64,000 bases of DNA from Flavobacteriaceae bacterium PS02334 (GTDB lineage: Bacteria > Bacteroidota > Bacteroidia > Flavobacteriales > Flavobacteriaceae). A model generated the notes under the pieces. It had not been told where the DNA came from and did not search any database. It was given only the letters and a program-made list of their open reading frames with translations. The translations under genes were made by a program, and so were the position numbers. Where the stretch lies: contig JASCOH010000004.1 in the NCBI GenBank assembly GCA_029959295.1, positions 331,762 to 395,761 of the forward strand. Direction: 5' to 3'. This document shows positions 1 through 64,000 of the stretch, piece by piece (the first letter of the stretch is position 1; each line of letters opens with the position of its first letter).

Positions 1-216
1 GGAAATGTAAAGGAATTCATTGTCAAGCAGACAAAAATCGATAGTTTTGAAGTGGATTATGTCAGCGAAAATTTGCTTTCAAGTGATCAGATCCGTCAAA
101 TTGAAGAGGCAATTTCTCTATATTTAGAACCAAATCTTAAATTTATTTTTAATAGAAAAACTTCATTGGAAAGAACAAATAGAGGCAAGCTAAAGCAATT
201 TAAATCAATGCTTTAG
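1..216 (+). CDS. C-terminal end of a CapK/PaaK-like adenylate-forming enzyme (partial)
   Basis: The frame is open from base 1 to a TAG at 214-216 and gives 71 residues; the start lies outside the window. The tail resembles the C-terminal small domain of the phenylacetate-CoA ligase/CapK family, with a stretch rich in charged residues ending in a TNRGKLKQF-like signature (related to the usual R-T-x-x-G-K-x-x-x-F). CapK relatives are common in capsule and O-antigen loci, which fits the neighbourhood. It reads toward the glycosyltransferase at 213-968 and overlaps it by four bases, stop to stop. With only the last 71 residues visible the family call is tentative. Confidence 0.6.
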   Translation, partial: GNVKEFIVKQTKIDSFEVDYVSENLLSSDQIRQIEEAISLYLEPNLKFIFNRKTSLERTNRGKLKQFKSML

Positions 217-968
217 TTTCTGTATTTTAAAAATCCGCGATACATCCAATGTGCCATGTAGTAGCAGGATTGGAAAACATTTAGATTTTCAACATTTCTG
301 TAAAATTGCCATTGGTATTTCAGCAGATCCGATTTTTTTCTGGAAAGAGAATTTTTACGGATTCTGTAAATTGCTTTGGGTTCTTTGATTCCATAAGCAA
401 ACGGAATTTCCTTCAAATATTTTAGCCACAATCCCATGTCTTGCCTTTTGAAAACTTCGGGCATGAATTTTTTGCCCAAAACCTCAATGTCAATAAAAGC
501 CGTAAGACAGCTGATGGAATTAGTCTTTAAAATATCATGATAAGTCGCTTTTTCAGGAACTATGAAATCTGAATAAATAAAATTCAAAGCTTCATCCGAA
601 CGCCTGTAGGAAGAAAACACAAAGTGAATTCCCTGTTGTTGGATTGTTTTTATGCTGTTTTCGATAAAATCTGGAAACCAAATATCATCAGCGTCCAGAA
701 AGGTCATAAACTTGCCTGAAACAGCTTGAATTCCGCTATTTCGAGCAATTGCCGGACCAGAATTTTTTTGGAGCTTGATAAGCTTGATTCTGCTGTCTGA
801 TTTTATTATTTCTTCAACAATTTCTACCGTCTTATCTTTTGAACAATCGTCAACAATAATCATTTCCCAGTTTTTGTGAGTCTGATTTTGAACTGAAGCA
901 ATTGTTTCAGCGATAAATTTCTCTGAATTAAAAGAAGGCGTTACAATGGAAACTAAGTAATTTTCCAT
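213..968 (-). CDS. Glycosyltransferase family 2
   Basis: A 251-residue cytoplasmic GT-A enzyme expected to move a sugar from a nucleotide donor to a lipid-linked glycan. The start VSIVTPSFNSEKFI and the residues IIVDDCSKDKT (about 37-47) are typical GT2 nucleotide-binding segments, and DAD at 92-94 within FLDADDIW is the metal-binding DxD. The last part has aromatic and basic residues but no clear membrane span. It is the last leftward gene of the glycan locus, two bases after the WcaJ-like gene, so probably co-transcribed. The specific donor and acceptor cannot be read from sequence. Confidence 0.88.
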   Translation of the reverse strand: MENYLVSIVTPSFNSEKFIAETIASVQNQTHKNWEMIIVDDCSKDKTVEIVEEIIKSDSRIKLIKLQKNSGPAIARNSGIQAVSGKFMTFLDADDIWFPDFIENSIKTIQQQGIHFVFSSYRRSDEALNFIYSDFIVPEKATYHDILKTNSISCLTAFIDIEVLGKKFMPEVFKRQDMGLWLKYLKEIPFAYGIKEPKAIYRIRKNSLSRKKSDLLKYQWQFYRNVENLNVFQSCYYMAHWMYRGFLKYRN

Positions 969-970
969 GA

Positions 971-2323
971 TTAGTAAGCTTTTTCTTCGCCTTTTATAGC
1001 ATTATAAACAGTCAAGAAAATAATCTTGATATCTAAAAGCAATGACCAGTTTTCAAGATAGAAAATGTCAAATTTTACTCGATAAATAATGTCTTTATCG
1101 GTTTCCACTTCTCCACGGAAACCTTTAGTTTGGGCCAATCCAGTAATTCCAGGTTTGATAAAATGGCGAACCATGAATTTGTCGATTCTTCGCGCATACA
1201 TTTCGGTATGGCTGACCATGTGAGGCCTTGGACCCACAACTGACATGTCGCCTAAAAGCACATTGAAGAACTGCGGCAGCTCGTCAATACTGGTTTTTCT
1301 GATAAACTTTCCAACTCTTGTAATTCGCGGATCGTTTTTAGAAACTTGGTATAAATCAGCAATCTCATTCAATTCCATTGAACGGAATTTATAGCAGTAA
1401 AATTCTTTGTAGTTGAGTCCGTTTCTTTTCTGCTTGAAAAATATATTTCCCTTAGACTCTAATTTAATCAGAATTGCCAAAATTGGAGTCAGCCACGAAA
1501 GCAAGCCGATTATGACTAGAAGCGAAAATATAATGTCAAAGGATCTCTTGATAATTTTGTTCGAAATTTGGTCTAGAGGAATATTTCGCAATGAAATTAT
1601 CGGAATGTAATCATAATAGTCAAAAACTAAATTTCTGGCCAGAATTTCTTTATTGTCAGGAAGAAATTTCAAGATTTTCAGATTGTTATCTGTGAAGTCG
1701 ATAAATTTATTGACATCAGTATTGGCAAGGTCTGAAAGCGAACAATATATCTCGTCGATCTTGTTTTCCATTACAAAATTGAAACATTCGTCGATGCGTT
1801 CCTTCTTGTTTGTAGCCAGATTAAAAACCTTCTCAAGCTTGTATCCATAATCTGGATTTTCATTGAAAAAATCTTCCAGCTGTTCTACGCTTTTTCCGTT
1901 TCCAACAATAACTACTCTTCTAAAATTTCCTCCAAAAACTACCCTGAAACGTCTTAGGGCGTAATAAACGAAGAATTTTGCAAGCGCAATCAGCAGGATC
2001 GATAGCGACACAAACTGAATCATTTTTGAAGGCTCAGAAAACTTAAGATAGAAGCCAATGAATGCAAAATTGACAATAAGAAAAAACAGATATTGCTTTA
2101 ACGTATTTCCTAAGATTTCAATAACTTTTGTATATCTGTATACTTCATAAAAACCTATATTCCAAGCAATTATAATCCAAGAAATAGAGACAAACAGGTG
2201 ATATCCGATTTGATTCAAGGTTTCGGGCAATAGAAAATAGGCTAGAAGATTGATAATTATCAAATCTAGTGCATATGAAAATGGCCTGATGTAACCTGAA
2301 TATCTTCCTGTCCTATTTCGCAT
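971..2323 (-). CDS. Exopolysaccharide polyprenyl glycosylphosphotransferase (WcaJ-like)
   Basis: A 450-residue membrane protein that should start glycan synthesis by moving a sugar-1-phosphate onto undecaprenyl phosphate. There are four to five hydrophobic segments in the first about 125 residues, then a nucleotide-binding-like middle domain (VVIVGNGKS near 137), then the bacterial sugar transferase domain from about 258. That domain has the usual marks: a reentrant hydrophobic helix, FFKQKRNG, YKFRSM, RKTSIDELPQFFNVL and VGPRPH. Its start codon overlaps the stop of the upstream UDP-xylose synthase-like gene by one base, so translation is probably coupled. The sugar is not identified; glucose-1-P and galactose-1-P are the commonest in this family. 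Confidence 0.92.
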   Translation of the reverse strand: MRNRTGRYSGYIRPFSYALDLIIINLLAYFLLPETLNQIGYHLFVSISWIIIAWNIGFYEVYRYTKVIEILGNTLKQYLFFLIVNFAFIGFYLKFSEPSKMIQFVSLSILLIALAKFFVYYALRRFRVVFGGNFRRVVIVGNGKSVEQLEDFFNENPDYGYKLEKVFNLATNKKERIDECFNFVMENKIDEIYCSLSDLANTDVNKFIDFTDNNLKILKFLPDNKEILARNLVFDYYDYIPIISLRNIPLDQISNKIIKRSFDIIFSLLVIIGLLSWLTPILAILIKLESKGNIFFKQKRNGLNYKEFYCYKFRSMELNEIADLYQVSKNDPRITRVGKFIRKTSIDELPQFFNVLLGDMSVVGPRPHMVSHTEMYARRIDKFMVRHFIKPGITGLAQTKGFRGEVETDKDIIYRVKFDIFYLENWSLLLDIKIIFLTVYNAIKGEEKAY

Positions 2324-3306
2324 TAAAAAATATATTTTGAAAAGTCCTTATGCTCTTCCTTGAGTAATTCCTCAGAAGACAATGATTTGAAATAATCATA
2401 AGTTATTTTCATTCCTTCAGCTCTGGAAACTTTTGCTTCCCAGCCCAATATCTCTTTTGCTTTTGTAGTATCTGGCTGTCGCTGCAGCGGATCGTTGATA
2501 GGCAACGGATGATAAACCACTTTTTGGTCAGTTCCTGTTAATTTTATAATTTCTTCGGCAAAATCTTTAATCGTGATTTCATCAGGATTTCCGATGTTTA
2601 CAGGAAGCGAGTAATCTGAATGCAGCAATCTGAAAATACCTTCCACTTGGTCGTCTACATAGCAAAAAGAACGCGTCTGCATGCCGTCTCCAAAAATTGT
2701 CAAATCTTCGCCACGCAAAGCCTGACCGATAAATGCGGGAATTACACGCCCGTCGTTGAGTCGCATTCTTGGTCCGTAAGTATTAAATATTCTTACGATT
2801 CTAGTTTCTACTCCGTGAAATGTGTTGTAAGCCATCGTGATGGATTCTTGAAAGCGCTTTGCTTCATCATAAACGCCTCTTGGACCTATGGTATTTACGT
2901 TTCCGTAATATTCTTCAGTTTGCGGATGAACCAGCGGATCTCCATAAACTTCAGAAGTTGACGCAATAAGAATTCGTGATTTTTTTATTCTCGCAAGACC
3001 CAGAAGATTGTGCGTTCCTAAAGATCCTACTTTTAAAGTCTGGATCGGAATTTTCAAATAGTCTATCGGACTCGCCGGTGAAGCAAAATGCAGAATATAA
3101 TCTATTTTACCAGGAACATGTACAAATTTGGTGATATCATGATGATAAAACTCGAAATTTTCTAGTTTAAAAAGATGCTCTATATTTTTTAAATCGCCTG
3201 TTATAAGATTATCCATTCCAATTACATAGTAACCTTCTTTGATAAAACGATCGCACAAATGTGACCCTAAAAACCCTGCGGCTCCCGTTATCAGTATTCT
3301 TTTCAT
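2323..3306 (-). CDS. UDP-glucuronate decarboxylase / UDP-xylose synthase-like NAD-dependent SDR
   Basis: A 327-residue extended short-chain dehydrogenase. Residues 8-14 (GAAGFLG) bind NAD, Y146 and K150 in the Y-D-E-A-K segment are the catalytic pair, and the segments [28 protein letters not shown] and [10 protein letters not shown] match UDP-glucuronate decarboxylases much better than dTDP-glucose dehydratases. The known family reaction is UDP-glucuronate to UDP-xylose. UDP-glucuronate is not made by any gene here, so a UDP-glucose dehydrogenase is expected elsewhere. It sits directly before the initiating transferase, consistent with supplying a sugar for the same glycan. It should not be mistaken for RmlB. 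Confidence 0.86.
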
Positions 3307-3311
3307 AGCGA

Positions 3312-4652
3312 TTAAAGATTGGTATTGTTGGCTTTAATTAAATTTTTTGAATTAAAAAGACAATAAAAAAGTGTAAAAAACACGACTCCGCGCTGTCTCC
3401 ATAAAAATGATTCTGTCAAAAATAAACTTATCATTAGAATTGCGAAAGCAAAATGCACAAAATCTTTTGATTTAAATGCGTTTCTCAAATTAATTAACAG
3501 CATTGCCATTAATAATAAAAATCCGAAGATGCCCAATTCTGCAAAATTCTGTACATATTGGTTGTGGAAATTCTTAGATTGGTATCCTTCGTAATTGTTT
3601 GATTGATCGCCTGTATAAATATCATACTGGACAGCTTTCTCTGCAATTTTTGGATAAGAAGCATTAAGTCCGAAGCCTGTAAAGAAGACGTTCTCTTCTG
3701 TAACCAGCTCTTTAAATATTCTGAATTGATATACTCGAAATGCCGTTCCGGGGAAAAAATCATTCTTTCTGAATTTTTCATTCGTCCAAGCCTGTCTTAT
3801 GCTTACGTTGTAAACTTTTGCATCGCCTTTACTTATTACATCATTAACAGTGCTGTCAGACATATTTGATTCATATTCAATCATGAATCTTTCTCTTATT
3901 TTTCCTAAAAATCCTACTGAAATCAGAATTGCTATAAAAACTATTAAGTTTCTTACCCGCATCCTTTTGGAAATTTTTATATAAAAAATAAAATACAAGA
4001 CTAAAAGTATTGCAAAAGTTACAATAATATTTTTTGAAGACAATAGAAATATCATGGCCAAAAGTGCCACCAGTGCTACATAATCTAGCCAAATTTTACT
4101 GTTCTTTTTTATAAAATAGAAAAATGCAATAGAAACATACACCGAAACATGGATCGCATTTACATCTTTTGTAACCAGCTCGTGGTAGAAAAAAACATCT
4201 GTGTTTTGGGTCAAGCAAAAACGTATGACGGCTTTTAGGTAGTAAAAAATTACGAATAAGAAAATTCCGTAGCTGTAGTATTTTATTATTTTCTGCTTTT
4301 GCTCTTCCGTAAAATTCTTCATTGCTAAAAACGCAAGCGGAATAACCAGCAAAGCAACTTCTTTTGAAAGTGCTTTCAACGTGCTGTCTTTGTCAATTGA
4401 CCAAATAAAAGACAAGGCCATCAAGAGGTAAAGCGCAATGGGAAAAATCAGATTTCTTTGTAGGGAAAAGTTTTCCTTTTTAAAAGAAATAAGTATTGAC
4501 AGAAACAAAATTCCTAAGGCAATGCTGTTCAAAACATAGGCCATCGGAATGGAAAGCAGCACTAAAATTATTGGAACAAAGGCTGTATTAGTGCTATTTT
4601 CTTTTTTCAGATCTTGAAAAACATTCTTCAAAGAGTTGTAAATATTCGCCAT
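3312..4652 (-). CDS. O-antigen ligase/polymerase-like membrane protein
   Basis: A 446-residue protein with about ten to twelve hydrophobic segments and one large periplasmic loop at roughly 240-360, the pattern of the Wzy/WaaL (Wzy_C) family. The loop has the [15 protein letters not shown] and [17 protein letters not shown] stretches; a G-x-G near the loop start and H-N-x-(Y/F) near its end are the family's usual signature. It would polymerise or ligate undecaprenyl-linked glycan on the periplasmic side. The chosen start overlaps the preceding glycosyltransferase by 59 bases; a later Met (residue 38) would cut into the first membrane segment, so the upstream start is kept. A second polymerase-like gene lies at 7865-9124, so which is polymerase and which ligase is open. 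Confidence 0.83.
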
Positions 4653-5700
4653 TTATTTTATCCCAATTAAATTCTTTGTTGATTGCTTCTAAATTGTTTT
4701 GAATTAATTGCAAGTTATCAATTTTTTTTGTTCGAAGTATTAAATCTTTAACTTCTTCTTCATTTGAGAAATAATAAGCATTCTCTTTTAAGATCCCCTT
4801 GTTAAATTCATTGTTGTGAGCCAAAATCATCGCCTGCGAAGCCATTGCCTCTAAAAGCGAAGGATTTGTTCCCCCGACAGTGTGGCCATGAAAATAAAGG
4901 TTAGAAAAACAGCGCAGGTTATTTAAATGTTCCAAATTATAGAGCGCTCCTATAAACTTGATATTTGGATAATTCTTGAATTTTTCTTTCAGATATTCCC
5001 CAAATTTCTTTTTGTGGTCGCCTATAATCAGCATTGGCGTTTCATTCTTACTTAAAACAACGCCATCTAAAATCATTTCAATACTGTTTTCTGGCTCTAA
5101 TCTTGCCAAAATCATATTGAAATTGTATTTTTCAACATTGTAGATTTTTAAAATTTCTTCATCCGGATTTTCAAAAACCGTGGCTCCATAAGCAATATAA
5201 GCAGAGTTCTTTTGGTATTTTTCTTGAATATAGTTTTGAATTCCGATAGAATCTGACACTAAAAAATCACTGCTTTTCACAGCAAGCTTCTCAGCATACA
5301 TTAGCATTTTTTGAGTTTTAGTAGAATATTTCGTGCGCTTCCACTCCATCCCATCCATGTTTGTGATGATGATAGATTTTTTTGGAAGCAAGAAATACCA
5401 CACTGAGTTGCTGGTGTATCCAAGCTGAAGAATGATATCAAAATTTTTCTTTCTGGAATCTAATATGCAATTGTAATCATAAATAAACTGTCCAAAAGTC
5501 CCCATTTTATGTTCAGGATCATTTTGGTGCAATATATTTACGCCCTTGAAAGTTTTCTCTTGATAAGGATGATTATGTGAATTATAGACATAAACGTCAT
5601 GTCCTTTTTCGGCAAGATAAACTGAAAAAAATTCTGCAAACTGTTCAAAACCTCCATAATGATTTGGAACACCCCGAGTTCCTAATATGGCTATTTTCAT
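4594..5700 (-). CDS. Glycosyltransferase with DUF1972 domain (rhamnosyltransferase-like, GT4)
   Basis: A 368-residue GT-B transferase. The start MKIAILGTRGVPNHYGGFEQ is the hallmark of the DUF1972 N-terminal domain found in WchF-like rhamnosyltransferases. The C-terminal half has a GT4 donor site: an E-N-x-E-like segment near 210 (ARLEPENSIE) and GGTNPSLLEAMASQ near 280. The neighbouring rml genes make dTDP-rhamnose, so rhamnose is a reasonable donor guess, not a demonstrated one. The gene begins the leftward group 5700-213; a divergent rightward pair starts at 5931. Confidence 0.86.
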   Translation of the reverse strand: MKIAILGTRGVPNHYGGFEQFAEFFSVYLAEKGHDVYVYNSHNHPYQEKTFKGVNILHQNDPEHKMGTFGQFIYDYNCILDSRKKNFDIILQLGYTSNSVWYFLLPKKSIIITNMDGMEWKRTKYSTKTQKMLMYAEKLAVKSSDFLVSDSIGIQNYIQEKYQKNSAYIAYGATVFENPDEEILKIYNVEKYNFNMILARLEPENSIEMILDGVVLSKNETPMLIIGDHKKKFGEYLKEKFKNYPNIKFIGALYNLEHLNNLRCFSNLYFHGHTVGGTNPSLLEAMASQAMILAHNNEFNKGILKENAYYFSNEEEVKDLILRTKKIDNLQLIQNNLEAINKEFNWDKINGEYLQLFEECFSRSEKRK

Positions 5701-5930
5701 TTAGTGCAATTCGTTTTTAGTGCGTAAAAATAATGATTTTTAACTTACTTTTAGGAAAAATATTATCTTCGTTTGAATGTTAATTGATGGAATATAATTC
5801 TAAATAATAAATTTAACACATGAAATTATGATGTGATTATATTATACTGGCTTTATTTTATTTACTTTGCGCTAGTATGATTATTTAGAATAATTATCAT
5901 TAATTTTGTAAAATACAAAAAGCGAAAATC
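5701..5930. other. Divergent intergenic region between two transcription units
   Basis: This 230-base, very AT-rich stretch separates the leftward glycosyltransferase group from the rightward oxygenase-GT4 pair. Apart from the rightward promoter at 5877-5908 no coding, repeat or RNA signal was seen. A weak TAnnTTTA-like box faces the leftward gene but was not convincing enough to list separately. Confidence 0.6.
5877..5908 (+). promoter_or_regulatory. Flavobacterial-type promoter of the oxygenase-GT4 pair
   Basis: TTG at 5877-5879 and TAATTTTG at 5901-5908, 21 nt apart, match the Flavobacterium consensus (TTG, 17-23 nt, TAnnTTTG). The start codon is at 5931, giving a short leader of about 15 bases. 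Confidence 0.6.
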
Positions 5931-6707
5931 ATGATTAATTTCGAATATTTAGAAAATAACCTAGATACATTAAGAATTCAATATTTAGCAGCTGCTCCAT
6001 TTCCTCATCTTATAGTTGATGATTTTTGTGAAACAGAAAAATTGGAAAAAGCTTACCAGAGTATTCCTGAGCTTAATAATAAAAGCAGGGATTATGCTTT
6101 TGCAAATAATAAATTTGAAAAATCGAATTATCGTGAGCTTTCTCCAGAATTATTAGAACTTTATAATGATTTGGCTTCTGAGCGTTTCAATAAAATTCTG
6201 TGCTATATCACAGCAAAGAAGGTCTTTGTTGATCCAAAAAATCATGGTGGCGGATTGCATCAAGGAAAAAAGAACAGTTTTCTTGATATGCACCTAGATT
6301 TCAATTACCATCCAATCAATAAAAACTGGTATCGTGAATTAAACCTGTTGCTTTATTTAAACAAAGACTGGAAACCTGAATATAAAGGTGGATTGAGAAT
6401 AAAAGACTTGAGAACTAATGATGAAGCAGAGCTTGATGTTCCATTCAACCGCTTAATCATTCAACAATGTGCTCCTTATACTCTTCATGGCTATGACATG
6501 ACTAATTTTCCTGAAGGGAGATTTAGAACATCAATAGCGACTTATGCATATCAAGTTCATGAACACTTCATTGAAACTCCAAGAACAACAGACTGGTTCC
6601 CAAACAAAGATGCTTCATTCATGAAAAAGCAATTAGCCAAAAATTACAACTTTTTAGTAAAAACAAAAAATAAATTTTTCGGTAGCGGTACTGCTAAAAA
6701 TCAATAA
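5931..6707 (+). CDS. 2-oxoglutarate/Fe(II)-dependent oxygenase (prolyl-4-hydroxylase-like)
   Basis: A 258-residue cytoplasmic enzyme with the double-stranded beta-helix metal site: H121-x-D123 (MHLDFNYH) and distal H186 (TLHGYD), with R197/R199 placed to bind 2-oxoglutarate. Such enzymes hydroxylate a carbon while turning 2-oxoglutarate into succinate and CO2. The substrate is unknown; inside a glycan locus a sugar, lipid-linked glycan or acyl substituent is more likely than protein. It is the first gene of a rightward two-gene unit with the GT4 at 6726, opposite in strand to the rest of the locus, which may mean later insertion. Confidence 0.85.
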   Translation: MINFEYLENNLDTLRIQYLAAAPFPHLIVDDFCETEKLEKAYQSIPELNNKSRDYAFANNKFEKSNYRELSPELLELYNDLASERFNKILCYITAKKVFVDPKNHGGGLHQGKKNSFLDMHLDFNYHPINKNWYRELNLLLYLNKDWKPEYKGGLRIKDLRTNDEAELDVPFNRLIIQQCAPYTLHGYDMTNFPEGRFRTSIATYAYQVHEHFIETPRTTDWFPNKDASFMKKQLAKNYNFLVKTKNKFFGSGTAKNQ

Positions 6708-6725
6708 TATTTTAGGAAAGCTTAC

Positions 6726-7895
6726 ATGAAAAATGTTTTGATTGTAAACCAATCGGCAGAATTGTACGGGGCGGATAAGGCAATTTTAGAATTAATCGAA
6801 AATTATCCTGCTGGTTATAATCCTATTGTTGTATTGCATGAAGAAGGTCCGTTAAAGGAACTACTTGAAAGAAAAGGTATTGAAGTAATAAAATGCTCAG
6901 TAATAAAAGTAAAAAGAGGGATTTTAAAGCCTGGATTTTTCTTAAAATTACCTTTTGAAGTATTTAAATCTTTCAGACTTATCCGAAAACAGCTCAATGG
7001 CAGAAAGATTGACTTAATACATTCTAATGCCACTTCTGTTTTTATTGGTGCCTTTTATGCTTCAACTTTTAGAATAAAACATTTGTGGCATGTTCATGAA
7101 ATTATTGAAAAACCAAAAAAAATTGCATACGCATATCCTCGAATAATTAATTTTTTTTCCTCGTTAGTTGTCTTTAATTCACATGCTACTGAAAAGCATT
7201 TTGTCACAATTTATCCCAAAATAAAACTAAAATCAGTAGTGATTTATAATGGAATGGAAAGGAAAATTAGTGAGATTTCTATTCTTGATAAGAACAAAAT
7301 CAGATCAGAAATTTTCCAGACTCATGATGCAAATATTGTCATAACCTTAATTGGCAGAATTAGCGCTATTAAAGGCCAGAGACTTTTATTACAGTCTTTT
7401 TCAGAATGTATAAGAACAAATAACAATATCCATTTGGTTTTCATCGGATCTTATGTTTTGGGGAAAAGCGAATATTATGACAGTTTAATTGCTGATATCG
7501 ATGCTTATAATTTAAAAAACAATGTTACTATTGTTGATTTTAAAGAGAATATTTGGCCATTTTACGATGCATCAGATATAATTATTATTCCTTCAACAGA
7601 ACCGGAATCTTTTGGCTTAGTCGCAATTGAAGGCATGCTTTCAAATAAACCTGTAATTGTATCAAAAATTGGGGCTTTAGAAGAAATTATTATTGATGGT
7701 GAAAGTGGATTGCTTTTTATTGCAAATGACAAAATTGATCTTAAAAACAAAATCAACTTGTTAATTCAAAATAGCGAACTAAGAACTAGATTGGCAAAAA
7801 ATGGATATGACAGAGTTGTTAAAAACTTCAGTACCTCAACTTTTGTAGAAAAGTTTAAAACAGCTTATGATTCTTTAGTTAATAATGACCTATAA
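6726..7895 (+). CDS. Glycosyltransferase family 4
   Basis: A 389-residue GT-B glycosyltransferase. The N-terminal acceptor domain begins with VNQSAELYGADKAI, typical of GT4 enzymes. The C-terminal donor domain has LIGRISAIKGQRLLLQSF near 217 and the E-x7-E region EPESFGLVAIEGM near 293, which contacts the nucleotide sugar. It lies 18 bases after the oxygenase gene, so the two are probably co-transcribed. Its end overlaps the end of the leftward gene at 7865-9124 by 31 bases. Donor and acceptor are unknown. Confidence 0.88.
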   Translation: MKNVLIVNQSAELYGADKAILELIENYPAGYNPIVVLHEEGPLKELLERKGIEVIKCSVIKVKRGILKPGFFLKLPFEVFKSFRLIRKQLNGRKIDLIHSNATSVFIGAFYASTFRIKHLWHVHEIIEKPKKIAYAYPRIINFFSSLVVFNSHATEKHFVTIYPKIKLKSVVIYNGMERKISEISILDKNKIRSEIFQTHDANIVITLIGRISAIKGQRLLLQSFSECIRTNNNIHLVFIGSYVLGKSEYYDSLIADIDAYNLKNNVTIVDFKENIWPFYDASDIIIIPSTEPESFGLVAIEGMLSNKPVIVSKIGALEEIIIDGESGLLFIANDKIDLKNKINLLIQNSELRTRLAKNGYDRVVKNFSTSTFVEKFKTAYDSLVNNDL

Positions 7896-9124
7896 GATTG
7901 AATCAGGTTTTCTCTGTAGGCATATAAGGCTCCTATTAGAATAGATTTGTTGTCAACTTTAAAATAAATTCCCATAAAAACCCAGTTAGACAAAATTAAA
8001 AAGAAAGCTGTCCCTACTAATATATAGTGAATATTATTAATGTCCTGATTACTTGTTTTTGGTTTATGTTTGATAAGTATTATAATAAAAATAATCAGCA
8101 ATATAACTCCAAAAATTCCTGATTTTAAGAATATTGTCATATAAGAATTATGCAATATTGGAACTTTCGAAATAAATTCTCCGTCATTAGTAAAAACCTG
8201 TCTTCCCAACTTTATAGTTGATCCACAGCCTTTTCCAAATAATATAGTCACAATCCCATCACTGGTAACTTGCTTAACGGTTAAAATATTTTCAAAAGAC
8301 CTATAGTTGTCATTAAAATCCTTCCAATCTTCCTTATTAATTTTTGTCTTAAATGGTTCTATTGGGGCAATTTTCACTTTATATAAAAAAGCCTCAAAAC
8401 CTTTACTGTTTCTATTTGGATTACTGATGTAAATTGCTGAATATGACAAAAGTACCAATATCGAAATAGAAGTCAATACAAGAAATGATTTCTTGGTCAA
8501 TTTGAGATATCCGGCCAAGGCAACACAAAGTATGAAAAATTGTATAATATTTATCCGTGCAAAATAAAGCAAACTGGAAATTGCTAATAATACTAAAAAT
8601 ATGAATTTTGTTCTCTTGGATATATCAATGTGTAATTTTTTTGAGAAGATTAAAAGTACAAGTGAGTATATTTCAAAATCATTAAAGTACCCTCCGACAT
8701 GCCGAAGTCCATGGATATTATAAATTTTTAAAAATAAAACTCCATAAAATAATTTTGCGAAATGAATTAATGCAAGTATTAGTCCGGCATAAACAAATGC
8801 TTTTAAAACATCAATGTTTTTCTTTTTAATAATTTGATATCCTAAAAGAAGCCCAATCAGTGGTTTAGACAGATAGGTGATGTCTCTAATCGTTGCATAC
8901 AACTGATTTGTATTAAACAATGATGAGATAATTCCGATCATTAAAATCGAAAATACTGATAGGCAAAGCCATAAAAATTGTGACGAATATTTGAATCTGA
9001 AACTAATAAGAAATATAAAAAGCCATGAAATGAATGTTAATTCAAAATTATTGAATGTCGATACTATTATTGCAAAACATAATAAGTAGGCATATAAAGA
9101 TTTTTTTTGACTAGTATTTTCCAT
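7865..9124 (-). CDS. Polytopic membrane protein, O-antigen polymerase/ligase-like
   Basis: A 419-residue protein with about ten to eleven hydrophobic segments and a large hydrophilic loop at roughly 240-335 holding GKGCGSTIKLG and then LHNSYMTIFLKSGIFGV. The G-x-G and the late H-N-S-Y preceding a membrane segment parallel Wzy/WaaL proteins. A role in polymerising or ligating the lipid-linked glycan outside the inner membrane is inferred. Its start overlaps the flippase stop by one base, so the two are tightly coupled, as Wzx-Wzy pairs often are. This makes it the better Wzy candidate of the two polymerase-like proteins here. Confidence 0.72.
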   Translation of the reverse strand: MENTSQKKSLYAYLLCFAIIVSTFNNFELTFISWLFIFLISFRFKYSSQFLWLCLSVFSILMIGIISSLFNTNQLYATIRDITYLSKPLIGLLLGYQIIKKKNIDVLKAFVYAGLILALIHFAKLFYGVLFLKIYNIHGLRHVGGYFNDFEIYSLVLLIFSKKLHIDISKRTKFIFLVLLAISSLLYFARINIIQFFILCVALAGYLKLTKKSFLVLTSISILVLLSYSAIYISNPNRNSKGFEAFLYKVKIAPIEPFKTKINKEDWKDFNDNYRSFENILTVKQVTSDGIVTILFGKGCGSTIKLGRQVFTNDGEFISKVPILHNSYMTIFLKSGIFGVILLIIFIIILIKHKPKTSNQDINNIHYILVGTAFFLILSNWVFMGIYFKVDNKSILIGALYAYRENLIQSYRSLLTKES

Positions 9125-10356
9125 TACCTGTTTTTATTTTTTACTAAAAGTGAATACAGTATCAAAGTTAGCAATTCAACAATTATCAGGGACAAAATTA
9201 ATCCTTTCAAGTTAAATGACATAAATAGTATTATCGATAAAATGCTTCCAAAGGCAAACATAAATAAAATGACCTTAAAATAGATTGCCTTAGATTTTAA
9301 AATAAAAACTAATTGCTCTAAACTCGCATTTAAGGAATATAAAAAAGGAATTAATAGTGCCAATCGGAGTAAGCTCACGAGCCCTCCTGAAAGTTCAGGC
9401 TCTATATTAAAATAATGGATGATTTCATTTGAGAATATGTATATTCCTGTTAGTATAGCAATTACAAAAATAATATTTATTGAATTAATTTTTTTCCAGT
9501 AACTCATACCGTCCTTTGCGCTTTCGCTAAAGTCATAGCACAACTTCGGGTAAAAAAACCTAAAAAAAACCTGCATATAAGTCCTGATTGGCGCTATAAT
9601 CTGCTCGACAACCCTGTACATGCCTACAATTGAAAACCCTCCTAAAAAGCTCAGAATTACTATTGGCGAATAATTTTTCAAAGCCAAAAAAACCTGTGAA
9701 GTAAAAAATTGGAAATCCTCTTTAAGGTAATTTTTTATTTGTAAAATGCTCACACTTTCTAAAATCGTATTTTCAACATAAATGCAGTAGTATAATCCTA
9801 TAATTGAAGATGTAATCAAACTCAATCCCCAAAAAAGATTGACAAAAACAAAATCAGATTTAGTCTTTACAAATAAAAAAACAAGCAATACATATAGAAG
9901 TTTATTTAAAATATTTAAAAATGAAATAGTTTTAAACTTATTTATACCTTGCAAAAACCATATTGGATTCAGATATTGTCCTATAAAAATTAAAAGAGTA
10001 AAAAGATATAGCGTTTTGTCATTTTGAGCAATTGGAGATATAAAAATCAATAACAATAAAATTGATAAAAGACACAAGATTAAAGGAAGTCTGCCTAAAT
10101 ATGCGATTGAAAAAATCTTGGATAATTTTTTTTTGTCATTCCTGTTAATTGAAACTTCTTTTACAAGAATTATATCGGCGCCATAATCTACGATAACATT
10201 AAGCAAAAAGGCAATAGTCAAAGCAAAAGTAATCTTCCCAAAGTTCTCATAGCCACTAACTCCAATAAGATATGGAGTCACAATTAGAGGAGCCACCAAA
10301 TTTATAGCTTGGCTGAAACCGTAAAATGGGAGGGAAAAATTTATTGATTTAAACAA
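9124..10356 (-). CDS. Oligosaccharide flippase (Wzx/MOP family)
   Basis: A 410-residue protein with about twelve predicted membrane segments and the N-terminal signature of polysaccharide transporters: L-P-F-Y-G-F-S-Q near 9-15, then VAPLIVTPYLIGVSGYENFGK. Residue K43 and the following FALTIAFLLNVIVDYGAD are typical of Wzx. It should flip undecaprenyl-pyrophosphate-linked repeat units to the periplasm. It is followed at once by a polymerase-like gene (one-base overlap) and preceded by a strong hairpin at 10376-10420, so this unit probably has its own promoter, which I could not identify. Confidence 0.86.
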   Translation of the reverse strand: MFKSINFSLPFYGFSQAINLVAPLIVTPYLIGVSGYENFGKITFALTIAFLLNVIVDYGADIILVKEVSINRNDKKKLSKIFSIAYLGRLPLILCLLSILLLLIFISPIAQNDKTLYLFTLLIFIGQYLNPIWFLQGINKFKTISFLNILNKLLYVLLVFLFVKTKSDFVFVNLFWGLSLITSSIIGLYYCIYVENTILESVSILQIKNYLKEDFQFFTSQVFLALKNYSPIVILSFLGGFSIVGMYRVVEQIIAPIRTYMQVFFRFFYPKLCYDFSESAKDGMSYWKKINSINIIFVIAILTGIYIFSNEIIHYFNIEPELSGGLVSLLRLALLIPFLYSLNASLEQLVFILKSKAIYFKVILFMFAFGSILSIILFMSFNLKGLILSLIIVELLTLILYSLLVKNKNR

Positions 10357-10375
10357 AATTTTCAGCGTTAAACTT

Positions 10376-10420
10376 ATATATAAAAAGAGGTATACTATAA
10401 ATATACCTCTTTTTATATAT
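10376..10420 (-). terminator. Strong hairpin terminator after the lipoprotein gene
   Basis: A perfect 19-bp inverted repeat (10376-10394 and 10402-10420) with a 7-base loop; the core is AGAGGTATA/TATACCTCT flanked by A and T runs. It lies 76 bases after the stop of the leftward lipoprotein gene at 10496-11038 and just upstream of the flippase gene. It would isolate the lipoprotein transcript from the flippase unit. The structure is symmetrical and could act in either direction. Confidence 0.8.
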
Positions 10421-10495
10421 AATTATTATATGTTTATTATACTATTTTTATTCTTTAACAAATTATAAAAATTTCTTTAGAACAGCTACATTTGA

Positions 10496-11038
10496 TTAAT
10501 GCGTAATCTTTTCTATTTCAGTTTTTAGAGCCAATTCTGATGAAGTTATAGGATCATATGATCCATTGCTTAAAATTGGAGTTACTGTGGAAGTAGCTTT
10601 GTCTAGTTTCATAGTAGCTTGTTCAACGAGCATGTAATTGAAAAAATCACTTCCATTTACTGAAAATTCTTTACCAAAGTAACTTAATTTGAACGAATTA
10701 ACTTTAATAGGAGATTGCTCTTTATTTGTTCCGAAATCTAATCTAATAAATTCAGGAATTACATTTTCTGGTAATTTAAAAATTATGTTTTGTGGAGATT
10801 TACTACCTTTGAATTCAACGAATAGAGATTTTTTTTCATCATAAGTACTATCGCCTTGCTCTCTATAATAAACCTGAAAACTATCATCTTTCAACACTGT
10901 TGCATTTAAAGTGATATTAAATAAATTATCTACTTTAGGTTCTTCAATTTTTTCTACTTTTTCTAATTTTTCTTCATTTTTACAAGAAACAACCGAAAGT
11001 AATGTTATAAATGCTAGAATTAATCTTTTTGTTTTCAT
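10496..11038 (-). CDS. Small uncharacterised lipoprotein
   Basis: A 180-residue protein with a lipoprotein signal: basic start, hydrophobic core and lipobox VVSC with Cys19, followed by a Glu/Lys-rich linker. The rest is beta-rich with no recognised domain. It sits between the GT-C transferase and the flippase but carries its own promoter (11058-11087) and its own terminator (10376-10420), so it is a self-contained unit inside the glycan locus. A role in glycan export or as an acceptor or anchor is only a guess. The same arrangement could equally mark an insertion. Confidence 0.75.
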   Translation of the reverse strand: MKTKRLILAFITLLSVVSCKNEEKLEKVEKIEEPKVDNLFNITLNATVLKDDSFQVYYREQGDSTYDEKKSLFVEFKGSKSPQNIIFKLPENVIPEFIRLDFGTNKEQSPIKVNSFKLSYFGKEFSVNGSDFFNYMLVEQATMKLDKATSTVTPILSNGSYDPITSSELALKTEIEKITH

Positions 11039-11057
11039 TTAATTTTTTATTTTGTGA

Positions 11058-11087
11058 CAAAGATATTTTTTTTTTGTAATCAAACAA
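11058..11087 (-). promoter_or_regulatory. Promoter of the lipoprotein gene
   Basis: On the minus strand, TTG (11087-11085) and TATCTTTG (11065-11058) are 19 nt apart, a full match to the flavobacterial consensus. It lies between the GT-C gene stop and the lipoprotein start at 11038, giving a leader of about 12-15 bases. Confidence 0.75.
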
Positions 11088-11092
11088 ATAAT

Positions 11093-12934
11093 TTACTTGA
11101 TAATATCTATTTTTTTATCGCTATTAAAAACTCCTTTTTTCTTGTTTTTAAGATTCTCTATTTTTATCGCAATTGAATAGCTTCCTTTCGGTATGTTTTT
11201 TAAATCTGATTTTAGGCTAAATCCCGAATTATCAAGGTTAAAACCTTGTTTTTCAGCTTTGGTTATATCATTTCGACTATATGTAGTACTAGGTATTACT
11301 ATTGCTTTTTTATCCTTTATTAAAACTATTTCGATTTGTGAATCGTTGGCATCTATACCTTCAATAAAAGCCCATCCTTTCATGTTTATTTCATTTCCAT
11401 TATATCCAAATTCTTCTATCCAGCCTTTAATTTTATCTCCTTTGTTACTTTCAGGAAAATCAATTACATCAAGTTTATCGCTTTTTATCACATAATGTTT
11501 TGACCAAGAATCTAAACCTTCAAAGCTTTTATCAACAAAAAAAACTTTTTCGGAAAAAGCTGTCGCTCCCTCAGACAATTTAAATGGATTATTGTGAGCA
11601 TCTACATACCAGAATGATTTAATTTTTGTTGTGTCTGATTGCATTTCGTTCAAAAGTGATTCCAAAGAAGGTTTTTCTTCCAATTTAAACTTAGTCTCTG
11701 ATTCCAAAAAGTAGTCAAAAAAATATTTTAAACTCGTGTAAACATTTTCTCCGCTATTATTATTTTCTTTTACAAAATTTGAAGCTTCTCTAAATTGAGT
11801 CTTTATCGGATCTTTATAATATTTTTTTGCAAATACTAAATTTGAAAACATAAAAAAGCAAAGTGAAGTCAGTACAAAAATTTTTACGATTTTGTTGTTT
11901 ATTAAATTTATTCCAATTGCAGTTACTAACAAAAACACAGGTAATACGCTGACAAAATATCTTGAGATCATAATTGAAGTATCTGCATGTGATTTTAAAT
12001 AATTCACGCCTACAAGAACAAGTGTCCAAATTCCTAAAATGAGAAAACCAAAAACTTTTTTATTTTCGATTATTTGTTCGTATTTTATTTCTGTATCTTT
12101 TGATTTAAACAAATCAATTAAATAGTAGAAAAATATTGGCATAATAATAAAAATGGTTGCCTCTGAACCACCAATTAGCTCTTTAAATATAAGCGTTAGA
12201 GAATCGCTAGTTGGTGCTGGTATCCAGCCAGATTTAAATTCTAAAACCTTTTTTATTAGTCTATAATTAGGAATATAAAGAAGGAAAGCTAAAATACCTG
12301 AATAGAGTGAATACTTAAAAAATATTTTTCGTTCTGGTTTTTCTTGCAAAAATAAAAATAAAAGCAATATTAGATACTGCGAAAATATGTTGACTAAGCT
12401 GAAAAAATTTGAATTTAATAATACTGCGCAACTTAATCCATAAAACAATGCATTTCTTAAATTTACAAATCTTAAAAATTTTACTAAAAAATAAAAAGAT
12501 AAGATAATACTAAAAAAATAAAAAGAATATGGTCTTGCATCCTGAGAAGTAAATATGCAAAATTCACTAAAAGTAGTTAATATGGCGACTACAAGTCCAA
12601 CATTTTTATTGAACAATAATTTACCAAACTTATAGATCATTAAGACACTTAATATGCCGAAAATTGCCGAAAATGATCTGGCAACAATTGGAGTATATCC
12701 AAAAACAGAATGCATGATATTCAGAGTTATAAAATATATATAAGGAAAGCCTTCTTTTTTGTCAACTTCGAGAATTAATTCAGACAGACTCCAACTTGGA
12801 TTTGTTATTTTCATTGTATAAATTTCATCAAGCCAAATGCTTTGAAAATCTAAACGATATAATCGCAATGCGCTTGCAATTATTAATATTAAAACCAGTA
12901 GCTTATTCTCTTTTAAAATATTTATGTATTTCAT
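11093..12934 (-). CDS. GT-C family glycosyltransferase (GT39/GT83-like, ArnT-type)
   Basis: A 613-residue protein with about a dozen membrane segments over residues 10-375 and a soluble C-terminal part of about 230 residues outside the inner membrane. The first periplasmic loop has S-I-W-L-D-E-I-Y at about 32-39, the acidic motif of PMT/ArnT-type enzymes that use polyprenyl-phosphate sugars. It probably moves a sugar from undecaprenyl phosphate to an envelope acceptor. The ArnC/GtrB-like enzyme (16169) and SMR-like carrier (17100) a few genes upstream would make and flip that donor. The C-terminal domain is unrecognised. Order and direction suggest one leftward unit from about 17.5 kb to here. 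Confidence 0.82.
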   Translation of the reverse strand: MKYINILKENKLLVLILIIASALRLYRLDFQSIWLDEIYTMKITNPSWSLSELILEVDKKEGFPYIYFITLNIMHSVFGYTPIVARSFSAIFGILSVLMIYKFGKLLFNKNVGLVVAILTTFSEFCIFTSQDARPYSFYFFSIILSFYFLVKFLRFVNLRNALFYGLSCAVLLNSNFFSLVNIFSQYLILLLFLFLQEKPERKIFFKYSLYSGILAFLLYIPNYRLIKKVLEFKSGWIPAPTSDSLTLIFKELIGGSEATIFIIMPIFFYYLIDLFKSKDTEIKYEQIIENKKVFGFLILGIWTLVLVGVNYLKSHADTSIMISRYFVSVLPVFLLVTAIGINLINNKIVKIFVLTSLCFFMFSNLVFAKKYYKDPIKTQFREASNFVKENNNSGENVYTSLKYFFDYFLESETKFKLEEKPSLESLLNEMQSDTTKIKSFWYVDAHNNPFKLSEGATAFSEKVFFVDKSFEGLDSWSKHYVIKSDKLDVIDFPESNKGDKIKGWIEEFGYNGNEINMKGWAFIEGIDANDSQIEIVLIKDKKAIVIPSTTYSRNDITKAEKQGFNLDNSGFSLKSDLKNIPKGSYSIAIKIENLKNKKKGVFNSDKKIDIIK

Positions 12935-12936
12935 AT

Positions 12937-13035
12937 TTATTTAATAAATTTCAATTGTGATAATTTGTAATCTAAAGAACCTTTATTCGATTTAAGCAAA
13001 TACTTTTTGAAAAAATTATTCCATTGATTTTGCAT
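12937..13035 (-). CDS. Possible 32-residue peptide (doubtful)
   Basis: A short frame between the methyltransferase and GT-C genes, ending two bases before the GT-C start. It would encode a Lys/Asn/Gln-rich peptide starting MQNQWNNFFKKYLL with no membrane segment or motif. Its composition is what AT-rich spacer gives by chance, and no promoter or ribosome-binding site was seen. It is listed because it fills the spacer almost exactly; it may be a remnant or no gene at all. Confidence 0.15.
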   Translation of the reverse strand: MQNQWNNFFKKYLLKSNKGSLDYKLSQLKFIK

Positions 13036-13056
13036 AATAGAAGAGATTTTTTTGAA

Positions 13057-13884
13057 CTATTTTTTCTTTGCAATTATAAAACAGCTACTTCCAAAAGAAA
13101 TTTTGTTTCCTTTTTTAACTTTATCAATTTCTTTATTCCAAAAATAATTTAAAATCTTATCTAGCATTCCGCTTTTTACCGTATGTTCGTTCTTATGCTT
13201 ACTAAAATCACTTGAATTCTTGTTAAATCCTAATTTGCTTGGCAAAGTCCTAGAAAGAAATATTGCAAAAGGCAAAAGTGAAAACAAATAGCTAGAATAT
13301 TCAATTTCAAAACCTAAACATTTCAAAATTTTTTCCATGTCTTTCACCTTGTATCTTCTGTAATGACCAGCATCGACATCTTCATTTGACCATAATCCTT
13401 GATATGCAGGAACAGTGATAAATATCAGGCCGTTCATACTAAGATAACTATGAATCATTTTTAAGAATTCTACATCATTTTCAATATGTTCCACAACATC
13501 GAAAAGGCCAATGTTTGGTATAGAATTTTCTTTAAAGTAGGCTTCTTGCAATGTGGAACAAACCACATTTTTAAGCCCTCTTCTTTTTGCGTTTAAGCAA
13601 CCATTGACCCCAGGTTCCACGAGAACAGTTTCAATTCCAACATTTTGCAAAGATTTTGCTTGGTAGCCATTACCACCTCCAATATCAAAAAAAAGATTTT
13701 CTTTTGAATATTTTTTAAAAGCTTCAATTATGCATTTATTTCTATGATTAAACCAAAAACTATTTTCTTCTATTTTGAAAAAGTCATCATTTCCTTTCTC
13801 TGGATATGAAATAGAAGTTTTTTTCTTTGAAAAATATATTCCATCTTTTAAAATTAATTCTGAAGTAAACAATTCTATATTCAT
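13057..13884 (-). CDS. Class I SAM-dependent methyltransferase
   Basis: A 275-residue enzyme with a Rossmann SAM site: FFDIGGGNGYQAKSL near 60-75 (motif I), an acidic end of strand 2 (VLVEPG), and FDVVEHIENDVEFLKMIHS, typical of Methyltransf_11/23 proteins. GLIFITVPAYQGLWSNED follows as motif III. The C-terminal 70 residues hold a short hydrophobic stretch. Its start overlaps the aminotransferase stop by four bases. In that context O-methylation of the amino sugar or the growing glycan is likely, as in the anthrose pathway, but the target is not shown. Confidence 0.85.
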   Translation of the reverse strand: MNIELFTSELILKDGIYFSKKKTSISYPEKGNDDFFKIEENSFWFNHRNKCIIEAFKKYSKENLFFDIGGGNGYQAKSLQNVGIETVLVEPGVNGCLNAKRRGLKNVVCSTLQEAYFKENSIPNIGLFDVVEHIENDVEFLKMIHSYLSMNGLIFITVPAYQGLWSNEDVDAGHYRRYKVKDMEKILKCLGFEIEYSSYLFSLLPFAIFLSRTLPSKLGFNKNSSDFSKHKNEHTVKSGMLDKILNYFWNKEIDKVKKGNKISFGSSCFIIAKKK

Positions 13885-15008
13885 TCATTAATAAGTTTAT
13901 CTATTACTATGTTCGTATCCAATTCAAAATAAAGTGGCAAACGCAACAATTTATCTGTGAAAAAATCAGTTTCTAGCAAATGTCTTCCGTCATGCTTGTC
14001 AGTATAAAAAGGACTTTTATGAAGACTCAGATAATGGAAAACAGCCATAATATCATTGCGCTTCAATTTTTCTATAATTTCATTTCTTTGATCAAGGCTT
14101 TCACAAATCAAATAAAACATGTGTCCGTTATTTGACGAGTACTCTGGAAGTATCGGCAATTTGATATTATTTTTAACTGCCCAACCAGAAAGGGTGTTAA
14201 AATAATTCTCCCAATGCTGTTTTCTTTTGCTTTGAATTTTTTCAATATTTTCAAGTTGCGCCCATAAAAAAGCTGCAATGATTTCTGAGGGCAAAAATGA
14301 GCTTCCGATGTCAACCCAGCCATATTTATCAACCTCACCTCTAAAAAAAGAGGATCTATTTGTTCCCTTTTCCCAGATTATTTCAGCTCTGTCAATAAAT
14401 TGCTCGTCATTAATCACCAGCATTCCTCCTTCGCCAGAAATAATATTTTTAGTTTCATGAAAAGAAAACGCAGCTAGGTGCCCAATAGAGCCCAGTGCTT
14501 TTTTAATACCATCCTTTCCTGTAAAATAACTGTCAATCGCTTGAGCAGCATCTTCCACAACAAACAAATTATATTTTTTTGCAATGTCCATGATAACATC
14601 CATGTTACAGGCGACTCCCGCATAATGAACAATTACAATTGCTTTTGTTTTGGGCGTTATTAGAGCCTCAATTAAATTTTCATCCATATTAGGATGATCT
14701 TTCCGAGAATCTGCAAATACAATTTTTGCGCCCCGAAGCACAAATGCATTTGAAGTTGATACAAAAGTATAAGATGGCATGATTACTTCATCTCCATCTT
14801 TTATATTAATTAAAATGGCTGCCATTTCAAGTGCATCAGTACATGAAGTTGTCAACAAGCATTTTTTAAATCCAAAGTTTTGCTCAAAAAAAGTTTGGCA
14901 AAGTTTGGTATACTTTCCATTACCTGAAATTTTTCCTGATTTTACAGCATCTTCAATATATTCTGTCTCTTTACCAGTTAAATAAGGTTTATTGAATGGG
15001 ATTATCAT
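13881..15008 (-). CDS. wecE: dTDP-4-amino-4,6-dideoxygalactose transaminase (WecE/RffA-like)
   Basis: A 375-residue PLP enzyme of the DegT/DnrJ/EryC1 family. Close agreement with E. coli WecE runs along the whole length: IPFNKPYLTGKE at the start, the segment around VIMPSYTFVSTSNAFVLRGA, VHYAGVACNMD, VVEDAAQ (D153 contacts the PLP ring nitrogen), FSFHETKN with the Schiff-base K187, EKGTNRSSFFRG and VDKYGWVDIGSS. The known reaction turns dTDP-4-keto-6-deoxyglucose and glutamate into dTDP-4-amino-4,6-dideoxy-D-galactose. The keto sugar needs RmlB, which is not in this window, while RmlA is at 18917-19774. The upstream GNAT-MaoC fusion is the likely next enzyme, acylating the new amino group. 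Confidence 0.9.
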   Translation of the reverse strand: MIIPFNKPYLTGKETEYIEDAVKSGKISGNGKYTKLCQTFFEQNFGFKKCLLTTSCTDALEMAAILINIKDGDEVIMPSYTFVSTSNAFVLRGAKIVFADSRKDHPNMDENLIEALITPKTKAIVIVHYAGVACNMDVIMDIAKKYNLFVVEDAAQAIDSYFTGKDGIKKALGSIGHLAAFSFHETKNIISGEGGMLVINDEQFIDRAEIIWEKGTNRSSFFRGEVDKYGWVDIGSSFLPSEIIAAFLWAQLENIEKIQSKRKQHWENYFNTLSGWAVKNNIKLPILPEYSSNNGHMFYLICESLDQRNEIIEKLKRNDIMAVFHYLSLHKSPFYTDKHDGRHLLETDFFTDKLLRLPLYFELDTNIVIDKLINE

Positions 15009-15034
15009 ATCTATATTTTAAAAATAATTTATAA

Positions 15035-16156
15035 CTATCTTTTAATGAGGTCATTATAAGACAATAGACATAAACTATCTTCCTTGTCATAAATTTTTAC
15101 TAGACAAATATAAATCTTTTTTTCATCATCAAAGTAAGGAACCGATATTGTCACTTTATAATTTTCATTAGGATATAATGGTTTTAGAAACTTATAGTAA
15201 TAAGCCATAAATAATGTCCCATTACCAGGAAATTCAGTTCCAAAATATTTAGACATTTCTGCATTTGCAATCAAGCCATGAGCTATTCTTTGAGAAAAAC
15301 CAAGATTTTGCGCAAATGAATTATCAAAATGTACAGGATTCATATCTCCACTCAGCACTCCATAATTTTTAATATCATCATCTGTGATAAAAATTTCAAA
15401 ATTTATTTTTGGAAATATTGAATAATTCAAAAGACTATTGATGTGAATCGTAGCAAATGATTTTAACATAAAAAAACCTTCTCTACTCCATACTTTTTGA
15501 ACAGCATAATTCTGAACTTGTGTAGAAACTTTCATTTTTTTTAAACCTAAATCCTTCATGAAACTTTGAGTATATCTTATGATATCAGAATATACACCAC
15601 CGCCAGATGCTTCAGGCAAAACGCCATACAAAACACCTTCAGCTTCACCATTTTCAATAGAACAGGTTGCAAAACCAATAGTTGTATTTCCTCTATTAAC
15701 TAAAAAAACATGCTTATTTTCTTTTTCAATAAAGTCAATCACCCATTCTTTATAACCTTCAAGTATATTTTTTTTATCAATATAAGGATTAGAATTGTAA
15801 TGATTTGTATAACCCGGAAAAATAGCATCTACTAGTGTGCCCATCAAAATTTCATCAGATTTTGTAGCGACAACAAAATTTAAATCATTATTTCTTAATT
15901 CTTTCGGTTCATAATCATCAAAATTTACATAGTAATAAACTAAAGTATCCGTTTGATAATAGGAAAATCCCAAAGTATTCAATTTCGAAATTTGAGAAAG
16001 ACTTTCAGATGGAATTCTTAAAATTGTTAGGTCAATATCGTTATTGACAATAGACTGGCTAAGTTCTTTAATATTAAGAGATTCCATAAAAGCCCGTTGC
16101 ACATTCATCTTGAATCTAACGCTTTCTTTTTCAGATTTTACTATTGTACTTTCCAT
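15035..16156 (-). CDS. GNAT acyltransferase fused to a MaoC/PhaJ-type (R)-enoyl-CoA hydratase
   Basis: A 373-residue two-domain protein. Residues about 85-235 form a GNAT fold resembling WecD/RffC, the acyltransferase that follows WecE; the acyl-CoA loop is around PEASGGGVYSD (181-191). Residues about 255-373 are a hot-dog domain closely resembling PhaJ: LSGDMNPVHFD has D271 and H276 at the spacing of the catalytic pair, followed by RIAHGLI (H293). The inference is that the hydratase half makes (R)-3-hydroxyacyl-CoA and the GNAT half transfers it to the 4-amino group. Enterobacterial WecD is a single domain, so the fusion is unusual. The frame is continuous. It lies 26 bases before wecE in transcription order. 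Confidence 0.85.
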   Translation of the reverse strand: MESTIVKSEKESVRFKMNVQRAFMESLNIKELSQSIVNNDIDLTILRIPSESLSQISKLNTLGFSYYQTDTLVYYYVNFDDYEPKELRNNDLNFVVATKSDEILMGTLVDAIFPGYTNHYNSNPYIDKKNILEGYKEWVIDFIEKENKHVFLVNRGNTTIGFATCSIENGEAEGVLYGVLPEASGGGVYSDIIRYTQSFMKDLGLKKMKVSTQVQNYAVQKVWSREGFFMLKSFATIHINSLLNYSIFPKINFEIFITDDDIKNYGVLSGDMNPVHFDNSFAQNLGFSQRIAHGLIANAEMSKYFGTEFPGNGTLFMAYYYKFLKPLYPNENYKVTISVPYFDDEKKIYICLVKIYDKEDSLCLLSYNDLIKR

Positions 16157-16168
16157 TTTATTTATTGA

Positions 16169-17095
16169 TTAATTTAAGATTTGGTCTATTATAAAAGATT
16201 TTCTGCCTTTTGTTTGGTCAAATATTTTTCCTATGTAAATTCCCACAATTCCTATTGTTGTTATTATTATACCTGATAAAAACCAAATTGAAACCATGAT
16301 TGAACTATATCCAAGTATGAGTATTTGTCCCTCAAAATATTTTACTATAGTTGCGATTCCAATAATAAAAGACAATAAGGACATTGTCATTCCAAATTTC
16401 ACAAATAATTTTAAAGGTTTATTCGAAAATGAAATAATAGTATTAAATGCAAGGCTCATAAGTTTAGCAAAACTATAAGATGAGCTTCCTGAATCTCTAT
16501 GTGCATGTTCAACTTCAATTGAAATGGTTTTGAACCCAACCCAATTCACAAATAATGGAAATGATTTGATATAATCATTCATTCCAATTACTTCGGTGAT
16601 TACTTTTATATTATAGATGCCAAAATTTGCAATAGTATTATCAAATTTTGTTTCTGTCAAATAGCTATATATAACAGAAAAAAATTTAGATGATGCTTTT
16701 TTAAAAAAACCATCTCGTCGGTTTTTTCTGCTCGCCAAAACTACATCGAATCCTTCTTTAGTTTTGTCAAATAATTTTATAATTTCTTTTGGTTGATCTT
16801 GTAAGTCACAGTCCATGATAACAATCCATTCACCCTTTGCTTGACTTAAACCGGCAATTATTGCAGGATGCTGCCCAAAATTTTTACTCAACCTAATACT
16901 TTTTACATCTTTATATTTAAAAGAAAGCATCTTCATTTTTTCCCATGAATTGTCAGGACTTCGATCGTCTACTAAGATAATTTCATAAGAAACTTGCATA
17001 GCATTCATAGTCTTCTTTATTTCAAAAACTAATTTCTCAAGTATTAATTCAGCTTTATAAACCGGACTAACAATTGAAATAAGAGGTTTTTCCAT
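16169..17095 (-). CDS. Polyprenyl-phosphate sugar transferase (ArnC/GtrB-like GT2)
   Basis: A 308-residue DPM1-like GT2. The catalytic domain starts PLISIVSPVYKAE, has ILVDDRSPDNSW, RLSKNFGQHPAIIAGL and the metal site MDCDLQDQPKEI near 94-105. Two membrane helices follow at about 225-250 and 263-290, the layout of ArnC and GtrB, which load a single sugar on undecaprenyl phosphate at the cytoplasmic face. It is four bases from the SMR-like carrier gene and 12 from the GNAT-MaoC gene. The sugar is inferred, not shown, to be the acylated 4-amino-4,6-dideoxyhexose. Confidence 0.85.
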   Translation of the reverse strand: MEKPLISIVSPVYKAELILEKLVFEIKKTMNAMQVSYEIILVDDRSPDNSWEKMKMLSFKYKDVKSIRLSKNFGQHPAIIAGLSQAKGEWIVIMDCDLQDQPKEIIKLFDKTKEGFDVVLASRKNRRDGFFKKASSKFFSVIYSYLTETKFDNTIANFGIYNIKVITEVIGMNDYIKSFPLFVNWVGFKTISIEVEHAHRDSGSSSYSFAKLMSLAFNTIISFSNKPLKLFVKFGMTMSLLSFIIGIATIVKYFEGQILILGYSSIMVSIWFLSGIIITTIGIVGIYIGKIFDQTKGRKSFIIDQILN

Positions 17096-17099
17096 AGTT

Positions 17100-17468
17100 T
17101 TAAAATTTTACTGTTATGATGGTTCCCAAAACTACTAATAATAAACCGATTAATTTTCCAATACTAAATGCTTCGCCCAAAAATAAAATTCCAATGCAAA
17201 AAACAATTGCTGGAGCTAAACTCATAAATGGATAAGCTGTTGTTATTTCAAACTTTGTCATTGCACCAATCCAAAATAAGGAAGCAATAAAAGCAGATAA
17301 AAATCCAGAAAATATAAACGGATCGAAAACAAGTTTAATAAGAAACAAGATTTTTTCAAATGTTTCGTTTGGTAAAATAACTTTTAAGCTGGAAAGTCTC
17401 CATTTTAAAATAATCTGCCCATAAACAGTAAAAAATAATGTGCCAGCAATGTAAAAATACGGGTTCAT
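17100..17468 (-). CDS. Small four-helix EamA/SMR-like carrier, candidate undecaprenyl-phosphate-sugar flippase
   Basis: A 122-residue protein of four hydrophobic helices (about 3-22, 45-68, 73-93, 100-121). It resembles the EmrE/ArnE/ArnF size class: a Gly-Gln in helix 1, FWIGAMTKFEITTAYPFMSLAP in the middle and GIVLG-like ends. ArnE/ArnF flip undecaprenyl-phosphate aminoarabinose. Next to an ArnC-like transferase that is the most natural role here. A drug exporter of the SMR family is the alternative, less likely because the Glu that EmrE needs in helix 1 is not evident. Confidence 0.75.
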   Translation of the reverse strand: MNPYFYIAGTLFFTVYGQIILKWRLSSLKVILPNETFEKILFLIKLVFDPFIFSGFLSAFIASLFWIGAMTKFEITTAYPFMSLAPAIVFCIGILFLGEAFSIGKLIGLLLVVLGTIITVKF

Positions 17469-17501
17469 GTAAATTTTTTAAAATATTTAATTTATTGCAT
17501 C

Positions 17502-18368
17502 TTAGAATCTTGCAATGCTATTTTCCCAACTATTTATTTCGATTATAAAGTTCTTCTTAATTTTATTTTTATCTAAAACGCTATAACCCGGCCTCTTTGC
17601 CGGAGTTGGATAGCTTGAAGTAGGAATTGGTTTTAAATCAATCTCTATTCCATTAATCTCAAATATTTTCTTTGCGAAATCATACCAACTGCACTGGCCT
17701 TCATTACTGAAATGATAAACACCATAAAGTGATTCCAAATCTGAAGTTTGTCCTTTCAGACTTTCAGTTTTTTCTATAATTTTTACAACTACTTCTGCTA
17801 AATCGACTGCGTTTGTTGGTGTTCCGATTTGATCACTAACTACGCTTAAAGAATCTTTTTCTCTCCCCAAACGAATCATCGTTTTCATAAAATTATTTAC
17901 AAATTGAGAATAAAGCCATGAAGTTCTAATGATAAAATACTTCTCCAAAATTACCTGAATTTCTTTCTCTCCGTCTAATTTTGTCTGTCCATACACACTT
18001 GTCGGATTAGTCAGATCTTCTTCTGTATAAGGCGTAATTTTATTCCCGTCAAAAACAAAATCCGTAGAAATGTGAATCAATGTTGTGTCAAATTCCTTGC
18101 AAGTTTCTGCTAAGTTTTTTGCTCCTTCAACGTTAATCAGATGTGCTTTTTCTGTTTCGCTTTCCGCTTTATCAACAGCCGTATAAGCCGCGGCGTTTAT
18201 GCAATAATCTGGTTTCAAGTCAGAAAATATGGCAATACAATTTGCTTTGTCGGCAATATTTAATTCTGAAGAAGAAAGAAAATGAAACTGAATTTCAGGA
18301 TATTTAGGCGCAATAAACTGCAAAGATTGCCCCAATTGCCCTGAACCTCCTGCAACTAAAACTACCAT
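17502..18368 (-). CDS. rfbD: dTDP-4-dehydrorhamnose reductase
   Basis: A 288-residue SDR (RmlD) that reduces dTDP-4-keto-L-rhamnose to dTDP-L-rhamnose with NAD(P)H. Seen: VAGGSGQLGQSL at the N-terminus, NAAAYTAVDKAE, HISTDFVFDG, SVYGQTKLDGE with the catalytic Tyr and Lys, and RTSWLYS. The C-terminal part ends with a PGYSVLDKNKI segment usual in RmlD. The start overlaps the end of rfbC by seven bases. Together with rfbC and rfbA it gives three of the four steps to dTDP-L-rhamnose. Confidence 0.94.
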   Translation of the reverse strand: MVVLVAGGSGQLGQSLQFIAPKYPEIQFHFLSSSELNIADKANCIAIFSDLKPDYCINAAAYTAVDKAESETEKAHLINVEGAKNLAETCKEFDTTLIHISTDFVFDGNKITPYTEEDLTNPTSVYGQTKLDGEKEIQVILEKYFIIRTSWLYSQFVNNFMKTMIRLGREKDSLSVVSDQIGTPTNAVDLAEVVVKIIEKTESLKGQTSDLESLYGVYHFSNEGQCSWYDFAKKIFEINGIEIDLKPIPTSSYPTPAKRPGYSVLDKNKIKKNFIIEINSWENSIARF

Positions 18369-18913
18369 GCTTTTTTTGCGTTTTCAAGGGTTGGAAGAAT
18401 CTGGTCTTTTTCAGAAATGATTAATTCGCTTTCCGGAAGTTTCCAATCGATATTTAATGTTTTGTCATTGTACAAAACACCGCCTTCAGATTCTTTATTA
18501 TAAAAATTATCGCATTTGTAAAAGAAAGTAGCCGTTTCGCTCAAAACTATAAAGCCATGTGCAAAACCTCTTGGAACAAAAAATTGGGTTTGATTTTCTG
18601 CCGAGAGAAGCACTGCAACATGTTTTCCATATGTCTTAGATTCTGGGCGAATATCAACCGCAACGTCTAAAACCTCGCCGTGAAGCACGCGAACAAGCTT
18701 TGCCTGTGCATTTTCACCAGTCTGGTAATGCAAACCTCTTAAAACGCCTTTTTTAGAAAAAGACTGATTGTCTTGAACAAAATGCGTTTCTTTTCCAATG
18801 GCTTCCTGAAAAGTTCTTTCATTAAAACTTTCCATGAAATATCCTCTTTCGTCACCAATAATTTTTGGCTCAATAATATAACAACCTTCTAGTTCTGTAG
18901 ATATAAAATTCAT
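18362..18913 (-). CDS. rfbC: dTDP-4-dehydrorhamnose 3,5-epimerase
   Basis: A 183-residue cupin enzyme (RmlC) that epimerises C3 and C5 of dTDP-4-keto-6-deoxyglucose. Seen: EPKIIGDERGYFMES, FVQDNQSFSKKGVLRGLHYQ with the catalytic His, KLVRVLHGEVLDVAVDIR, and FFVPRGFAHGF. The length is normal for the family. It lies four bases after rfbA and overlaps rfbD. Confidence 0.95.
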   Translation of the reverse strand: MNFISTELEGCYIIEPKIIGDERGYFMESFNERTFQEAIGKETHFVQDNQSFSKKGVLRGLHYQTGENAQAKLVRVLHGEVLDVAVDIRPESKTYGKHVAVLLSAENQTQFFVPRGFAHGFIVLSETATFFYKCDNFYNKESEGGVLYNDKTLNIDWKLPESELIISEKDQILPTLENAKKAW

Positions 18914-18916
18914 GTC

Positions 18917-19774
18917 TTATATAATGCTTAATAAATGCTTTCCATAACCGCTTTTCAATAACGGTTGTGCAATTTTTTGCAATTGCGATGCGTCGATAAA
19001 GCCCATTTTGTAAGCAGCTTCTTCAATCGCTCCAATTTTTAATCCTTGGCGTTCTTCAATTACCTGGACAAACTGTGAAGCTTGCATTAGCGACTGAAAA
19101 GTTCCGGTGTCAAGCCAAGCCGTTCCTCTGTCAAGAATGCTTACTTTTAGCTTTCCTCTTTTTAAATATTCTTTATTTATATCTGTAATTTCAAGCTCAC
19201 CTCTATGACTTGGCTTGATGTTTTTTGCAATTTCCACTACGTCGTTATCATAGAAATAAATTCCTGGAACGGCATAATTTGATTTTGGAACTTCTGGTTT
19301 TTCTTCAATCGAAAGTACATTGCCGCTTTCATCAAAATCTACAACACCATATCTTTCTGGGTCGTGAACGTGATAAGCATAAATAATTCCTCCATCTGGA
19401 TTGTTATTCGCCAAAAGCAATTCAGACAAACCCGTTCCGTAGAAAATATTATCACCTAAAACTAATGCGACTTTGTCGTCACCAATGAAATCTTTTCCAA
19501 TAATAAAAGCTTCTGCCAAACCATTCGGATTCTCTTGAACGGCATATTCAAAACGGCATCCTAAACTTGTTCCGTCGCCCAAAAGCTGACGAAAAAGTGG
19601 CAAATCGTGAGGTGTCGAGATTATCAAAATTTCTCTGATTCCAGACCACATGAGTGTTGACAACGGATAATAAATCATCGGTTTGTCATAAATTGGCATT
19701 AATTGTTTGCTCACTGCAAGTGTCAATGGATGGAGTCTTGTTCCAGATCCTCCGGCTAATATTATTCCTTTCAT
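18917..19774 (-). CDS. rfbA: Glucose-1-phosphate thymidylyltransferase
   Basis: A 285-residue nucleotidyltransferase (RmlA) that makes dTDP-glucose from dTTP and glucose-1-phosphate. The N-terminal [18 protein letters not shown] is the nucleotide loop; [27 protein letters not shown] with the metal Asp, and TAWLDTGT are also typical. It supplies dTDP-sugar for both rhamnose and the WecE branch. rmlB, the next enzyme, is missing from the window. Confidence 0.95.
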
Positions 19775-19793
19775 GGTGTTAATTTATTTATTG

Positions 19794-20777
19794 TTAAATG
19801 TTTGATTTGCTCATTTGATGTTTGTAGAATGCTCTCACAAGTCCAAAACATATAAATAATCCTATAAAAATAAACGGAAGTACGAATTTCATTTTTCCAT
19901 TTATAGATTCAGTATTTTTAATATTTATTACAGAACTATTTTTCTTGATTATATCATTTATATTCACCAGTTCCAATTGAATATTTGCTTTGTCTTGAAC
20001 TAATTCGGTCTTGGTTTTAATGACATCATTAAGCTGTGTGTTTTCATTATAATAAACTAGTTTGTCACTTTTTGAGCCTATACTTGAGTTATTAACTGAA
20101 AACTCATTAAGTACCCCGTCTATTTGATGAATAATTGAATCATTCGAAATCTGTCTATTTGCTAAATTTTTTAAATATACTTTTTGAATTTGTTTAAAAT
20201 GATCGCTATCGTTAAAAAAATCCATAAGAGGATTTACCGTTTTGCTATCATCAGTTAATGAAGCAGTTGTAAATGAAATAGCATGATAGGGATAATTTTT
20301 ACTCGTTACCTCATCAACAACAATTTTGTTTATATCACCATCTTCAGCCATAAGTTTGATCAATTCAAAATTTTCTGGCTTGTTGTCTATAAACTTATAA
20401 ACGTCAACAATTGGCTTGATTTTAATATCAGCAAGCTTCTTAGTATCCTTAATTCCGATTTTTTTAAGAAAAGCAGTATCTCTTTCCTTAATTTTTGCTG
20501 CAATAAGATTTACTTTAGAATATAAATACTCAGTACTTCCAAAGTTTGGAGAAACAATAATCTGATGATCATATACTTTTGTGCTTTTATCTAGATAATA
20601 TCCAAGTCCGGCGCCAATTATAAATAAAACAGCCAGGATGATTATGTTTCTCTTGATAAATAAAAATCCTCTGAAAATCCAAGTTGAAAAATCCTCAAAA
20701 GCCTTTCCTATTCTTTTTGATACTTGCGAAAGGTCAATTTCTTGATTATCCGGATTTGTCTGCGGGTTTGAGCTCAT
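19794..20777 (-). CDS. Chain-length determinant (Wzz)-like inner-membrane protein
   Basis: A 327-residue protein with one membrane helix at about 44-63 and a second at about 297-316, and between them a long, mostly periplasmic part with coiled-coil character (about 195-285). This is the Wzz/PCP layout. A hydrophilic tail precedes helix 1, and there is no tyrosine-kinase domain. It probably controls glycan chain length together with the polymerase. A clear PxxP-rich second helix is not seen, so the Wzz call rests on topology and on position next to rfbA. It is six bases after the upstream gene. Confidence 0.68.
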   Translation of the reverse strand: MSSNPQTNPDNQEIDLSQVSKRIGKAFEDFSTWIFRGFLFIKRNIIILAVLFIIGAGLGYYLDKSTKVYDHQIIVSPNFGSTEYLYSKVNLIAAKIKERDTAFLKKIGIKDTKKLADIKIKPIVDVYKFIDNKPENFELIKLMAEDGDINKIVVDEVTSKNYPYHAISFTTASLTDDSKTVNPLMDFFNDSDHFKQIQKVYLKNLANRQISNDSIIHQIDGVLNEFSVNNSSIGSKSDKLVYYNENTQLNDVIKTKTELVQDKANIQLELVNINDIIKKNSSVINIKNTESINGKMKFVLPFIFIGLFICFGLVRAFYKHQMSKSNI

Positions 20778-20783
20778 AAATGT

Positions 20784-22481
20784 TTAGTTTTTTACGTTGA
20801 AAATTTGTTCTAATATTTTTATTGTAATTAAATAAGTCGGTTTAACTCCAGTAGTTCCAAGTCCTCCAGAAGCCAATGTGCTTCCTGTTTCCAATGGATT
20901 ATCAGAAGCATAATAAGCATATCTTACTTTTACATCTGGGTTGATGCTTTTTCTGATTTTTGAAGCCGACTGGATTGCTTTTTGGTAATAAGCGCCTTCC
21001 ATTTCAAGGCCGATCACGCCCCAAGTCGATTCATGGAAAAACTTCAACAGATCTCTATTTTGAAGCGAAGTTCCTAAAACAGAAACCATCGGACCCGCAA
21101 AAACCGGAATCCCATTGCCTTCGAACATTTCTAAAGTCAATTCATTTTCAAACGGATAATTATCTCCAGTTCCTTCATTGATGTGCGCTGACGGAATCAT
21201 GATATCGCCTTTTCCGCCTTCCAAAATTCCGGCTTTTCCCATAATGGAAACTGATTCCACGTTTAAGAAATATTTGTTTTTTCCGTCTTTGTAAGGTTTC
21301 AAAAGCTCGTCGATCGTTTCATAAGCTTGTTCTCCAAAAGCATAATCCATTACGATAATTACCGGCGGATGTTCTCCAATTTTAGCCTTTGAAAATGCTG
21401 ATTTTGACCAATCAATTTTTGCTGTATCAAAAATCTGCACGTCGATATTAGTTCCAGAATTTGCATCCGGAAGCGAAATCATGCCATATTTCAAAGCAAA
21501 TTCTTCCACTTTGTCTCTGACGTCATTTGCCCCTGGCTTGCTCAATTCCTCAAAAATAAAGAAATCAGACTTGTCTTTAAATTTTGTTTTTAAAGTATGC
21601 GTTGCAAAAATCGAATTCATCACACTGTGCATATTTGCGCTGATAATGTGAATCGGACGGTCTAATAATTCGTTTTCTAATAAAACCTGCTTGATGTTAT
21701 TCGCCCAAATTTCTCCGTGAATGTGATGTCCAAGTCTTTCTCTTAAAATCGGGCTGAATGTGATTGTTCTCTTGTTATTGAAAATTACTTCTTCAATCGC
21801 CAATTTCCCCAGCCAATAAATTACGTGGAGAAAACGGTCTGGCTTTTCAGCCGTTCCAAAAGCCTGATAGATGTCTAAAATTTCTTCAAAAGATCTTCCT
21901 AAGATATTTGAAGTATGTGAAATCGCTATTTCCTTTTCAATTAAGGTAAGCTTCTTGTTTTGAGCGACAATTTGTTCTAATTTTTCCCAATCGCGAGTGA
22001 ATTCTTTGGTATTTTCATCCAATAAAACCCTGTCCTTGATTTTGTGAGATTCAATAAATATAAAAGTCAAATGCGTCAAAATATCATAAATATCAGAACG
22101 CCCGCGCGTGATTTCCACGTTCATCTGTTCCGTATCGATTCTGTAGCAATTTCTCTTTCTCTTTGGAGGAACAATCGCTGTGAAGTGCGATTTTGAGTAG
22201 CCTTCGTCGGAAGTCAGATTGATGAAACGGCATTCTTCGATTCCCACCGGAAGCCTTTCAATTACATATAACAAACCGCTTAATTCAACTTTTTCGTCGG
22301 CAATCGTTCCATAAATTTCTGGTCGCAATTGCAACAACGCTTCTCTTAATGTGTCACCCGAAACTCCCATCGGCTTATAGAATCCTCTATTGAACAAATG
22401 GCGCATCGTGATGTATAATTTTTCAATTGCCGCCGATGATTCCTGGGCTCTTGATCTTGATATATTTTTAGTTTCTTTCAT
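20784..22481 (-). CDS. Uncharacterised DUF6909-like protein with nucleoside-phosphorylase-like C-terminus
   Basis: A 565-residue cytoplasmic protein, probably of the Bacteroidetes family DUF6909 (recalled, not checked). The N-terminal half is largely helical. The C-terminal half has HIISANMHSVMNS and, near the end, GLEMEGAYYQ (491-500) followed by YYASDNPLE with S526-D527. The pair E-M-E-G plus a later S-D is the ribose- and base-binding signature of MTAN/purine nucleoside phosphorylases (PNP_UDP_1). A nucleoside hydrolase or phosphorylase-like activity is inferred only. It is followed by the Wzz-like gene after six bases, so it may head the glycan operon although its role there is unclear. 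Confidence 0.65.
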   Translation of the reverse strand: MKETKNISRSRAQESSAAIEKLYITMRHLFNRGFYKPMGVSGDTLREALLQLRPEIYGTIADEKVELSGLLYVIERLPVGIEECRFINLTSDEGYSKSHFTAIVPPKRKRNCYRIDTEQMNVEITRGRSDIYDILTHLTFIFIESHKIKDRVLLDENTKEFTRDWEKLEQIVAQNKKLTLIEKEIAISHTSNILGRSFEEILDIYQAFGTAEKPDRFLHVIYWLGKLAIEEVIFNNKRTITFSPILRERLGHHIHGEIWANNIKQVLLENELLDRPIHIISANMHSVMNSIFATHTLKTKFKDKSDFFIFEELSKPGANDVRDKVEEFALKYGMISLPDANSGTNIDVQIFDTAKIDWSKSAFSKAKIGEHPPVIIVMDYAFGEQAYETIDELLKPYKDGKNKYFLNVESVSIMGKAGILEGGKGDIMIPSAHINEGTGDNYPFENELTLEMFEGNGIPVFAGPMVSVLGTSLQNRDLLKFFHESTWGVIGLEMEGAYYQKAIQSASKIRKSINPDVKVRYAYYASDNPLETGSTLASGGLGTTGVKPTYLITIKILEQIFNVKN

Positions 22482-22502
22482 TTAAATCTAATTTCTAACC
22501 CG

Positions 22503-22510
22503 CAAATGTA
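22503..22510 (-). promoter_or_regulatory. -7 box upstream of the DUF6909-like gene
   Basis: The minus strand reads TACATTTG, matching TAnnTTTG, about 22 bases before the start at 22481. No TTG was found at the right distance. It may be the main promoter of the leftward glycan operon. Confidence 0.5.
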
Positions 22511-22599
22511 GGTTTTTTATTTTTTAGTTGACTAAAGTATGCTTTATTGACAATTTCTGTTTTATTCTTTAGGTTAAAAAATCAGGCGATTTATAGCTT

Positions 22600-23472
22600 T
22601 TAATTGCTAAGAATCAAAGTGACTGAAGGCTCATAAACCGTCGTTGTGGTCGCCGTTTTTTGCAATTCTTCTTTCGTATGCTTGATCCATCTTCCGCCTG
22701 AAAAACTAAATGTAAAATCCCTTTCCACCGGATTGTAAAGCACCAATGGCGCATATGTAATTACTGTTTTTGTGGTATTTGAATTGTAATCGGTAATCTT
22801 TTTTTCTAATTTATTTTTCTCTATTATCAGCCTTTCAAAAGCCACGAAAATTCCGTTTTGAGGCATTTCTAAATTCAAATCCGAAAGATCGATTTTATTC
22901 TCATGAATTCCTCTTTCTATTGAGATAATAAAATCTTTCGCCAGCAATTCTTTTCCCGGATAGCCATTTTCTCCGACTTCATACAAGTGAAGCTTAATCG
23001 TGGAATTATCAATTCTGCTGTCGGTCAGAATAGTCACTTTCTGAATCCATTTTGTTTTTTTATAGGCTTCTGAATAAGGAAAAAACTTCGCGTCCAATCT
23101 TGGGCCTTTGTCAAAAGCTTCGGCCAGTTTTTTTATTTTTCCAATTTCAAGCTGTCTGCTTTCCTTTTTATTTACGATAAAAACTTCGTTCAATTCAAGA
23201 GAAGCTGGCGCCATCAAAACGACTCCTGCTTCTGAAACTTTAAGCACTTTTCTTTGATAGCCTAGAACTGAAAAAATCAAATTCTTATTCTTGTCATTCA
23301 CATTAATACTGAATTCGCCGTTTTCTTCAGAAGTCGTCCCGATATTTTCGTTTTCCACCCAAACGCTGACATACGAAATCGCATTTCCCGTCAGGCTGTC
23401 TTTCACAACACCTTTAGTTTGTGACACTAAATTTACCGTTATCAAAAGCGCAATCCCTAAAAATTTTCTCAT
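22600..23472 (-). CDS. Secreted protein with carboxypeptidase-D regulatory-like domain
   Basis: A 290-residue protein with a signal peptide (about 1-19) and then a CarboxypepD_reg-like beta-sandwich: GVVKDSLTGNAISYVSVWVEN, GTTSEENGEFSINV and LIFSVLGYQRKVL over about 20-80. The remaining 200 residues are beta-rich without a recognised domain. CarboxypepD_reg modules occur at the start of TonB-dependent receptors and other Bacteroidetes surface proteins; here no barrel follows. It lies 14 bases downstream of the GH3-family gene. Confidence 0.75.
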   Translation of the reverse strand: MRKFLGIALLITVNLVSQTKGVVKDSLTGNAISYVSVWVENENIGTTSEENGEFSINVNDKNKNLIFSVLGYQRKVLKVSEAGVVLMAPASLELNEVFIVNKKESRQLEIGKIKKLAEAFDKGPRLDAKFFPYSEAYKKTKWIQKVTILTDSRIDNSTIKLHLYEVGENGYPGKELLAKDFIISIERGIHENKIDLSDLNLEMPQNGIFVAFERLIIEKNKLEKKITDYNSNTTKTVITYAPLVLYNPVERDFTFSFSGGRWIKHTKEELQKTATTTTVYEPSVTLILSN

Positions 23473-23486
23473 TCGCTAATCGCTAA

Positions 23487-24968
23487 TTATTTTAATTTAT
23501 CTGCAATATTTCGATCGTTGCTCAATCTCGGAATCTTATTTTGTCCGCCCAATTTTCCTATCGATTTCATATATTCTTGAAAACCATTTTTTGAAACTTT
23601 AGTAATCACAAGCTTTTTCAGCACATTTCCTACGATCAAATCATCATAATAAACATTTTGCTTTCGCATTGCGTTATCGATTTTCAGGATAAAATCGTCC
23701 ATGTTTTCTGGCTCATTTTCAAATTCGATAAACCATTCGTGATAAGGCAATCCGTCTTTTGGCGTAATTTGTGGCGCGACGGTAAATTCGTTCACGCGAA
23801 CATTAGAATTTCCCATCGCTTCCTTCAAAGCTTCTTCGACTTCCTTCCCGATCACGTGTTCGCCAAAAGCAGAAATATAATGCTTAATTCTGCCCGAAAC
23901 GATTACGCGGTAAGGTTTCAAGGACGTAAATTGAATCGTGTCGCCGATGTTATAACCCCAAAGTCCGGCATTCGTTGAAATAATCAAGACATAATTTACG
24001 CCCAATTTTACTTCGCCAATGGTATATCTTCTTGCGTTTTCATTGTAAAACTCCTCCGCTTTTATGAATTCATAGAAAATTCCGGCATTCAAAAGCAACA
24101 GCATTCCTTTGTCTTTCTGGGAATCTTGGTAAGCAAAAAATCCTTCCGAAGCCGGAAAAAGTTCAATCGAATCTACTTTTCTTCCGATAAGATTTTCAAA
24201 TTTTGCCCGATAGGGCTCGAAATTTACGCCTCCGTAAATGAACAGATTGAAGTTTTTGAAAATTTCTCCGACAGGCTTCCCTCCTTTTTGCTTCAGCTTT
24301 TCAAAATACATCTGAACCCACGAAGGAATTCCGGAAATGATGGTCATGTCTTTGTCAAAAGTCTCTTCGACAATGGCGTCAACTTTAGTTTCCCAATCAT
24401 CAATGCAGTTGGTTTCCCAGCTCGGCATTCTATTTTTTTGGAGGTATTTTGGAACAAAATGTGCCACGATTCCAGATAATCTTCCAAGCTTGATTCCGTT
24501 CTTTTCTTCTAAAATCGGACTTCCTTGCAGGAAAATCATCTTTCCGGAAACAAAATCGGCGTTTCCAGTTTCATGAATATAATGAAGAATGGCGTTTCGC
24601 GCGGCTTCAATATGAAAAGGCATCGATTCTTTGGTCAGCGGAATATATTTTGCGCCTGAAGTCGTACCTGAAGTTTTGGCAAAATACAACGGTTTTCCTT
24701 TCCATAAGATATTTTCTTCGCCTTTAACAACCTTATCTACATAAGGTTTCAGCGCTTCATAATCACGAACCGGAACTTGTTTTGCAAAATCAGAAAATGA
24801 TTTGATCTGGCTAAAATTATGGTCTTTCCCAAACTTAGTTTCCTTTGCTTCCAAAATCAAATTCTTGAAAACCTTTTCTTGGGTTTCAACAGGATTCTTG
24901 GCCCATTTTTGAGTCTTTTCATATACTTTCTTGGCAAACTGTTTGGCAAAAAATGATTTTATTGACAT
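23487..24968 (-). CDS. GH3 auxin-responsive promoter family protein (acyl-adenylate ligase-like)
   Basis: A 493-residue protein of the GH3 family, an adenylate-forming superfamily. The N-terminal helical part holds TKFGKDHNF, FAKQVPVRDYEALKPYVDKVV and LYFAKTSGTTSGAKYIPLT, where TSGTTSG is the phosphate-binding loop. FPASEGFFAYQ and a late SGRIKHYISAFGEHV (motif with the hinge) follow. Plant GH3 proteins join amino acids to jasmonate or auxin; the bacterial substrate is not known. Length agrees with bacterial relatives. A TAGATTTG box at 25008-25001 lies about 33 bases before the start, so it may be separate from the SdpI gene. Confidence 0.88.
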   Translation of the reverse strand: MSIKSFFAKQFAKKVYEKTQKWAKNPVETQEKVFKNLILEAKETKFGKDHNFSQIKSFSDFAKQVPVRDYEALKPYVDKVVKGEENILWKGKPLYFAKTSGTTSGAKYIPLTKESMPFHIEAARNAILHYIHETGNADFVSGKMIFLQGSPILEEKNGIKLGRLSGIVAHFVPKYLQKNRMPSWETNCIDDWETKVDAIVEETFDKDMTIISGIPSWVQMYFEKLKQKGGKPVGEIFKNFNLFIYGGVNFEPYRAKFENLIGRKVDSIELFPASEGFFAYQDSQKDKGMLLLLNAGIFYEFIKAEEFYNENARRYTIGEVKLGVNYVLIISTNAGLWGYNIGDTIQFTSLKPYRVIVSGRIKHYISAFGEHVIGKEVEEALKEAMGNSNVRVNEFTVAPQITPKDGLPYHEWFIEFENEPENMDDFILKIDNAMRKQNVYYDDLIVGNVLKKLVITKVSKNGFQEYMKSIGKLGGQNKIPRLSNDRNIADKLK

Positions 24969-25000
24969 TTTTAATTTAAAATTTGATTTAAGATTTTATT

Positions 25001-25008
25001 CAAATCTA
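25001..25008 (-). promoter_or_regulatory. -7 box upstream of the GH3-family gene
   Basis: The minus strand reads TAGATTTG (TAnnTTTG) just before the SdpI-family stop codon region. No clear TTG partner is present at the usual distance, so this is a weak call. Confidence 0.35.
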
Positions 25009-25010
25009 TA

Positions 25011-25349
25011 TTATTTAGCACTTGCGAATTTTTTTCGTAGCGCAATTTCCGTACTGATAATTGGCAAAAAAATGAAAAGAACTACAATTCCGTTAACGAT
25101 TCCTTCAGAAATATTAAACAATACTAACAAAGACAATGCGAATAGAAAGAGTCCGAATTTCATCAATTCTTTAGAAGAATATTTTTGGGAAAAATCCCAG
25201 CGTTCTTGCGATTTCATCGAATTCATGGTTCTATAACCATATAAAATATTGATTTTTTTAGGAGGAAATCGATACATGATCGCTCCGGCAATGATTAAAA
25301 TGGCACCTGTAATTATCGGCAATTGGTTCAATTTATCTATCCATTCCAT
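25011..25349 (-). CDS. SdpI family membrane protein
   Basis: A 112-residue protein with three hydrophobic segments (about 11-28, 66-82, 84-102). The stretch INILYGYRTMNSMKSQERWDFSQKY between segments 1 and 2 is the conserved YGYRT...S core of the SdpI family, named after the Bacillus immunity and signalling protein. No toxin gene is nearby, so an immunity role is not implied. It lies two bases downstream of the M23 peptidase gene. Confidence 0.82.
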   Translation of the reverse strand: MEWIDKLNQLPIITGAILIIAGAIMYRFPPKKINILYGYRTMNSMKSQERWDFSQKYSSKELMKFGLFLFALSLLVLFNISEGIVNGIVVLFIFLPIISTEIALRKKFASAK

Positions 25350-25351
25350 AA

Positions 25352-26221
25352 TTATTCAAAATCTATAAAATTAGTCGGATCAATTGGAAAACCGTCTTTC
25401 CATAATTCAAAATGCAGGTGCACGCCTGTAGATTCTTCGCCCGTGGAACCCGCCAAGGCAATCACTTCGCCACTTCGCACGACATCACCTTGAGATTTTG
25501 TCAATGCAGAAGCGTGTTTGTAAACGCTGATAATGCCGTCGCCGTGCCTGATGATCATTACATGTCCGGTGGAAGGCGTCCAATCTGCAAAAATCACGGT
25601 TCCGTTGGCGACTGATTTTATCGGCGTGTTTTTGGCCAAAGCAATGTCTACAGCAAAATGCTTATTCTTAGGACTGTATTTATCTGTTATATGTCCTTTC
25701 ACTGGTGGAAAAAGAACCAAATCTACTTTTGTCTGCGCTTTTTCAAATACATTATACTTGTCTTCATGTTCCACTTCTTCCCGAAGTTTTTTATCTTCCT
25801 TTGAAGGAGAAAAATCAACTTCATCTTCATTTAAAAGTTCAACGGCTTTAATAGAATCTTTATTCAGTTTTGCTACCTCAACATCGCCGGCAAGCACTTT
25901 TTTTATAGACTCGATATAAGCGTTGTTGATTTTTATGGATTTTTCTAAAGAGTCAGATTTTAAGGCCAATTCTGTAGCTTCCCTTTTTAATTTGGAAGAA
26001 GCATATCCTGGAATATACTCGCGCAAAGGCGTAAAAGCAATAATGTAAGTCGTGATCGCGATAAGCAGAATCGCGCCACCGGTAAGCACGACGAAAACAT
26101 TCATCAAATTTAGTTTCAACGAGAAAATCTCTTCAAAAGTGTCTTCATTCAAAATAACCAATCGGTTTTTTGTCAAAAGCTTTTTCTTTAAAATCTGTCT
26201 TTTTAACCTTTTCGCTGACAT
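25352..26221 (-). CDS. M23 family metallopeptidase (membrane-anchored, murein hydrolase-like)
   Basis: A 289-residue protein: cytoplasmic start, one membrane helix at about 39-60, a coiled-coil-like linker, then a peptidase M23 domain at about 185-285. The zinc ligands are visible as H-x3-D in HFAVDIA and HLHFE near the end. Such proteins cleave peptidoglycan cross-links or activate amidases at division or growth sites. The catalytic set is complete. The gene has a -7 box at 26247-26240 and is the first of a leftward pair with sdpI-like. Confidence 0.92.
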   Translation of the reverse strand: MSAKRLKRQILKKKLLTKNRLVILNEDTFEEIFSLKLNLMNVFVVLTGGAILLIAITTYIIAFTPLREYIPGYASSKLKREATELALKSDSLEKSIKINNAYIESIKKVLAGDVEVAKLNKDSIKAVELLNEDEVDFSPSKEDKKLREEVEHEDKYNVFEKAQTKVDLVLFPPVKGHITDKYSPKNKHFAVDIALAKNTPIKSVANGTVIFADWTPSTGHVMIIRHGDGIISVYKHASALTKSQGDVVRSGEVIALAGSTGEESTGVHLHFELWKDGFPIDPTNFIDFE

Positions 26222-26239
26222 TGTGATGTTGTAATTCTA

Positions 26240-26247
26240 CAAATATA
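26240..26247 (-). promoter_or_regulatory. -7 box of the M23 peptidase gene
   Basis: The minus strand reads TATATTTG, a match to TAnnTTTG, about 19 bases before the start codon at 26221. No TTG was found at the usual distance. Confidence 0.5.
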
Positions 26248-26392
26248 ATAATTTGGGCGTTTTTACTGTGTTTTTAAACCATTACTATTCTGAAAATATT
26301 AAAATCTTATTCTTTTAAAACCAAATAGAAAAAGTTCTCGTAAATGATTTCAATAGGCAAAACGTACTTTTACGATAAATAATTGTTATAGT

Positions 26393-26425
26393 GAATCTTC
26401 GTTAGCATTTTTATTTTTACATTTG
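26393..26425 (+). promoter_or_regulatory. Promoter of tatA
   Basis: TTG at 26393-26395 and TACATTTG at 26418-26425 are 22 nt apart, matching the flavobacterial consensus. The start codon follows at 26445. Confidence 0.65.
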
Positions 26426-26444
26426 CAAAATAAATAATTGTATT

Positions 26445-26648
26445 ATGACTGCATTAAACATATTTTTAGGAGCCATTGGTTTCAGCGAGTTGATACTTCC
26501 TGGATTACTTATTGTTTTATTACTTTTTGGTGGTAAAAAGATTCCGGAATTAATGAAAGGATTGGGTTCTGGTATAAAAGAATTCAAAAATGCTTCGAAA
26601 GACGACCAAACTGCACCGGTTAAAAAAGAAGAAGAAACAAAGATCTAA
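26445..26648 (+). CDS. tatA: Twin-arginine translocase subunit TatA/TatE
   Basis: A 67-residue protein with one N-terminal membrane helix (about 10-28), then the amphipathic-helix signature [20 protein letters not shown] and a charged tail. It forms the pore of the Tat pathway, which exports folded proteins. No tatC is nearby; in many Bacteroidetes tatA and tatC are apart. It is a single-gene unit with its own promoter and a terminator shared with tex. Confidence 0.93.
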
Positions 26649-26675
26649 TAAAACTTTTTCATTAAAGTTTTTTAA

Positions 26676-26712
26676 AAAAGCCTCATAGATAATTTTATCT
26701 ACGAGGCTTTTA
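26676..26712. terminator. Bidirectional terminator between tatA and tex
   Basis: A hairpin with arms at 26677-26692 and 26695-26711 (AAAAGCCTC.../...GAGGCTTTT, one mismatch) flanked by A and T runs. It sits between two genes that end toward each other and can serve both. Confidence 0.85.
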
Positions 26713-26730
26713 TTTTTAAGTTTTGGAAAT

Positions 26731-28854
26731 TTATATTATCATAGTCAACTGCACGCGCTTTCTACTTTCATCCACTTCCACAACTTTCACCTGAACTTGC
26801 TGGTGCATTTTAACAACTTCGTTTACGTCAGAAACAAAGCCTTCTTTTAACTGCGAAATATGAACGAGTCCGCTTTCTTTGATTCCTATGTCAACAAAAC
26901 AGCCGAAATTGGTGATGTTATTCACAATTCCTGGCAAGACCATTCCGGTTCTCAAGTCGTTTATGGTTTTTACATTTGGATCAAATTCAAAAACTTTAGC
27001 CGCTTTCCTTGGATCTAATCCTGGTTTTTCCAATTCTTTAACGATGTCTTTCAAACCAAGCAATCCAATGTCTTCAGTAACATAGTTGCCGACGGGAATC
27101 TGCGCTATTTTTTCTTTATTGGCAATCAAATCATTGACAGAAATTTTCAAATCTTTAGCCATTTTTTCCACAATTTTATACGCTTCTGGATGTACGGCAG
27201 AATTATCCAGCGGATTTTTTCCATTTGCTATCCTAATAAAAGCGGCGGCTTGCTGATAGGCTTTTTCTCCTAATCTTGGGACTTTTTTCAACTGCTTTCT
27301 TTCCTCAAAAGCACCGTTTTCAGAACGATAAGCCACGATATTTTCAGCCATCTTCTCCCCGATTCCGGAAACATAACTCAGCAAAGATTTACTTGCTGTG
27401 TTGATATTAATTCCAACAGAATTTACGCAACGAACAACTACTGAATCTAATTCTTCCTTCAGTTTCGTTTGATCAACATCGTGCTGGTATTGCCCCACTC
27501 CGATAGATTTTGCATCAATTTTCACCAATTCTGCTAGGGGATCAGACAATCTTCTTCCGATGGAAACCGCGCCACGAACCGTCACGTCATAATTAGGAAA
27601 TTCATCTCTCGCAATCTTTGAAGCGGAATAAATCGAAGCCCCGGCTTCACTTACCACAAATACTTGCAAAGGCTTATCGAACGCTATTTTCTTGATAAAA
27701 AATTCTGTTTCGCGAGAAGCTGTTCCGTTTCCGATGGAAATTGCGTCAATTTTATAAGCATTCACCATCGATCGGATTTTTTTCATCGCAATCGCGGTTT
27801 CGTTTTGTGGCGCGTGAGGGAAAATAGTTTCGTTGTAAAGCAGGTTTCCGTTTTCATCTAGACAGACGATTTTGCAACCGCTTCTGAAACCCGGATCGAT
27901 CGCTAGAATTCGTTTTTCTCCCAAAGGTGGTTCTAACAAAAGTTGCCCAAGATTTCCTGCGAAAACTTGAATCGCAGTTGCATCTGCTTTCGCTTTTGCT
28001 TCCTGCAAAGTTTCGTTTGAAATCGCTGGTGCGAGCAATCTTTTGTAACTGTCTTCAATCGCTTTTTTAAGATGAACAGCGGTTTCTTTTTTATTTTTAA
28101 TGATTGATTCCTCCATCATTTCAATGGCTTCTTCTGAATCAATTTCTATTTTAAATTTGATAAAACCTTCATTTTCCGCACGAAGCATTGCTAATAATCT
28201 ATGCGAAGGCGCGCGTTGCAGATTTTCTTCCCATTCAAAATATTGCTCGAATTTTTTAGCTTTTTCGTCGTCTTTTTTGGCTTTTACAACCTTTGTTGTA
28301 ATGGAAGCTTTTCTTTGGAAAGTTCTGCGTAAATTTTTTCGGATGTAAATATTTTCATTAATCCATTCGGCGATGATGTCTCTGGCTCCTTGTAAAGCTT
28401 CGTCTTCATTGGCGACATTTTTATTCAGATATTTTGAAGCTACGAAGTCAACATCGTCATTGTTTTGCTCCATAATTATTTTGGCCAAAGGCTCTAAACC
28501 GTTTTCCCGCGCAACATCCGCTCTTGTTTTTTTCTTCTTTTTATAAGGAAGGTAAAAATCTTCCAATTCATTCAAATCATAGCTTTGCTGGATTTTTTTC
28601 TCCAATTCTGCCGTTAGTGAATTTTGTTCTTGAATTGATTTTAAAATTGATTCTTTTCGTTTGGAAATTGTATCAAATTCTTTATCGAGTTTGGCGATTT
28701 GTTCAATGACAACCTCATCTAAATTGCCCGTTTTGTCTTTTCGATAGCGAGAAATAAACGGAATCGTGCAGTCTTCGTTTAAAAGTTGCAGTGTGTTTTC
28801 GATGTTTTTTGTTGGCGTTGTGACTTGTTTTGAGATGTATTCGAGGTTGGTCAT
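26731..28854 (-). CDS. tex: Tex family RNA-binding transcription accessory protein
   Basis: A 707-residue protein with the usual Tex architecture: N-terminal helical HTH part, YqgF-like domain (ILAIDPGFRSGCKIVCLD near 318), helix-hairpin-helix region (NINTASKSLLSYVSGIG near 480), and a C-terminal S1 domain (GMVLPGIVNNITNFGCFVDIGI near 637). It binds nucleic acid and is linked to transcription and RNA fate in other bacteria. The sequence is complete and of normal length. Confidence 0.95.
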   Translation of the reverse strand: MTNLEYISKQVTTPTKNIENTLQLLNEDCTIPFISRYRKDKTGNLDEVVIEQIAKLDKEFDTISKRKESILKSIQEQNSLTAELEKKIQQSYDLNELEDFYLPYKKKKKTRADVARENGLEPLAKIIMEQNNDDVDFVASKYLNKNVANEDEALQGARDIIAEWINENIYIRKNLRRTFQRKASITTKVVKAKKDDEKAKKFEQYFEWEENLQRAPSHRLLAMLRAENEGFIKFKIEIDSEEAIEMMEESIIKNKKETAVHLKKAIEDSYKRLLAPAISNETLQEAKAKADATAIQVFAGNLGQLLLEPPLGEKRILAIDPGFRSGCKIVCLDENGNLLYNETIFPHAPQNETAIAMKKIRSMVNAYKIDAISIGNGTASRETEFFIKKIAFDKPLQVFVVSEAGASIYSASKIARDEFPNYDVTVRGAVSIGRRLSDPLAELVKIDAKSIGVGQYQHDVDQTKLKEELDSVVVRCVNSVGININTASKSLLSYVSGIGEKMAENIVAYRSENGAFEERKQLKKVPRLGEKAYQQAAAFIRIANGKNPLDNSAVHPEAYKIVEKMAKDLKISVNDLIANKEKIAQIPVGNYVTEDIGLLGLKDIVKELEKPGLDPRKAAKVFEFDPNVKTINDLRTGMVLPGIVNNITNFGCFVDIGIKESGLVHISQLKEGFVSDVNEVVKMHQQVQVKVVEVDESRKRVQLTMII

Positions 28855-28882
28855 TTTTTCTAAAATATTTCTGCTAAAATAA

Positions 28883-28890
28883 TATCTTTG
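28883..28890 (+). promoter_or_regulatory. -7 box of the DUF1294 gene
   Basis: TATCTTTG fits TAnnTTTG exactly. It covers the in-frame TTG at 28888 that would otherwise be a possible start, so the ATG at 28909 is preferred. Confidence 0.6.
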
Positions 28891-28908
28891 CGGTCAAATC
28901 TTCGCCAA

Positions 28909-29172
28909 ATGGATATTTTATTATTGCTTTTTTTATTGGTAAATTTTATCGCTTTCACAATAATTGGTTATGATAAACGGCTTGCAGTGAAAAGTAAAAG
29001 AAGAATTTCTGAAAAAACTTTGTTGTTCTGGGTTTTAATTGGCGGCACTATTGGTTCTTCTATTGCGATGTTACTTTTTCGACATAAAACTTCGAAGAGA
29101 AGTTATCTTTTGAAGTTTTTTTTAATTGTGGTTTTGCAGGTTTTGTTTCTATTTTTCTACTTTAAATTTTAA
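28909..29172 (+). CDS. DUF1294 family small membrane protein
   Basis: An 87-residue protein with three hydrophobic segments. The stretch GYDKRLAVKSKRRISEKTLL followed by LIGGTIGSSIAMLLFRHKT is characteristic of DUF1294. Function is unknown. The ATG at 28909 was chosen because the earlier TTG at 28888 lies inside the -7 promoter box. The gene is alone, between tex (divergent) and rpiB (convergent). Confidence 0.85.
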   Translation: MDILLLLFLLVNFIAFTIIGYDKRLAVKSKRRISEKTLLFWVLIGGTIGSSIAMLLFRHKTSKRSYLLKFFLIVVLQVLFLFFYFKF

Positions 29173-29264
29173 CGCAAAGTTTCGCAAAGACAAACAAAGC
29201 TTTCGTGTATCTCTGTGAAACAAAAAACCGCAGCATCCACATAAAAATCTGCGAATCTGCGGTT
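29173..29264. repeat. Intergenic repeat-like palindromic spacer (CGCAAAG / CTGCGGTT type)
   Basis: The spacer has ACGCAAAGTTTCGCAAAG and then a hairpin with 8-bp ends AACCGCAG (29226-29233) and CTGCGGTT (29257-29264). Related sequence with CTGCGAATCTG appears at 32930-32990, and an AACGCAAAG start at 39395. It probably belongs to a family of short dispersed intergenic repeats and may also end the two convergent transcripts. Confidence 0.5.
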
Positions 29265-29283
29265 AATAATATTCAAAAATTAC

Positions 29284-29715
29284 TTATTGACAAGCAATCT
29301 TATCCACACGATTTTGATGTCTTCCTCCTTCAAAATCAGTAGTTAAAAAAGTTTCCACGATTTCAACAGCTTGGTGAATTGCAGTAAATCTTGCAGGAAT
29401 GCTGATAATATTGGCGTCATTATGTTGTCTTGCCAAAGCTGCGATTTCTTTTGTCCAGCACAGTGCAGCGCGAATTCCCTGGTGTTTGTTAACAGTCATA
29501 TTGATTCCGTTGCCGCTGCCGCAGATTACGATTCCAAGTTCAGCTTTTCCAGTTTCAACATCGGTTGCTACAGGATGCCCAAAATCTGGATAATCAACGC
29601 TGTCGCTTGAGTCTGTTCCATAATTGGTAACTTCGTGGCCTTTTGCTTTCAGCATTTCAACGATTGCTTTTTTATATTCTGGTCCTGCGTGGTCGTTTCC
29701 GATGGAAATTTTCAT
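29284..29715 (-). CDS. rpiB: Ribose 5-phosphate isomerase B
   Basis: A 143-residue LacAB/RpiB-family enzyme that interconverts ribose-5-phosphate and ribulose-5-phosphate. The start MKISIGNDHAGPEYK and the segments DYPDFGHPVA, GIVICGSGNGINMTVNK (with the catalytic Cys) and RAALCWTKEIAALARQHNDANI are diagnostic. An upstream in-frame ATG at 29772 would add 19 residues but lies in the promoter, so the start at 29715 is chosen. Confidence 0.95.
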   Translation of the reverse strand: MKISIGNDHAGPEYKKAIVEMLKAKGHEVTNYGTDSSDSVDYPDFGHPVATDVETGKAELGIVICGSGNGINMTVNKHQGIRAALCWTKEIAALARQHNDANIISIPARFTAIHQAVEIVETFLTTDFEGGRHQNRVDKIACQ

Positions 29716-29741
29716 ATTTGTAGTTATTAAGTTGTGTGTTG

Positions 29742-29772
29742 CAAATTTACCGTAACCTTTATCATTTACCAA
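29742..29772 (-). promoter_or_regulatory. Promoter of rpiB
   Basis: On the minus strand, TTG (29772-29770), 20 nt, then TAAATTTG (29749-29742) match the flavobacterial consensus. The rpiB start at 29715 follows about 26 bases later. Confidence 0.7.
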
Positions 29773-29776
29773 AATA

Positions 29777-30345
29777 AATAGGAGAGAAGTTGCACCGTTT
29801 GATAATCAAATCATTAGGTTTTTACCAATTCGTAAAATGCTGGTTATTAGTATCTAAATTGTAATGAAATTGTTAAATCTTTACATTGTTAACAGCAATT
29901 TACAATCCGTTGACTTTGAGTTAATTATAAATTAACATAGATTGTTGATAAGTTCGGATAGAATTTTAGAAGTATTTCTTGTTTGTTCGATTAAAAACAG
30001 TAATCCAAAACCTAGATTTAAAATGCAAGTTTAGTTTGATGAATTTTTGGAAAAGTTATGAGCATCCAAATCAATTTTGTTAACAGGAATTAACAAGTGA
30101 ACTTATCTACAATTTAAAAACAAAAACGATTATCAACCGTTGTTAACAAGCTCTTAAAATTACCTTAAAATGAGCCACTTAATTCTTTTAATCTATGTTG
30201 ATAACTCGGTATAAAAATCGGTAACTACAATTCCTCACAAAAAAATTTAAAGTTATAGCGACTATTAACAAGCTATAATAACCATTAAAAATTAAATTTA
30301 AATTTCTTTTTCTTTTTGTTGTTTTTAATAAATGTTGACAACTTT
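29777..30345. other. Candidate chromosomal replication origin (oriC)
   Basis: A gene-free, AT-rich stretch of about 570 bases. DnaA-box-like 9-mers: TTATCAACA (minus strand) at 29943-29951 and 30196-30204, TTATCTACA at 30103-30111, TTATCAACC at 30130-30138 and TTGTCAACA (minus) at 30333-30341. Three copies of TTGTTAACA lie at 29886-29894, 30077-30085 and 30140-30148. The right end (30285-30332) is almost only A and T, suited to unwinding. Gene direction switches here: mostly leftward on the left, mostly rightward on the right. parS-like sites follow 17-26 kb to the right. dnaA is not in the window, so the call rests on sequence pattern alone. Confidence 0.62.
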
Positions 30346-30352
30346 GAAAACT

Positions 30353-30592
30353 TCAAACGATTTTCAAATTTTGATTACCGTTGAATTCGGTCAAGATTTC
30401 TTTTGCCAATCCTTCATCTTCCGGATGGACTTTCAATTTGATTCCACCCAAAGCCTGCGAATACATTGGAACGATGTTCATGATAGATTCGTTCTCAAAA
30501 AAGAATTGAATTTCCTCTTGTTCCAACCGATGTTTTAAAATTGTGATTTCGTGCGGATAATTGAAGATGGCGATGGTAACGAATTTTTCCAT
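30353..30592 (-). CDS. DUF2007 domain protein (putative signal-transducing)
   Basis: A 79-residue cytoplasmic protein, MEKFVTIAIFNYPHE at the start, then HRLEQEEIQFFFENE and GGIKLKVHPEDEGLAKEIL, matching DUF2007 proteins with a GlnB-like fold. Function is unknown. An upstream in-frame ATG at 30608-30610 overlaps a TATCTTTA box (30615-30608), so the ATG at 30592 is preferred. It lies at the right edge of the candidate origin and is divergent from rnr. Confidence 0.78.
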   Translation of the reverse strand: MEKFVTIAIFNYPHEITILKHRLEQEEIQFFFENESIMNIVPMYSQALGGIKLKVHPEDEGLAKEILTEFNGNQNLKIV

Positions 30593-30735
30593 GGATGATT
30601 TGATTTTCATAAAGATACGTAAGAAATCACATTCTCAAGAATAGTTCCAAAAAGTTATATTTAGATTAAAAATTTTAACATTTGAAAAGAATTTGAAATG
30701 TTATTCGTAATTTTCAGCATTATTAGAAAAGAATT

Positions 30736-32922
30736 ATGAGTAAGAAACCTCGCAAGCCTGTAAATAAAGTAAAAGATTTTACAGCACAGATTTTAAAAAT
30801 TTTATCACAAGATGCTAATAAAGCATTCAATTATAAGCAAATAGGAGCAAAGTTAGAACTTGACGATACTAAAAGCAGAAATGAAATCATCAGGGATTTA
30901 AAATTATTGGCTTCACAAAAGAAGATTGTTGAAATTGAACCAGGAAAATATCTGGTTGTTGCTACAAGTCAAGATTATTATGAAGGAACCATCGATATGA
31001 CGAGCAGAAAAACGGCTTATTTTGTATCCGATGAGTTTGAAGATGACGTTTTTATCCCAACAAATAACTTGAACAAAGCGTTAGACAAAGACAAAGTGAA
31101 AGTCTATGTTTACAACCGAAGAAGAGGCAAAAAACCGGAAGGTGAAGTGGTGGAGATTGTCGAAAGAAACAAGACTGATTTTGTTGGAGTTATTGATATC
31201 CAGAAGAATTTCGCCTTTGTTTCGACAGCAAATCCAAAAATGTACACCGATATTTTTATTCCAAAGGATAAAATTGGCGAAGCTGAAAATGGAGATGTAG
31301 TTTTAGTTCACATTGAAGATTGGCCTAAAAAAGCAGACAGTCCGTTTGGAGCTGTGATCAAAGTTTTAGGAAAACCTGGAGAACACAATACAGAAATTCA
31401 CGCGATTTTGGCAGAATATGGTTTGCCGTATGATTTCCCGATTGAAGTAGAAACTTTTGCACAAAAAATTGATACTTCGATTCAAGAAAGTGAAATTGCA
31501 AATCGTCGAGATATGCGTGATGTGCTGACTTTTACGATAGACCCGAGAGATGCAAAAGATTTTGATGATGCGCTTTCGTTCCAAAAATTAGAAAATGGAA
31601 ACTATGAAATTGGCGTTCATATTGCCGATGTTTCCTATTATTTAGAAGAAGGAACAATCTTGGATAAAGAAGCGTATCAACGAGCAACTTCCGTGTATTT
31701 GGTTGATAGAGTAGTTCCTATGTTGCCAGAAGTGTTATCAAATTTCGCTTGTTCCTTACGTCCGCACGAAGAAAAATATACGTTTTCAGCTGTTTTTGAA
31801 CTAACCGAAAATGCACAATTGGTAAATTCTTGGTTTGGAAGAACTGTGATTTATTCCGACCAAAGATTTTCTTACGAAGAAGCGCAGCATATCATTGAAA
31901 CCAAAGGAGACGTTATTCCGGCAGAAATTTCCTTGACTGGAAGTGAATATCAAGTTCCGGCCGCAATTCAAAATGCGACGCTTAAATTAGATGATTTGGC
32001 TAAAATTCTTCGCAAGAGAAGAATGAAAGACGGAGCGATTTCGTTTGATAAAGTGGAAGTAAAATTTAATTTGAACGAACAAGCCGAACCGGTTGGCGTT
32101 TATTTCAAAGTTTCGAAAGATGCGAATCACCTGATTGAAGAATTTATGCTTTTGGCGAATAGAAAAGTAGCAGAATTTATAGGAAAACAAAAACCGAAAA
32201 AAACCTTTGTTTATAGAATTCACGACGAACCAGATGAAACAAAACTGTTTAATTTACAAACTGTTATTTCAAAATTCGGATATACTTTAAACCTGAAATC
32301 TAAGAAAGAAGTTTCGCAATCGCTGAACCAATTATTGTTAGACGTTAACGGAAAAAAAGAGCAGAATTTGGTGGATACTTTGACCATCAGAACTATGAGT
32401 AAAGCGAAATATTCGACAGAAAATATAGGTCATTATGGTTTGGCTTTTGATTATTATTCGCATTTTACCTCGCCAATTCGTCGTTATCCTGACGTGATGG
32501 CACATCGTTTGCTACAGCATTATCTTGACGGAGGAAAAACGGCAGATGAAGAAACATACGAAGAAATGTGCCAGCATTCCTCAAATATGGAGGTTTTGGC
32601 CACGAATGCAGAACGCGATAGCATCAAATATATGCAGGTAAAATATATGCAAGACCACAAAGATGAAGAGTTTTTGGGCGTAATTTCCGGCGTAACCGAA
32701 TGGGGAATTTACGTAGAAATTGTTTCCAATAAATGCGAAGGAATGTGCAGAATCCGTGAAATTAAAGATGATTATTACACCTTTGATGACAAGCAATATG
32801 CTTTGGTTGGAGAAGTTTCAAAGAATATTCTGCAATTAGGAGATGAAGTTTACGTTAAAGTAAAAAGCGCAGATTTAGTAAAAAAACAATTAGATTTTAC
32901 TTTCCTACGCAAGAATGAATAA
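30736..32922 (+). CDS. rnr: Ribonuclease R
   Basis: A 728-residue RNB-family 3'-5' exoribonuclease. An N-terminal winged-helix part (about 10-75) and cold-shock domains (about 80-235) precede the RNB catalytic domain; DPRDAKDFDDAL at 269-280 holds the metal-binding Asp residues, and HFTSPIRRYPDVMAHRLL is the conserved RNB end. A C-terminal S1 domain (about 635-725) binds RNA. It degrades structured RNA. The short divergent gap to DUF2007 has a TAATTTTC box near 30709 that departs from consensus by the last base. Confidence 0.96.
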   Translation: MSKKPRKPVNKVKDFTAQILKILSQDANKAFNYKQIGAKLELDDTKSRNEIIRDLKLLASQKKIVEIEPGKYLVVATSQDYYEGTIDMTSRKTAYFVSDEFEDDVFIPTNNLNKALDKDKVKVYVYNRRRGKKPEGEVVEIVERNKTDFVGVIDIQKNFAFVSTANPKMYTDIFIPKDKIGEAENGDVVLVHIEDWPKKADSPFGAVIKVLGKPGEHNTEIHAILAEYGLPYDFPIEVETFAQKIDTSIQESEIANRRDMRDVLTFTIDPRDAKDFDDALSFQKLENGNYEIGVHIADVSYYLEEGTILDKEAYQRATSVYLVDRVVPMLPEVLSNFACSLRPHEEKYTFSAVFELTENAQLVNSWFGRTVIYSDQRFSYEEAQHIIETKGDVIPAEISLTGSEYQVPAAIQNATLKLDDLAKILRKRRMKDGAISFDKVEVKFNLNEQAEPVGVYFKVSKDANHLIEEFMLLANRKVAEFIGKQKPKKTFVYRIHDEPDETKLFNLQTVISKFGYTLNLKSKKEVSQSLNQLLLDVNGKKEQNLVDTLTIRTMSKAKYSTENIGHYGLAFDYYSHFTSPIRRYPDVMAHRLLQHYLDGGKTADEETYEEMCQHSSNMEVLATNAERDSIKYMQVKYMQDHKDEEFLGVISGVTEWGIYVEIVSNKCEGMCRIREIKDDYYTFDDKQYALVGEVSKNILQLGDEVYVKVKSADLVKKQLDFTFLRKNE

Positions 32923-32929
32923 AAAAGTT

Positions 32930-32990
32930 AACCGCAAATTCACAGATTAAAAATTATAAAGAAATCTGCGAATCTGTCGTCATTTTAATA
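32930..32990. repeat. Palindromic intergenic repeat after rnr
   Basis: Imperfect inverted repeat: CGCAAATTCACAGATT on the left and AATCTGCGAATCTGTCG on the right, with an A/T loop. The right arm shares ATCTGCGAATCTG with the element at 29173-29264, suggesting a dispersed family. It may act as a terminator or mRNA-end hairpin for rnr. Confidence 0.5.
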
Positions 32991-33015
32991 ATGTCAAACC
33001 AATAAAATAAAAACA

Positions 33016-33687
33016 ATGAAAAAAATAGCTTTAGTAGCATTTTTAATGCTTTCGCAAATCAATTTTGCACAAAAAACAACAAAGAATTTAGGAGATTTCG
33101 ATCAGGTAAAAGTATTTGACAGAATTTCAGCGCAGTTAGTTGCAGGCAATGAAAACAAAATCGAAATTTCTGGAAGCAGAAAAGACGATGTCGAAATTGT
33201 AAACAAAAATGGAGAATTAAAAGTAAGAATGAAACTCGGGAAACTTCTTAAAGGAGACGATATTACAACTATAATTTACTTTAAAAACGACATTAATACT
33301 GTGGAAGCCAGCGAAGGTTCTTACGTTTCAAGCGAAGCGACTTTTAAAGCAATTGATTTCAGCGTAAATTCTAAAGAAGGTGCAGAAATTAAATTGAATT
33401 TAGATACTAAAAAACTGAAAGTTAAGGCTTCAAGCGGTGGAATCGTAAACGTAAAAGGAAAAGCAACAAACCAAGACATTGTGATTAATTCTGGAGGAAT
33501 CGTGAAAGCGAAAGATCTTGAAACTTCTCAAACTACAGTTGCAGTAAATGCTGGAGGTGAAGCTGATGTAAATGCTTCTGATTTAGTAGATGCAAAAACT
33601 AGAGCAGGAGGAAATATCACAGTTTATGGAAATCCAGCGCAAGTGAACAAGAAAAATGTGATTGGTGGCAATATCGTCATCAAGTAA
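33016..33687 (+). CDS. DUF2807 (head-GIN domain) secreted protein
   Basis: A 223-residue protein with a signal peptide (about 1-18, ending NFAQ) and then a right-handed beta-helix-like repeat region: FDQVKVFDRISAQLVAG, VEASEGSYVSSEATF, LKVKASSGGIVNVKGKA and NAGGEADVNASDLVD, with repeated short-strand and Gly turns. This is the putative auto-transporter adhesin, head-GIN family, usually on the cell surface or periplasm in Bacteroidetes. Function is unknown. It may be co-transcribed with rnr, 93 bases upstream, but a palindrome lies between. Confidence 0.85.
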   Translation: MKKIALVAFLMLSQINFAQKTTKNLGDFDQVKVFDRISAQLVAGNENKIEISGSRKDDVEIVNKNGELKVRMKLGKLLKGDDITTIIYFKNDINTVEASEGSYVSSEATFKAIDFSVNSKEGAEIKLNLDTKKLKVKASSGGIVNVKGKATNQDIVINSGGIVKAKDLETSQTTVAVNAGGEADVNASDLVDAKTRAGGNITVYGNPAQVNKKNVIGGNIVIK

Positions 33688-33695
33688 ATACATAA

Positions 33696-33805
33696 AAAAA
33701 GGATTGTAAATTTTGCATTATCTTTGCATTATGCTTTATTATTCCGCTTAAATTGCTAATTTGGCATGTAATTGGAATTTACAACTAAAATTTACAATCC
33801 TTTTT
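33696..33805. repeat. 19-bp inverted repeat flanking the lysE promoter (possible invertible segment)
   Basis: Perfect 19-bp arms, 33696-33714 and 33787-33805 (core GGATTGTAAAT / ATTTACAATCC), enclose 72 bases that contain a consensus -7 box TATCTTTG at 33719-33726 pointing at lysE. The right arm ends one base before the lysE ATG. The layout of promoter between short inverted repeats upstream of a gene is that of invertible promoters in Bacteroidetes. A plain RNA hairpin or terminator is the other reading, less usual with a 72-base loop. Confidence 0.55.
33719..33726 (+). promoter_or_regulatory. -7 box of the lysE-family gene
   Basis: TATCTTTG matches TAnnTTTG exactly. The start codon is at 33807, so the leader would be about 74 bases and contain the right arm of the inverted repeat next to the start. 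No TTG at 17-23 nt upstream was found. Confidence 0.55.
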
Positions 33806-33806
33806 A

Positions 33807-34490
33807 ATGATTCAAGATATTCTCACAGGCATTCCACTCGGAATTTTTCTTTGCTTTATGATCGGGCCAGTTTTCTTTATTTTATTAGAAACTGCTGCAG
33901 TTAAAGGAATTAGAGCCGCTTTAGTCTTTGATGCCGGAGTTGTAATTGCTGATGTTCTTTTCATCTGCATTGCTTATTTCAGTAGCTACCGATTGATCAA
34001 CAGCCTAAAAGATGAACCAGCACTTTTTATTTTTGGAGGATTGATTATGCTTACTTACGGGCTAATTTCTTTCTTGAGATTAAAAAAAGTCAACAAGAAT
34101 CCTGAAGATGATACCGAAATTGAATTAATAAAAAAGAATTACGGAAGCCTTTTCATCAAAGGATTTCTGCTAAATTTTATCAATGTAGGAGTTCTAGGAT
34201 TTTGGCTTTTGATCATCATCACTTTCGGACCTCAGCTTGATTTGAAAACTTCCAGATTAATTGTATTTTTCTCTTCAGTTATAGGAACTTATCTTCTAGT
34301 TGATATTGCTAAAATGTTTTTGGCCAAGAAGCTAAAAAATAAAATGACACCAAATAATATCTTGAAAATCAAAAAAATAACAAGCCTGCTTTTAATAATC
34401 TTCGGATTTACAATTATGTTGCAAGGCTGGTTTCCAAGTGATCAAAAGCTTGTGAAAGAAGTTATAGAAAAGATAGAACACAGAAAATAA
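33807..34490 (+). CDS. LysE family translocator
   Basis: A 227-residue inner-membrane protein with about six hydrophobic segments. IPLGIFLCFMIGPVFFILLETAAVKGIRAALVFDAGV at the N-terminus fits the LysE/RhtB superfamily signature (GPxxxxxxxxAxxxGxRxAxxFxxG). The family exports amino acids or small metabolites; the substrate here is unknown. Its promoter lies within the inverted repeat at 33696-33805, and a clear terminator follows the stop. Confidence 0.88.
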   Translation: MIQDILTGIPLGIFLCFMIGPVFFILLETAAVKGIRAALVFDAGVVIADVLFICIAYFSSYRLINSLKDEPALFIFGGLIMLTYGLISFLRLKKVNKNPEDDTEIELIKKNYGSLFIKGFLLNFINVGVLGFWLLIIITFGPQLDLKTSRLIVFFSSVIGTYLLVDIAKMFLAKKLKNKMTPNNILKIKKITSLLLIIFGFTIMLQGWFPSDQKLVKEVIEKIEHRK

Positions 34491-34521
34491 AAAAATCCCA
34501 ATCGATAAGATTGGGATTTTT
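34491..34521 (+). terminator. Terminator of the lysE-family gene
   Basis: Perfect 13-bp stem, 34491-34503 and 34509-34521 (AATCCCAATC / GATTGGGATT), 5-base loop, then a T run. It begins one base after the stop codon. Confidence 0.9.
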
Positions 34522-34638
34522 TTGCTTTGTATGGAAAAGTTTTGAATATAAATAAACTACAAATTTCTTCGGAAGGTTTTAAAATATCAAACAGATTTTA
34601 CAATCTTTAATTAATTTTTTCTAAAAATTAGGCATAAA

Positions 34639-34666
34639 AAAACCTCCAAGTTTCCTTGAAGGTTTT
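34639..34666 (-). terminator. Terminator of tRNA-Cys
   Basis: Arms AAAACCTCCAAG (34639-34650) and CTTGAAGGTTTT (34655-34666), one mismatch, 4-base loop. On the minus strand it directly follows the tRNA and ends in a T run. Confidence 0.85.
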
Positions 34667-34668
34667 AG

Positions 34669-34739
34669 AGGCATCGTCCGGATTCGAACCGGAGTAGGAG
34701 CTTTTGCAGAGCCCAGCCTAGCCACTCGGCCACGACGCC
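34669..34739 (-). tRNA. tRNA-Cys (GCA)
   Basis: On the minus strand a 71-base cloverleaf: acceptor stem GGCGTCG/CGATGCC, D arm with GGCCGAGTGGCTAGGC, anticodon stem GGGCT/AGCTC with loop CTGCAAA giving anticodon GCA, and T arm with GGTTCGAATCC. The discriminator is U, as usual for tRNA-Cys. The 3' CCA is not encoded. It has its own promoter (34784-34755) and terminator. Confidence 0.96.
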
Positions 34740-34754
34740 ATAATGTTCGGATGG

Positions 34755-34784
34755 CAAATTTACATATTATTTGCAGTAACGCAA
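34755..34784 (-). promoter_or_regulatory. Promoter of tRNA-Cys
   Basis: On the minus strand TTG (34784-34782), 19 nt, TAAATTTG (34762-34755): a full consensus match. The tRNA 5' end at 34739 follows 15 bases later. Confidence 0.75.
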
Positions 34785-34839
34785 GAAAAAATTAAGCAAA
34801 TATTAATTATTAAGACAATGTTAAGAAAATATTAAAACT

Positions 34840-34847
34840 TAAATTTG
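34840..34847 (+). promoter_or_regulatory. -7 box of the LTA-synthase-like gene
   Basis: TAAATTTG fits TAnnTTTG; the start codon is at 34875. A matching TTG upstream is not evident. Confidence 0.5.
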
Positions 34848-34874
34848 GCTCCGAACAAAACAAACAATCATTGA

Positions 34875-36812
34875 ATGAAAAAAATTTATTTTCTCAAGCC
34901 TTTGGCTAATTTTATAGCTATTGGTTTACTAATCATGTCGTTAAGTCGGCTCATTCTATTTTTTATTTATAGGGAAAGAATAGTTGAAACGGAGAATTTC
35001 TGGTACATTTTTCCAATCGGAATTCGATTTGACTTAATAATTCTATGCTATTTATCTTTTCTTCCGGCATTTTTAATCTGTGTTTTGCCCAACAAATTCC
35101 TCTTTAATATTAAAAAATTTCTTCACGTTTACTTTTTGTTCTTCCTTTTCATCATTCTTTTGATGGAATTAGCAACGCCAGATTTCGTCAGGCAATATGA
35201 TACGCGACCAAATAGATTATTTTTAGATTATCTTATTTATCCAAAGGAAGTCATGGGAACTTTATTGAAAAGCTATCTTACTTCAATGATAATAACAGTC
35301 ATTTTGTTAGGAGCCGGACTTTACTTCGGATATAAAAAGGGAAAGAAATTATTTTATCCAACAGAAGAAAAATACAGCACAAAGCTTATTTTATTCCCTC
35401 TGGTGGCTTTTTTCTTGTTTTTCGGAGCAAGATCAAGTTTGACTTCAAAACGCCCTATAAACTCAAGCAATGCGGTTTTTTCTACTGATCAGCTTACTAA
35501 TAATTTAGGTCTTAATTCCACTTACACCGTTTTGTATGCAGCTTATTCTTTGAAAAATGAGCACAGTGCTTCAGAAATGTATGGAAATATGGAAGAGAAG
35601 GAAGCTTTTGAAAGAGTAAAAAAATACATGACAGCTTCTCCAGAAGATTTTACTGATTCGAATTTGCCGACTTTGCACACTCAAAATCCAGATTCTTTAA
35701 GAGAAAAACCTTTGAATCTTGTAATCTTTTTGCAAGAAAGTTTAGGCGCTGAATATGTCGGAAGCTTAGGCGGAAAACCACTGACTCCAAATTTCGACCA
35801 ATTGACAAACGATGGCTTATTATTTACCAATTTATATTCAACAGGAACCCGAAGCGTTCGCGGTATTGAAGCCGTAGTAACCGGATTTTTGCCTTCGCCA
35901 TCAGAAAGCGTAGTGAAAATGAGCAACTCCCAAACCGGATTTTTTACATTGGCAGAATTGCTTAAAAATCAAGGATATGACACCAGTTTTATCTACGGAG
36001 GAAGTGCCAATTTCGATAATATGGGTTCTTTTTTCAACGGAAATGGTTTTGAAAACATTATCGATGAAGAAGAATTTGATAACGACGGAAAAAAATATGC
36101 TTTCAAAGGAACTTGGGGTTATTCAGATGAAGATTTAGTCGTAAAAGCCAATGAATATTTTAAGTCACAAAAAGGAAAGCCTTTCTTTTCACTGATGTTT
36201 TCTACGTCAAATCACGAGCCATTTGAATTTCCTGATGGAAGAATCAAGTTGCATGATAAAAAGAAAAATACTGTAAATAATGCGATGAAATATGCTGATT
36301 TTTCTATTGGTAAATTCTTCGAAATGGCGAAAAAAGAAGACTATTTCAAGAACACGATTTTCATCGTAATTGCCGATCACAATACAAGAACTTACGGAAA
36401 ACATTTAGTTCCGATAAAAAAGTTCAGGATTCCGGCTTTGATAATTGGTCCGAATGTTCCAAAAGGGGAGAAGTATGATAAATTAAGCAGTCAGATTGAT
36501 ATTCCGCCAACATTATTGAGCATGATCGGAATGAAAGTGGAGACGCCAATGCCTGGAAGAAATATCAAGGATATCAAATCAGGCACAAAAGGAAGATCGA
36601 TTATGCAATTTAATGAAATTAATGCTTTCAGGGTTGATAATCAAGTTGTTATTATGCAACCAAAATTGAAACCACTACAGTTTAAAATTGAAAATGATTC
36701 AGTTTTAACGCCGGTAAAATTAGACGAAGAGTTAGCAAAAGATGCTTTGGCTCATGTTATTGCTGCCGGAAATTTATACAAACAATCAAAATATAAGCTG
36801 AAAACCAAATAA
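34875..36812 (+). CDS. LTA synthase family protein (sulfatase-fold phosphotransferase)
   Basis: A 645-residue protein: five membrane helices over about 1-190, then an extracytoplasmic sulfatase-fold domain (about 275-570). Seen: VIFLQESLGAEYVG with a metal-site Glu, STGTRSVRGIEAVVTGFLPSP with the likely Thr nucleophile, FIYGGSANFDNMG, STSNHEPFE and VIADHNTRTYG with metal ligands. Gram-positive LtaS makes polyglycerolphosphate; Gram-negative relatives add phospho-alcohol groups to envelope glycans. The exact role here is not known. It has its own -7 box and ends convergent with folB. Confidence 0.86.
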   Translation: MKKIYFLKPLANFIAIGLLIMSLSRLILFFIYRERIVETENFWYIFPIGIRFDLIILCYLSFLPAFLICVLPNKFLFNIKKFLHVYFLFFLFIILLMELATPDFVRQYDTRPNRLFLDYLIYPKEVMGTLLKSYLTSMIITVILLGAGLYFGYKKGKKLFYPTEEKYSTKLILFPLVAFFLFFGARSSLTSKRPINSSNAVFSTDQLTNNLGLNSTYTVLYAAYSLKNEHSASEMYGNMEEKEAFERVKKYMTASPEDFTDSNLPTLHTQNPDSLREKPLNLVIFLQESLGAEYVGSLGGKPLTPNFDQLTNDGLLFTNLYSTGTRSVRGIEAVVTGFLPSPSESVVKMSNSQTGFFTLAELLKNQGYDTSFIYGGSANFDNMGSFFNGNGFENIIDEEEFDNDGKKYAFKGTWGYSDEDLVVKANEYFKSQKGKPFFSLMFSTSNHEPFEFPDGRIKLHDKKKNTVNNAMKYADFSIGKFFEMAKKEDYFKNTIFIVIADHNTRTYGKHLVPIKKFRIPALIIGPNVPKGEKYDKLSSQIDIPPTLLSMIGMKVETPMPGRNIKDIKSGTKGRSIMQFNEINAFRVDNQVVIMQPKLKPLQFKIENDSVLTPVKLDEELAKDALAHVIAAGNLYKQSKYKLKTK

Positions 36813-36828
36813 TTTTCAGCCTATAAAA

Positions 36829-37188
36829 TTAAGATCTATATTCCTCTATTTGGATGGTGACTGCCTCAACGTCGCCTCCAATTGGAGGATTTATTTTTGA
36901 TACGGCAACTATAATTCTTGAAACTGAAGCTATTTCCCTGAAAACTCTTTGCACAATTCGATGCGCCACATGTTCCAATAATTTTGAACGGATGGCCATT
37001 TCTTCTTCCACAATTTTATTCAAATGAACATAATCCACAGTGTCTTCCAATTCGTCAGTTTCCATAGATTTTCGCATATCTGCTTTGATTTCTAAGTCTA
37101 CAGAATAATCAGAACCAATTTTTCCTTCTTCGACTAGACAGCCGTGATAAGAAAAAGTTCTGATGTTTTTTAATTTTATGATTCCCAT
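36829..37188 (-). CDS. folB: Dihydroneopterin aldolase
   Basis: A 119-residue FolB-type tunnelling-fold enzyme of folate synthesis, turning dihydroneopterin into 6-hydroxymethyl-dihydropterin and glycolaldehyde. The N-terminus MGIIKLKNIRTFSYHGCLVEEGKIG has the usual F-Y/H-G segment and conserved Glu; the catalytic Lys lies in VAVSKINPPIGGDVE. An in-frame ATG at 37212 would add eight residues but the start at 37188 fits the family better. It is divergent from glnS. Confidence 0.88.
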   Translation of the reverse strand: MGIIKLKNIRTFSYHGCLVEEGKIGSDYSVDLEIKADMRKSMETDELEDTVDYVHLNKIVEEEMAIRSKLLEHVAHRIVQRVFREIASVSRIIVAVSKINPPIGGDVEAVTIQIEEYRS

Positions 37189-37269
37189 TTTGCGTAAAAC
37201 TTTAAATTCCAACGTTTAAAGATTATTGATAGTTGCTAACTTTAAACCTTAAACCTTGAACCTTTTTTT

Positions 37270-37277
37270 TATATTTG
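37270..37277 (+). promoter_or_regulatory. -7 box of glnS
   Basis: TATATTTG fits the consensus. It covers the TTG at 37275 that would otherwise be an early in-frame start, so the ATG at 37296 is chosen. Confidence 0.6.
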
Positions 37278-37295
37278 CTAAAATTAAGAAAAAGT

Positions 37296-39389
37296 ATGGC
37301 ATCAGAAGAAAAAGCACTGAATTTTATTGAGCAGATCATTGAAGAAGACATCAAAAATGGCTTGTCTCAACAGAAATTACGTTTTCGTTTTCCACCAGAA
37401 CCAAACGGTTATTTGCACATCGGGCACGCCAGTTCGATTGCATTAAATTTTGGTTTGGGTATTGATTATCAAGCTCCTGTAAATTTACGTTTTGACGATA
37501 CGAATCCTGAAAAAGAAGAGCAGGAATTTGTGGACGCGATCAAACGTGACGTGGAATGGCTTGGATATCAGTGGGAAAGCGAATGTTATGCTTCTGATTA
37601 TTTCCAGCAATTGTATGATTGGGCGGTTGAATTTATCAAAAAAGATAAAGCGTATGTTGACAGCCAAACTTCTGAAGCAATGGCCGAGCAAAAAGGAACG
37701 CCAACAACGCCAGGAACCGATTCACCTTACAGAAATCGTTCTGTGGAAGAAAACCTAGATTTATTCGAAAGAATGAAAAATGGCGAATTCCCAGAAGGAA
37801 CACATATTTTGCGCGCTAAAATTGATATGAAATCGACTAATATGTTGATGCGTGATCCAATTATGTACCGAATTTTGCACAAAGATCATCACAGAACCGG
37901 AAGCGATTGGAAAATTTATCCAATGTATGACTGGGCTCACGGTGAAAGCGATTATCTGGAAGGCATTTCACACTCCTTTTGTACGCTTGAATTTTTGCCT
38001 CATAGAGAATTATACGATTGGTTTTTAGACCAAATTTATGATGATAAAAAGATTCGTCCGAAGCAAAGAGAATTTGCAAGACGTAATCTTTCGCACACGG
38101 TTGTAAGCAAGAGAAAATTACAGCAATTGGTTAAGGAAAAGCACGTTACAGGTTGGGATGATCCAAGAATGTCAACCATTTCTGGATTGAGGAGACGCGG
38201 TTATACGGCGAATTCTTTGCGTAATTTTGCCAATACCATCGGGATTGCAAAACGTGATAACTTGATTGATGTTTCGGTTTTGGAATTCTGCATTCGGGAA
38301 GATTTGAACAAAACGGCGCCAAGAGTTATGGCTGTTTTAGACCCGGTGAAAGTCGTGATTACCAATTATTCTGAAGGAAAAGAGGAGTGGCTTGACGCTG
38401 AAAACAATCAAGAAGATGAAAATGCTGGTTTCAGAAAAGTACCTTTTTCTAGAGAAATTTATATTGAAAGAGAAGACTTTTTAGAAGAAGCAACGGGTAA
38501 GTTTTTCCGATTGACTTTAGGCAAAGAAGTGCGCTTAAAAAATGCGTATATCATTAAAGGAGAAAGTGTTATAAAAGATACGGAAGGAAATATTACTCAA
38601 ATTCATGTAACTTATGACACCGATAGTTTAAGCGGCAGCGGGACGGAAGCAAGCCAAAGAAAAGTATCTGGGACATTGCACTGGGTTTCGATTTCACACG
38701 CAATTGAAGCTGAAATTCGTTTGTATGACCGCCTTTTCAACGATGAATCGCCTGACACGCACAAAGGAAAAGATTTCTTGGAATTTGTGAATCCGAATTC
38801 ATTGCAGGTGATTACTGGATATTTGGAACCGAGCTTGAAAGACGCTAAAGTTGAAGATAAATTCCAGTTTCAAAGATTGGGTTATTTTACTGTAGATAAG
38901 GATTCTACGGCAGAAAAATTAGTTATCAACAGAACGGTTGCTTTAAAAGATACTTGGGAAGAAAAAGGCAAAAAAGAGGAAAACATTATTAATAATTCTT
39001 TGAAGGAAATCAATAAATATTTCAAAGTTGGAACAGATGAAGAGCGAAACGCAGTTGAAAAATCAATAGGCGAGGAGCTTAAAAACGTTTCTAATTTCAG
39101 CTTGTTGCAAAACACTTTGAAGAAGAATATCAACAATAATAAGAGTTCGTTGTTGTTTTCAAATTTCCTTTTGAAATATTCAAATTTGAAAACTTCGGAT
39201 ATTGAGACAGAAACATTGCATAAATTATATTCAATGTCGTTGAAAAGCGAATCGCCGTTTGTGCGTTTTGAAGTGATTCAGAATTTGAAGAAAGATGAAA
39301 TTAGTTTTGGAGAATTTTCTGTTCAACTTTCAGATTTGAAAAATTCAGAGAAAAGTGAATTGGTTTTGGAAGTTTTGAAGGATTTGTAA
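37296..39389 (+). CDS. glnS: Glutamine--tRNA ligase with long C-terminal extension
   Basis: A 697-residue class I aminoacyl-tRNA synthetase. LRFRFPPEPNGYLHIGHASS holds the HIGH motif; VVSKRKL is the usual GlnRS form of KMSKS; DDTNPEKE and RDPIMYRI are typical. The anticodon-binding beta-barrels run to about 550. A further 140 residues, Lys/Asn/Ser-rich and helical, extend beyond the usual 550-residue bacterial length; they may correspond to a degenerate YqeY/GatB-like tail seen in some GlnRS. The gene stands alone with its own -7 box. Confidence 0.94.
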   Translation: MASEEKALNFIEQIIEEDIKNGLSQQKLRFRFPPEPNGYLHIGHASSIALNFGLGIDYQAPVNLRFDDTNPEKEEQEFVDAIKRDVEWLGYQWESECYASDYFQQLYDWAVEFIKKDKAYVDSQTSEAMAEQKGTPTTPGTDSPYRNRSVEENLDLFERMKNGEFPEGTHILRAKIDMKSTNMLMRDPIMYRILHKDHHRTGSDWKIYPMYDWAHGESDYLEGISHSFCTLEFLPHRELYDWFLDQIYDDKKIRPKQREFARRNLSHTVVSKRKLQQLVKEKHVTGWDDPRMSTISGLRRRGYTANSLRNFANTIGIAKRDNLIDVSVLEFCIREDLNKTAPRVMAVLDPVKVVITNYSEGKEEWLDAENNQEDENAGFRKVPFSREIYIEREDFLEEATGKFFRLTLGKEVRLKNAYIIKGESVIKDTEGNITQIHVTYDTDSLSGSGTEASQRKVSGTLHWVSISHAIEAEIRLYDRLFNDESPDTHKGKDFLEFVNPNSLQVITGYLEPSLKDAKVEDKFQFQRLGYFTVDKDSTAEKLVINRTVALKDTWEEKGKKEENIINNSLKEINKYFKVGTDEERNAVEKSIGEELKNVSNFSLLQNTLKKNINNNKSSLLFSNFLLKYSNLKTSDIETETLHKLYSMSLKSESPFVRFEVIQNLKKDEISFGEFSVQLSDLKNSEKSELVLEVLKDL

Positions 39390-39466
39390 AATTTAAACGC
39401 AAAGAGCACAAAGTTTTTCAGCAAAGTTTTTCAGCGGATGTAATAAAAAAGTTCATCTGCGTAAAC

Positions 39467-39540
39467 TTGTCATTCCGACGAAGGAGGAATCTCATCAAAA
39501 CTGATTTCTAGTGAAGATTCCTCCTTCGTCGGAATGACAA
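39467..39540. repeat. Dispersed palindromic repeat, copy 1
   Basis: Perfect 26-bp inverted repeat with arms 39467-39492 and 39515-39540 (core CCGACGAAGGAGGAAT) and a 22-base loop. The left arm is identical over all 26 bases to copy 2 at 42079-42104. Both copies are intergenic, and both loops differ, the pattern of a REP/MITE-like mobile palindrome rather than a gene-specific terminator. Confidence 0.9.
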
Positions 39541-39563
39541 AACATTTGATAGATTTTATATAT

Positions 39564-39592
39564 GAAAAGCTTCTGGTTATGGAAGCTTTTTC
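39564..39592 (+). terminator. Hairpin followed by T run
   Basis: GAAAAGCTTC (39564-39573) pairs with GAAGCTTTTTC beginning at 39582, loop of 8, then T-rich sequence. It could be a late terminator for glnS, but lies 175 bases after the stop. Confidence 0.45.
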
Positions 39593-39720
39593 TATTATTG
39601 TTAATTTCTATTGGAATTTATTTTTATATAGTTTTTTGTAATTAAAATCAGCTTTCATAATTTGTTTTTAAGGCAATTTCAAGATTCTTTAATGGTAATT
39701 TATGGTCTAAATACTTATGT

Positions 39721-39741
39721 TTTCTTAAATCGCTTTATTTG
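39721..39741 (+). repeat. 21-bp intergenic repeat, copy 1
   Basis: Identical over 21 bases (core TTAAATCGCTTTATTT) to 51534-51554. Both lie on the plus strand in gene-free sequence, about 240 and 160 bases upstream of the next gene. Purpose unknown; a regulator site or fragment of a repeat is possible. Confidence 0.6.
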
Positions 39742-39981
39742 CGTTTTTTGCTTGACAAAGTAGATAAGTGTTTAAAAGAAGCCTTAAAGATTGAAATTCT
39801 AACCCTGATGCTTGAAATTATCCTTTTTTATTTTCAAAAAAGATAATTCATGCAGCAGGAACATGATTTAAAAAATTCGGAAGTTTGGTTCATAAACTTA
39901 AAAATACTTTAACTGGTCATTAACACGTAAATGTTAAATTTAAATGTAACTTTAAATTATTAACCAAAAAACAATATAGTT

Positions 39982-40311
39982 ATGTCAAAAGGAAATGCAA
40001 TTATCGGAATTTTAGCTGGAGCAGCAATTGGAGCAGCAGTAGGAGTTTTATTCGCACCGGACAAAGGTGAGAAAACTAGAAAAAAAATAAAAGATGGTTT
40101 TGATACTCAAAAAGACGAGCTTCAAAACAAATTTGATAAATTGTCAGAGCAGGTGAAAAGCAAATTTTCAAAAGCTAAAGTTGATTTAGAGACTGGTTTT
40201 GATGATTTAGTAGCAAATGCACAAGACACGAAAGAGGATGTGATTGCGGCTTTAGAGAAAAAACTTACTGACTTGAAAGCTCAGGCGCAAGCTGCAACTG
40301 ACAAAAAATAA
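39982..40311 (+). CDS. YtxH domain protein
   Basis: A 109-residue protein with a Gly/Ala-rich membrane segment (about 6-26, GILAGAAIGAAVGVLFAPDKG) followed by KGEKTRKKIKDGF, the YtxH signature, and a long charged helix. YtxH-type proteins are often stress-induced membrane proteins; function is unknown. It starts a three-gene rightward unit with a holin-X-like protein and a small hydrophobic protein. Confidence 0.86.
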   Translation: MSKGNAIIGILAGAAIGAAVGVLFAPDKGEKTRKKIKDGFDTQKDELQNKFDKLSEQVKSKFSKAKVDLETGFDDLVANAQDTKEDVIAALEKKLTDLKAQAQAATDKK

Positions 40312-40323
40312 AAACCAGGCTTT

Positions 40324-40677
40324 ATGGCATTTGAAAAAATAAAAGAAAACACCGACGAATTGCAAGACAGAGCCAAAGAGTTTTTAGATGCAAATATTGC
40401 ATATTATAAACTTTATGGTTTCAAGATTGCAATGAAATCAACAACATTGATGCTTAAATTATTTTTATTGGGCATTATGCTGGTGATTGTAACCCTATTT
40501 TTTTCGATTGCTTTGGCGCTGGCGATTGGATATGGTCTTGACAATTTTGCATATGGATTTTTAATTGTGGGAGGAATTTATTTCGTTCTGGCGATTTTAG
40601 TCTATTATGTTCAAGATAAGATTGTTGAAGGTCCGATTTTGAGAACTTTCTCTAAGATGCTTTTCAAAAAATATTAA
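40324..40677 (+). CDS. Phage-holin-family-like (holin-X/YqjE-type) membrane protein
   Basis: A 117-residue protein: amphipathic N-terminal helix (about 1-45), then two membrane helices (about 46-70 and 76-98) and a short basic tail. This layout matches the holin-X/YqjE group, chromosomal proteins often found beside YtxH or DUF883 proteins and unrelated to phage lysis in most cases. It lies 12 bases after the YtxH gene. Confidence 0.65.
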   Translation: MAFEKIKENTDELQDRAKEFLDANIAYYKLYGFKIAMKSTTLMLKLFLLGIMLVIVTLFFSIALALAIGYGLDNFAYGFLIVGGIYFVLAILVYYVQDKIVEGPILRTFSKMLFKKY

Positions 40678-40687
40678 AAATACAGTT

Positions 40688-40933
40688 ATGGAAATTACAA
40701 AAACGTATTCTTCGTATGAAGAGATCAATAGAGAACTGCAGATTCTTAAAGTTGAAAAAGATTTGGCTTATGAAAAAATGCATTTGAGTTTCACTGAAAC
40801 CAAAGACAGTTTTACCGCCAAAAACATTGTTGGAACGGTTCCTGGAATTGCCCTGAATATTATCGGCGCTTTGTCCGGACCTTTAAAGAATGTGGGAATA
40901 GCTTATCTGACGAAAAAGATTTTTCGTTTATAG
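40688..40933 (+). CDS. Small uncharacterised protein (DUF6327-like), third gene of the YtxH unit
   Basis: An 81-residue protein starting MEITKTYSSYEEINRELQIL, with a helical, charged first half and a hydrophobic C-terminal segment (about 50-75). It resembles the small DUF6327-type partner found after YtxH and holin-X-like genes in Flavobacteria (recalled, not verified). Ten bases separate it from the previous gene, and a strong terminator follows. Confidence 0.6.
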   Translation: MEITKTYSSYEEINRELQILKVEKDLAYEKMHLSFTETKDSFTAKNIVGTVPGIALNIIGALSGPLKNVGIAYLTKKIFRL

Positions 40934-40937
40934 AAAC

Positions 40938-40966
40938 AAAAAAGAGGCTTTTAAGGCCTCTTTTTT
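40938..40966. terminator. Bidirectional terminator
   Basis: AAAAAAGAGGC (40938-40948) and GCCTCTTTTTT (40956-40966), perfect 11-bp stem, 7-base loop. It ends the rightward YtxH unit and can also serve the leftward SPFH gene that stops at 40974. Confidence 0.9.
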
Positions 40967-40973
40967 TTATTTG

Positions 40974-41993
40974 TTACACTAAGTCAGTATCTTCTGGATT
41001 TTCTTTATCTCGTGCTTTTGATTGCTCTGATTGGTTAAAGTCAGTCATGCTTCGTTTCACGTCTTGTCCAGAATCTTTCTTCTTTTGATAGCGTTTCATT
41101 GATTCGCCCACTTGATTAGAAGCCGTGAACGAGGCAACCATGTTATTTAGCATATCACTTCCGGCTTGGGGAGAATTAGGCAAAAGAATTAGATTAGAAT
41201 TCGCGTCAGCACCAATAGCTTGAAGTGTATCATAATGTTGAGTAACCACAATCAAAGCAGAAGCTTCTTGAGAATTAATTCCGACTTTATTCAGAATATC
41301 AACACTTTCTACCAAACCTCTTGCAATTTCACGTCTTTGATCGGCAATACCTTGACCTTGCAATCTTTTACTTTCAGCTTCGGCTTTTGCTTTTGCTACA
41401 ATTCTGATTCGTCCAGCTTCTGCTTCGTATTCGGCAGCAGATTTTTCTCTATCAGCAGCATTAATTCGGTTCATCGCATTTTTAACTTGAATATCTGGAT
41501 CAATATCTGTGATCAAAGTATTGATGATATCGTATCCATAAGTAGTCATCGCTTCGTTTAATTCTCGTTTTACCGCAATGGCAATATCATCTTTTCTTTC
41601 AAAAACATCGTCTAATTTCAGCTTCGGAACTTCGGCACGAACTACGTCAAAAACATAAGAAGTGATTTGGTCGTGAGGATATTCTAGTTTGTAAAAAGCT
41701 TCATAAACTTTATCTTGAATCACTTTAAACTGAACCGAAACCTTCATTTTCACAAACACATTTTCCTTGGTTTTTGTTTCAATGATAACGTCAAGCTGTT
41801 GAATTTTCAAATTTATTTTTCCTGCGATTTTATCCATAACCGGAATTTTCAATTGCAATCCGGATTGGCGGATGCTTTGAAATTTCCCAAAACGTTCCAC
41901 GATGGCAGAAGTCTGCTGTTTTACCGTAAAGAAAGACGATAAGAAGATAAATAAGGCGAAGAATAAAATTACATACAAAGGAATGTTGTCCAT
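40974..41993 (-). CDS. SPFH/Band 7 family protein (QmcA/stomatin-like)
   Basis: A 339-residue protein with one N-terminal membrane helix (about 5-23) and then a Band 7 domain: FFTVKQQTSAIVERFGKFQSI, GLQLKIPVMDKI, LDVIIETKTKENVFV and YGYDIINTLITDIDPD. A long Ala/Glu/Arg-rich coiled coil (about 180-230) follows, then a hydrophilic tail. Such proteins form oligomeric membrane scaffolds and often regulate membrane proteases such as FtsH. No NfeD-type partner is adjacent. Confidence 0.9.
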   Translation of the reverse strand: MDNIPLYVILFFALFIFLSSFFTVKQQTSAIVERFGKFQSIRQSGLQLKIPVMDKIAGKINLKIQQLDVIIETKTKENVFVKMKVSVQFKVIQDKVYEAFYKLEYPHDQITSYVFDVVRAEVPKLKLDDVFERKDDIAIAVKRELNEAMTTYGYDIINTLITDIDPDIQVKNAMNRINAADREKSAAEYEAEAGRIRIVAKAKAEAESKRLQGQGIADQRREIARGLVESVDILNKVGINSQEASALIVVTQHYDTLQAIGADANSNLILLPNSPQAGSDMLNNMVASFTASNQVGESMKRYQKKKDSGQDVKRSMTDFNQSEQSKARDKENPEDTDLV

Positions 41994-42030
41994 AATACAG
42001 TGTGTTTAAAAGTTAATTCGGTTAAGATAT

Positions 42031-42058
42031 AAAAAAAGCCTCTCATTAAGAAAGGCTT
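42031..42058 (-). terminator. Terminator of gltX
   Basis: On the minus strand, AAGCCT...AGGCTT hairpin (arms near 42037-42042 and 42053-42058) followed by a T run at 42036-42031. It lies after the palindromic repeat that follows gltX. Confidence 0.65.
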
Positions 42059-42078
42059 AGTAATTTATTTATGTAATC

Positions 42079-42151
42079 TTGTCATTCCGACGAAGGAGGA
42101 ATCTTTGTAGGTTTTTGTTTTACTGAGATTGCTCCTTCGTCGGAATGACAA
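42079..42151. repeat. Dispersed palindromic repeat, copy 2
   Basis: Arms 42079-42104 and 42126-42151 pair over 26 bases with one mismatch; loop 21 bases. The left arm is identical to that of copy 1 at 39467. It lies between the gltX stop and the gltX terminator. Confidence 0.9.
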
Positions 42152-42159
42152 AAATGAAA

Positions 42160-43674
42160 TTATTTCAAAGTTTCAATTGCTTTATTAATTCTGGTAATCG
42201 TTTCTTCTTTTCCAATAATGCTGATAATATCGAATAGGTGAGGGCCCTTCAAAGATCCAACCAAACTTAATCGCAAAGGTTGCATGATTTTCCCCATTCC
42301 GATTTCGTTTTCTGTCATCCAAGCTTTCACCGTGTTTTCCACATTTTCTGTAGAAAAATCTAAAGTGTTTTTTAAGACTTCAATTAACCTTTTCATTAAT
42401 TCAGAAGTGTCTTCTTTCCAGTTTTTTGCCGCTTTTTCATCATAAGAAGTCGGCGCCACAAAAAAGAAATCTGATAAATCCCAAAGCTCAGAAGCAAATG
42501 TAGCGCGTTCCTTAACCAAACGAACAATCTCTGTCACAGTTTCAATTGGTCTGTTAATTCCTTTTTCTAGCAACATATGTGAAAGCTGTTGCGCCAAAAC
42601 TTCGTTATCTGCTCTTTGGAAATAGTGATGGTTAAACCATTTGTTTTTCTCCGGGTCAAATTTAGCTCCAGCTTTATGAACTCTTCCCAAATCGAAAATA
42701 GTCACTAATTCGTCAAGTGTAAACAATTCTTGATCTGTTCCTGAACTCCAACCTAATAACGCCAAGAAGTTGATAACCGCTTCTGGCATAAATCCTTTTT
42801 CTCTATATCCTGAAGAAGTTTCACCAGATTTTGGATCTTTCCATTCCAAAGGAAATACAGGAAATCCGAGTTTGTCTCCGTCTCTCTTAGACAGTTTTCC
42901 GTTTCCAACAGGTTTTAAAATCAATGGCAAATGTGCGAATTCCGGAGCTTCCCAATTAAAAGCTCTGTATAATAAAACGTGCAAAGGCATGGAAGGAAGC
43001 CATTCTTCACCACGAATTACGTGCGAAGTTTCCATCAAATGGTCGTCAACAATATTGGCCAAATGATACGTCGGCATCCCGTCGCTTTTAAACAAAACTT
43101 TATCGTCTAAAAGATTGGTGTCAAATTTCACATCGCCACGAATCATATCTTTCAATTGCAAAATCTCGCCAACCGGAGTTTTAAAACGAATTACATAGTC
43201 TTCTCCAGCCAAAATCCTTTTGGCTGTTGTTGCTACATCATTCGTCAAAGAATTGTCTAATTGTTCGCGATTGCTGTGATTGTAGATAAATGTTTTTCCG
43301 TTTTCTTCATCCATTTTACGTAATTTATCCAAGTCTTCTGCTGAGTCAAAAGCATAATAAGCCCAACCTGAATTAATCAACTGATCAGCATATTCTTTGT
43401 ACAAATTTTTTCTTTCGCTCTGACGGTAAGGACCAAACTTTTCGTTTTTCCCAACGGTTTCATCAGGAGCAATTCCGAGCCATTCAAGGGCTTCCAAGAT
43501 ATATTGTTCAGCTCCAGGAACAAAACGGTTTTGGTCAGTGTCTTCCACACGAAGATAGAAAACGCCACCGTGTTTTTTAGCAAATAAATAATTGAAAAGG
43601 GCAGTTCTCACGCCACCAATATGCAAAGGTCCAGTCGGACTTGGGGCAAAACGAACACGAATCGGTTTTGACAT
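42160..43674 (-). CDS. gltX: Glutamate--tRNA ligase
   Basis: A 504-residue class I synthetase from MSKPIRVRFAPSPTGPLHIGG (HIGH motif) through KLSKRDG (KMSKS) to the C-terminal anticodon-binding domain. An earlier in-frame ATG at 43713 is rejected because a consensus TATCTTTG promoter box (43700-43693) lies between it and the family start. Its presence with GlnRS indicates direct Gln-tRNA charging in this organism. Confidence 0.95.
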   Translation of the reverse strand: MSKPIRVRFAPSPTGPLHIGGVRTALFNYLFAKKHGGVFYLRVEDTDQNRFVPGAEQYILEALEWLGIAPDETVGKNEKFGPYRQSERKNLYKEYADQLINSGWAYYAFDSAEDLDKLRKMDEENGKTFIYNHSNREQLDNSLTNDVATTAKRILAGEDYVIRFKTPVGEILQLKDMIRGDVKFDTNLLDDKVLFKSDGMPTYHLANIVDDHLMETSHVIRGEEWLPSMPLHVLLYRAFNWEAPEFAHLPLILKPVGNGKLSKRDGDKLGFPVFPLEWKDPKSGETSSGYREKGFMPEAVINFLALLGWSSGTDQELFTLDELVTIFDLGRVHKAGAKFDPEKNKWFNHHYFQRADNEVLAQQLSHMLLEKGINRPIETVTEIVRLVKERATFASELWDLSDFFFVAPTSYDEKAAKNWKEDTSELMKRLIEVLKNTLDFSTENVENTVKAWMTENEIGMGKIMQPLRLSLVGSLKGPHLFDIISIIGKEETITRINKAIETLK

Positions 43675-43692
43675 TTTGAATAAATTTTTAGG

Positions 43693-43700
43693 CAAAGATA
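43693..43700 (-). promoter_or_regulatory. -7 box of gltX
   Basis: The minus strand reads TATCTTTG, exact to TAnnTTTG, about 19 bases before the chosen start at 43674. Confidence 0.6.
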
Positions 43701-43835
43701 CGATTTTAGGCAAAAGGCGTTAGCCAAAAGGCAAAAGTTCAAAACTTTGAGCAGAAAAAACTCTTGCCATTTGCCTATTTTCTAGTAAACTAAAAATGAC
43801 TACTTTTATCGGTTATAAAGAAACCATACACGATT

Positions 43836-46800
43836 TTGGAAAATAAAGCATTGATATACGACAAATTAGAAGCTTTCATCAAGAAGTTTTACACCAATGA
43901 ACTCCTCAAAGGATTAATTTTCTTCGTAGGTTTAGGATTGCTGTATTTGCTTTTTACGTTGTTCGTGGAATATTTTCTATGGCTGAAACCAGTGGGAAGA
44001 ACCATTTTGTTTTGGACATTTATCGTCGTGGAACTTTTTCTTTTGTTCCGATTTATCTTGTTTCCGATATTCAAATTGTTCAAGCTTCAAAAAGGAATCA
44101 ATTACGAAGAAGCTTCGAATATTATCGGAAATCATTTTTCTGAAGTCAATGACAAGCTGAAGAATTTCCTGCAATTGTCAAATGATTCCAACCAATCTGA
44201 ATTATTGCTAGCTTCGATTGACCAGAAAGCACAAACTTTAAATCCGATTCCTTTTGGCAATGCCGTAAATTTTAAAGGAAACGTAAAATATCTCCCTTGG
44301 GCAATTATCCCGATTTTGTTTTTTGCCTTTTTTATGATTTCTGGAAACAGCGATGTGATTACGCAAAGTTTCAATCGAGTGGTGCGATACAACGAACGAT
44401 TTTCGCCGCCGGCGCCGTTTGCTTTTGTGGTGACAAATCCGTCGTTGCAAACCGAACAAGGAAATGATTTTGTATTGCAAGTCAAATCGCAGGGAAAAGT
44501 GGTTCCGGAAAATGCGATGATTTTTATCGATGGCGAAAGTTATTTTATGGAAAGCACCAAACCGGGAATTTTTGAATACAAATTTACGAAGCCGACCAAA
44601 AATGTAAATTTCCATATCGAATCAAATGAAGTGACGACCAAAGATTTTGAATTGGCTGTTGTGGCTGTTCCAACGATTGCCAATTTTGAAATGGTCTTGA
44701 ACTTTCCTTCGTATTTGAATAAAAAAATAGAAGTGATTCAAGGTTCTGGAAACGCAATTGTTCCTGAAGGCACAAAAGTGACTTGGAAAGTGGCAACATT
44801 AGCCACGAAATCTGTGGAATGGTCTGATTTAAAAACAATTACGCCATTTTCTTCCAATGAAAATACGTTTCAAATCACAAAAAGCATCAATCAGAACACA
44901 GAATACCAAATTTTGACGTCAAATACCAAAGTGAAGCATTATGAAAAACTGAATTACCAGATTTCAATCATCAAAGACCAGTTTCCAACGATTGCTGTGA
45001 ATAACGCTCCGGATAGTTTAAAGTTGAACCAAAATGTAGTTGTCGGACAAGTTTCTGATGACAACGGATTATCAAAATTGCAAATTGTTTTTTATCCGAA
45101 GAGCAAAAATAACGAAGCTAAGAAAATGGCTTTGCCTGTGAAGAAAGATGTCTTTGACCAATTTATATTTTCGTTTCCTGGAAATCTTCCGGTGGAAGAA
45201 GGTGTTTCGTATGAATATTATTTTGAAGTTTTTGACAACGATGATTTGCATAATTTTAAGTCAACGAAATCTTCTGTTTTTGCAGATAGAATTGCAACGG
45301 TGGAAGAAAAAGAGGAACAGAATTTGCAACAGCAAAATGACAATATCAAGAGCTTAGAAAATTCCATAAAAAATAAAGACAAGCAATTAACCGAGATTGA
45401 CAAGCTTCAAAAATTAGGAAAAGAAAAGACAAATCTGGAATTTAAAGACCAGCAAAAAGTCAATGATTTTATCCAACGTCAAAAACAGCAGGAGCAAATG
45501 ATGAAGGAATTTTCTAAAAAGATGGAAGACAATTTGGATAAATTCAAGACCGATAAAAAAGACGAATTTAAGGAAGAATTGAAAGACCGTCTGGAAAAAG
45601 CAAACAAAGAAATCGAAAAGAACGAAAAGCTTTTGGATGAATTGAAAAAGCTTTCAGAGAAATTAAAAGAAGAAGAACTTTTTGAAAAAATAGACAAGTT
45701 CAAACAAAGTTCTAAAAACCAAACTAAGAATTTGGAACAATTGGTGGAACTTACGAAGAAATATTACGTAGAAAAGAAAGCAGAGCAATTGGCTGAAAAG
45801 TTAGACAAGCTTTCTGAAAAGCAAGATAAATTAGCTAACGATGAAAAGCAAAATTCTACAGAAAAGCAAAATGAAATCAATAAAGAATTTGATAAAATCC
45901 AAGAAGAATTAGACCAACTGGAGAAAGACAATAAAGAGTTAAAAGCTCCAATGGATATTCCGAATGACGAACAAACCGAGAAAAGCATCAATGAAGATTT
46001 AAAGAAAGCTTCAGAAGAATTACAGAAAGATAAGAAGGATAAGGCAAAGCCTAAACAGAAAAGCGCTTCTCAAAAAATGAAGAAAATGAGTGGTGCCATG
46101 AAAGAAGGAATGGAAGGTGGCGAGATGGAACAATTGGAAGAAGATGTGAAAATGCTTCGCCAAATTCTTGACAATCTTTTGGCCTATTCTTTCTCGCAGG
46201 AAGACTTGATGAATAGTTTTAAAGGCATGAAAAAGGCATCACTTTCGTATAATAAAAACTTGAAATTCCAGCAAGATTTGAAACAGCAGTTCAAGCATGT
46301 TGACGACAGTTTGTTTGCGATGTCTTTGCGCAATCCAAAGTTAGGAGAAAACATTACCACTGAAATCGGAAACGTACATTACAATGTTGACAAAGCTTTA
46401 GAAGTTTTGGCAGAAGCCCAAATCCCAAAAGGAGTTTCGCACCAGCAGTATGCAGTTTCTGCTTCGAATAAATTAGCGGATTTTTTAAGCGAAATCTTAA
46501 ACGGAATGCAAAACCAATTACAGATGTCCGGTTCTGGAAAAGGTGGAAAACCAAAACCTGGCCAAGGACAGGGAATGCAACTTCCAGATATTATCCAAAA
46601 GCAACAAGGTCTTGGGGAAAAGATGAAAGACGGAATGAAGAAAGGCGATAAGCCAGGAGAGAAAGAAGGCGAAGGAAAAGACGGTAAGTCTGGAAAAGAT
46701 GGAAAAGATGGAAAAGAAGGCAAGGGCAAAGACGGAAAAGGCGGGGGAAAAGAAGGTGAAGGTGGAGAAGACGGCGAAGGCGATGCTGGAAAAGTTTTAG

Positions 46801-47189
46801 AGATTTATAAAGAACAACAACGCCTTCGCGAAGCTTTGCAAAAGGCTTTGGAAAAAGAAGGAATGGGAGGCAACGGACAGAATGCGTTGAACCAAATGAA
46901 GCAGATTGAAAAGGATTTGTTGAACAAGGGTTTCAAGAATGAAACGCTTCAAAAGATGCTGAATTTAAAGCATGAACTTTTGAAATTAGACAACGCAATC
47001 CAACAGCAAGGCGAAGAAAACAAGCGCCAATCTGAAACCAATAAAAAGGATTTCAATAATCAAACGAATGCTGTTTCGCCTGCGTTAAAGCAATATTTAA
47101 ACAGCATTGAAATATTAAACAGACAAACACTACCTTTGCGGCCAAATTATAACCAGAAGGTTCAAGAATATTTTAGAAAAGATGATTAG
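43836..47189 (+). CDS. DUF4175 family large membrane/coiled-coil protein
   Basis: An 1117-residue protein. Three membrane helices (about 24-48, 56-80, 153-170) are followed by a beta-rich extracytoplasmic part to about 490, a long Lys/Glu coiled coil (about 495-770), and a Gly/Lys/Glu/Asp low-complexity stretch of KDGK/GEG type (about 930-985). This is the DUF4175 layout of Bacteroidetes; function is unknown. The start is TTG: the frame has a stop at 43797 and no ATG or GTG before the conserved start. It overlaps ybeY by eight bases. Confidence 0.86.
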   Translation: MENKALIYDKLEAFIKKFYTNELLKGLIFFVGLGLLYLLFTLFVEYFLWLKPVGRTILFWTFIVVELFLLFRFILFPIFKLFKLQKGINYEEASNIIGNHFSEVNDKLKNFLQLSNDSNQSELLLASIDQKAQTLNPIPFGNAVNFKGNVKYLPWAIIPILFFAFFMISGNSDVITQSFNRVVRYNERFSPPAPFAFVVTNPSLQTEQGNDFVLQVKSQGKVVPENAMIFIDGESYFMESTKPGIFEYKFTKPTKNVNFHIESNEVTTKDFELAVVAVPTIANFEMVLNFPSYLNKKIEVIQGSGNAIVPEGTKVTWKVATLATKSVEWSDLKTITPFSSNENTFQITKSINQNTEYQILTSNTKVKHYEKLNYQISIIKDQFPTIAVNNAPDSLKLNQNVVVGQVSDDNGLSKLQIVFYPKSKNNEAKKMALPVKKDVFDQFIFSFPGNLPVEEGVSYEYYFEVFDNDDLHNFKSTKSSVFADRIATVEEKEEQNLQQQNDNIKSLENSIKNKDKQLTEIDKLQKLGKEKTNLEFKDQQKVNDFIQRQKQQEQMMKEFSKKMEDNLDKFKTDKKDEFKEELKDRLEKANKEIEKNEKLLDELKKLSEKLKEEELFEKIDKFKQSSKNQTKNLEQLVELTKKYYVEKKAEQLAEKLDKLSEKQDKLANDEKQNSTEKQNEINKEFDKIQEELDQLEKDNKELKAPMDIPNDEQTEKSINEDLKKASEELQKDKKDKAKPKQKSASQKMKKMSGAMKEGMEGGEMEQLEEDVKMLRQILDNLLAYSFSQEDLMNSFKGMKKASLSYNKNLKFQQDLKQQFKHVDDSLFAMSLRNPKLGENITTEIGNVHYNVDKALEVLAEAQIPKGVSHQQYAVSASNKLADFLSEILNGMQNQLQMSGSGKGGKPKPGQGQGMQLPDIIQKQQGLGEKMKDGMKKGDKPGEKEGEGKDGKSGKDGKDGKEGKGKDGKGGGKEGEGGEDGEGDAGKVLEIYKEQQRLREALQKALEKEGMGGNGQNALNQMKQIEKDLLNKGFKNETLQKMLNLKHELLKLDNAIQQQGEENKRQSETNKKDFNNQTNAVSPALKQYLNSIEILNRQTLPLRPNYNQKVQEYFRKDD

Positions 47190-47601
47190 TTTTAATTACG
47201 AAACAGACTTTGAATTATCAGACGAAACTGCCATTTCAGATTGGCTTTCGCAAGTGATTTCATCCGAGTCAAAGAAGGAAGGCGATATCAATTATATTTT
47301 TTGTGATGACGAATATCTTCACAAGATTAATATAGAATATCTTGACCACGACACATTAACCGATATTATCAGTTTTGATTATAGTGTAGGTAACGAATTG
47401 CATGGCGATATATTTATTTCTGTGGAAAGAGTGGCTGACAATGCTAAGGATTATGAAGCGAGTTTCGATGAAGAGTTGAAAAGAGTTCTTGTTCATGGCA
47501 TTCTTCATTATGCAGGCTATAAAGATAAATCAGAAGAAGACGAACTTAAAATGCGTCAAAAAGAAGAAGAGAAAATCGCTATGTTCCACGTGAAACAATA
47601 G
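47182..47601 (+). CDS. ybeY: rRNA maturation endoribonuclease YbeY
   Basis: A 139-residue UPF0054/YbeY protein. The zinc motif reads HGILHYAGYKDK: the first two His of H-x3-H are kept, while the third ligand position is Asp instead of His, as I recall for other Bacteroidetes. It takes part in 16S rRNA 3' processing and ribosome quality control. Its last residues, MFHVKQ, are encoded by a perfect parS-like 16-mer at 47582-47597. It is coupled to the DUF4175 gene by an eight-base overlap. Confidence 0.93.
   Translation: MISFNYETDFELSDETAISDWLSQVISSESKKEGDINYIFCDDEYLHKINIEYLDHDTLTDIISFDYSVGNELHGDIFISVERVADNAKDYEASFDEELKRVLVHGILHYAGYKDKSEEDELKMRQKEEEKIAMFHVKQ
47582..47597. promoter_or_regulatory. 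parS-like ParB site 1
   Basis: TGTTCCACGTGAAACA is identical to the Bacillus subtilis parS 16-mer as I recall it. It lies inside the last codons of ybeY. Confidence 0.85.
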
Positions 47602-47638
47602 CTTAAATGTCTTCTTCAAAATTAGAATTTACGATTAA

Positions 47639-47654
47639 CGTTCCACGTGGAACA
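47639..47654. promoter_or_regulatory. parS-like ParB site 2
   Basis: CGTTCCACGTGGAACA, with a perfect 14-bp palindrome GTTCCACGTGGAAC at 47640-47653. It is in the ybeY-mnmG spacer, 57 bases from site 1. It also contains the GTG that could be taken as an early mnmG start. Confidence 0.8.
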
Positions 47655-47697
47655 AAACAAGATTTCTGCGAAAGTAGGAGTCGAAAGGAAAAGAAAA

Positions 47698-49569
47698 ATG
47701 TTTCAAGACACATACGATGTAATTGTTGTTGGAGCCGGTCACGCTGGTTCAGAAGCCGCCGCGGCAGCGGCGAATTTGGGTTCGAAAACTTTATTGGTAA
47801 CAATGAGTTTGCAGAACATCGCGCAGATGTCGTGCAATCCTGCGATGGGAGGAATTGCAAAAGGACAAATCGTGAGAGAGATTGATGCTTTGGGAGGCTA
47901 CTCTGGAATTGTTTCTGACAAGACCGCCATCCAATTCAAAATGTTGAACAAATCAAAAGGCCCGGCAATGTGGTCGCCGAGAGTTCAAAGCGACAGAATG
48001 CGTTTTGCGGAAGAATGGAGAATGATGTTGGAGGGAACTCCTAATCTTGATTTCTACCAAGAAATGGTCAAAGGATTGATTATCGAGAACGGAAAAATTG
48101 CTGGAATCAGAACTTCTCTTGGAGTTGAAATCAGATCAAAATCTGTTGTTTTAACTAATGGAACTTTCCTGAACGGATTGATTCATATTGGAGAAAAACA
48201 ATTCGGCGGAGGTAGAGCAGGAGAAAGCGCGGCATACGGAATCACAGAAGATTTAGTTCGTGCCGGATTTACGTCTGGAAGAATGAAAACAGGAACGCCT
48301 CCGCGTGTTGATGGCCGTTCGTTGGATTATTCAAAAATGGAAGAACAACCTGGAGATGTAAATCCAGATAAGTTTTCATATTCAGATATTACGAAACCTT
48401 TATCGGTTCAAAAGTCGTGTCACATGACATACACGTCGTTGCAAGTGCACGATTTGTTGCGTGAAGGTTTTGATCGTTCACCAATGTTTAACGGAAGAAT
48501 TCAATCTCTTGGGCCAAGATATTGTCCGTCAATTGAAGATAAAATCAACCGTTTTGCAGACAAAGACAGACATCAGTTGTTTGTTGAGCCTGAAGGCTGG
48601 AATACTTGTGAAGTTTATGTAAACGGATTCTCAACATCGCTTCCTGAAGAAGTTCAGTTTAAAGCCTTGCGTTCTGTTGTTGGTTTTGAAAAAGTAAAAT
48701 TCTTCCGTCCAGGTTATGCCATTGAATATGATTATTTTCCACCGACGCAGTTGAAACATACGCTTGAAACAAAACTTGTAGAAGGTTTGTATTTCGCTGG
48801 ACAAATCAACGGAACCACAGGTTATGAAGAAGCCGCTTCACAAGGTTTAATGGCTGGAATCAACGCGCATTTGAAAGTACACGAGAAAGCGCCGTTGATA
48901 TTGAAAAGAGACGAAGCTTATATCGGGGTTTTAATTGATGATTTGATTACAAAAGGTACAGAAGAGCCATACAGAATGTTTACGTCCCGTGCCGAATATA
49001 GAACGCTTTTAAGGCAAGATAATGCAGATTTCAGACTTACGCCTATGTCGCATGAAATTGGTTTGGCATCTGAAGTACGTTTAAGAAGAATGGAGAAGAA
49101 GCTAAAAGATTCTGAATCGTTGGTAACTTTCTTTAAAGAAACGAGCGTTACCGTTGCTGAAACAAATCCGATTCTAGAAGAAAAAGGTTCTGCTTTGATT
49201 AACCAGTCTGATAAAATGTTCAAGGTATTTTCTCGTCCGCAAATCGAATTAGACGATATGTTGAAATTTGATAAAGTGGCGAAATACGTTGAAGAAAATA
49301 ATTTCGACAGAGAAGTTTTAGAGCAGGCTGAAATTCAAGTAAAATATTCAGGCTATATAGAAAAGGAAAGAAACAACGCAGATAAATTGACTCGTTTGGA
49401 AGATGTAAAAATTCCAGATTCATTTGACTACGATAAAATAAAATCATTGTCGCATGAAGCGCGTGAGAAGTTTAAAAAGATTCGTCCGGTGACTTTGTCT
49501 CAGGCTTCAAGAATCAGTGGTGTTTCTCCAAGTGACATTTCAGTGTTGTTAATCCACATGGGAAGGTAA
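47698..49569 (+). CDS. mnmG: tRNA uridine-5-carboxymethylaminomethyl modification enzyme MnmG (GidA)
   Basis: A 623-residue FAD enzyme that, with MnmE, modifies U34 of certain tRNAs. YDVIVVGAGHAGSEAAAAAA is the FAD-binding start; MSCNPAMGGIAKGQIVREIDALGG, GRRYCPSIEDK-like GPRYCPSIEDK, GFSTSLPEEVQ and INGTTGYEEAASQGLMAGIN are family marks. The ATG at 47698 agrees with family starts; an in-frame GTG at 47647 would add 17 residues and lies in parS-like site 2. mnmG is often close to the replication origin in bacteria. Confidence 0.95.
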   Translation: MFQDTYDVIVVGAGHAGSEAAAAAANLGSKTLLVTMSLQNIAQMSCNPAMGGIAKGQIVREIDALGGYSGIVSDKTAIQFKMLNKSKGPAMWSPRVQSDRMRFAEEWRMMLEGTPNLDFYQEMVKGLIIENGKIAGIRTSLGVEIRSKSVVLTNGTFLNGLIHIGEKQFGGGRAGESAAYGITEDLVRAGFTSGRMKTGTPPRVDGRSLDYSKMEEQPGDVNPDKFSYSDITKPLSVQKSCHMTYTSLQVHDLLREGFDRSPMFNGRIQSLGPRYCPSIEDKINRFADKDRHQLFVEPEGWNTCEVYVNGFSTSLPEEVQFKALRSVVGFEKVKFFRPGYAIEYDYFPPTQLKHTLETKLVEGLYFAGQINGTTGYEEAASQGLMAGINAHLKVHEKAPLILKRDEAYIGVLIDDLITKGTEEPYRMFTSRAEYRTLLRQDNADFRLTPMSHEIGLASEVRLRRMEKKLKDSESLVTFFKETSVTVAETNPILEEKGSALINQSDKMFKVFSRPQIELDDMLKFDKVAKYVEENNFDREVLEQAEIQVKYSGYIEKERNNADKLTRLEDVKIPDSFDYDKIKSLSHEAREKFKKIRPVTLSQASRISGVSPSDISVLLIHMGR

Positions 49570-50090
49570 TGTTTCACGTGGAACCAAATATAAAAAAACG
49601 CATTATTAAAGGGCTTGCATTAATTTGCATTCCCTTTTTCGTTTTTAGTTGTATCACTGTGAAGACAAATCCGACGATTTCGGATTATCATATTTTGAAT
49701 CCGATTCCGAATAAATTGAATGAAAAGAGCAGGGACGGGATTTTTATTTTCGAAAATCATCGCATGTCAAGTTCTTTCCAATCTTTCTTGGTTCAGAAGC
49801 TAAGTCCTACGAATCAAAAAGAAAATAGAGATTTTAAAGCTAATATTGAAGGAACAAAATTTATAATTTCTGTTTTGGATCAACGCGAGCTTGAAACCTA
49901 TATTGATTTGACAGATGTTTTTATAAAGTCTGCAAAACCAGGATTGGTAAAAACTGGTGATGAAAAATCATACGTTGCGATTACTGTCAAAACTCCCAAT
50001 GGAGAAGATTGCCTAAAGAATAATTCACTTTATCAGAATATAGTTTTGAAATATCTAAAAAGTTTAAAGCAAGAATATAAAGAATCATAA
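49569..50090 (+). CDS. Small lipoprotein, first of a tandem pair
   Basis: A 173-residue protein: MFHVEPN start, hydrophobic segment, and lipobox VFSC (Cys27), then a soluble part with no known domain. It is a paralogue of the next protein; they share YHIL/YYV starts, an FIFEN segment, and a final EDCL...(Y/F)QN...YLK-LK-EY block. The first codons coincide with parS-like site 3. Its start overlaps the mnmG stop by one base, so it is probably in the same transcript. Function unknown. Confidence 0.75.
   Translation: MFHVEPNIKKRIIKGLALICIPFFVFSCITVKTNPTISDYHILNPIPNKLNEKSRDGIFIFENHRMSSSFQSFLVQKLSPTNQKENRDFKANIEGTKFIISVLDQRELETYIDLTDVFIKSAKPGLVKTGDEKSYVAITVKTPNGEDCLKNNSLYQNIVLKYLKSLKQEYKES
49570..49585. 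promoter_or_regulatory. parS-like ParB site 3
   Basis: TGTTTCACGTGGAACC, one half matching TGTTTCACGTG and the other GTGGAAC. It encodes the F-H-V-E residues at the start of the first lipoprotein. Confidence 0.75.
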
Positions 50091-50091
50091 T

Positions 50092-50616
50092 ATGAAGTTT
50101 CACGTGGAACAAATTACAAAAACACCTGTCATCAAAAGGATTTTCTTCTTTTTGATGATTTTTTTAGTATTGCAAAGTTGCATAGGGGCCAAAGCAGGAT
50201 ATCAAATCGATGATTATTATGTTTCTGAAAACGGCAAAGAAATCTTAGGAACAAAACCTTTAAATGCTTTCATTTTTGAGAATAATTTGAAGAATCTGCC
50301 CTTTGAACAATTTCTAGCGGTAAAATATAAATTAGATAGTTATTTGACCAGAGATTTTTGGGTAACTATTGATAAAAATAGATATAAGATTTTGGTATAT
50401 GATTTTGCGGAATTTGATAAATATTTTGGAACAGCAAATTTCGCGGCCGTAAATCAGGAAAATATTGCCAACATAGTAGGAGGCCAGCCAAAGTTTATCG
50501 CAATTTCCATGATCACTGATTCTAACGAAGATTGTCTTTCTGATAAATCAATTTTTCAAAACATGGCGATTAATTATCTTAAAAAACTAAAAGACGAATA
50601 CATCAGCATTAAATAA
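50092..50616 (+). CDS. Small lipoprotein, second of a tandem pair
   Basis: A 174-residue protein: MKFHVEQ start, membrane-like signal and lipobox LQSC, then a soluble part similar to the preceding lipoprotein, ending NEDCLSDKSIFQN and a YLKKLKDEY block. The start lies two bases after the previous stop. The duplication carried the parS-like N-terminus with it, or each start was independently built on a parS site. Function unknown. Confidence 0.75.
   Translation: MKFHVEQITKTPVIKRIFFFLMIFLVLQSCIGAKAGYQIDDYYVSENGKEILGTKPLNAFIFENNLKNLPFEQFLAVKYKLDSYLTRDFWVTIDKNRYKILVYDFAEFDKYFGTANFAAVNQENIANIVGGQPKFIAISMITDSNEDCLSDKSIFQNMAINYLKKLKDEYISIK
50096..50111. promoter_or_regulatory. parS-like ParB site 4
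   Basis: AGTTTCACGTGGAACA, core GTTTCACGTGGAAC. It encodes the F-H-V-E residues at the start of the second lipoprotein. Confidence 0.75.
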
Positions 50617-50620
50617 ATTC

Positions 50621-51469
50621 ATGAACGCACAAAAACACTTTCTTACGGTTAAGGATAATTCTGTTTCAAAAGAAACTTTCGAATTGTTATATGATGAAAA
50701 TTTAGACATGTTGGTCACTTCGCCACAGCCTGACGAAAATAATTTAGGAAGATATTACGAAAGCGAAGATTATATTTCTCATACAGACGGAAAGCGTTCG
50801 CTTTTTGAAAAAGCCTATCATTTTATAAAAAATATTGCTTTAAAAAATAAGCTTTCTTTAATAAATGACTTGAATAAGTCAAAAGGAAATCTTTTAGATA
50901 TAGGAGCTGGAACAGGAGATTTTCTCTTATTTGCAAAAGACGATAGCTGGAAAGCTGTCGGAATTGAACCAAGCGAAAAAGCTAGAAATATCGCAAAAGC
51001 AAAAGGAGTAGATCTGAAATCAAATCTTTCAGGCTTTGAAAATAATTCTTTTGACATAATTACAATGTGGCATGTCTTAGAACATGTTCCGAATTTGGAA
51101 GAGCAGATTAAAGAATTAAAAAGATTATTGAAACCCAACGGAAGTATTTTGATCGCAGTTCCGAATTTCAAATCTTATGATGCAAATTATTATAAAGAAT
51201 TTTGGGCAGCTTATGATGTTCCAAGACATCTTTGGCATTTTTCAAAAACAGCCATAAAAAAATTATTTGCAAAGGAAGAATTAGAATTAGTAAAAATCCT
51301 TCCCATGAAATTTGATTCGTTTTATGTAAGCTTGCTTTCCGAAAAATACAAAACTGGAAAAATGAATTACTTCAAAGCATTTTCTGTCGGATTGAAGTCA
51401 AATTTAAAAGCAAAGAAGAATTTTGAATATTCTTCACACATTTATGTCATAAAAATTACTAAAAATTAA
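50621..51469 (+). CDS. Class I SAM-dependent methyltransferase
   Basis: A 282-residue Methyltransf_11/23-type enzyme. LLDIGAGTGDFLLFAK near 89 is the SAM-binding motif I, VGIEPSEKARNIAKAKG follows, then FDIITMWHVLEHVPNLEEQIKELKRLLKPNG and ILIAVPNFKSYDA. A conserved WAAYDVPRHLWHFSK segment places it with small-molecule or glycan/lipid methyltransferases of Bacteroidetes. Target unknown. It lies five bases after the second lipoprotein, so it probably belongs to the same unit. Confidence 0.88.
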   Translation: MNAQKHFLTVKDNSVSKETFELLYDENLDMLVTSPQPDENNLGRYYESEDYISHTDGKRSLFEKAYHFIKNIALKNKLSLINDLNKSKGNLLDIGAGTGDFLLFAKDDSWKAVGIEPSEKARNIAKAKGVDLKSNLSGFENNSFDIITMWHVLEHVPNLEEQIKELKRLLKPNGSILIAVPNFKSYDANYYKEFWAAYDVPRHLWHFSKTAIKKLFAKEELELVKILPMKFDSFYVSLLSEKYKTGKMNYFKAFSVGLKSNLKAKKNFEYSSHIYVIKITKN

Positions 51470-51533
51470 TATAAAAACGGCAATTGAATTATTTTACACT
51501 AAAATGTCCGAATATATTGCTGTTTTGAGAACG

Positions 51534-51554
51534 TTTCTTAAATCGCTTTATTTG
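51534..51554 (+). repeat. 21-bp intergenic repeat, copy 2
   Basis: Identical over 21 bases to 39721-39741; here it lies about 160 bases before the OmpH-like gene, in the gene-free stretch 51470-51714. Confidence 0.6.
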
Positions 51555-51651
51555 AATCCAGATTTTATAGTTAAAAATGATAGCCTTTTTCAAAGCAATC
51601 AATAAAATTTATTTAGTAAAAATGACTTAAAATTTCGTCAAATTTCTCAGT

Positions 51652-51684
51652 TTGGTCATTTATAAATTATTTTTCCTATTTTTG
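51652..51684 (+). promoter_or_regulatory. Promoter of the OmpH-like lipoprotein gene
   Basis: TTG at 51652-51654, 22 nt, TATTTTTG at 51677-51684: a consensus match. The start codon is at 51715. Confidence 0.7.
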
Positions 51685-51714
51685 AACAAATTTAAAAATC
51701 AATAGAATCTTAGA

Positions 51715-52296
51715 ATGAAAAAATCAATAGTAGTTATCGCCATTGCAGCAATGCTTTTTTCTTGCAATAAATCGGAATCAACAGTAACTTCAGAAAAAAC
51801 AGCTTATATCGATACCGTTAAATTAATGGAAGAATATACCGAGTCAAAAGATTTGCAAGCTAAATTCAAAGAAAAGTCTGAAGTAATGGGCAAAGAATTG
51901 GAACTTGAGATCAAAAAATTCCAAGACGAAGCAGATAATTTCCGTAGAAATGCACAAGCAAACGGACAAGAATGGGCGCAAAAGAAAGGGGCTGAATTGC
52001 AAAAGAAAGAACAACAATTGCAATATGCTCAACAAGCAATGGGACAACAATTGCAACAAGAAGGTGGTGTGGAAAGAGATTCTTTAGTTCAAAAAGTAAG
52101 AAAATATATTAAAGAATACGGCAAGAAAAACGGTTATTCTTATATCTATGGAACAGGCGACGCAGCTAGCGTGCTTTATGCAAAAGACGAATTTGATATC
52201 ACTGCAAAAGTAGTTAAAGAATTAAATGACAACTACAAAGCTCCTGCAAAAACAGAAGAAAAGGTGGAAGCTAAACCAGAAGAAGCTAAAAAATAA
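51715..52296 (+). CDS. OmpH/Skp-like periplasmic lipoprotein
   Basis: A 193-residue protein with a lipoprotein signal (lipobox LFSC, Cys17), then AYIDTVKLMEEY, a Skp/OmpH start, a long coiled-coil hairpin (about 45-125, rich in Lys, Glu and Gln), and GYSYIYGTGDAASVLYAKDEFDIT, the returning strand of the Skp body. A Lys/Glu/Ala/Pro-rich tail ends it. Skp proteins hold unfolded outer-membrane proteins. Being a lipoprotein differs from the soluble enterobacterial Skp. Single gene with promoter and terminator. Confidence 0.85.
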   Translation: MKKSIVVIAIAAMLFSCNKSESTVTSEKTAYIDTVKLMEEYTESKDLQAKFKEKSEVMGKELELEIKKFQDEADNFRRNAQANGQEWAQKKGAELQKKEQQLQYAQQAMGQQLQQEGGVERDSLVQKVRKYIKEYGKKNGYSYIYGTGDAASVLYAKDEFDITAKVVKELNDNYKAPAKTEEKVEAKPEEAKK

Positions 52297-52304
52297 TAAA
52301 AATT

Positions 52305-52336
52305 AAATGCCTTCCTAGCGAGGGCATTTTTTTTAG
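52305..52336 (+). terminator. Terminator of the OmpH-like gene
   Basis: AAATGCCTTC (52305-52314) pairs with GAGGGCATTT (52320-52329), one G-T pair, 5-base loop, followed by eight or more T. Confidence 0.85.
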
Positions 52337-52478
52337 TAGCTATTTCCTGCTTTCCGTTACAAGTCCTCATTTTTAAATCTTTTTTGCAAGCCACAAAACG
52401 AGCTTCCTCCGGTCGCTGTTTTGAGTCAGCAAAAAATAGATTTAAAAACTCCGGGCTTTCCACTACAATCAGGGCTAT
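52335..52478. repeat. Palindromic intergenic element of about 145 bp
   Basis: The two ends are imperfect inverted repeats: TAGCTATTTCCTGC...TTTCCG on the left and TTTCCACTACAATCAGGGCTA on the right in the same sense, with TTTTTAAATCTTTTTTGC matched by GCAAAAAATAGATTTAAAAA further in, and a centre CAAAACGAGC...CGCTGTTTTG. It has more G+C at its ends than the flanks. I recall similar elements scattered in Flavobacterium genomes, but only one copy is visible here. A 76-codon frame on the minus strand across it is not a gene. Confidence 0.55.
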
Positions 52479-52571
52479 TGACAGTTTATCTAAACCAAAA
52501 TTGTGGAAAACTTAATGAACCTTAGTTCCTTGATGGTTCAAAAATTTATAAATTGCAAGAAATAAAAGCCA

Positions 52572-54854
52572 ATGCAAGAAATTTCACAAGCAGCATCTTA
52601 CACCTTAAAGTTCATTAACCAAACCCAGCGCTCCATTTTCTTAACCGGAAAAGCAGGAACCGGAAAGACGACTTTGCTTCGTGAAATCATCCAATCCACA
52701 CACAAAAATACTGTCGTTGTCGCGCCAACCGGAATCGCAGCTTTAAACGCTGGCGGTGTCACAATCCACTCTATGTTCCAGCTTCCTTTCGCCGGATTTA
52801 TCCCAGATTTCAATACTCCAGAACAATTTTCAGGCGGTGTAAATTTTGAAACCAAAAGTACCTTGGTCCGACATTTCAGAATGAACGGAATCAAAAAAGC
52901 AGTAATCCAAAACATGGAATTGCTGATTATCGACGAAGTCAGCATGCTTCGCGCCGATCTTCTAGATGCTATTGATTTCACAATGAGAAGCATACGAAGA
53001 AAAAACGACCAGCCTTTTGGCGGCGTTCAAGTTTTGTTCATCGGAGATTTATTGCAATTGCCACCTGTAATCCGCAATGAAGAATGGGAAACGTTGCGAA
53101 AATATTACAACGGAAAATTCTTTTTCCATTCGCACGTCATGCAGCAATATCCGCCACTGTATATTGAACTTTCCAAGATTTTCCGCCAGACGGATGACAA
53201 GTTTATCAATATCTTGAACAATCTGCGCAACAATAAAATCGACGCTGAAGATATCAAAAGCTTGAATCAATTTGTAAAACCAAATTTCGATCTTAAAGAA
53301 AACAAAGGCTACATCACTTTGACGACGCACAATCACAAAGCAGATTCGATGAACGCGCAGTCTTTGCAAGATTTGGAAGGAAAATTAGTCACATTTCAAC
53401 CCGAAATTATTGGCGATTTTCCAGAAAAGATTTTCCCTGTGGAACAATCGCTTCAGTTGAAAATAGGAGCACAGGTCATGTTTGTGAAAAATGATCTTTC
53501 CCAAGAAAAGAATTATTTTAACGGAAAGATGGGAATTATAAAATCGCTTTCAGAACGTGAAATTTTAGTGCATTTTCCCGAAGAAAGGAAAACTATCGAA
53601 GTGGAACGCTATGAATGGAAGAACATTAGGTATTTTATAGACCCAAATACAAAGGAAGTTGAAGAGGAAGTTTTAGGCACTTTCACGCATTATCCGCTGA
53701 AATTGGCATGGGCTATTACGGTTCACAAAAGCCAAGGACTGACTTTTGACAAAGCAGCAATCGATGTTTCGCAGGTTTTCATGCCCGGACAGGCTTATGT
53801 TGCGCTTTCGCGACTTCGTTCGTTAGAAGGCCTTATTTTGCTTTCTCCGTTGCAAATGAATGGCATTTCGAACGATCAGGATGTGATGTCGTATTCCAAC
53901 AACAAAGCTTCGGAAGACTTGCTCTCACAGTCTTTGCAGAAAGAAACGATGCGTTTTGTGCATAACTATTTGAGAAACAGCTTTGACTGGGCAGCTTTGT
54001 CGCAGGAATGGCGCAATCACCAATACAGTTACAACGAAGACGCTGAAAAGTCTGAGAAATCAAAGCACATGAACTGGGCGAAACGCCAAGCGCAAATTAT
54101 TGATGAAATCGTGGAACCGGCGTCAAAATTCATGCGTCAAATTGATAAATTATTCCGCGATGAAACTGTCGATGTTCAATTTATTTTGGAACGAATCAAC
54201 GCTGCCTACGACTATTTTTTCAAGACAATGGATTCGCTTGAATTTGAAATTCTTTGGAAATTGGAAGAAGTAAAGCGTGTCAAAAAAGCAAAGCAGTTTT
54301 TCCAGGAATTATATGCTTTGGAAGAAATGCAGACCAAGGCAATTCTTCGCCTGATGAAAGCCAAACAGCTGATTGAAATCGTAGCAACTAACAAAGAAAT
54401 CTGCAAGGAAAATCTAGATTCGCCAGAAATTAAGCTGTACAAATTCAAAAAACTAGAATTTATCAAAGAAGAATTCAAGCGCACGCATGCCACTTTAGTA
54501 GAAGAAAATTACGAGACAGAACGCTATCTTCCGAAGAAAAAAGAGAAGAAAGAACCAAAGAAATCAACGGTTGAAGAAACCTATGAGCTTTGGGTTCAAA
54601 AAAATACCATCAAAGAAATCGCCGGAATTCGAAAATTGACGGGACAAACCATTGCCGGTCACATCGCCAAACTTATCGAGGCTGAAAAAATCAATATTTC
54701 AGATGTTTTGCCTGACGAAAGAATTCGCGAAATTGCTGTGATTTTCAAAGGGTACAAAGAAGAATCGCTGACGCCTTTGAAAGAAAAATATGGAGAAAAA
54801 TTTACTTGGGACGAATTGAAATTTTACAAAGCGAGCTTGGCTTTACTGCAATAA
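52572..54854 (+). CDS. Pif1/RecD-like DNA helicase with C-terminal HTH
   Basis: A 760-residue superfamily 1B helicase. Walker A GKAGTGKT at 26-33, Walker B LLIIDEVSML near 117, GVQVLFIGDLLQLPPV (motif III), and late motifs LAWAITVHKSQGLTFDKAAIDVS and GQAYVALSRLRSLEGL (motifs V-VI). After about 470 the chain becomes helical and ends with a YELWVQKNTIKEIAGIRKLTGQTI region, an HTH_40 domain like that at the end of RecQ proteins, and a last HRDC-like tail. A role in replication-fork or repair work is likely. The stop overlaps the convergent doxX-like gene by 12 bases. Confidence 0.9.
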   Translation: MQEISQAASYTLKFINQTQRSIFLTGKAGTGKTTLLREIIQSTHKNTVVVAPTGIAALNAGGVTIHSMFQLPFAGFIPDFNTPEQFSGGVNFETKSTLVRHFRMNGIKKAVIQNMELLIIDEVSMLRADLLDAIDFTMRSIRRKNDQPFGGVQVLFIGDLLQLPPVIRNEEWETLRKYYNGKFFFHSHVMQQYPPLYIELSKIFRQTDDKFINILNNLRNNKIDAEDIKSLNQFVKPNFDLKENKGYITLTTHNHKADSMNAQSLQDLEGKLVTFQPEIIGDFPEKIFPVEQSLQLKIGAQVMFVKNDLSQEKNYFNGKMGIIKSLSEREILVHFPEERKTIEVERYEWKNIRYFIDPNTKEVEEEVLGTFTHYPLKLAWAITVHKSQGLTFDKAAIDVSQVFMPGQAYVALSRLRSLEGLILLSPLQMNGISNDQDVMSYSNNKASEDLLSQSLQKETMRFVHNYLRNSFDWAALSQEWRNHQYSYNEDAEKSEKSKHMNWAKRQAQIIDEIVEPASKFMRQIDKLFRDETVDVQFILERINAAYDYFFKTMDSLEFEILWKLEEVKRVKKAKQFFQELYALEEMQTKAILRLMKAKQLIEIVATNKEICKENLDSPEIKLYKFKKLEFIKEEFKRTHATLVEENYETERYLPKKKEKKEPKKSTVEETYELWVQKNTIKEIAGIRKLTGQTIAGHIAKLIEAEKINISDVLPDERIREIAVIFKGYKEESLTPLKEKYGEKFTWDELKFYKASLALLQ

Positions 54855-55226
54855 ATAAACTCCCAAAACTGCCGGGACAAAATAAATTGCAATCGTTCTT
54901 GCACCGTCATAATCTTTGGCAATTCTTTGTCCGAATAGTAAGAAAATCAAGGTGATGCAAGAGAAAACGGCTCCATAGAAACCATATGTTCTTGTATCAT
55001 TCAATAGCAATTGGAAGATTCCCGCTACGCATAAAATTCCTGCGATTATTTCTAAAACCAAAATCAGCATCAGCGAATGCGGCACGTGATTTTTGATAAA
55101 TGTTTTCTCAAAATGTCCTTTCAGCCAGCCGACGTTTCCTTGCCAGTCGGTTACTTTGTCATATCCTGATTGTAAAAAAGTTACGGCCAAAAAAAGGAGG
55201 ATTAAAATAGAAGCTGCGTTGTTCAT
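54843..55226 (-). CDS. DoxX-like family membrane protein
   Basis: A 127-residue protein with four hydrophobic segments. LAVTFLQSGYDKVTDWQGNVGWLKGHF at the start, with F-x-x-G-x-D/K, fits DoxX-family proteins; VLEIIAGILCVAGIF is segment 2. Function is not defined. It lies four bases after holB in the leftward direction. Confidence 0.82.
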   Translation of the reverse strand: MNNAASILILLFLAVTFLQSGYDKVTDWQGNVGWLKGHFEKTFIKNHVPHSLMLILVLEIIAGILCVAGIFQLLLNDTRTYGFYGAVFSCITLIFLLFGQRIAKDYDGARTIAIYFVPAVLGVYLLQ

Positions 55227-55230
55227 TTTA

Positions 55231-56391
55231 TTATTTTTTATGGATTAATCTTGTCAATTTTATAGATAAATCAGTAAGGATAATCTTTGCGTTTCCGTTT
55301 CTTTCGATGTGGTAAACGGCGTCTGAAAGTTTCTTGAAAATGTCATTGATATTGTTTCCGTTTACGAAAGGCGCAAAATTTTCAAGCTTGAATTTCTCGA
55401 CTTTCGGTTCCATATAAACCAGGCTAGACGATTGATAATTAAGCAACAGCGCCTGACGGAACATTTCGATGCAAAAATGCAAAAATTTCTTTTGTGTTTC
55501 ACGTCCCAAACCTGCAATCTGTTCGCTCCAGGCAATCAAGTCGTTTATGGCAGCAGCATTTCCTTTCGCACGAAAAGCGGCGCGAACCCACAAGACAAAC
55601 CATTGTTCAAAAGGCTGTTCTTCGCTGTCTTCATGCAATAAATGCAAGGCTTTGCTGAAGTTTCCCTGAGCTTGGTGTGCAATTTTCTTTGCTTCGCGAG
55701 GATCTATTTTTTCACGTGAAACTAAGGTTTCCGCAATTATATTTTCTGGAACTCCATTGAAATGCAAGACTTGGCAGCGGGAACGAATCGTTTGAATAAT
55801 AGATTCTTCGTCGTCAGAAATTAAGATGAAAAGCGTTCTTTCTGGCGGTTCTTCCAAGATTTTCAAGAGCTTGTTTGACGCTTCGATGTTCATTTTGTCA
55901 GCCATCCAAACGATCATGATTTTATAACCGCCTTCGTAAGATTTCAGTGCCAATGATTTTAAAACTTCTTGGGCATCTTCGACTCTGATTAATCCTTGCT
56001 TATTCTGAACTCCCAAATATTTATACCAATCGAACAAACCTCCGTAAGGATTTTCTAGTAAAAAAGTTCTCCAATCTGCAATGAAATCAAGGCTTTTAGG
56101 TTTGGTTTTTACGCCTTCTGTGGAAACTGTTGGGTAAATAAAGTGCAAATCTGGGTGTGAAATGTTGTTGAATTTCACGTTGCAGGCTTCATTTTCTCCG
56201 TTGTTTTCTCCGTTGTTTTCTCCGTTGAAATTTTTGCATAAAACATATTGTGCATACGCCAAAGCCATCGGCAAAGTTCCCGAACCTTCGGGGCCTACAA
56301 ACAATTGGGCATGCGGAATTCTTCCGGCGTCAGCGCTTTTAGTGAGGTGGCTTTTTATATGTTCTTGTCCGAGTATTTCTGAAAATTGCAT
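55231..56391 (-). CDS. holB: DNA polymerase III subunit delta'
   Basis: A 386-residue clamp-loader subunit. MQFSEILGQEHIKSHLTKSADAGRIPHAQLFVGPEGSGT is the N-terminal AAA+ start; the P-loop lacks its Lys, as in other non-ATPase delta' proteins. IMVWMADKMNIEASNKLLKILEEPPERTLFILIS and IRSRCQVLHF follow (the SRC motif). The zinc-module region, normally with four Cys, holds only C...C and three perfect N-G-E-N repeats from a 12-bp tandem repeat. The gene also carries parS-like site 5 in-frame. Confidence 0.92.
   Translation of the reverse strand: MQFSEILGQEHIKSHLTKSADAGRIPHAQLFVGPEGSGTLPMALAYAQYVLCKNFNGENNGENNGENEACNVKFNNISHPDLHFIYPTVSTEGVKTKPKSLDFIADWRTFLLENPYGGLFDWYKYLGVQNKQGLIRVEDAQEVLKSLALKSYEGGYKIMIVWMADKMNIEASNKLLKILEEPPERTLFILISDDEESIIQTIRSRCQVLHFNGVPENIIAETLVSREKIDPREAKKIAHQAQGNFSKALHLLHEDSEEQPFEQWFVLWVRAAFRAKGNAAAINDLIAWSEQIAGLGRETQKKFLHFCIEMFRQALLLNYQSSSLVYMEPKVEKFKLENFAPFVNGNNINDIFKKLSDAVYHIERNGNAKIILTDLSIKLTRLIHKK
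55708..55723. promoter_or_regulatory. parS-like ParB site 5
   Basis: TTTTTCACGTGAAACT, with the 12-bp palindrome TTTCACGTGAAA at 55710-55721, inside holB. It differs from the consensus at the first G, so it may be a weaker site. Confidence 0.6.
56192..56227 (+). repeat. 12-bp tandem repeat, three copies, inside holB
   Basis: TTTTCTCCGTTG repeated three times without change (56192-56203, 56204-56215, 56216-56227). In holB it encodes N-G-E-N units. Perfect copies imply recent slippage, so the copy number may vary among strains without a frameshift. Confidence 0.9.
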
Positions 56392-56396
56392 GAGGC

Positions 56397-56716
56397 AAAT
56401 ATAAAATGAAAATTTGAAGTTCGCCGTTTTTTTAAATTTCCTAATTGATAAATATCATTTGGTTGGGATTTAGAACGGATATTTTTTTGTAAAATACTAG
56501 AATATCTCAAAGATGCAATTTCTATAAAATTACATATCCCATAATTTTAAAGGCGTTTTGTAATGATTCTTGCATTAAACTTATATTAAATTTGCATTAC
56601 TCAAACGTTTTCGTAACTCTGAGGAGATGGATTTGCGAGTTTTAAGCGATTTAATTTAAAGGAAAAAAACTATATTTGTCATCCTTACAAATTAATTTAT
56701 TAAAAAATTATCACAA
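56397..56716 (+). promoter_or_regulatory. pgk upstream region with two -7 boxes
   Basis: This 320-base gap has TAAATTTG at 56587-56594 and TATATTTG at 56671-56678, both exact to TAnnTTTG and pointing at pgk. The nearer one gives a leader of about 30 bases. Neither has a TTG at 17-23 nt. No other gene, RNA or repeat was seen between holB and pgk. Confidence 0.5.
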
Positions 56717-57904
56717 ATGAAAACTTTGAACGACTTCAATTTCAATAATAAAAAAGCACTGATTAGAGTAGATTTTAACGTTCCGTTGGACGAGAATTTT
56801 AAGGTAACAGATGCGACTCGAATTGAAGCGGCAAAGCCTACGATTGATAAAATTCTTGCTGACGGCGGGAGCGTCATCTTGATGTCACACCTTGGAAGAC
56901 CAAAAGGTAAAGAAGAGAAATATTCATTGAAACATATTCTTGACAAGACATCTGAAGTTCTTGGTCAGGAAGTAAAATTTGCTGAAGACTGCGTTGGCGA
57001 AGTTGCTGAAAAAGCAGCGAAAAACTTGAAACCAGGAGAAATCTTGCTTTTAGAAAACCTTCGTTTTTATTCAGAAGAAGAAGCTGGCGATGTTGATTTT
57101 GCGAAAAAATTAGCGTCACTTGGCGATATTTATGTGAACGACGCTTTTGGAACTGCGCACAGAGCCCACGCTTCAACTACCATTATTGCTCAGTTTTTTC
57201 CAAATGATAAATGTTTTGGTACGCTTTTGGCTAAGGAAATAGAAAGCTTGAATAAAGTGTTGAAAGATTCTGAGAAACCGGTAACGGCAGTTTTGGGAGG
57301 TTCAAAAGTTTCTTCAAAAATCACGGTTATTGAAAATATTTTAGACAAAGTGGATCACCTGATTATCGGCGGCGGGATGACTTTTACGTTCATCAAAGCG
57401 CAAGGCGGCAAGATTGGAGATTCAATTTGTGAAGACGATAAAATGGATTTGGCGTTAGAAATTCTAGAAAAAGCGAAAGCTAAAAATGTACAAATTCATA
57501 TTCCGGTTGACGTTATTGCGGCGAATGCTTTTTCAAATGATGCAGAAACACAAGTGGTTAACGTAAACGAAATTCCTGACGGATGGCAAGGTCTTGATGC
57601 GGGTCCAGAATCTTTGGAGCGTTTCAAGAAAGTAATTTTAGAATCAAAAACGATTTTGTGGAATGGTCCGCTTGGTGTTTTTGAGATGGAAAAATTTGCT
57701 AAAGGAACGATTGCTTTGGGCGAATTTATTGCAGAAGCTACCGAAAAAGGCGCTTTTTCACTTGTTGGAGGAGGCGATTCTGTTGCGGCGGTAAAACAGT
57801 TCGGATTAGAAGATAAAATGAGCTATGTTTCTACTGGTGGCGGGGCAATGCTTGAAATGCTAGAAGGAAAATCTTTGCCAGGAATTGACGCTATATTAAG
57901 TTAA
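56717..57904 (+). CDS. pgk: Phosphoglycerate kinase
   Basis: A 395-residue glycolytic enzyme that moves phosphate between 1,3-bisphosphoglycerate and ADP. Seen: [98 protein letters not shown] and [11 protein letters not shown]. Complete and of normal length. It appears to be a single-gene unit. Confidence 0.97.
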
Positions 57905-57952
57905 AAAACACAATTTTTATACTAAACCTTTTTTAAATCAGTTATAAAAAGT

Positions 57953-57960
57953 TAAGTTTG
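57953..57960 (+). promoter_or_regulatory. -7 box of the MltD-like gene
   Basis: TAAGTTTG fits TAnnTTTG; start codon at 58008. No clear TTG partner. Confidence 0.45.
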
Positions 57961-58007
57961 CAATACGCATAATTATTTGAAATATAATAAGTTATTAATT
58001 TTCAGTT

Positions 58008-59909
58008 ATGAATAAAACAAAAATTACCTTTCTTTTAGCACCTTTTTTTACCTTAAATATGATTGCTCAGGATACCCTTCCACAAGCAGTCGCAACCCAA
58101 GAAGTTACTCCAAAAATGTCGGTTTTAGATTCTATCAAAAGCACTTTCGTGGATCACGATATTGCTTCATGCGTAGATCAAGAATGGATGAAAGAGCTTT
58201 CGAATCCGGAGTTGTTTAAGGAAATGGAATTCGACATCGCAAATGTCAATCCAGATGTGAAAGTGGACTATGATTTATCAACAGATTTATTGAAAGCAAG
58301 GTTGAAAGAAATGGATGCAAAGTCGCCTTTCAACATCGAATATAACGAAGGCCTTGAAAACATTATCAAATCGTACCTGAAAAACAGAAAGCGGTCTTAT
58401 GAAAGATTGATGGCGATTTCAGAGTATTATTTCCCAATGTTTGAAGCGGCGCTTGCAAAATATGATGTTCCTTTAGAGATTAAATATTTGGCCGTTGTGG
58501 AATCTGCTTTGAATCCGCATGCGAAGTCAAGAGTCGGAGCGACAGGACTTTGGCAATTTATGTTTGCTACCGGGAAACAATATAAATTAGATGTTTCTTC
58601 TTATGTTGATGAAAGAAGCGATCCGTTGAAAGCAACTGAAGCGGCTTGCCAATATCTGTCAAACATGTACAAGATTTTTGGCGACTGGGATTTGGTTTTG
58701 GCTTCTTACAATTCAGGACCAGGGAATGTTTCAAAAGCAATCAGACGTTCTGGAGGACTTCAAAATTACTGGAATATCAGGAAATTTCTTCCGAAAGAAA
58801 CCGCAGGATATGTGCCGGCTTTCTTGGCAACGATGTACATTTACGAATATCATAAAGAACACGGAATCGAACCAAAAAGAGCAGCAATCAGCTATGTGGC
58901 AACCGATACTGTGATGGTAAAAAGAGAAATGTCATTCAAGCAGATTTCTGATTTGTTAGATATTCCTGAATCTCAGATCAAGCTTTTAAATCCGGGTTAT
59001 AAATTAGACGTAGTTCCGAATATCAAAGGCGAAAATCATTACTTGAGATTGCCGATGAACAAAGTGGCGATTTATACTTCAAACGAAGACAAGATTTATG
59101 CTTATGCACAAATTGAAGCTGACAAAAGAGAAAAACCGTTCTTATCAAGAAGGTCAAATCCTGTAACTGCGCCAGTTCAAACAGCAGTTGCTTCTTCAGA
59201 TAGAAAGCCTTACATTGATTATTCAGAAGAGCCTCAGGTTATTAAAGGAACGAAAATGGTTTCTAAAACCAAATTTCATACGGTTAGAAGAGGCGATAAT
59301 ATTGGAGAAATTTCTCAAAAATATGGCGTTTCTGTAGCTGAAATTAAAAAATGGAACCGCTTGAAAGGAAATAATGTGATGCTTGGAAGCAGGCTGAAGA
59401 TTGTTTCAATGGAAAAAGTTTCGACTACAATTGTAAGAAAGACTCCAAAACCGGCGAAAGACACTACAAATACTGCGATTGCTTCGGTAGAAAAGAAAGC
59501 GACGAAAGAGATTGTTCTTGAAGACACTTCTAAAAAAGAAATCGCTGACGAATCAGAATTTTATACAGTTCAAAAAGGCGATAACTTAAATTCAATCGCT
59601 AAGAAATATGGCGTTACCACAGCTCAAATCAGAGAGTGGAACAACATGGAAGATACCAATGTTCTTTTAGGAAGCCAGTTAAAATTGATCAAAGCTGAAA
59701 ATGCTCCGATTGCTGAAACTAAAGCTGAAAAAACAGAACAACAAATCGCTTCTTCAGTTAAAGAACAACAACAATATCTTGTAAAAAAGGGAGATTCTCT
59801 TTTCAGCATTGCTAAAAAATCTGGCGTTACTGTTGAAAATATCAAAAAATGGAATGATATTAGCAACGAAAATATCAAACCAGGAATGAGGCTTAAAATC
59901 CAAGGATAA
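58008..59909 (+). CDS. Lytic transglycosylase (MltD-like) with three LysM repeats
   Basis: A 633-residue secreted protein: signal peptide (about 1-20), then an SLT domain at about 145-260 with VPLEIKYLAVVESALNPHAKS (catalytic Glu in the E-S pair), GATGLWQFM, and LASYNSGPGNV. Three LysM repeats follow at about 424-468, 521-565 and 587-633, each starting (F/Y)-(H/Y/L)-T/V-V-x-(R/K)-G-D and ending in L-K-(I/L). The enzyme cuts the glycan backbone of peptidoglycan; LysM repeats bind it. Complete. A terminator overlaps its stop codon. Confidence 0.93.
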   Translation: MNKTKITFLLAPFFTLNMIAQDTLPQAVATQEVTPKMSVLDSIKSTFVDHDIASCVDQEWMKELSNPELFKEMEFDIANVNPDVKVDYDLSTDLLKARLKEMDAKSPFNIEYNEGLENIIKSYLKNRKRSYERLMAISEYYFPMFEAALAKYDVPLEIKYLAVVESALNPHAKSRVGATGLWQFMFATGKQYKLDVSSYVDERSDPLKATEAACQYLSNMYKIFGDWDLVLASYNSGPGNVSKAIRRSGGLQNYWNIRKFLPKETAGYVPAFLATMYIYEYHKEHGIEPKRAAISYVATDTVMVKREMSFKQISDLLDIPESQIKLLNPGYKLDVVPNIKGENHYLRLPMNKVAIYTSNEDKIYAYAQIEADKREKPFLSRRSNPVTAPVQTAVASSDRKPYIDYSEEPQVIKGTKMVSKTKFHTVRRGDNIGEISQKYGVSVAEIKKWNRLKGNNVMLGSRLKIVSMEKVSTTIVRKTPKPAKDTTNTAIASVEKKATKEIVLEDTSKKEIADESEFYTVQKGDNLNSIAKKYGVTTAQIREWNNMEDTNVLLGSQLKLIKAENAPIAETKAEKTEQQIASSVKEQQQYLVKKGDSLFSIAKKSGVTVENIKKWNDISNENIKPGMRLKIQG

Positions 59910-59924
59910 TCATCTTTGGATTTT
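59895..59924 (+). terminator. Terminator overlapping the end of the MltD-like gene
   Basis: AAAATCCAAGGAT (59895-59907) pairs with ATCTTTGGATTTT (59912-59924) with one mismatch, loop of 4. The stop codon (59907-59909) lies at the base of the loop. Confidence 0.75.
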
Positions 59925-59951
59925 AGCTTTTCCGTTTAGCAAAAGCAAAAA

Positions 59952-60923
59952 ATGAAAAAGATATTGCTCTTCTTATTGGCAATTATTCTATTTTCCTGTA
60001 GCAAAAAAGAAGATGAAAATTCTCCAAAACAAGCTGTTGGAAAAGCAAATTCACTTTCCATTTTTATCGATGACAAGCTTTGGGTTGGCGAAATAGGGGA
60101 CACGCTTCGCAAAAAATTTGCGGCACCAGTTGACGGATTGCCACAGGAAGAACCGCTTTTCACAATAAACCAATATCCGCTTCGCGCTTTTGACAGCAAT
60201 TTTTTGAGAAATCGAAACGTAATTGTCGTCAAAAAGGAGAAAACAAATCTATTTACAATTACTGAAAATGAATTTGCCGTACCTCAAAACGTAATTCGCA
60301 TTTCAGGAAGTTCCACAGCAATGATTTTAGGGCATATTGAAAGAAATGGGCCGACAATGATTTCACTTTTCCAGCAAACAGAAATTTCTGAAACTCAAAA
60401 ACTGATGGAAAAGTCACTTCGCGATGGTAAAAAGATGCAGGACAATTTCAAAGTTTCCATTAAAATTCCAAAAGATTTCAAATGTGTTCTGCGCAAGGAT
60501 AGATTCGTCTGGCTGAAAAAAGAAATCCAAAGCGGGAATTCTAGCATTTTGGTTTATGAAGTTCCAATCAGCAGTATTCAAAACCATAGTGATATTGTGA
60601 GCAATATTGTGAAAATGCGCGATTCTGTCGGAGCACTTTACATCCACGGAACTATGGAAAATTCTAAAATGATTACAGAAGAATCGTATGCGCCTTATCT
60701 GATAAACAGCATGATCGACGGAAAAAAAGTATATGAAACCAAGGGAACCTGGGAAATGAAGAATGATTTTATGTCTGGCCCATTTACCAATTATGCCATT
60801 TTAGATAAAGAAAACAACAGAATTCTCGTGATTGAAGGATTTTGCTACGCACCGTCAACGCCAAAACGCGATCTCGTTCATGAATTGGAAGCAATTATCA
60901 AAACAGCCAAAACAATTAAATAA
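59952..60923 (+). CDS. DUF4837 family lipoprotein
   Basis: A 323-residue lipoprotein (lipobox LFSC, Cys16) with GKANSLSIFIDDKLWVGEIGD just after the signal and RNVIVVKKE, KDFKCVLRKDRFVWLKKE and YAILDKENNRILVIEGFCYAP further on, characteristic of DUF4837 of Bacteroidetes. Function is unknown. It lies five bases before a GNAT gene. Confidence 0.85.
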   Translation: MKKILLFLLAIILFSCSKKEDENSPKQAVGKANSLSIFIDDKLWVGEIGDTLRKKFAAPVDGLPQEEPLFTINQYPLRAFDSNFLRNRNVIVVKKEKTNLFTITENEFAVPQNVIRISGSSTAMILGHIERNGPTMISLFQQTEISETQKLMEKSLRDGKKMQDNFKVSIKIPKDFKCVLRKDRFVWLKKEIQSGNSSILVYEVPISSIQNHSDIVSNIVKMRDSVGALYIHGTMENSKMITEESYAPYLINSMIDGKKVYETKGTWEMKNDFMSGPFTNYAILDKENNRILVIEGFCYAPSTPKRDLVHELEAIIKTAKTIK

Positions 60924-60928
60924 ACCAA

Positions 60929-61375
60929 ATGTCACTAATTTTTAAAATAAAGCCTTTTAAGGAACTTTCTGCAGACGAACTATATCAATTACTGCAATTG
61001 CGAAGCGAAGTCTTTGTAGTCGAACAAAACTGCGTTTATCAGGATATTGACGGAAAAGATCCGAAAGCGATTCACATTATTGGTGAATTTGAAGGAGAAA
61101 TCGTGGCTTACAGTCGCATTTTTAAAGCAGGTGATTATTTTGACCAAGCTTCTATCGGAAGAGTTGTCGTAAAAGAGAATTTCCGTGATCGAAAATGGGG
61201 ACACGACCTCATCAAGGAAGCAATTGTTGCAATTGAAAAGAATTTCGGCACGAGTGAAATTACTATTTCGGCACAATTATACCTGAAGAAATTCTACGAA
61301 AGCCATGCTTTTATCCAAACTAGCGAAGAATATCTAGAAGACGGAATTCCGCACATTGAGATGAAAAAAGCTTAG
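60929..61375 (+). CDS. GNAT acetyltransferase (ElaA-like)
   Basis: A 148-residue protein with the ElaA start FKELSADELYQLLQLRSEVFVVEQNCVYQDIDGKD, then IGRVVVKENFRDRKWGHDLIKEAI, the acetyl-CoA-binding V-x-x-x-x-R-x-x-x-x-G segment, and ITISAQLYLKKFYESHAF. The target is unknown. It overlaps the convergent OmpA-domain gene by four bases. Confidence 0.9.
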   Translation: MSLIFKIKPFKELSADELYQLLQLRSEVFVVEQNCVYQDIDGKDPKAIHIIGEFEGEIVAYSRIFKAGDYFDQASIGRVVVKENFRDRKWGHDLIKEAIVAIEKNFGTSEITISAQLYLKKFYESHAFIQTSEEYLEDGIPHIEMKKA

Positions 61376-62190
61376 ATTTTTGTAATTACCAATTCTACTC
61401 TTCGATCTAAATCAGGACCTTTTCCAAGCGGTTGCGTGTTTCCATAACCTTTGAAAGTCATTCTGGTTTTTGGAACTTTCTTGAAAACTAAGTATTTGTA
61501 AACGGCTTCGGCGCGATTTGTCGAAAGCTTTCTCTTTTTGGTTTCCTTGTCGATGGCTTCTTTGTAAAAAGGCGGCGTACAGCAAACATGTCCTTGAATT
61601 TCAATCTGTAAGTTAGTGTATTTTAAAAGCCTTCTGACAATGACATCAAGCTCGCTTTTTGATTTTGCCGTAAGTTTACTGCTTCCTTTTGCAAACAATA
61701 ATTTATCCAAATAAATTCTGTCGCCGACAATATGCGTTTTGTGAATTTCACTGAAAACCCCAGGAATATTAAGCTTCTCAATCGGAATTTCCTTAAAATT
61801 CATCACCACATCTACACGGCGATTTTTAGAACGTACTTCAGAAATATTGTCAATATCATCTTCAATCAAAACACGTCCACGGCCTTCAATCGTTACGATA
61901 ATTTTATTTTTTACGCCTTCCTCAACCAACTTATTTCGAATGGCATTGGCACGATTAGTTGATAATTTAAAATTGTATTCTTCCTTGCCACGATCGTCGC
62001 AATAGCCATAAATGCTGATGGATTCCACGCGGGCTGAATCTGATTCTTTGATAAATTTTACCAGATTTTCAACCCGGCTGTCATCTAAATTGTATTTATT
62101 TACGTCGAAATAAACCGAATGCACGATTTCTTCTTGGGCATTTGCAAATCCAAAAATAAATAACGGCAGTAATTTTAAAAAGCGCAACAT
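61372..62190 (-). CDS. Tandem OmpA-domain envelope protein
   Basis: A 272-residue protein: signal peptide (about 1-18) and two OmpA-like peptidoglycan-binding domains, about 22-133 (VYFDVNKYNLDDSRVENLVKF ... LSTNRANAIRNKL ... SKNRRVDVVM) and 150-272 (LLFAKGSSKLTAKSKSELDVI ... LSTNRAEAVYKYL ... DLDRRVELVI). No beta-barrel is present, so it probably bridges or senses peptidoglycan rather than forming a pore. Two OmpA domains back to back without other domains is unusual. It overlaps the upstream protease stop by one base. Confidence 0.88.
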   Translation of the reverse strand: MLRFLKLLPLFIFGFANAQEEIVHSVYFDVNKYNLDDSRVENLVKFIKESDSARVESISIYGYCDDRGKEEYNFKLSTNRANAIRNKLVEEGVKNKIIVTIEGRGRVLIEDDIDNISEVRSKNRRVDVVMNFKEIPIEKLNIPGVFSEIHKTHIVGDRIYLDKLLFAKGSSKLTAKSKSELDVIVRRLLKYTNLQIEIQGHVCCTPPFYKEAIDKETKKRKLSTNRAEAVYKYLVFKKVPKTRMTFKGYGNTQPLGKGPDLDRRVELVITKI

Positions 62191-63827
62191 TATTTCAACA
62201 AGATTTTATTGTATTCTGCCGAATTTGCAAGCAAGGAAGTCGCTTTTTTAATCTCAGAATTGTTTTTGGTATAATATTGATACAAACCTTCTTTGTACTG
62301 ATATCTTCGGATGATTTCGTCTAGAATTAATTCCTTGATTTCAGCTTGGTTTTTATTCAATTGTGTTTCATCGCTTTTTTGCAACGCAGTCAGCAATTGC
62401 TGAAATTCTGCTTTAGTTTCTTCGTCAATTTTTTCTTTTTTGGCCGCTTCCAAAGTTTTTTTCAGAGCCAATTCTGTTTCCGTATCAAAAGCAAATTTTT
62501 CATTTTTCAGATACTTTTTGAAATCTGCGAAATCGGTATCTGAAACAGTTGGAATCTTGTCTCCCAAGTTTGGATTTTTGTAGTAATAGTTGGTTACGTA
62601 ATTAAAAATTCCGTCATTTTTAACTAGAGATTCAGTGATGGCGCTCATTTTTGCTTCTGCCAATTCTACATCTGGCTGAATTCCTCCTCCGTCATAAACC
62701 GTTCTTCCTTTTCTGGTTTTGAAGGCGTTGTAATTTTTAGCTTCGGTCCTCACTGCTTTTCCATCTTTGTCTTTGTGCCAATAATCCAAGGCTTGAATAC
62801 ATCTTCCGGAAGGCGTGTAATATCTAGAAATGGTAACTTTCACTTGTGTTCCATAAGTCAAATCGATTGGTCTTTGAACCAAACCTTTTCCAAAACTTCT
62901 CGCGCCAACAACAACCGCTCTGTCTAAATCTTGCAGCGCTCCGGCAACAATTTCTGACGCAGAAGCGCTTCTTCCGTCAACTAAAACTACCAATGGAATT
63001 TCAGTATCTACAGGCGATTTCGAAGTTTTATAAGTATTATTATGTTTTTCAATATGCGATTTTGTCGTCACAATTGTTTCACCGCTTGCTACAAAAAGAT
63101 TGCAGATATTCACGGCTTCGCCCAAAAGGCCGCCCGGATTTCCTCTTAAATCTAAAATGATTCTTTCAGCTCCGTCTTTTTTCAGCTTTTCTAGAGCGTC
63201 TTTGGTTTCCGCAGAAGCCTTGGCGTTGAATTGCGAAAGCACAATATAACCTGTTTTATCATCAATTTTTGAAAAGAAAGGAACCGCTTTTACATCAACT
63301 TCCTCCAAAATCAAATTTGTAGTATTTGTTTTTCCCTGGCGCACATATTTGATTTCAATCTTGGCGTTTTTGCTTCCTTTTAAAAGCTGTGACGCGTCAT
63401 CTTTGAAATCGGCAAGACTTACGTCGCCAATCTGAATTATTTCGTCTCCGGCCTTTAAACCAGCTTTGTCTGCGGGATAATTTTTATAAGGTTCTTTGAT
63501 GATCAGTTTTCCTTCTTTTCTGGTAATCATCGCGCCAATTCCTGTGTATTCGCCTGTATTGTTGATCTTGAATTTCACGACATCTTGCTCATTGAAATAA
63601 ACTGTGTAAGGATCTAATTCTTGAAGCATGTTCTTAATCGCCTTGTCCATCAAATCACCAGGATTGGTCTCATCGACATAGTTCATGTTCACGGTTTTGA
63701 ACATCATCGTGAAGATTTCTATCTGTTTTGCAATTTCAAAAAAATCGTTTCTGAAACTGGCGCCGACATACAGCAAACCTCCAGCGACAACCGGAATTAT
63801 ATATCTCTTTTTTAAAAATGTGTACAT
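62190..63827 (-). CDS. C-terminal processing peptidase (S41 family)
   Basis: A 545-residue protein with an N-terminal hydrophobic anchor (about 9-25), a PDZ domain (about 90-175, TGIGAMITRKEGKLIIKEPY), and the S41 protease fold: GYIVLSQFN, RIILDLRGNPGGLL, LVDGRSASASEIVAGALQD with the catalytic Ser, and VGARSFGKGLVQ with the Lys. A C-terminal helical part (about 400-545) follows. It cleaves extracytoplasmic proteins from the C-terminus. It lies three bases after the partial gene to its right. Confidence 0.93.
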   Translation of the reverse strand: MYTFLKKRYIIPVVAGGLLYVGASFRNDFFEIAKQIEIFTMMFKTVNMNYVDETNPGDLMDKAIKNMLQELDPYTVYFNEQDVVKFKINNTGEYTGIGAMITRKEGKLIIKEPYKNYPADKAGLKAGDEIIQIGDVSLADFKDDASQLLKGSKNAKIEIKYVRQGKTNTTNLILEEVDVKAVPFFSKIDDKTGYIVLSQFNAKASAETKDALEKLKKDGAERIILDLRGNPGGLLGEAVNICNLFVASGETIVTTKSHIEKHNNTYKTSKSPVDTEIPLVVLVDGRSASASEIVAGALQDLDRAVVVGARSFGKGLVQRPIDLTYGTQVKVTISRYYTPSGRCIQALDYWHKDKDGKAVRTEAKNYNAFKTRKGRTVYDGGGIQPDVELAEAKMSAITESLVKNDGIFNYVTNYYYKNPNLGDKIPTVSDTDFADFKKYLKNEKFAFDTETELALKKTLEAAKKEKIDEETKAEFQQLLTALQKSDETQLNKNQAEIKELILDEIIRRYQYKEGLYQYYTKNNSEIKKATSLLANSAEYNKILLK

Positions 63828-63830
63828 GTT

Positions 63831-64000
63831 TTAAGGTTTTTTTCTTTTGAATCTTCTACGGATGAGGAAAAACAAGGCCACTAAAATAAGAATAAATGGC
63901 CAAACTTCTAAGAACCACAAGAATAAACTTGAAAGTCCTAGAAATCCTCTTTCCAAGGAATTTCCCATTTTGCTTCCATAAGATTTAGTCACACCGCTTT
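63831..64000 (-). CDS. C-terminal end of a membrane-anchored protein, possibly DUF4349 (partial)
   Basis: The frame runs from the right edge to a TAA at 63833-63831 and gives the last 55 or so residues: a hydrophilic stretch with ERGFLGLSSLFLWFLEVWP, then one hydrophobic helix and a basic tail ending RRRFKRKKP. A C-terminal membrane helix of this kind ends DUF4349 proteins, but too little is visible for a firm call. It is upstream of the S41 protease in the same direction. Confidence 0.5.
   Translation of the reverse strand, partial: SGVTKSYGSKMGNSLERGFLGLSSLFLWFLEVWPFILILVALFFLIRRRFKRKKP

Follow-up and report, generated by a model that had tools for sequence, protein, structure and literature searches.

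A WecE-linked gene cassette with an exchangeable acyltransferase slot, a candidate system for extracytoplasmic glycosylation in Flavobacteriaceae

What do six closely packed genes accomplish when they join a WecE-type aminotransferase and an acyltransferase to putative proteins of lipid-linked sugar transfer? The question arises from a stretch of 64,000 nucleotides of Flavobacteriaceae bacterium PS02334 (contig JASCOH010000004.1; hereafter the window), for which a sequence-only reading had proposed the addition of an acylated 4-amino sugar to an envelope glycan or lipid A outside the membrane. As argued below, the genes probably belong to a cassette for extracytoplasmic glycosylation of the three-component type, dedicated to an N-acylated 4-amino-4,6-dideoxyhexose.

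The six-gene run and its polysaccharide locus

The ORF table and family searches bear out the leftward run: all six genes are minus-strand open reading frames inside positions 11093-17468. Intergenic distances, counted from the SMR gene to the GT-C gene, are 4, 12 and 26 bp, then an overlap of 4 bp and, before the GT-C gene, 122 bp.

17100..17468, minus strand: SMR/EamA small membrane protein (EamA 35.3 bits, above the Pfam cut-off), a candidate flippase for a lipid-linked sugar
16169..17095, minus strand: GT2 protein of the ArnC/GtrB/PgfS kind, a putative polyprenyl-phosphate sugar synthase (Pfam GT2 92.7 bits)
15035..16156, minus strand: predicted N-acyltransferase, a GNAT-MaoC fusion of 373 aa in a single frame (GNAT 30.6 bits, MaoC 63 bits)
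13881..15008, minus strand: WecE, dTDP-4-amino-4,6-dideoxygalactose transaminase (NF008687, 565.7 bits against a cut-off of 375)
13057..13884, minus strand: SAM methyltransferase (Methyltransf_23 40.7 bits), an optional cassette member
11093..12934, minus strand: GT-C glycosyltransferase with a C-terminal soluble domain (PMT_2 37.3 bits, above the cut-off)

These genes are part of a longer run, with rmlA, rmlC and rmlD upstream and lipoprotein, Wzx-like and Wzy-like genes downstream, and the same region encodes an initiating enzyme.

18917..19774, minus strand: rmlA, glucose-1-phosphate thymidylyltransferase, for dTDP-glucose supply (TIGR01207 469.3 bits, above the cut-off of 360.65)
18362..18913, minus strand: rmlC, dTDP-rhamnose branch (TIGR01221 249.6 bits, above the cut-off of 155.75)
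17502..18368, minus strand: rmlD, dTDP-rhamnose branch (TIGR01214 314 bits, above the cut-off of 224.05)
10496..11038, minus strand: small lipoprotein with no family match, 3' of the GT-C gene in many relatives too
9124..10356, minus strand: Wzx-like flippase of the host polysaccharide locus (Polysacc_synt 91.5 bits)
7865..9124, minus strand: Wzy-like multi-spanning protein of the same locus, hydrophobic and adjoining Wzx; it has no family match and is assigned by position
971..2323, minus strand: WcaJ-type initiating phosphoglycosyltransferase (TIGR03023 415.1 bits against a cut-off of 410.75)

A model search found RmlB above its cut-off elsewhere in the genome. The lipoprotein family counts 20 rows in the analysed loci, the window and one duplicate included, and profile comparison revealed no relation between it and two GT-C clusters. 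The host locus looks to be of the WcaJ/Wzx/Wzy type, and because of this context we reject lipid A, one of the two acceptors first envisaged.

The identity of WecE is well supported. The protein also passes a second WecE model (TIGR02379, 526.8 bits against 434.85), is 55% identical to E. coli WecE and has 4piw/4zah as its best solved relative (422 bits). The proposed synthesis of a dTDP-4-amino-6-deoxy sugar, with an N-acyltransferase encoded beside WecE, thus stands.

A cassette with an exchangeable acyl slot

Judged by gene order, the run represents a cassette that occurs in several versions in part of the Flavobacteriaceae. Of 95 WecE loci fetched, L124, L152 and L195 (overlap filter) and L167 (broken frames) yielded no WecE ORF above 350 bits and were left out of the counts; the counted set has 95 rows, 94 of them distinct, L031 and L114 being the same genome. 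An ArnC-like GT2 gene lies at most three genes upstream of WecE in 51 of the 94 distinct loci and is absent within three genes in 43. In 50 of the 51 cassettes an acyl- or formyltransferase lies between GT2 and WecE or is fused; the occupants comprise a WecD-like GNAT, hexapeptide enzymes of two types, formyltransferases of two types and, in the window, the GNAT-MaoC fusion. By its content, then, the slot is exchangeable. Three cassettes had no acyl label and were omitted from the tree counts, which use 48 labelled rows: in L102 a single 596-aa frame encodes both GNAT and WecE, in L112 the ORF filter had dropped a GNAT that looks intact, and L150, at a contig end, carries a methyltransferase gene and an SMR gene in place of the acyltransferase. 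Outside the counts, L152 goes against the acyl rule, with GT2 directly beside WecE and no acyltransferase between them; L167 has GT2-GNAT-WecE-GT-C in broken frames, L195 a distant GT2 (29%) and L124 no GT2.

The association extends to the genus search, in which at least 34 of 249 genomes carry an ArnC-like GT2 at E<=1e-60, an undercount because at most nine candidates per genome were scored. WecE occurs in 33 of these 34 genomes and in 30 of the 215 others (Fisher p 1.7e-22); the two genes share a contig and lie within 5 kb of each other in 29 of the 34.

Conservation of order in other Flavobacteriaceae, which had been suggested as a check, holds for GT2-acyltransferase-WecE and largely for an adjacent membrane protein; no other genome among those searched has the complete set of six genes including the fusion. 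All six slots recur in the window's order in G353 (L110), with an unfused GNAT. The methyltransferase, originally counted as part of the set, is present in 4 of the 51 distinct cassettes, of which two lack the fusion, and its close homologues among the fetched loci are confined to L031/L114, L108 and L110. The fusion being rare and the SMR and methyltransferase genes optional, we reject the six genes as a fixed unit. On a plasmid of the alphaproteobacterium Pseudorhodobacter turbinis, GtrA and GT2 occur with a 508-aa membrane protein, rffA and a GNAT that shares 30% identity with the GNAT of the fusion. We found no description of such a cassette in the PMC literature, a search outside which most subscription papers fall.

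Trees suggest which parts of the cassette are inherited together. Acyl type required 9 changes on the GT2 tree (shuffle mean 25.0) and 22 on the WecE tree (shuffle mean 24.9), the latter a slight signal, with 14 of 300 shuffles as low. Since acyl type tracks the GT2 tree and hardly the WecE tree, GT2 and acyltransferase appear to travel together, as expected if the GT2 reads the N-acyl group. A 39-row subset without deep clades gave the same acyl result. In the GNAT class the partial rank correlation of acyl with GT2 given WecE was 0.71, and that of acyl with WecE given GT2 was 0.13; in the NeuD class acyl followed WecE as strongly as GT2. Neither relation reached significance in the long formyltransferase class. 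The type of the downstream membrane protein needed 8 changes on the WecE tree (shuffle mean 20.7) and 15 on the GT2 tree (20.8), a weaker signal than with WecE, with 0 of 300 shuffles as low.

The joint inheritance of GT2 and acyl gene might instead be due solely to the position of recombination breaks, with conserved rmlD and wecE as arms, and not to substrate recognition by the GT2. The order GT2-acyl followed by WecE-GT-C fits this explanation, and WecE is tied to its downstream gene in the way that GT2 is tied to the acyl gene. Against it, the usual place of the acyl gene is immediately between GT2 and WecE, and yet this gene tracks mainly GT2, in the 39-row subset as well; we regard recombination position as a somewhat unlikely explanation.

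The GNAT-MaoC fusion and the predicted acyl group

The fusion consists of a GNAT domain (residues about 1-245) and a MaoC domain (about 250-373). It is unlikely to be an assembly error, because Flavobacterium urocaniciphilum DSM 27078 has it too (73% identity), with the genes arranged as rmlA-rmlC-rmlD-GT2-fusion-WecE-methyltransferase-GT-C. Among the genomes searched, these two alone have the fusion in this slot: a search of genome contigs with it returned 41 loci, one a fusion and 40 matching essentially the MaoC part, and none of 144 records from a plasmid search covered 80% of it. The closest counterparts of the two fusion-linked GT2s are GT2s that accompany a 264-aa hexapeptide enzyme, and not the GT2s found with GNATs.

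The GNAT domain is distant from WecD, with 16% identity to the E. coli protein and scores below the cut-offs of both WecD equivalog models (43.1 bits against 219, over residues 8-229, and 26.4 against 195.1). The WecD tyrosine that we take to be the general acid is kept in E. coli WecD and in all 25 stand-alone GNATs of the fetched loci; the two fusions and the Pseudorhodobacter GNAT have tryptophan there, and a more distant relative (G735) has leucine. Decay of the domain was considered and rejected, the tryptophan being common to the two fusions and the Pseudorhodobacter homologue.

In the MaoC domain, D271 and H276, presumably the catalytic Asp and His of the D-x4-H motif of MaoC/PhaJ (R)-hydratases, are intact and invariant in 16 of 16 aligned sequences. 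Together with two pseudaminic-acid operons in which pseH overlaps a stand-alone maoC, they lend support to the MaoC arm of the proposed pathway. It is fairly unlikely, in our judgment, that the domain is instead a dehydratase or merely presents acyl-CoA, giving an unsaturated N-acyl or plain acetyl group. Hydratases are reversible, HadB-like dehydratase models match the domain too, and the other GNAT cassettes fetched showed no MaoC; nevertheless, two of the best solved relatives, the nearest included, are annotated as (R)-specific enoyl-CoA hydratases. Hydroxyacylated amino sugars have also been published, with an N-(3-hydroxy-1-oxobutyl) group (PMC3927599) and, in Flavobacterium, a 3,5-dihydroxyhexanoyl group (PMC6519341). 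We retain 3-hydroxyacylation as the predicted chemistry.

Donor loading, transfer and known counterparts

Would the acylated sugar be used by the neighboring GT2? This protein falls short of the ArnC (176.4 bits, cut-off 529) and PgfS (203.4 bits, cut-off 500) equivalogs. Its solved relatives are sll0501 (170 bits, residues 6-305) and ArnC (152 bits, residues 6-307), with 29% identity to E. coli ArnC and 30% to GtrB. Two membrane helices are predicted, C-terminal by reading of the sequence; alignments and helices together fit a polyprenyl-phosphate sugar synthase of the GT-A kind whose membrane helices are C-terminal, much as first read.

The small flippase, once listed as a member of the set, is often missing. 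The window's SMR protein scores 34.9 bits against the ArnF cut-off of 99. An SMR gene lies at most five genes upstream in 9 of 52 GT2-type WecE rows and in none of 43 others (Fisher p 0.0036), and farther away in L144 and L158. Neither this kind of SMR nor GtrA was matched in 13 of 19 cassette genomes, and in F. urocaniciphilum SMR is absent from the locus and without a genome-wide match.

For the GT-C enzyme, the PMT_2 score supports the third component of a three-component system and the original assignment, and an LDE in the first loop is common to the window and F. urocaniciphilum proteins. A protein with at least six predicted helices lies within two genes in 44 of 52 GT2-type rows and 19 of 43 others. 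The slot holds different families: among ten membrane proteins scanned, L134, L104 and L101 reach the PMT, PMT_2 or GtrII cut-off, which is only three of the eight from cassettes. L173 is DUF6044, L133 and L186 match PMT_2 below the cut-off, L137 matches DUF7657 below threshold, and L111 has no family; of those from loci without GT2, L126 is Wzx-like and L181 has no family. Membrane proteins between acyltransferase and WecE in L105 and L154 matched no family either. When clusters from the GT-C slot were compared by profile with the GT-C of the window, the relation was weak or absent: the best other value was 77%, for a lone protein, and two clusters followed with 31% and 14%.

That GT2 and GT-C serve dTDP-rhamnose or UDP-glucose, while WecE and the acyltransferase feed a cytoplasmic glycosyltransferase of the Wzx/Wzy pathway, would suit the adjacent rmlACD genes, the GT2's about equal closeness to GtrB and ArnC, the 43 WecE loci lacking a nearby GT2 and the Wzx-like protein that is one of two scanned there, but it is improbable given the close linkage of GT2 to WecE across genus genomes and the tracking of acyl type on the GT2 tree.

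We return to a dedicated cassette, of which WecE identity, gene order, slot exchange and co-inheritance are the parts tested, all from sequence. RmlA and RmlB would supply dTDP-4-keto-6-deoxyglucose, which WecE would aminate to dTDP-Fuc4N. The MaoC domain may hydrate a short enoyl-CoA, likeliest crotonyl-CoA, to an (R)-3-hydroxyacyl-CoA, whose acyl group the GNAT domain would transfer to N4. The GT2 would then recognize the N-acyl sugar and load it onto undecaprenyl phosphate, the SMR protein, where present, would flip it, and the GT-C enzyme may add it, possibly O-methylated, as a side group of a Wzx/Wzy-type envelope polysaccharide. In relatives, other N-acyl- or formyltransferases would replace the fusion, and GT2 and acyltransferase, tending to change jointly, would form a donor module.

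With three-component, or multi-component, transmembrane glycosylation (GtrABC) the cassette shares a predicted polyprenyl-phosphate sugar synthase, a candidate small flippase in some genomes, a GT-C enzyme and, from its context, a probable polysaccharide acceptor. Related systems include a Citrobacter pentofuranose system (PMC11127046) and Gram-positive systems (PMC8035078). In contrast to these systems, the predicted donor is an N-acylated dTDP-amino sugar, the cassette itself includes the genes for its synthesis together with an exchangeable acyltransferase, and the flippase is often not identifiable. We consider a new variant of three-component glycosylation the likelier interpretation.

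In the Arn pathway (ArnABCDEFT; E. coli, L196), a 4-amino sugar is formylated before GT2 loading and is handled by an SMR-type carrier and a GT-C transferase. The cassette is predicted to follow the same logic, with N-acylation before loading. It differs from Arn in its dTDP-6-deoxyhexose made by WecE (a UDP-pentose made by ArnB in Arn), varied acyl groups, scores below the ArnC and ArnF cut-offs and an acceptor that is probably a polysaccharide and not lipid A. The enterobacterial common antigen cluster (E. coli, L197) shares the rffC(wecD)-wecE order and the predicted dTDP-Fuc4N intermediate; unlike the cassette, it continues with wzxE, wecF and wzyE and has no annotated ArnC-like GT2 or GT-C.

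The anthrose operon, the analogy drawn at the outset, brings together an aminotransferase, an acyltransferase and a hydratase; we know of no lipid-linked donor or GT-C set in it. It is not the nearest parallel: in the main text of one report it comprises antA-antD, with no methyltransferase among the four genes and CheR as the sole methyltransferase mentioned (PMC10050317). The viosamine island of Pseudomonas syringae better matches the predicted chemistry, with a 4-amino-4,6-dideoxyhexose bearing N-3-hydroxybutyryl and O-methyl groups; it differs in its KS III, reductase and ACP acyl genes, in VioT, which uses a dTDP sugar, and in Qui4N instead of Fuc4N (PMC3927599). Among the 16 window genes family-searched, no KS III, ketoreductase or ACP was found beside the aminotransferase.

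More tentatively, Flavobacteriaceae may have diversified their surface by swapping a GT2 and its matching N-acyl- or formyltransferase between two conserved arms (wecE downstream and, in many loci, rmlD upstream); a common dTDP-Fuc4N would in this way give many N-acyl epitopes attached outside the membrane by a separate GT-C module; GNAT-MaoC would be a plug-in with its own acyl-donor enzyme, and many systems would use an unrecognized flippase. If true, the cassettes would provide natural sets of GT2 enzymes matched to various N-acyl groups and a way to obtain N-acyl sugar donors for glycoengineering, and they would make the missing flippase a concrete target to search for. They would also offer a testable rule, that the gene between GT2 and wecE predicts the N-acyl group on a Flavobacteriaceae surface glycan. 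Extracytoplasmic glycosylation with N-acyl 4-amino-4,6-dideoxyhexoses would then have acyl chemistry as its exchangeable part, and these bacteria could alter the chemistry of their surface by exchanging acyl-adding enzymes.

The amino-sugar run and its predicted fused acyltransferase

The sequence-only reading had proposed that six genes in one minus-strand run of the window (11093-17468) serve an N-(3-hydroxyacyl)-4-amino-4,6-dideoxyhexose. The ORF table confirmed all six at the coordinates below, and family searches matched the names proposed for them.

Upstream, continuing the run: rmlA-rmlC-rmlD
17100-17468, minus: SMR-like gene, passing EamA
16169-17095, minus: GT2 of the polyprenyl-phosphate kind, nearest solved structures sll0501 and ArnC
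15035-16156, minus: GNAT-MaoC fusion, 373 aa
13881-15008, minus: WecE, passing two curated models
13057-13884, minus: methyltransferase
11093-12934, minus: GT-C gene, passing PMT_2
Downstream, continuing the run: lipoprotein (10496-11038; 180 aa, lipobox cysteine), then Wzx/Wzy-like genes
971-2323: WcaJ-type initiating enzyme, score slightly above the model cut-off

RmlB, above cut-off, is encoded elsewhere in the same genome. The GNAT domain of the fusion resembles WecD weakly along the entire GNAT length, contains an HYNSNPYID stretch, and has Trp at the position of a WecD Tyr that is kept by 25/25 stand-alone GNATs. The top solved match of the MaoC domain is annotated as an (R)-specific enoyl-CoA hydratase, and its Asp271/His276 pair is invariant in 16/16 aligned sequences. 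Full-length relatives were confined to the window's own genome among 299 family and 395 phylum genomes, and to this genome and F. urocaniciphilum among 249 genus genomes. A scan of genome contigs likewise gave one full-length relative, in F. urocaniciphilum, at a locus ordered rmlA-rmlC-rmlD-GT2-fusion-WecE-methyltransferase-GT-C-lipoprotein-Wzx-Wzy; SMR is absent from it, and that whole genome gave no SMR match at E<=0.001. The best plasmid match of the fusion's GNAT (30%) adjoins rffA in Pseudorhodobacter turbinis, near a GT2, GtrA and a 508-aa membrane protein, which matched no Pfam family and is a GT-C-like candidate by position and hydrophobicity alone.

Independent support for a GNAT/MaoC partnership comes from two pseudaminic-acid operons, L211 (7461-8406) and L221 (7268-8213), in which pseH overlaps a stand-alone maoC and PseB, PseC, PseH and PseI all score above equivalog cut-offs. 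Because of this overlap inside pseudaminic-acid operons, we suggest that the Flavobacteriaceae carrying them make N-3-hydroxyacyl pseudaminic acid. Separately, maoC-like genes occur near aminotransferase/hexapeptide transferase/Wzx-like blocks in five genus genomes, with neighbours family-searched in L213 and named by gene length and order in L214, L216, L217 and L219, the L214 ORF table containing no aminotransferase. Beside a GNAT distantly related to that of the fusion (L209/L210, genome G735) are three proteins that, by reading of the sequence, look like a NeuD-like protein, a CoA ligase of the PaaK-like kind and an enzyme for beta-keto-acid cleavage; this set may hint at another unusual acyl donor.

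A wider cassette around WecE

WecE was found at E<=1e-100 in 63/249 genus and 29/299 family genomes, the window's own being counted in both. ORFs were called in 95 fetched neighbourhoods, and an ArnC-like GT2 lay at most three genes upstream of WecE in 52/95 rows (51/94 distinct loci, as L031 and L114 are one genome). Among the 34/249 genus genomes with the GT2 at E<=1e-60, 33 carry WecE, as against 30/215 others (Fisher p 1.7e-22), and coordinate comparison placed the two within 5 kb on one contig in 29/34 (exceptions G442, G423, G437, G377 and G307).

The slot between GT2 and WecE holds, in classes whose naming rests on one representative each, GNAT (18 rows), a 264-aa hexapeptide enzyme (11), NeuD/VioB hexapeptide (9), long (6) or short (2) formyltransferase, GNAT-MaoC (3, 2 distinct) or none (3). 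Two cases need comment: locus L112 has a GNAT that the ORF filter dropped, and L102 (7484-9274), in one genome only, has a single 596-aa frame of GNAT plus WecE, possibly a natural fusion or a stop lost through sequencing error. With both included, 50/51 distinct cassettes have an acyl- or formyltransferase between or fused. The nearest relatives of both fusion-linked GT2s are partners of the 264-aa enzyme; perhaps the two acyl enzymes yield similar products, or the fusion took over that gene's place.

In 44/52 GT2-type rows, as against 19/43 others, a protein with at least six predicted helices is encoded no more than two genes away. Scanning of GT-C-slot proteins put PMT_2, PMT and GtrII above cut-off in three, the remainder being weaker, other or none; for these the GT-C role is putative. 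For a 16-member cluster, the representative's sole match was DUF7657, sub-threshold, and its first loop is GGDE-like. The window's lipoprotein matched no known family. Relatives included, it fills 20 rows across the loci analysed, a count that takes in the window itself and one duplicate: 15 directly adjoin the cassette's GT-C-type gene (PMT_2, same strand, or GtrII-type, other strand), three are second tandem copies, and two (L111, L122) are located elsewhere. The family may act in acceptor binding.

SMR lies at most five genes upstream in 9/52 GT2-type rows, as against 0/43 others (p 0.0036), and at greater distance in L144 and L158. Of 19 cassette genomes searched for SMR and GtrA, 13 matched neither genome-wide (G387, G449, G474, G370, G511, G394, G545, G496, G321, G311, G379, G445, G341). 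SMR was present in the other six, as a fragmentary match in two of them, and one of the six has GtrA as well. In published systems a single flippase can serve several pairs, and Wzx-type substitutes are possible (PMC8035078). The methyltransferase occurs in the window, L031, L108 and L110, 4/51 distinct cassettes; each of the four has the window-type GT-C, and two lack the fusion. The full six-slot order of the window recurs in one genome, G353 (L110), where the GNAT is unfused. In another, G446 (76% complete), the GT2-GNAT-WecE-GT-C cassette L167 has broken reading frames, through either genuine decay or assembly error.

Genes that travel together

Acyl type changes 9 times on the GT2 tree, where 300 shuffles of the labels gave a mean of 25.0 and a minimum of 18, and 22 times on the WecE tree (mean 24.9; 14/300 shuffles as low). 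In a reduced set of 39 rows, leaving out two deep clades and the fusions, the changes were 4 against 14.6 (0/300 shuffles) and 13 against 14.7 (55/300), respectively. Distance correlations agreed for the GNAT class (18 rows), in which the acyl gene goes with GT2, and leaned the same way for the 264-aa class (11 rows); they did not distinguish GT2 from WecE in the NeuD class (9 rows) and were not significant for the long formyltransferases (6 rows). The downstream membrane-protein type (38 rows) tracks both trees and the WecE tree more, since its changes fall below the shuffles on both, with 8 on WecE (mean 20.7) and 15 on GT2 (mean 20.8, minimum 16).

Recombination between conserved arms is a possible and simpler rival explanation for co-inheritance of GT2 and acyltransferase. 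We read the two as a donor module because the GT2 would have to recognise the N-acyl group on the sugar, the acyltransferase being inherited with it. WecE would go with the acceptor side because it is proposed to make one common product.

Relation to known glycosylation systems

The cassette has the design of three-component extracytoplasmic glycosylation (PMC11127046, PMC8035078, in the portions drawn on here), with a predicted N-acylation ahead of lipid loading as in Arn. The donors named in those portions are glucose, galactose, GlcNAc and pentofuranose, with Ara4N for ArnT; the N-acylated dTDP-amino sugar donor predicted for the cassette is not mentioned there. For the O-polysaccharide loci of F. 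psychrophilum, acyl groups that can be exchanged on a 4-amino sugar have been proposed before (PMC6519341), but with a UDP sugar, PglD-type enzymes and the standard pathway. Because both the design and the exchangeable acyl groups have been published, for other donors or another pathway, the cassette is best regarded as a variation on a known design.
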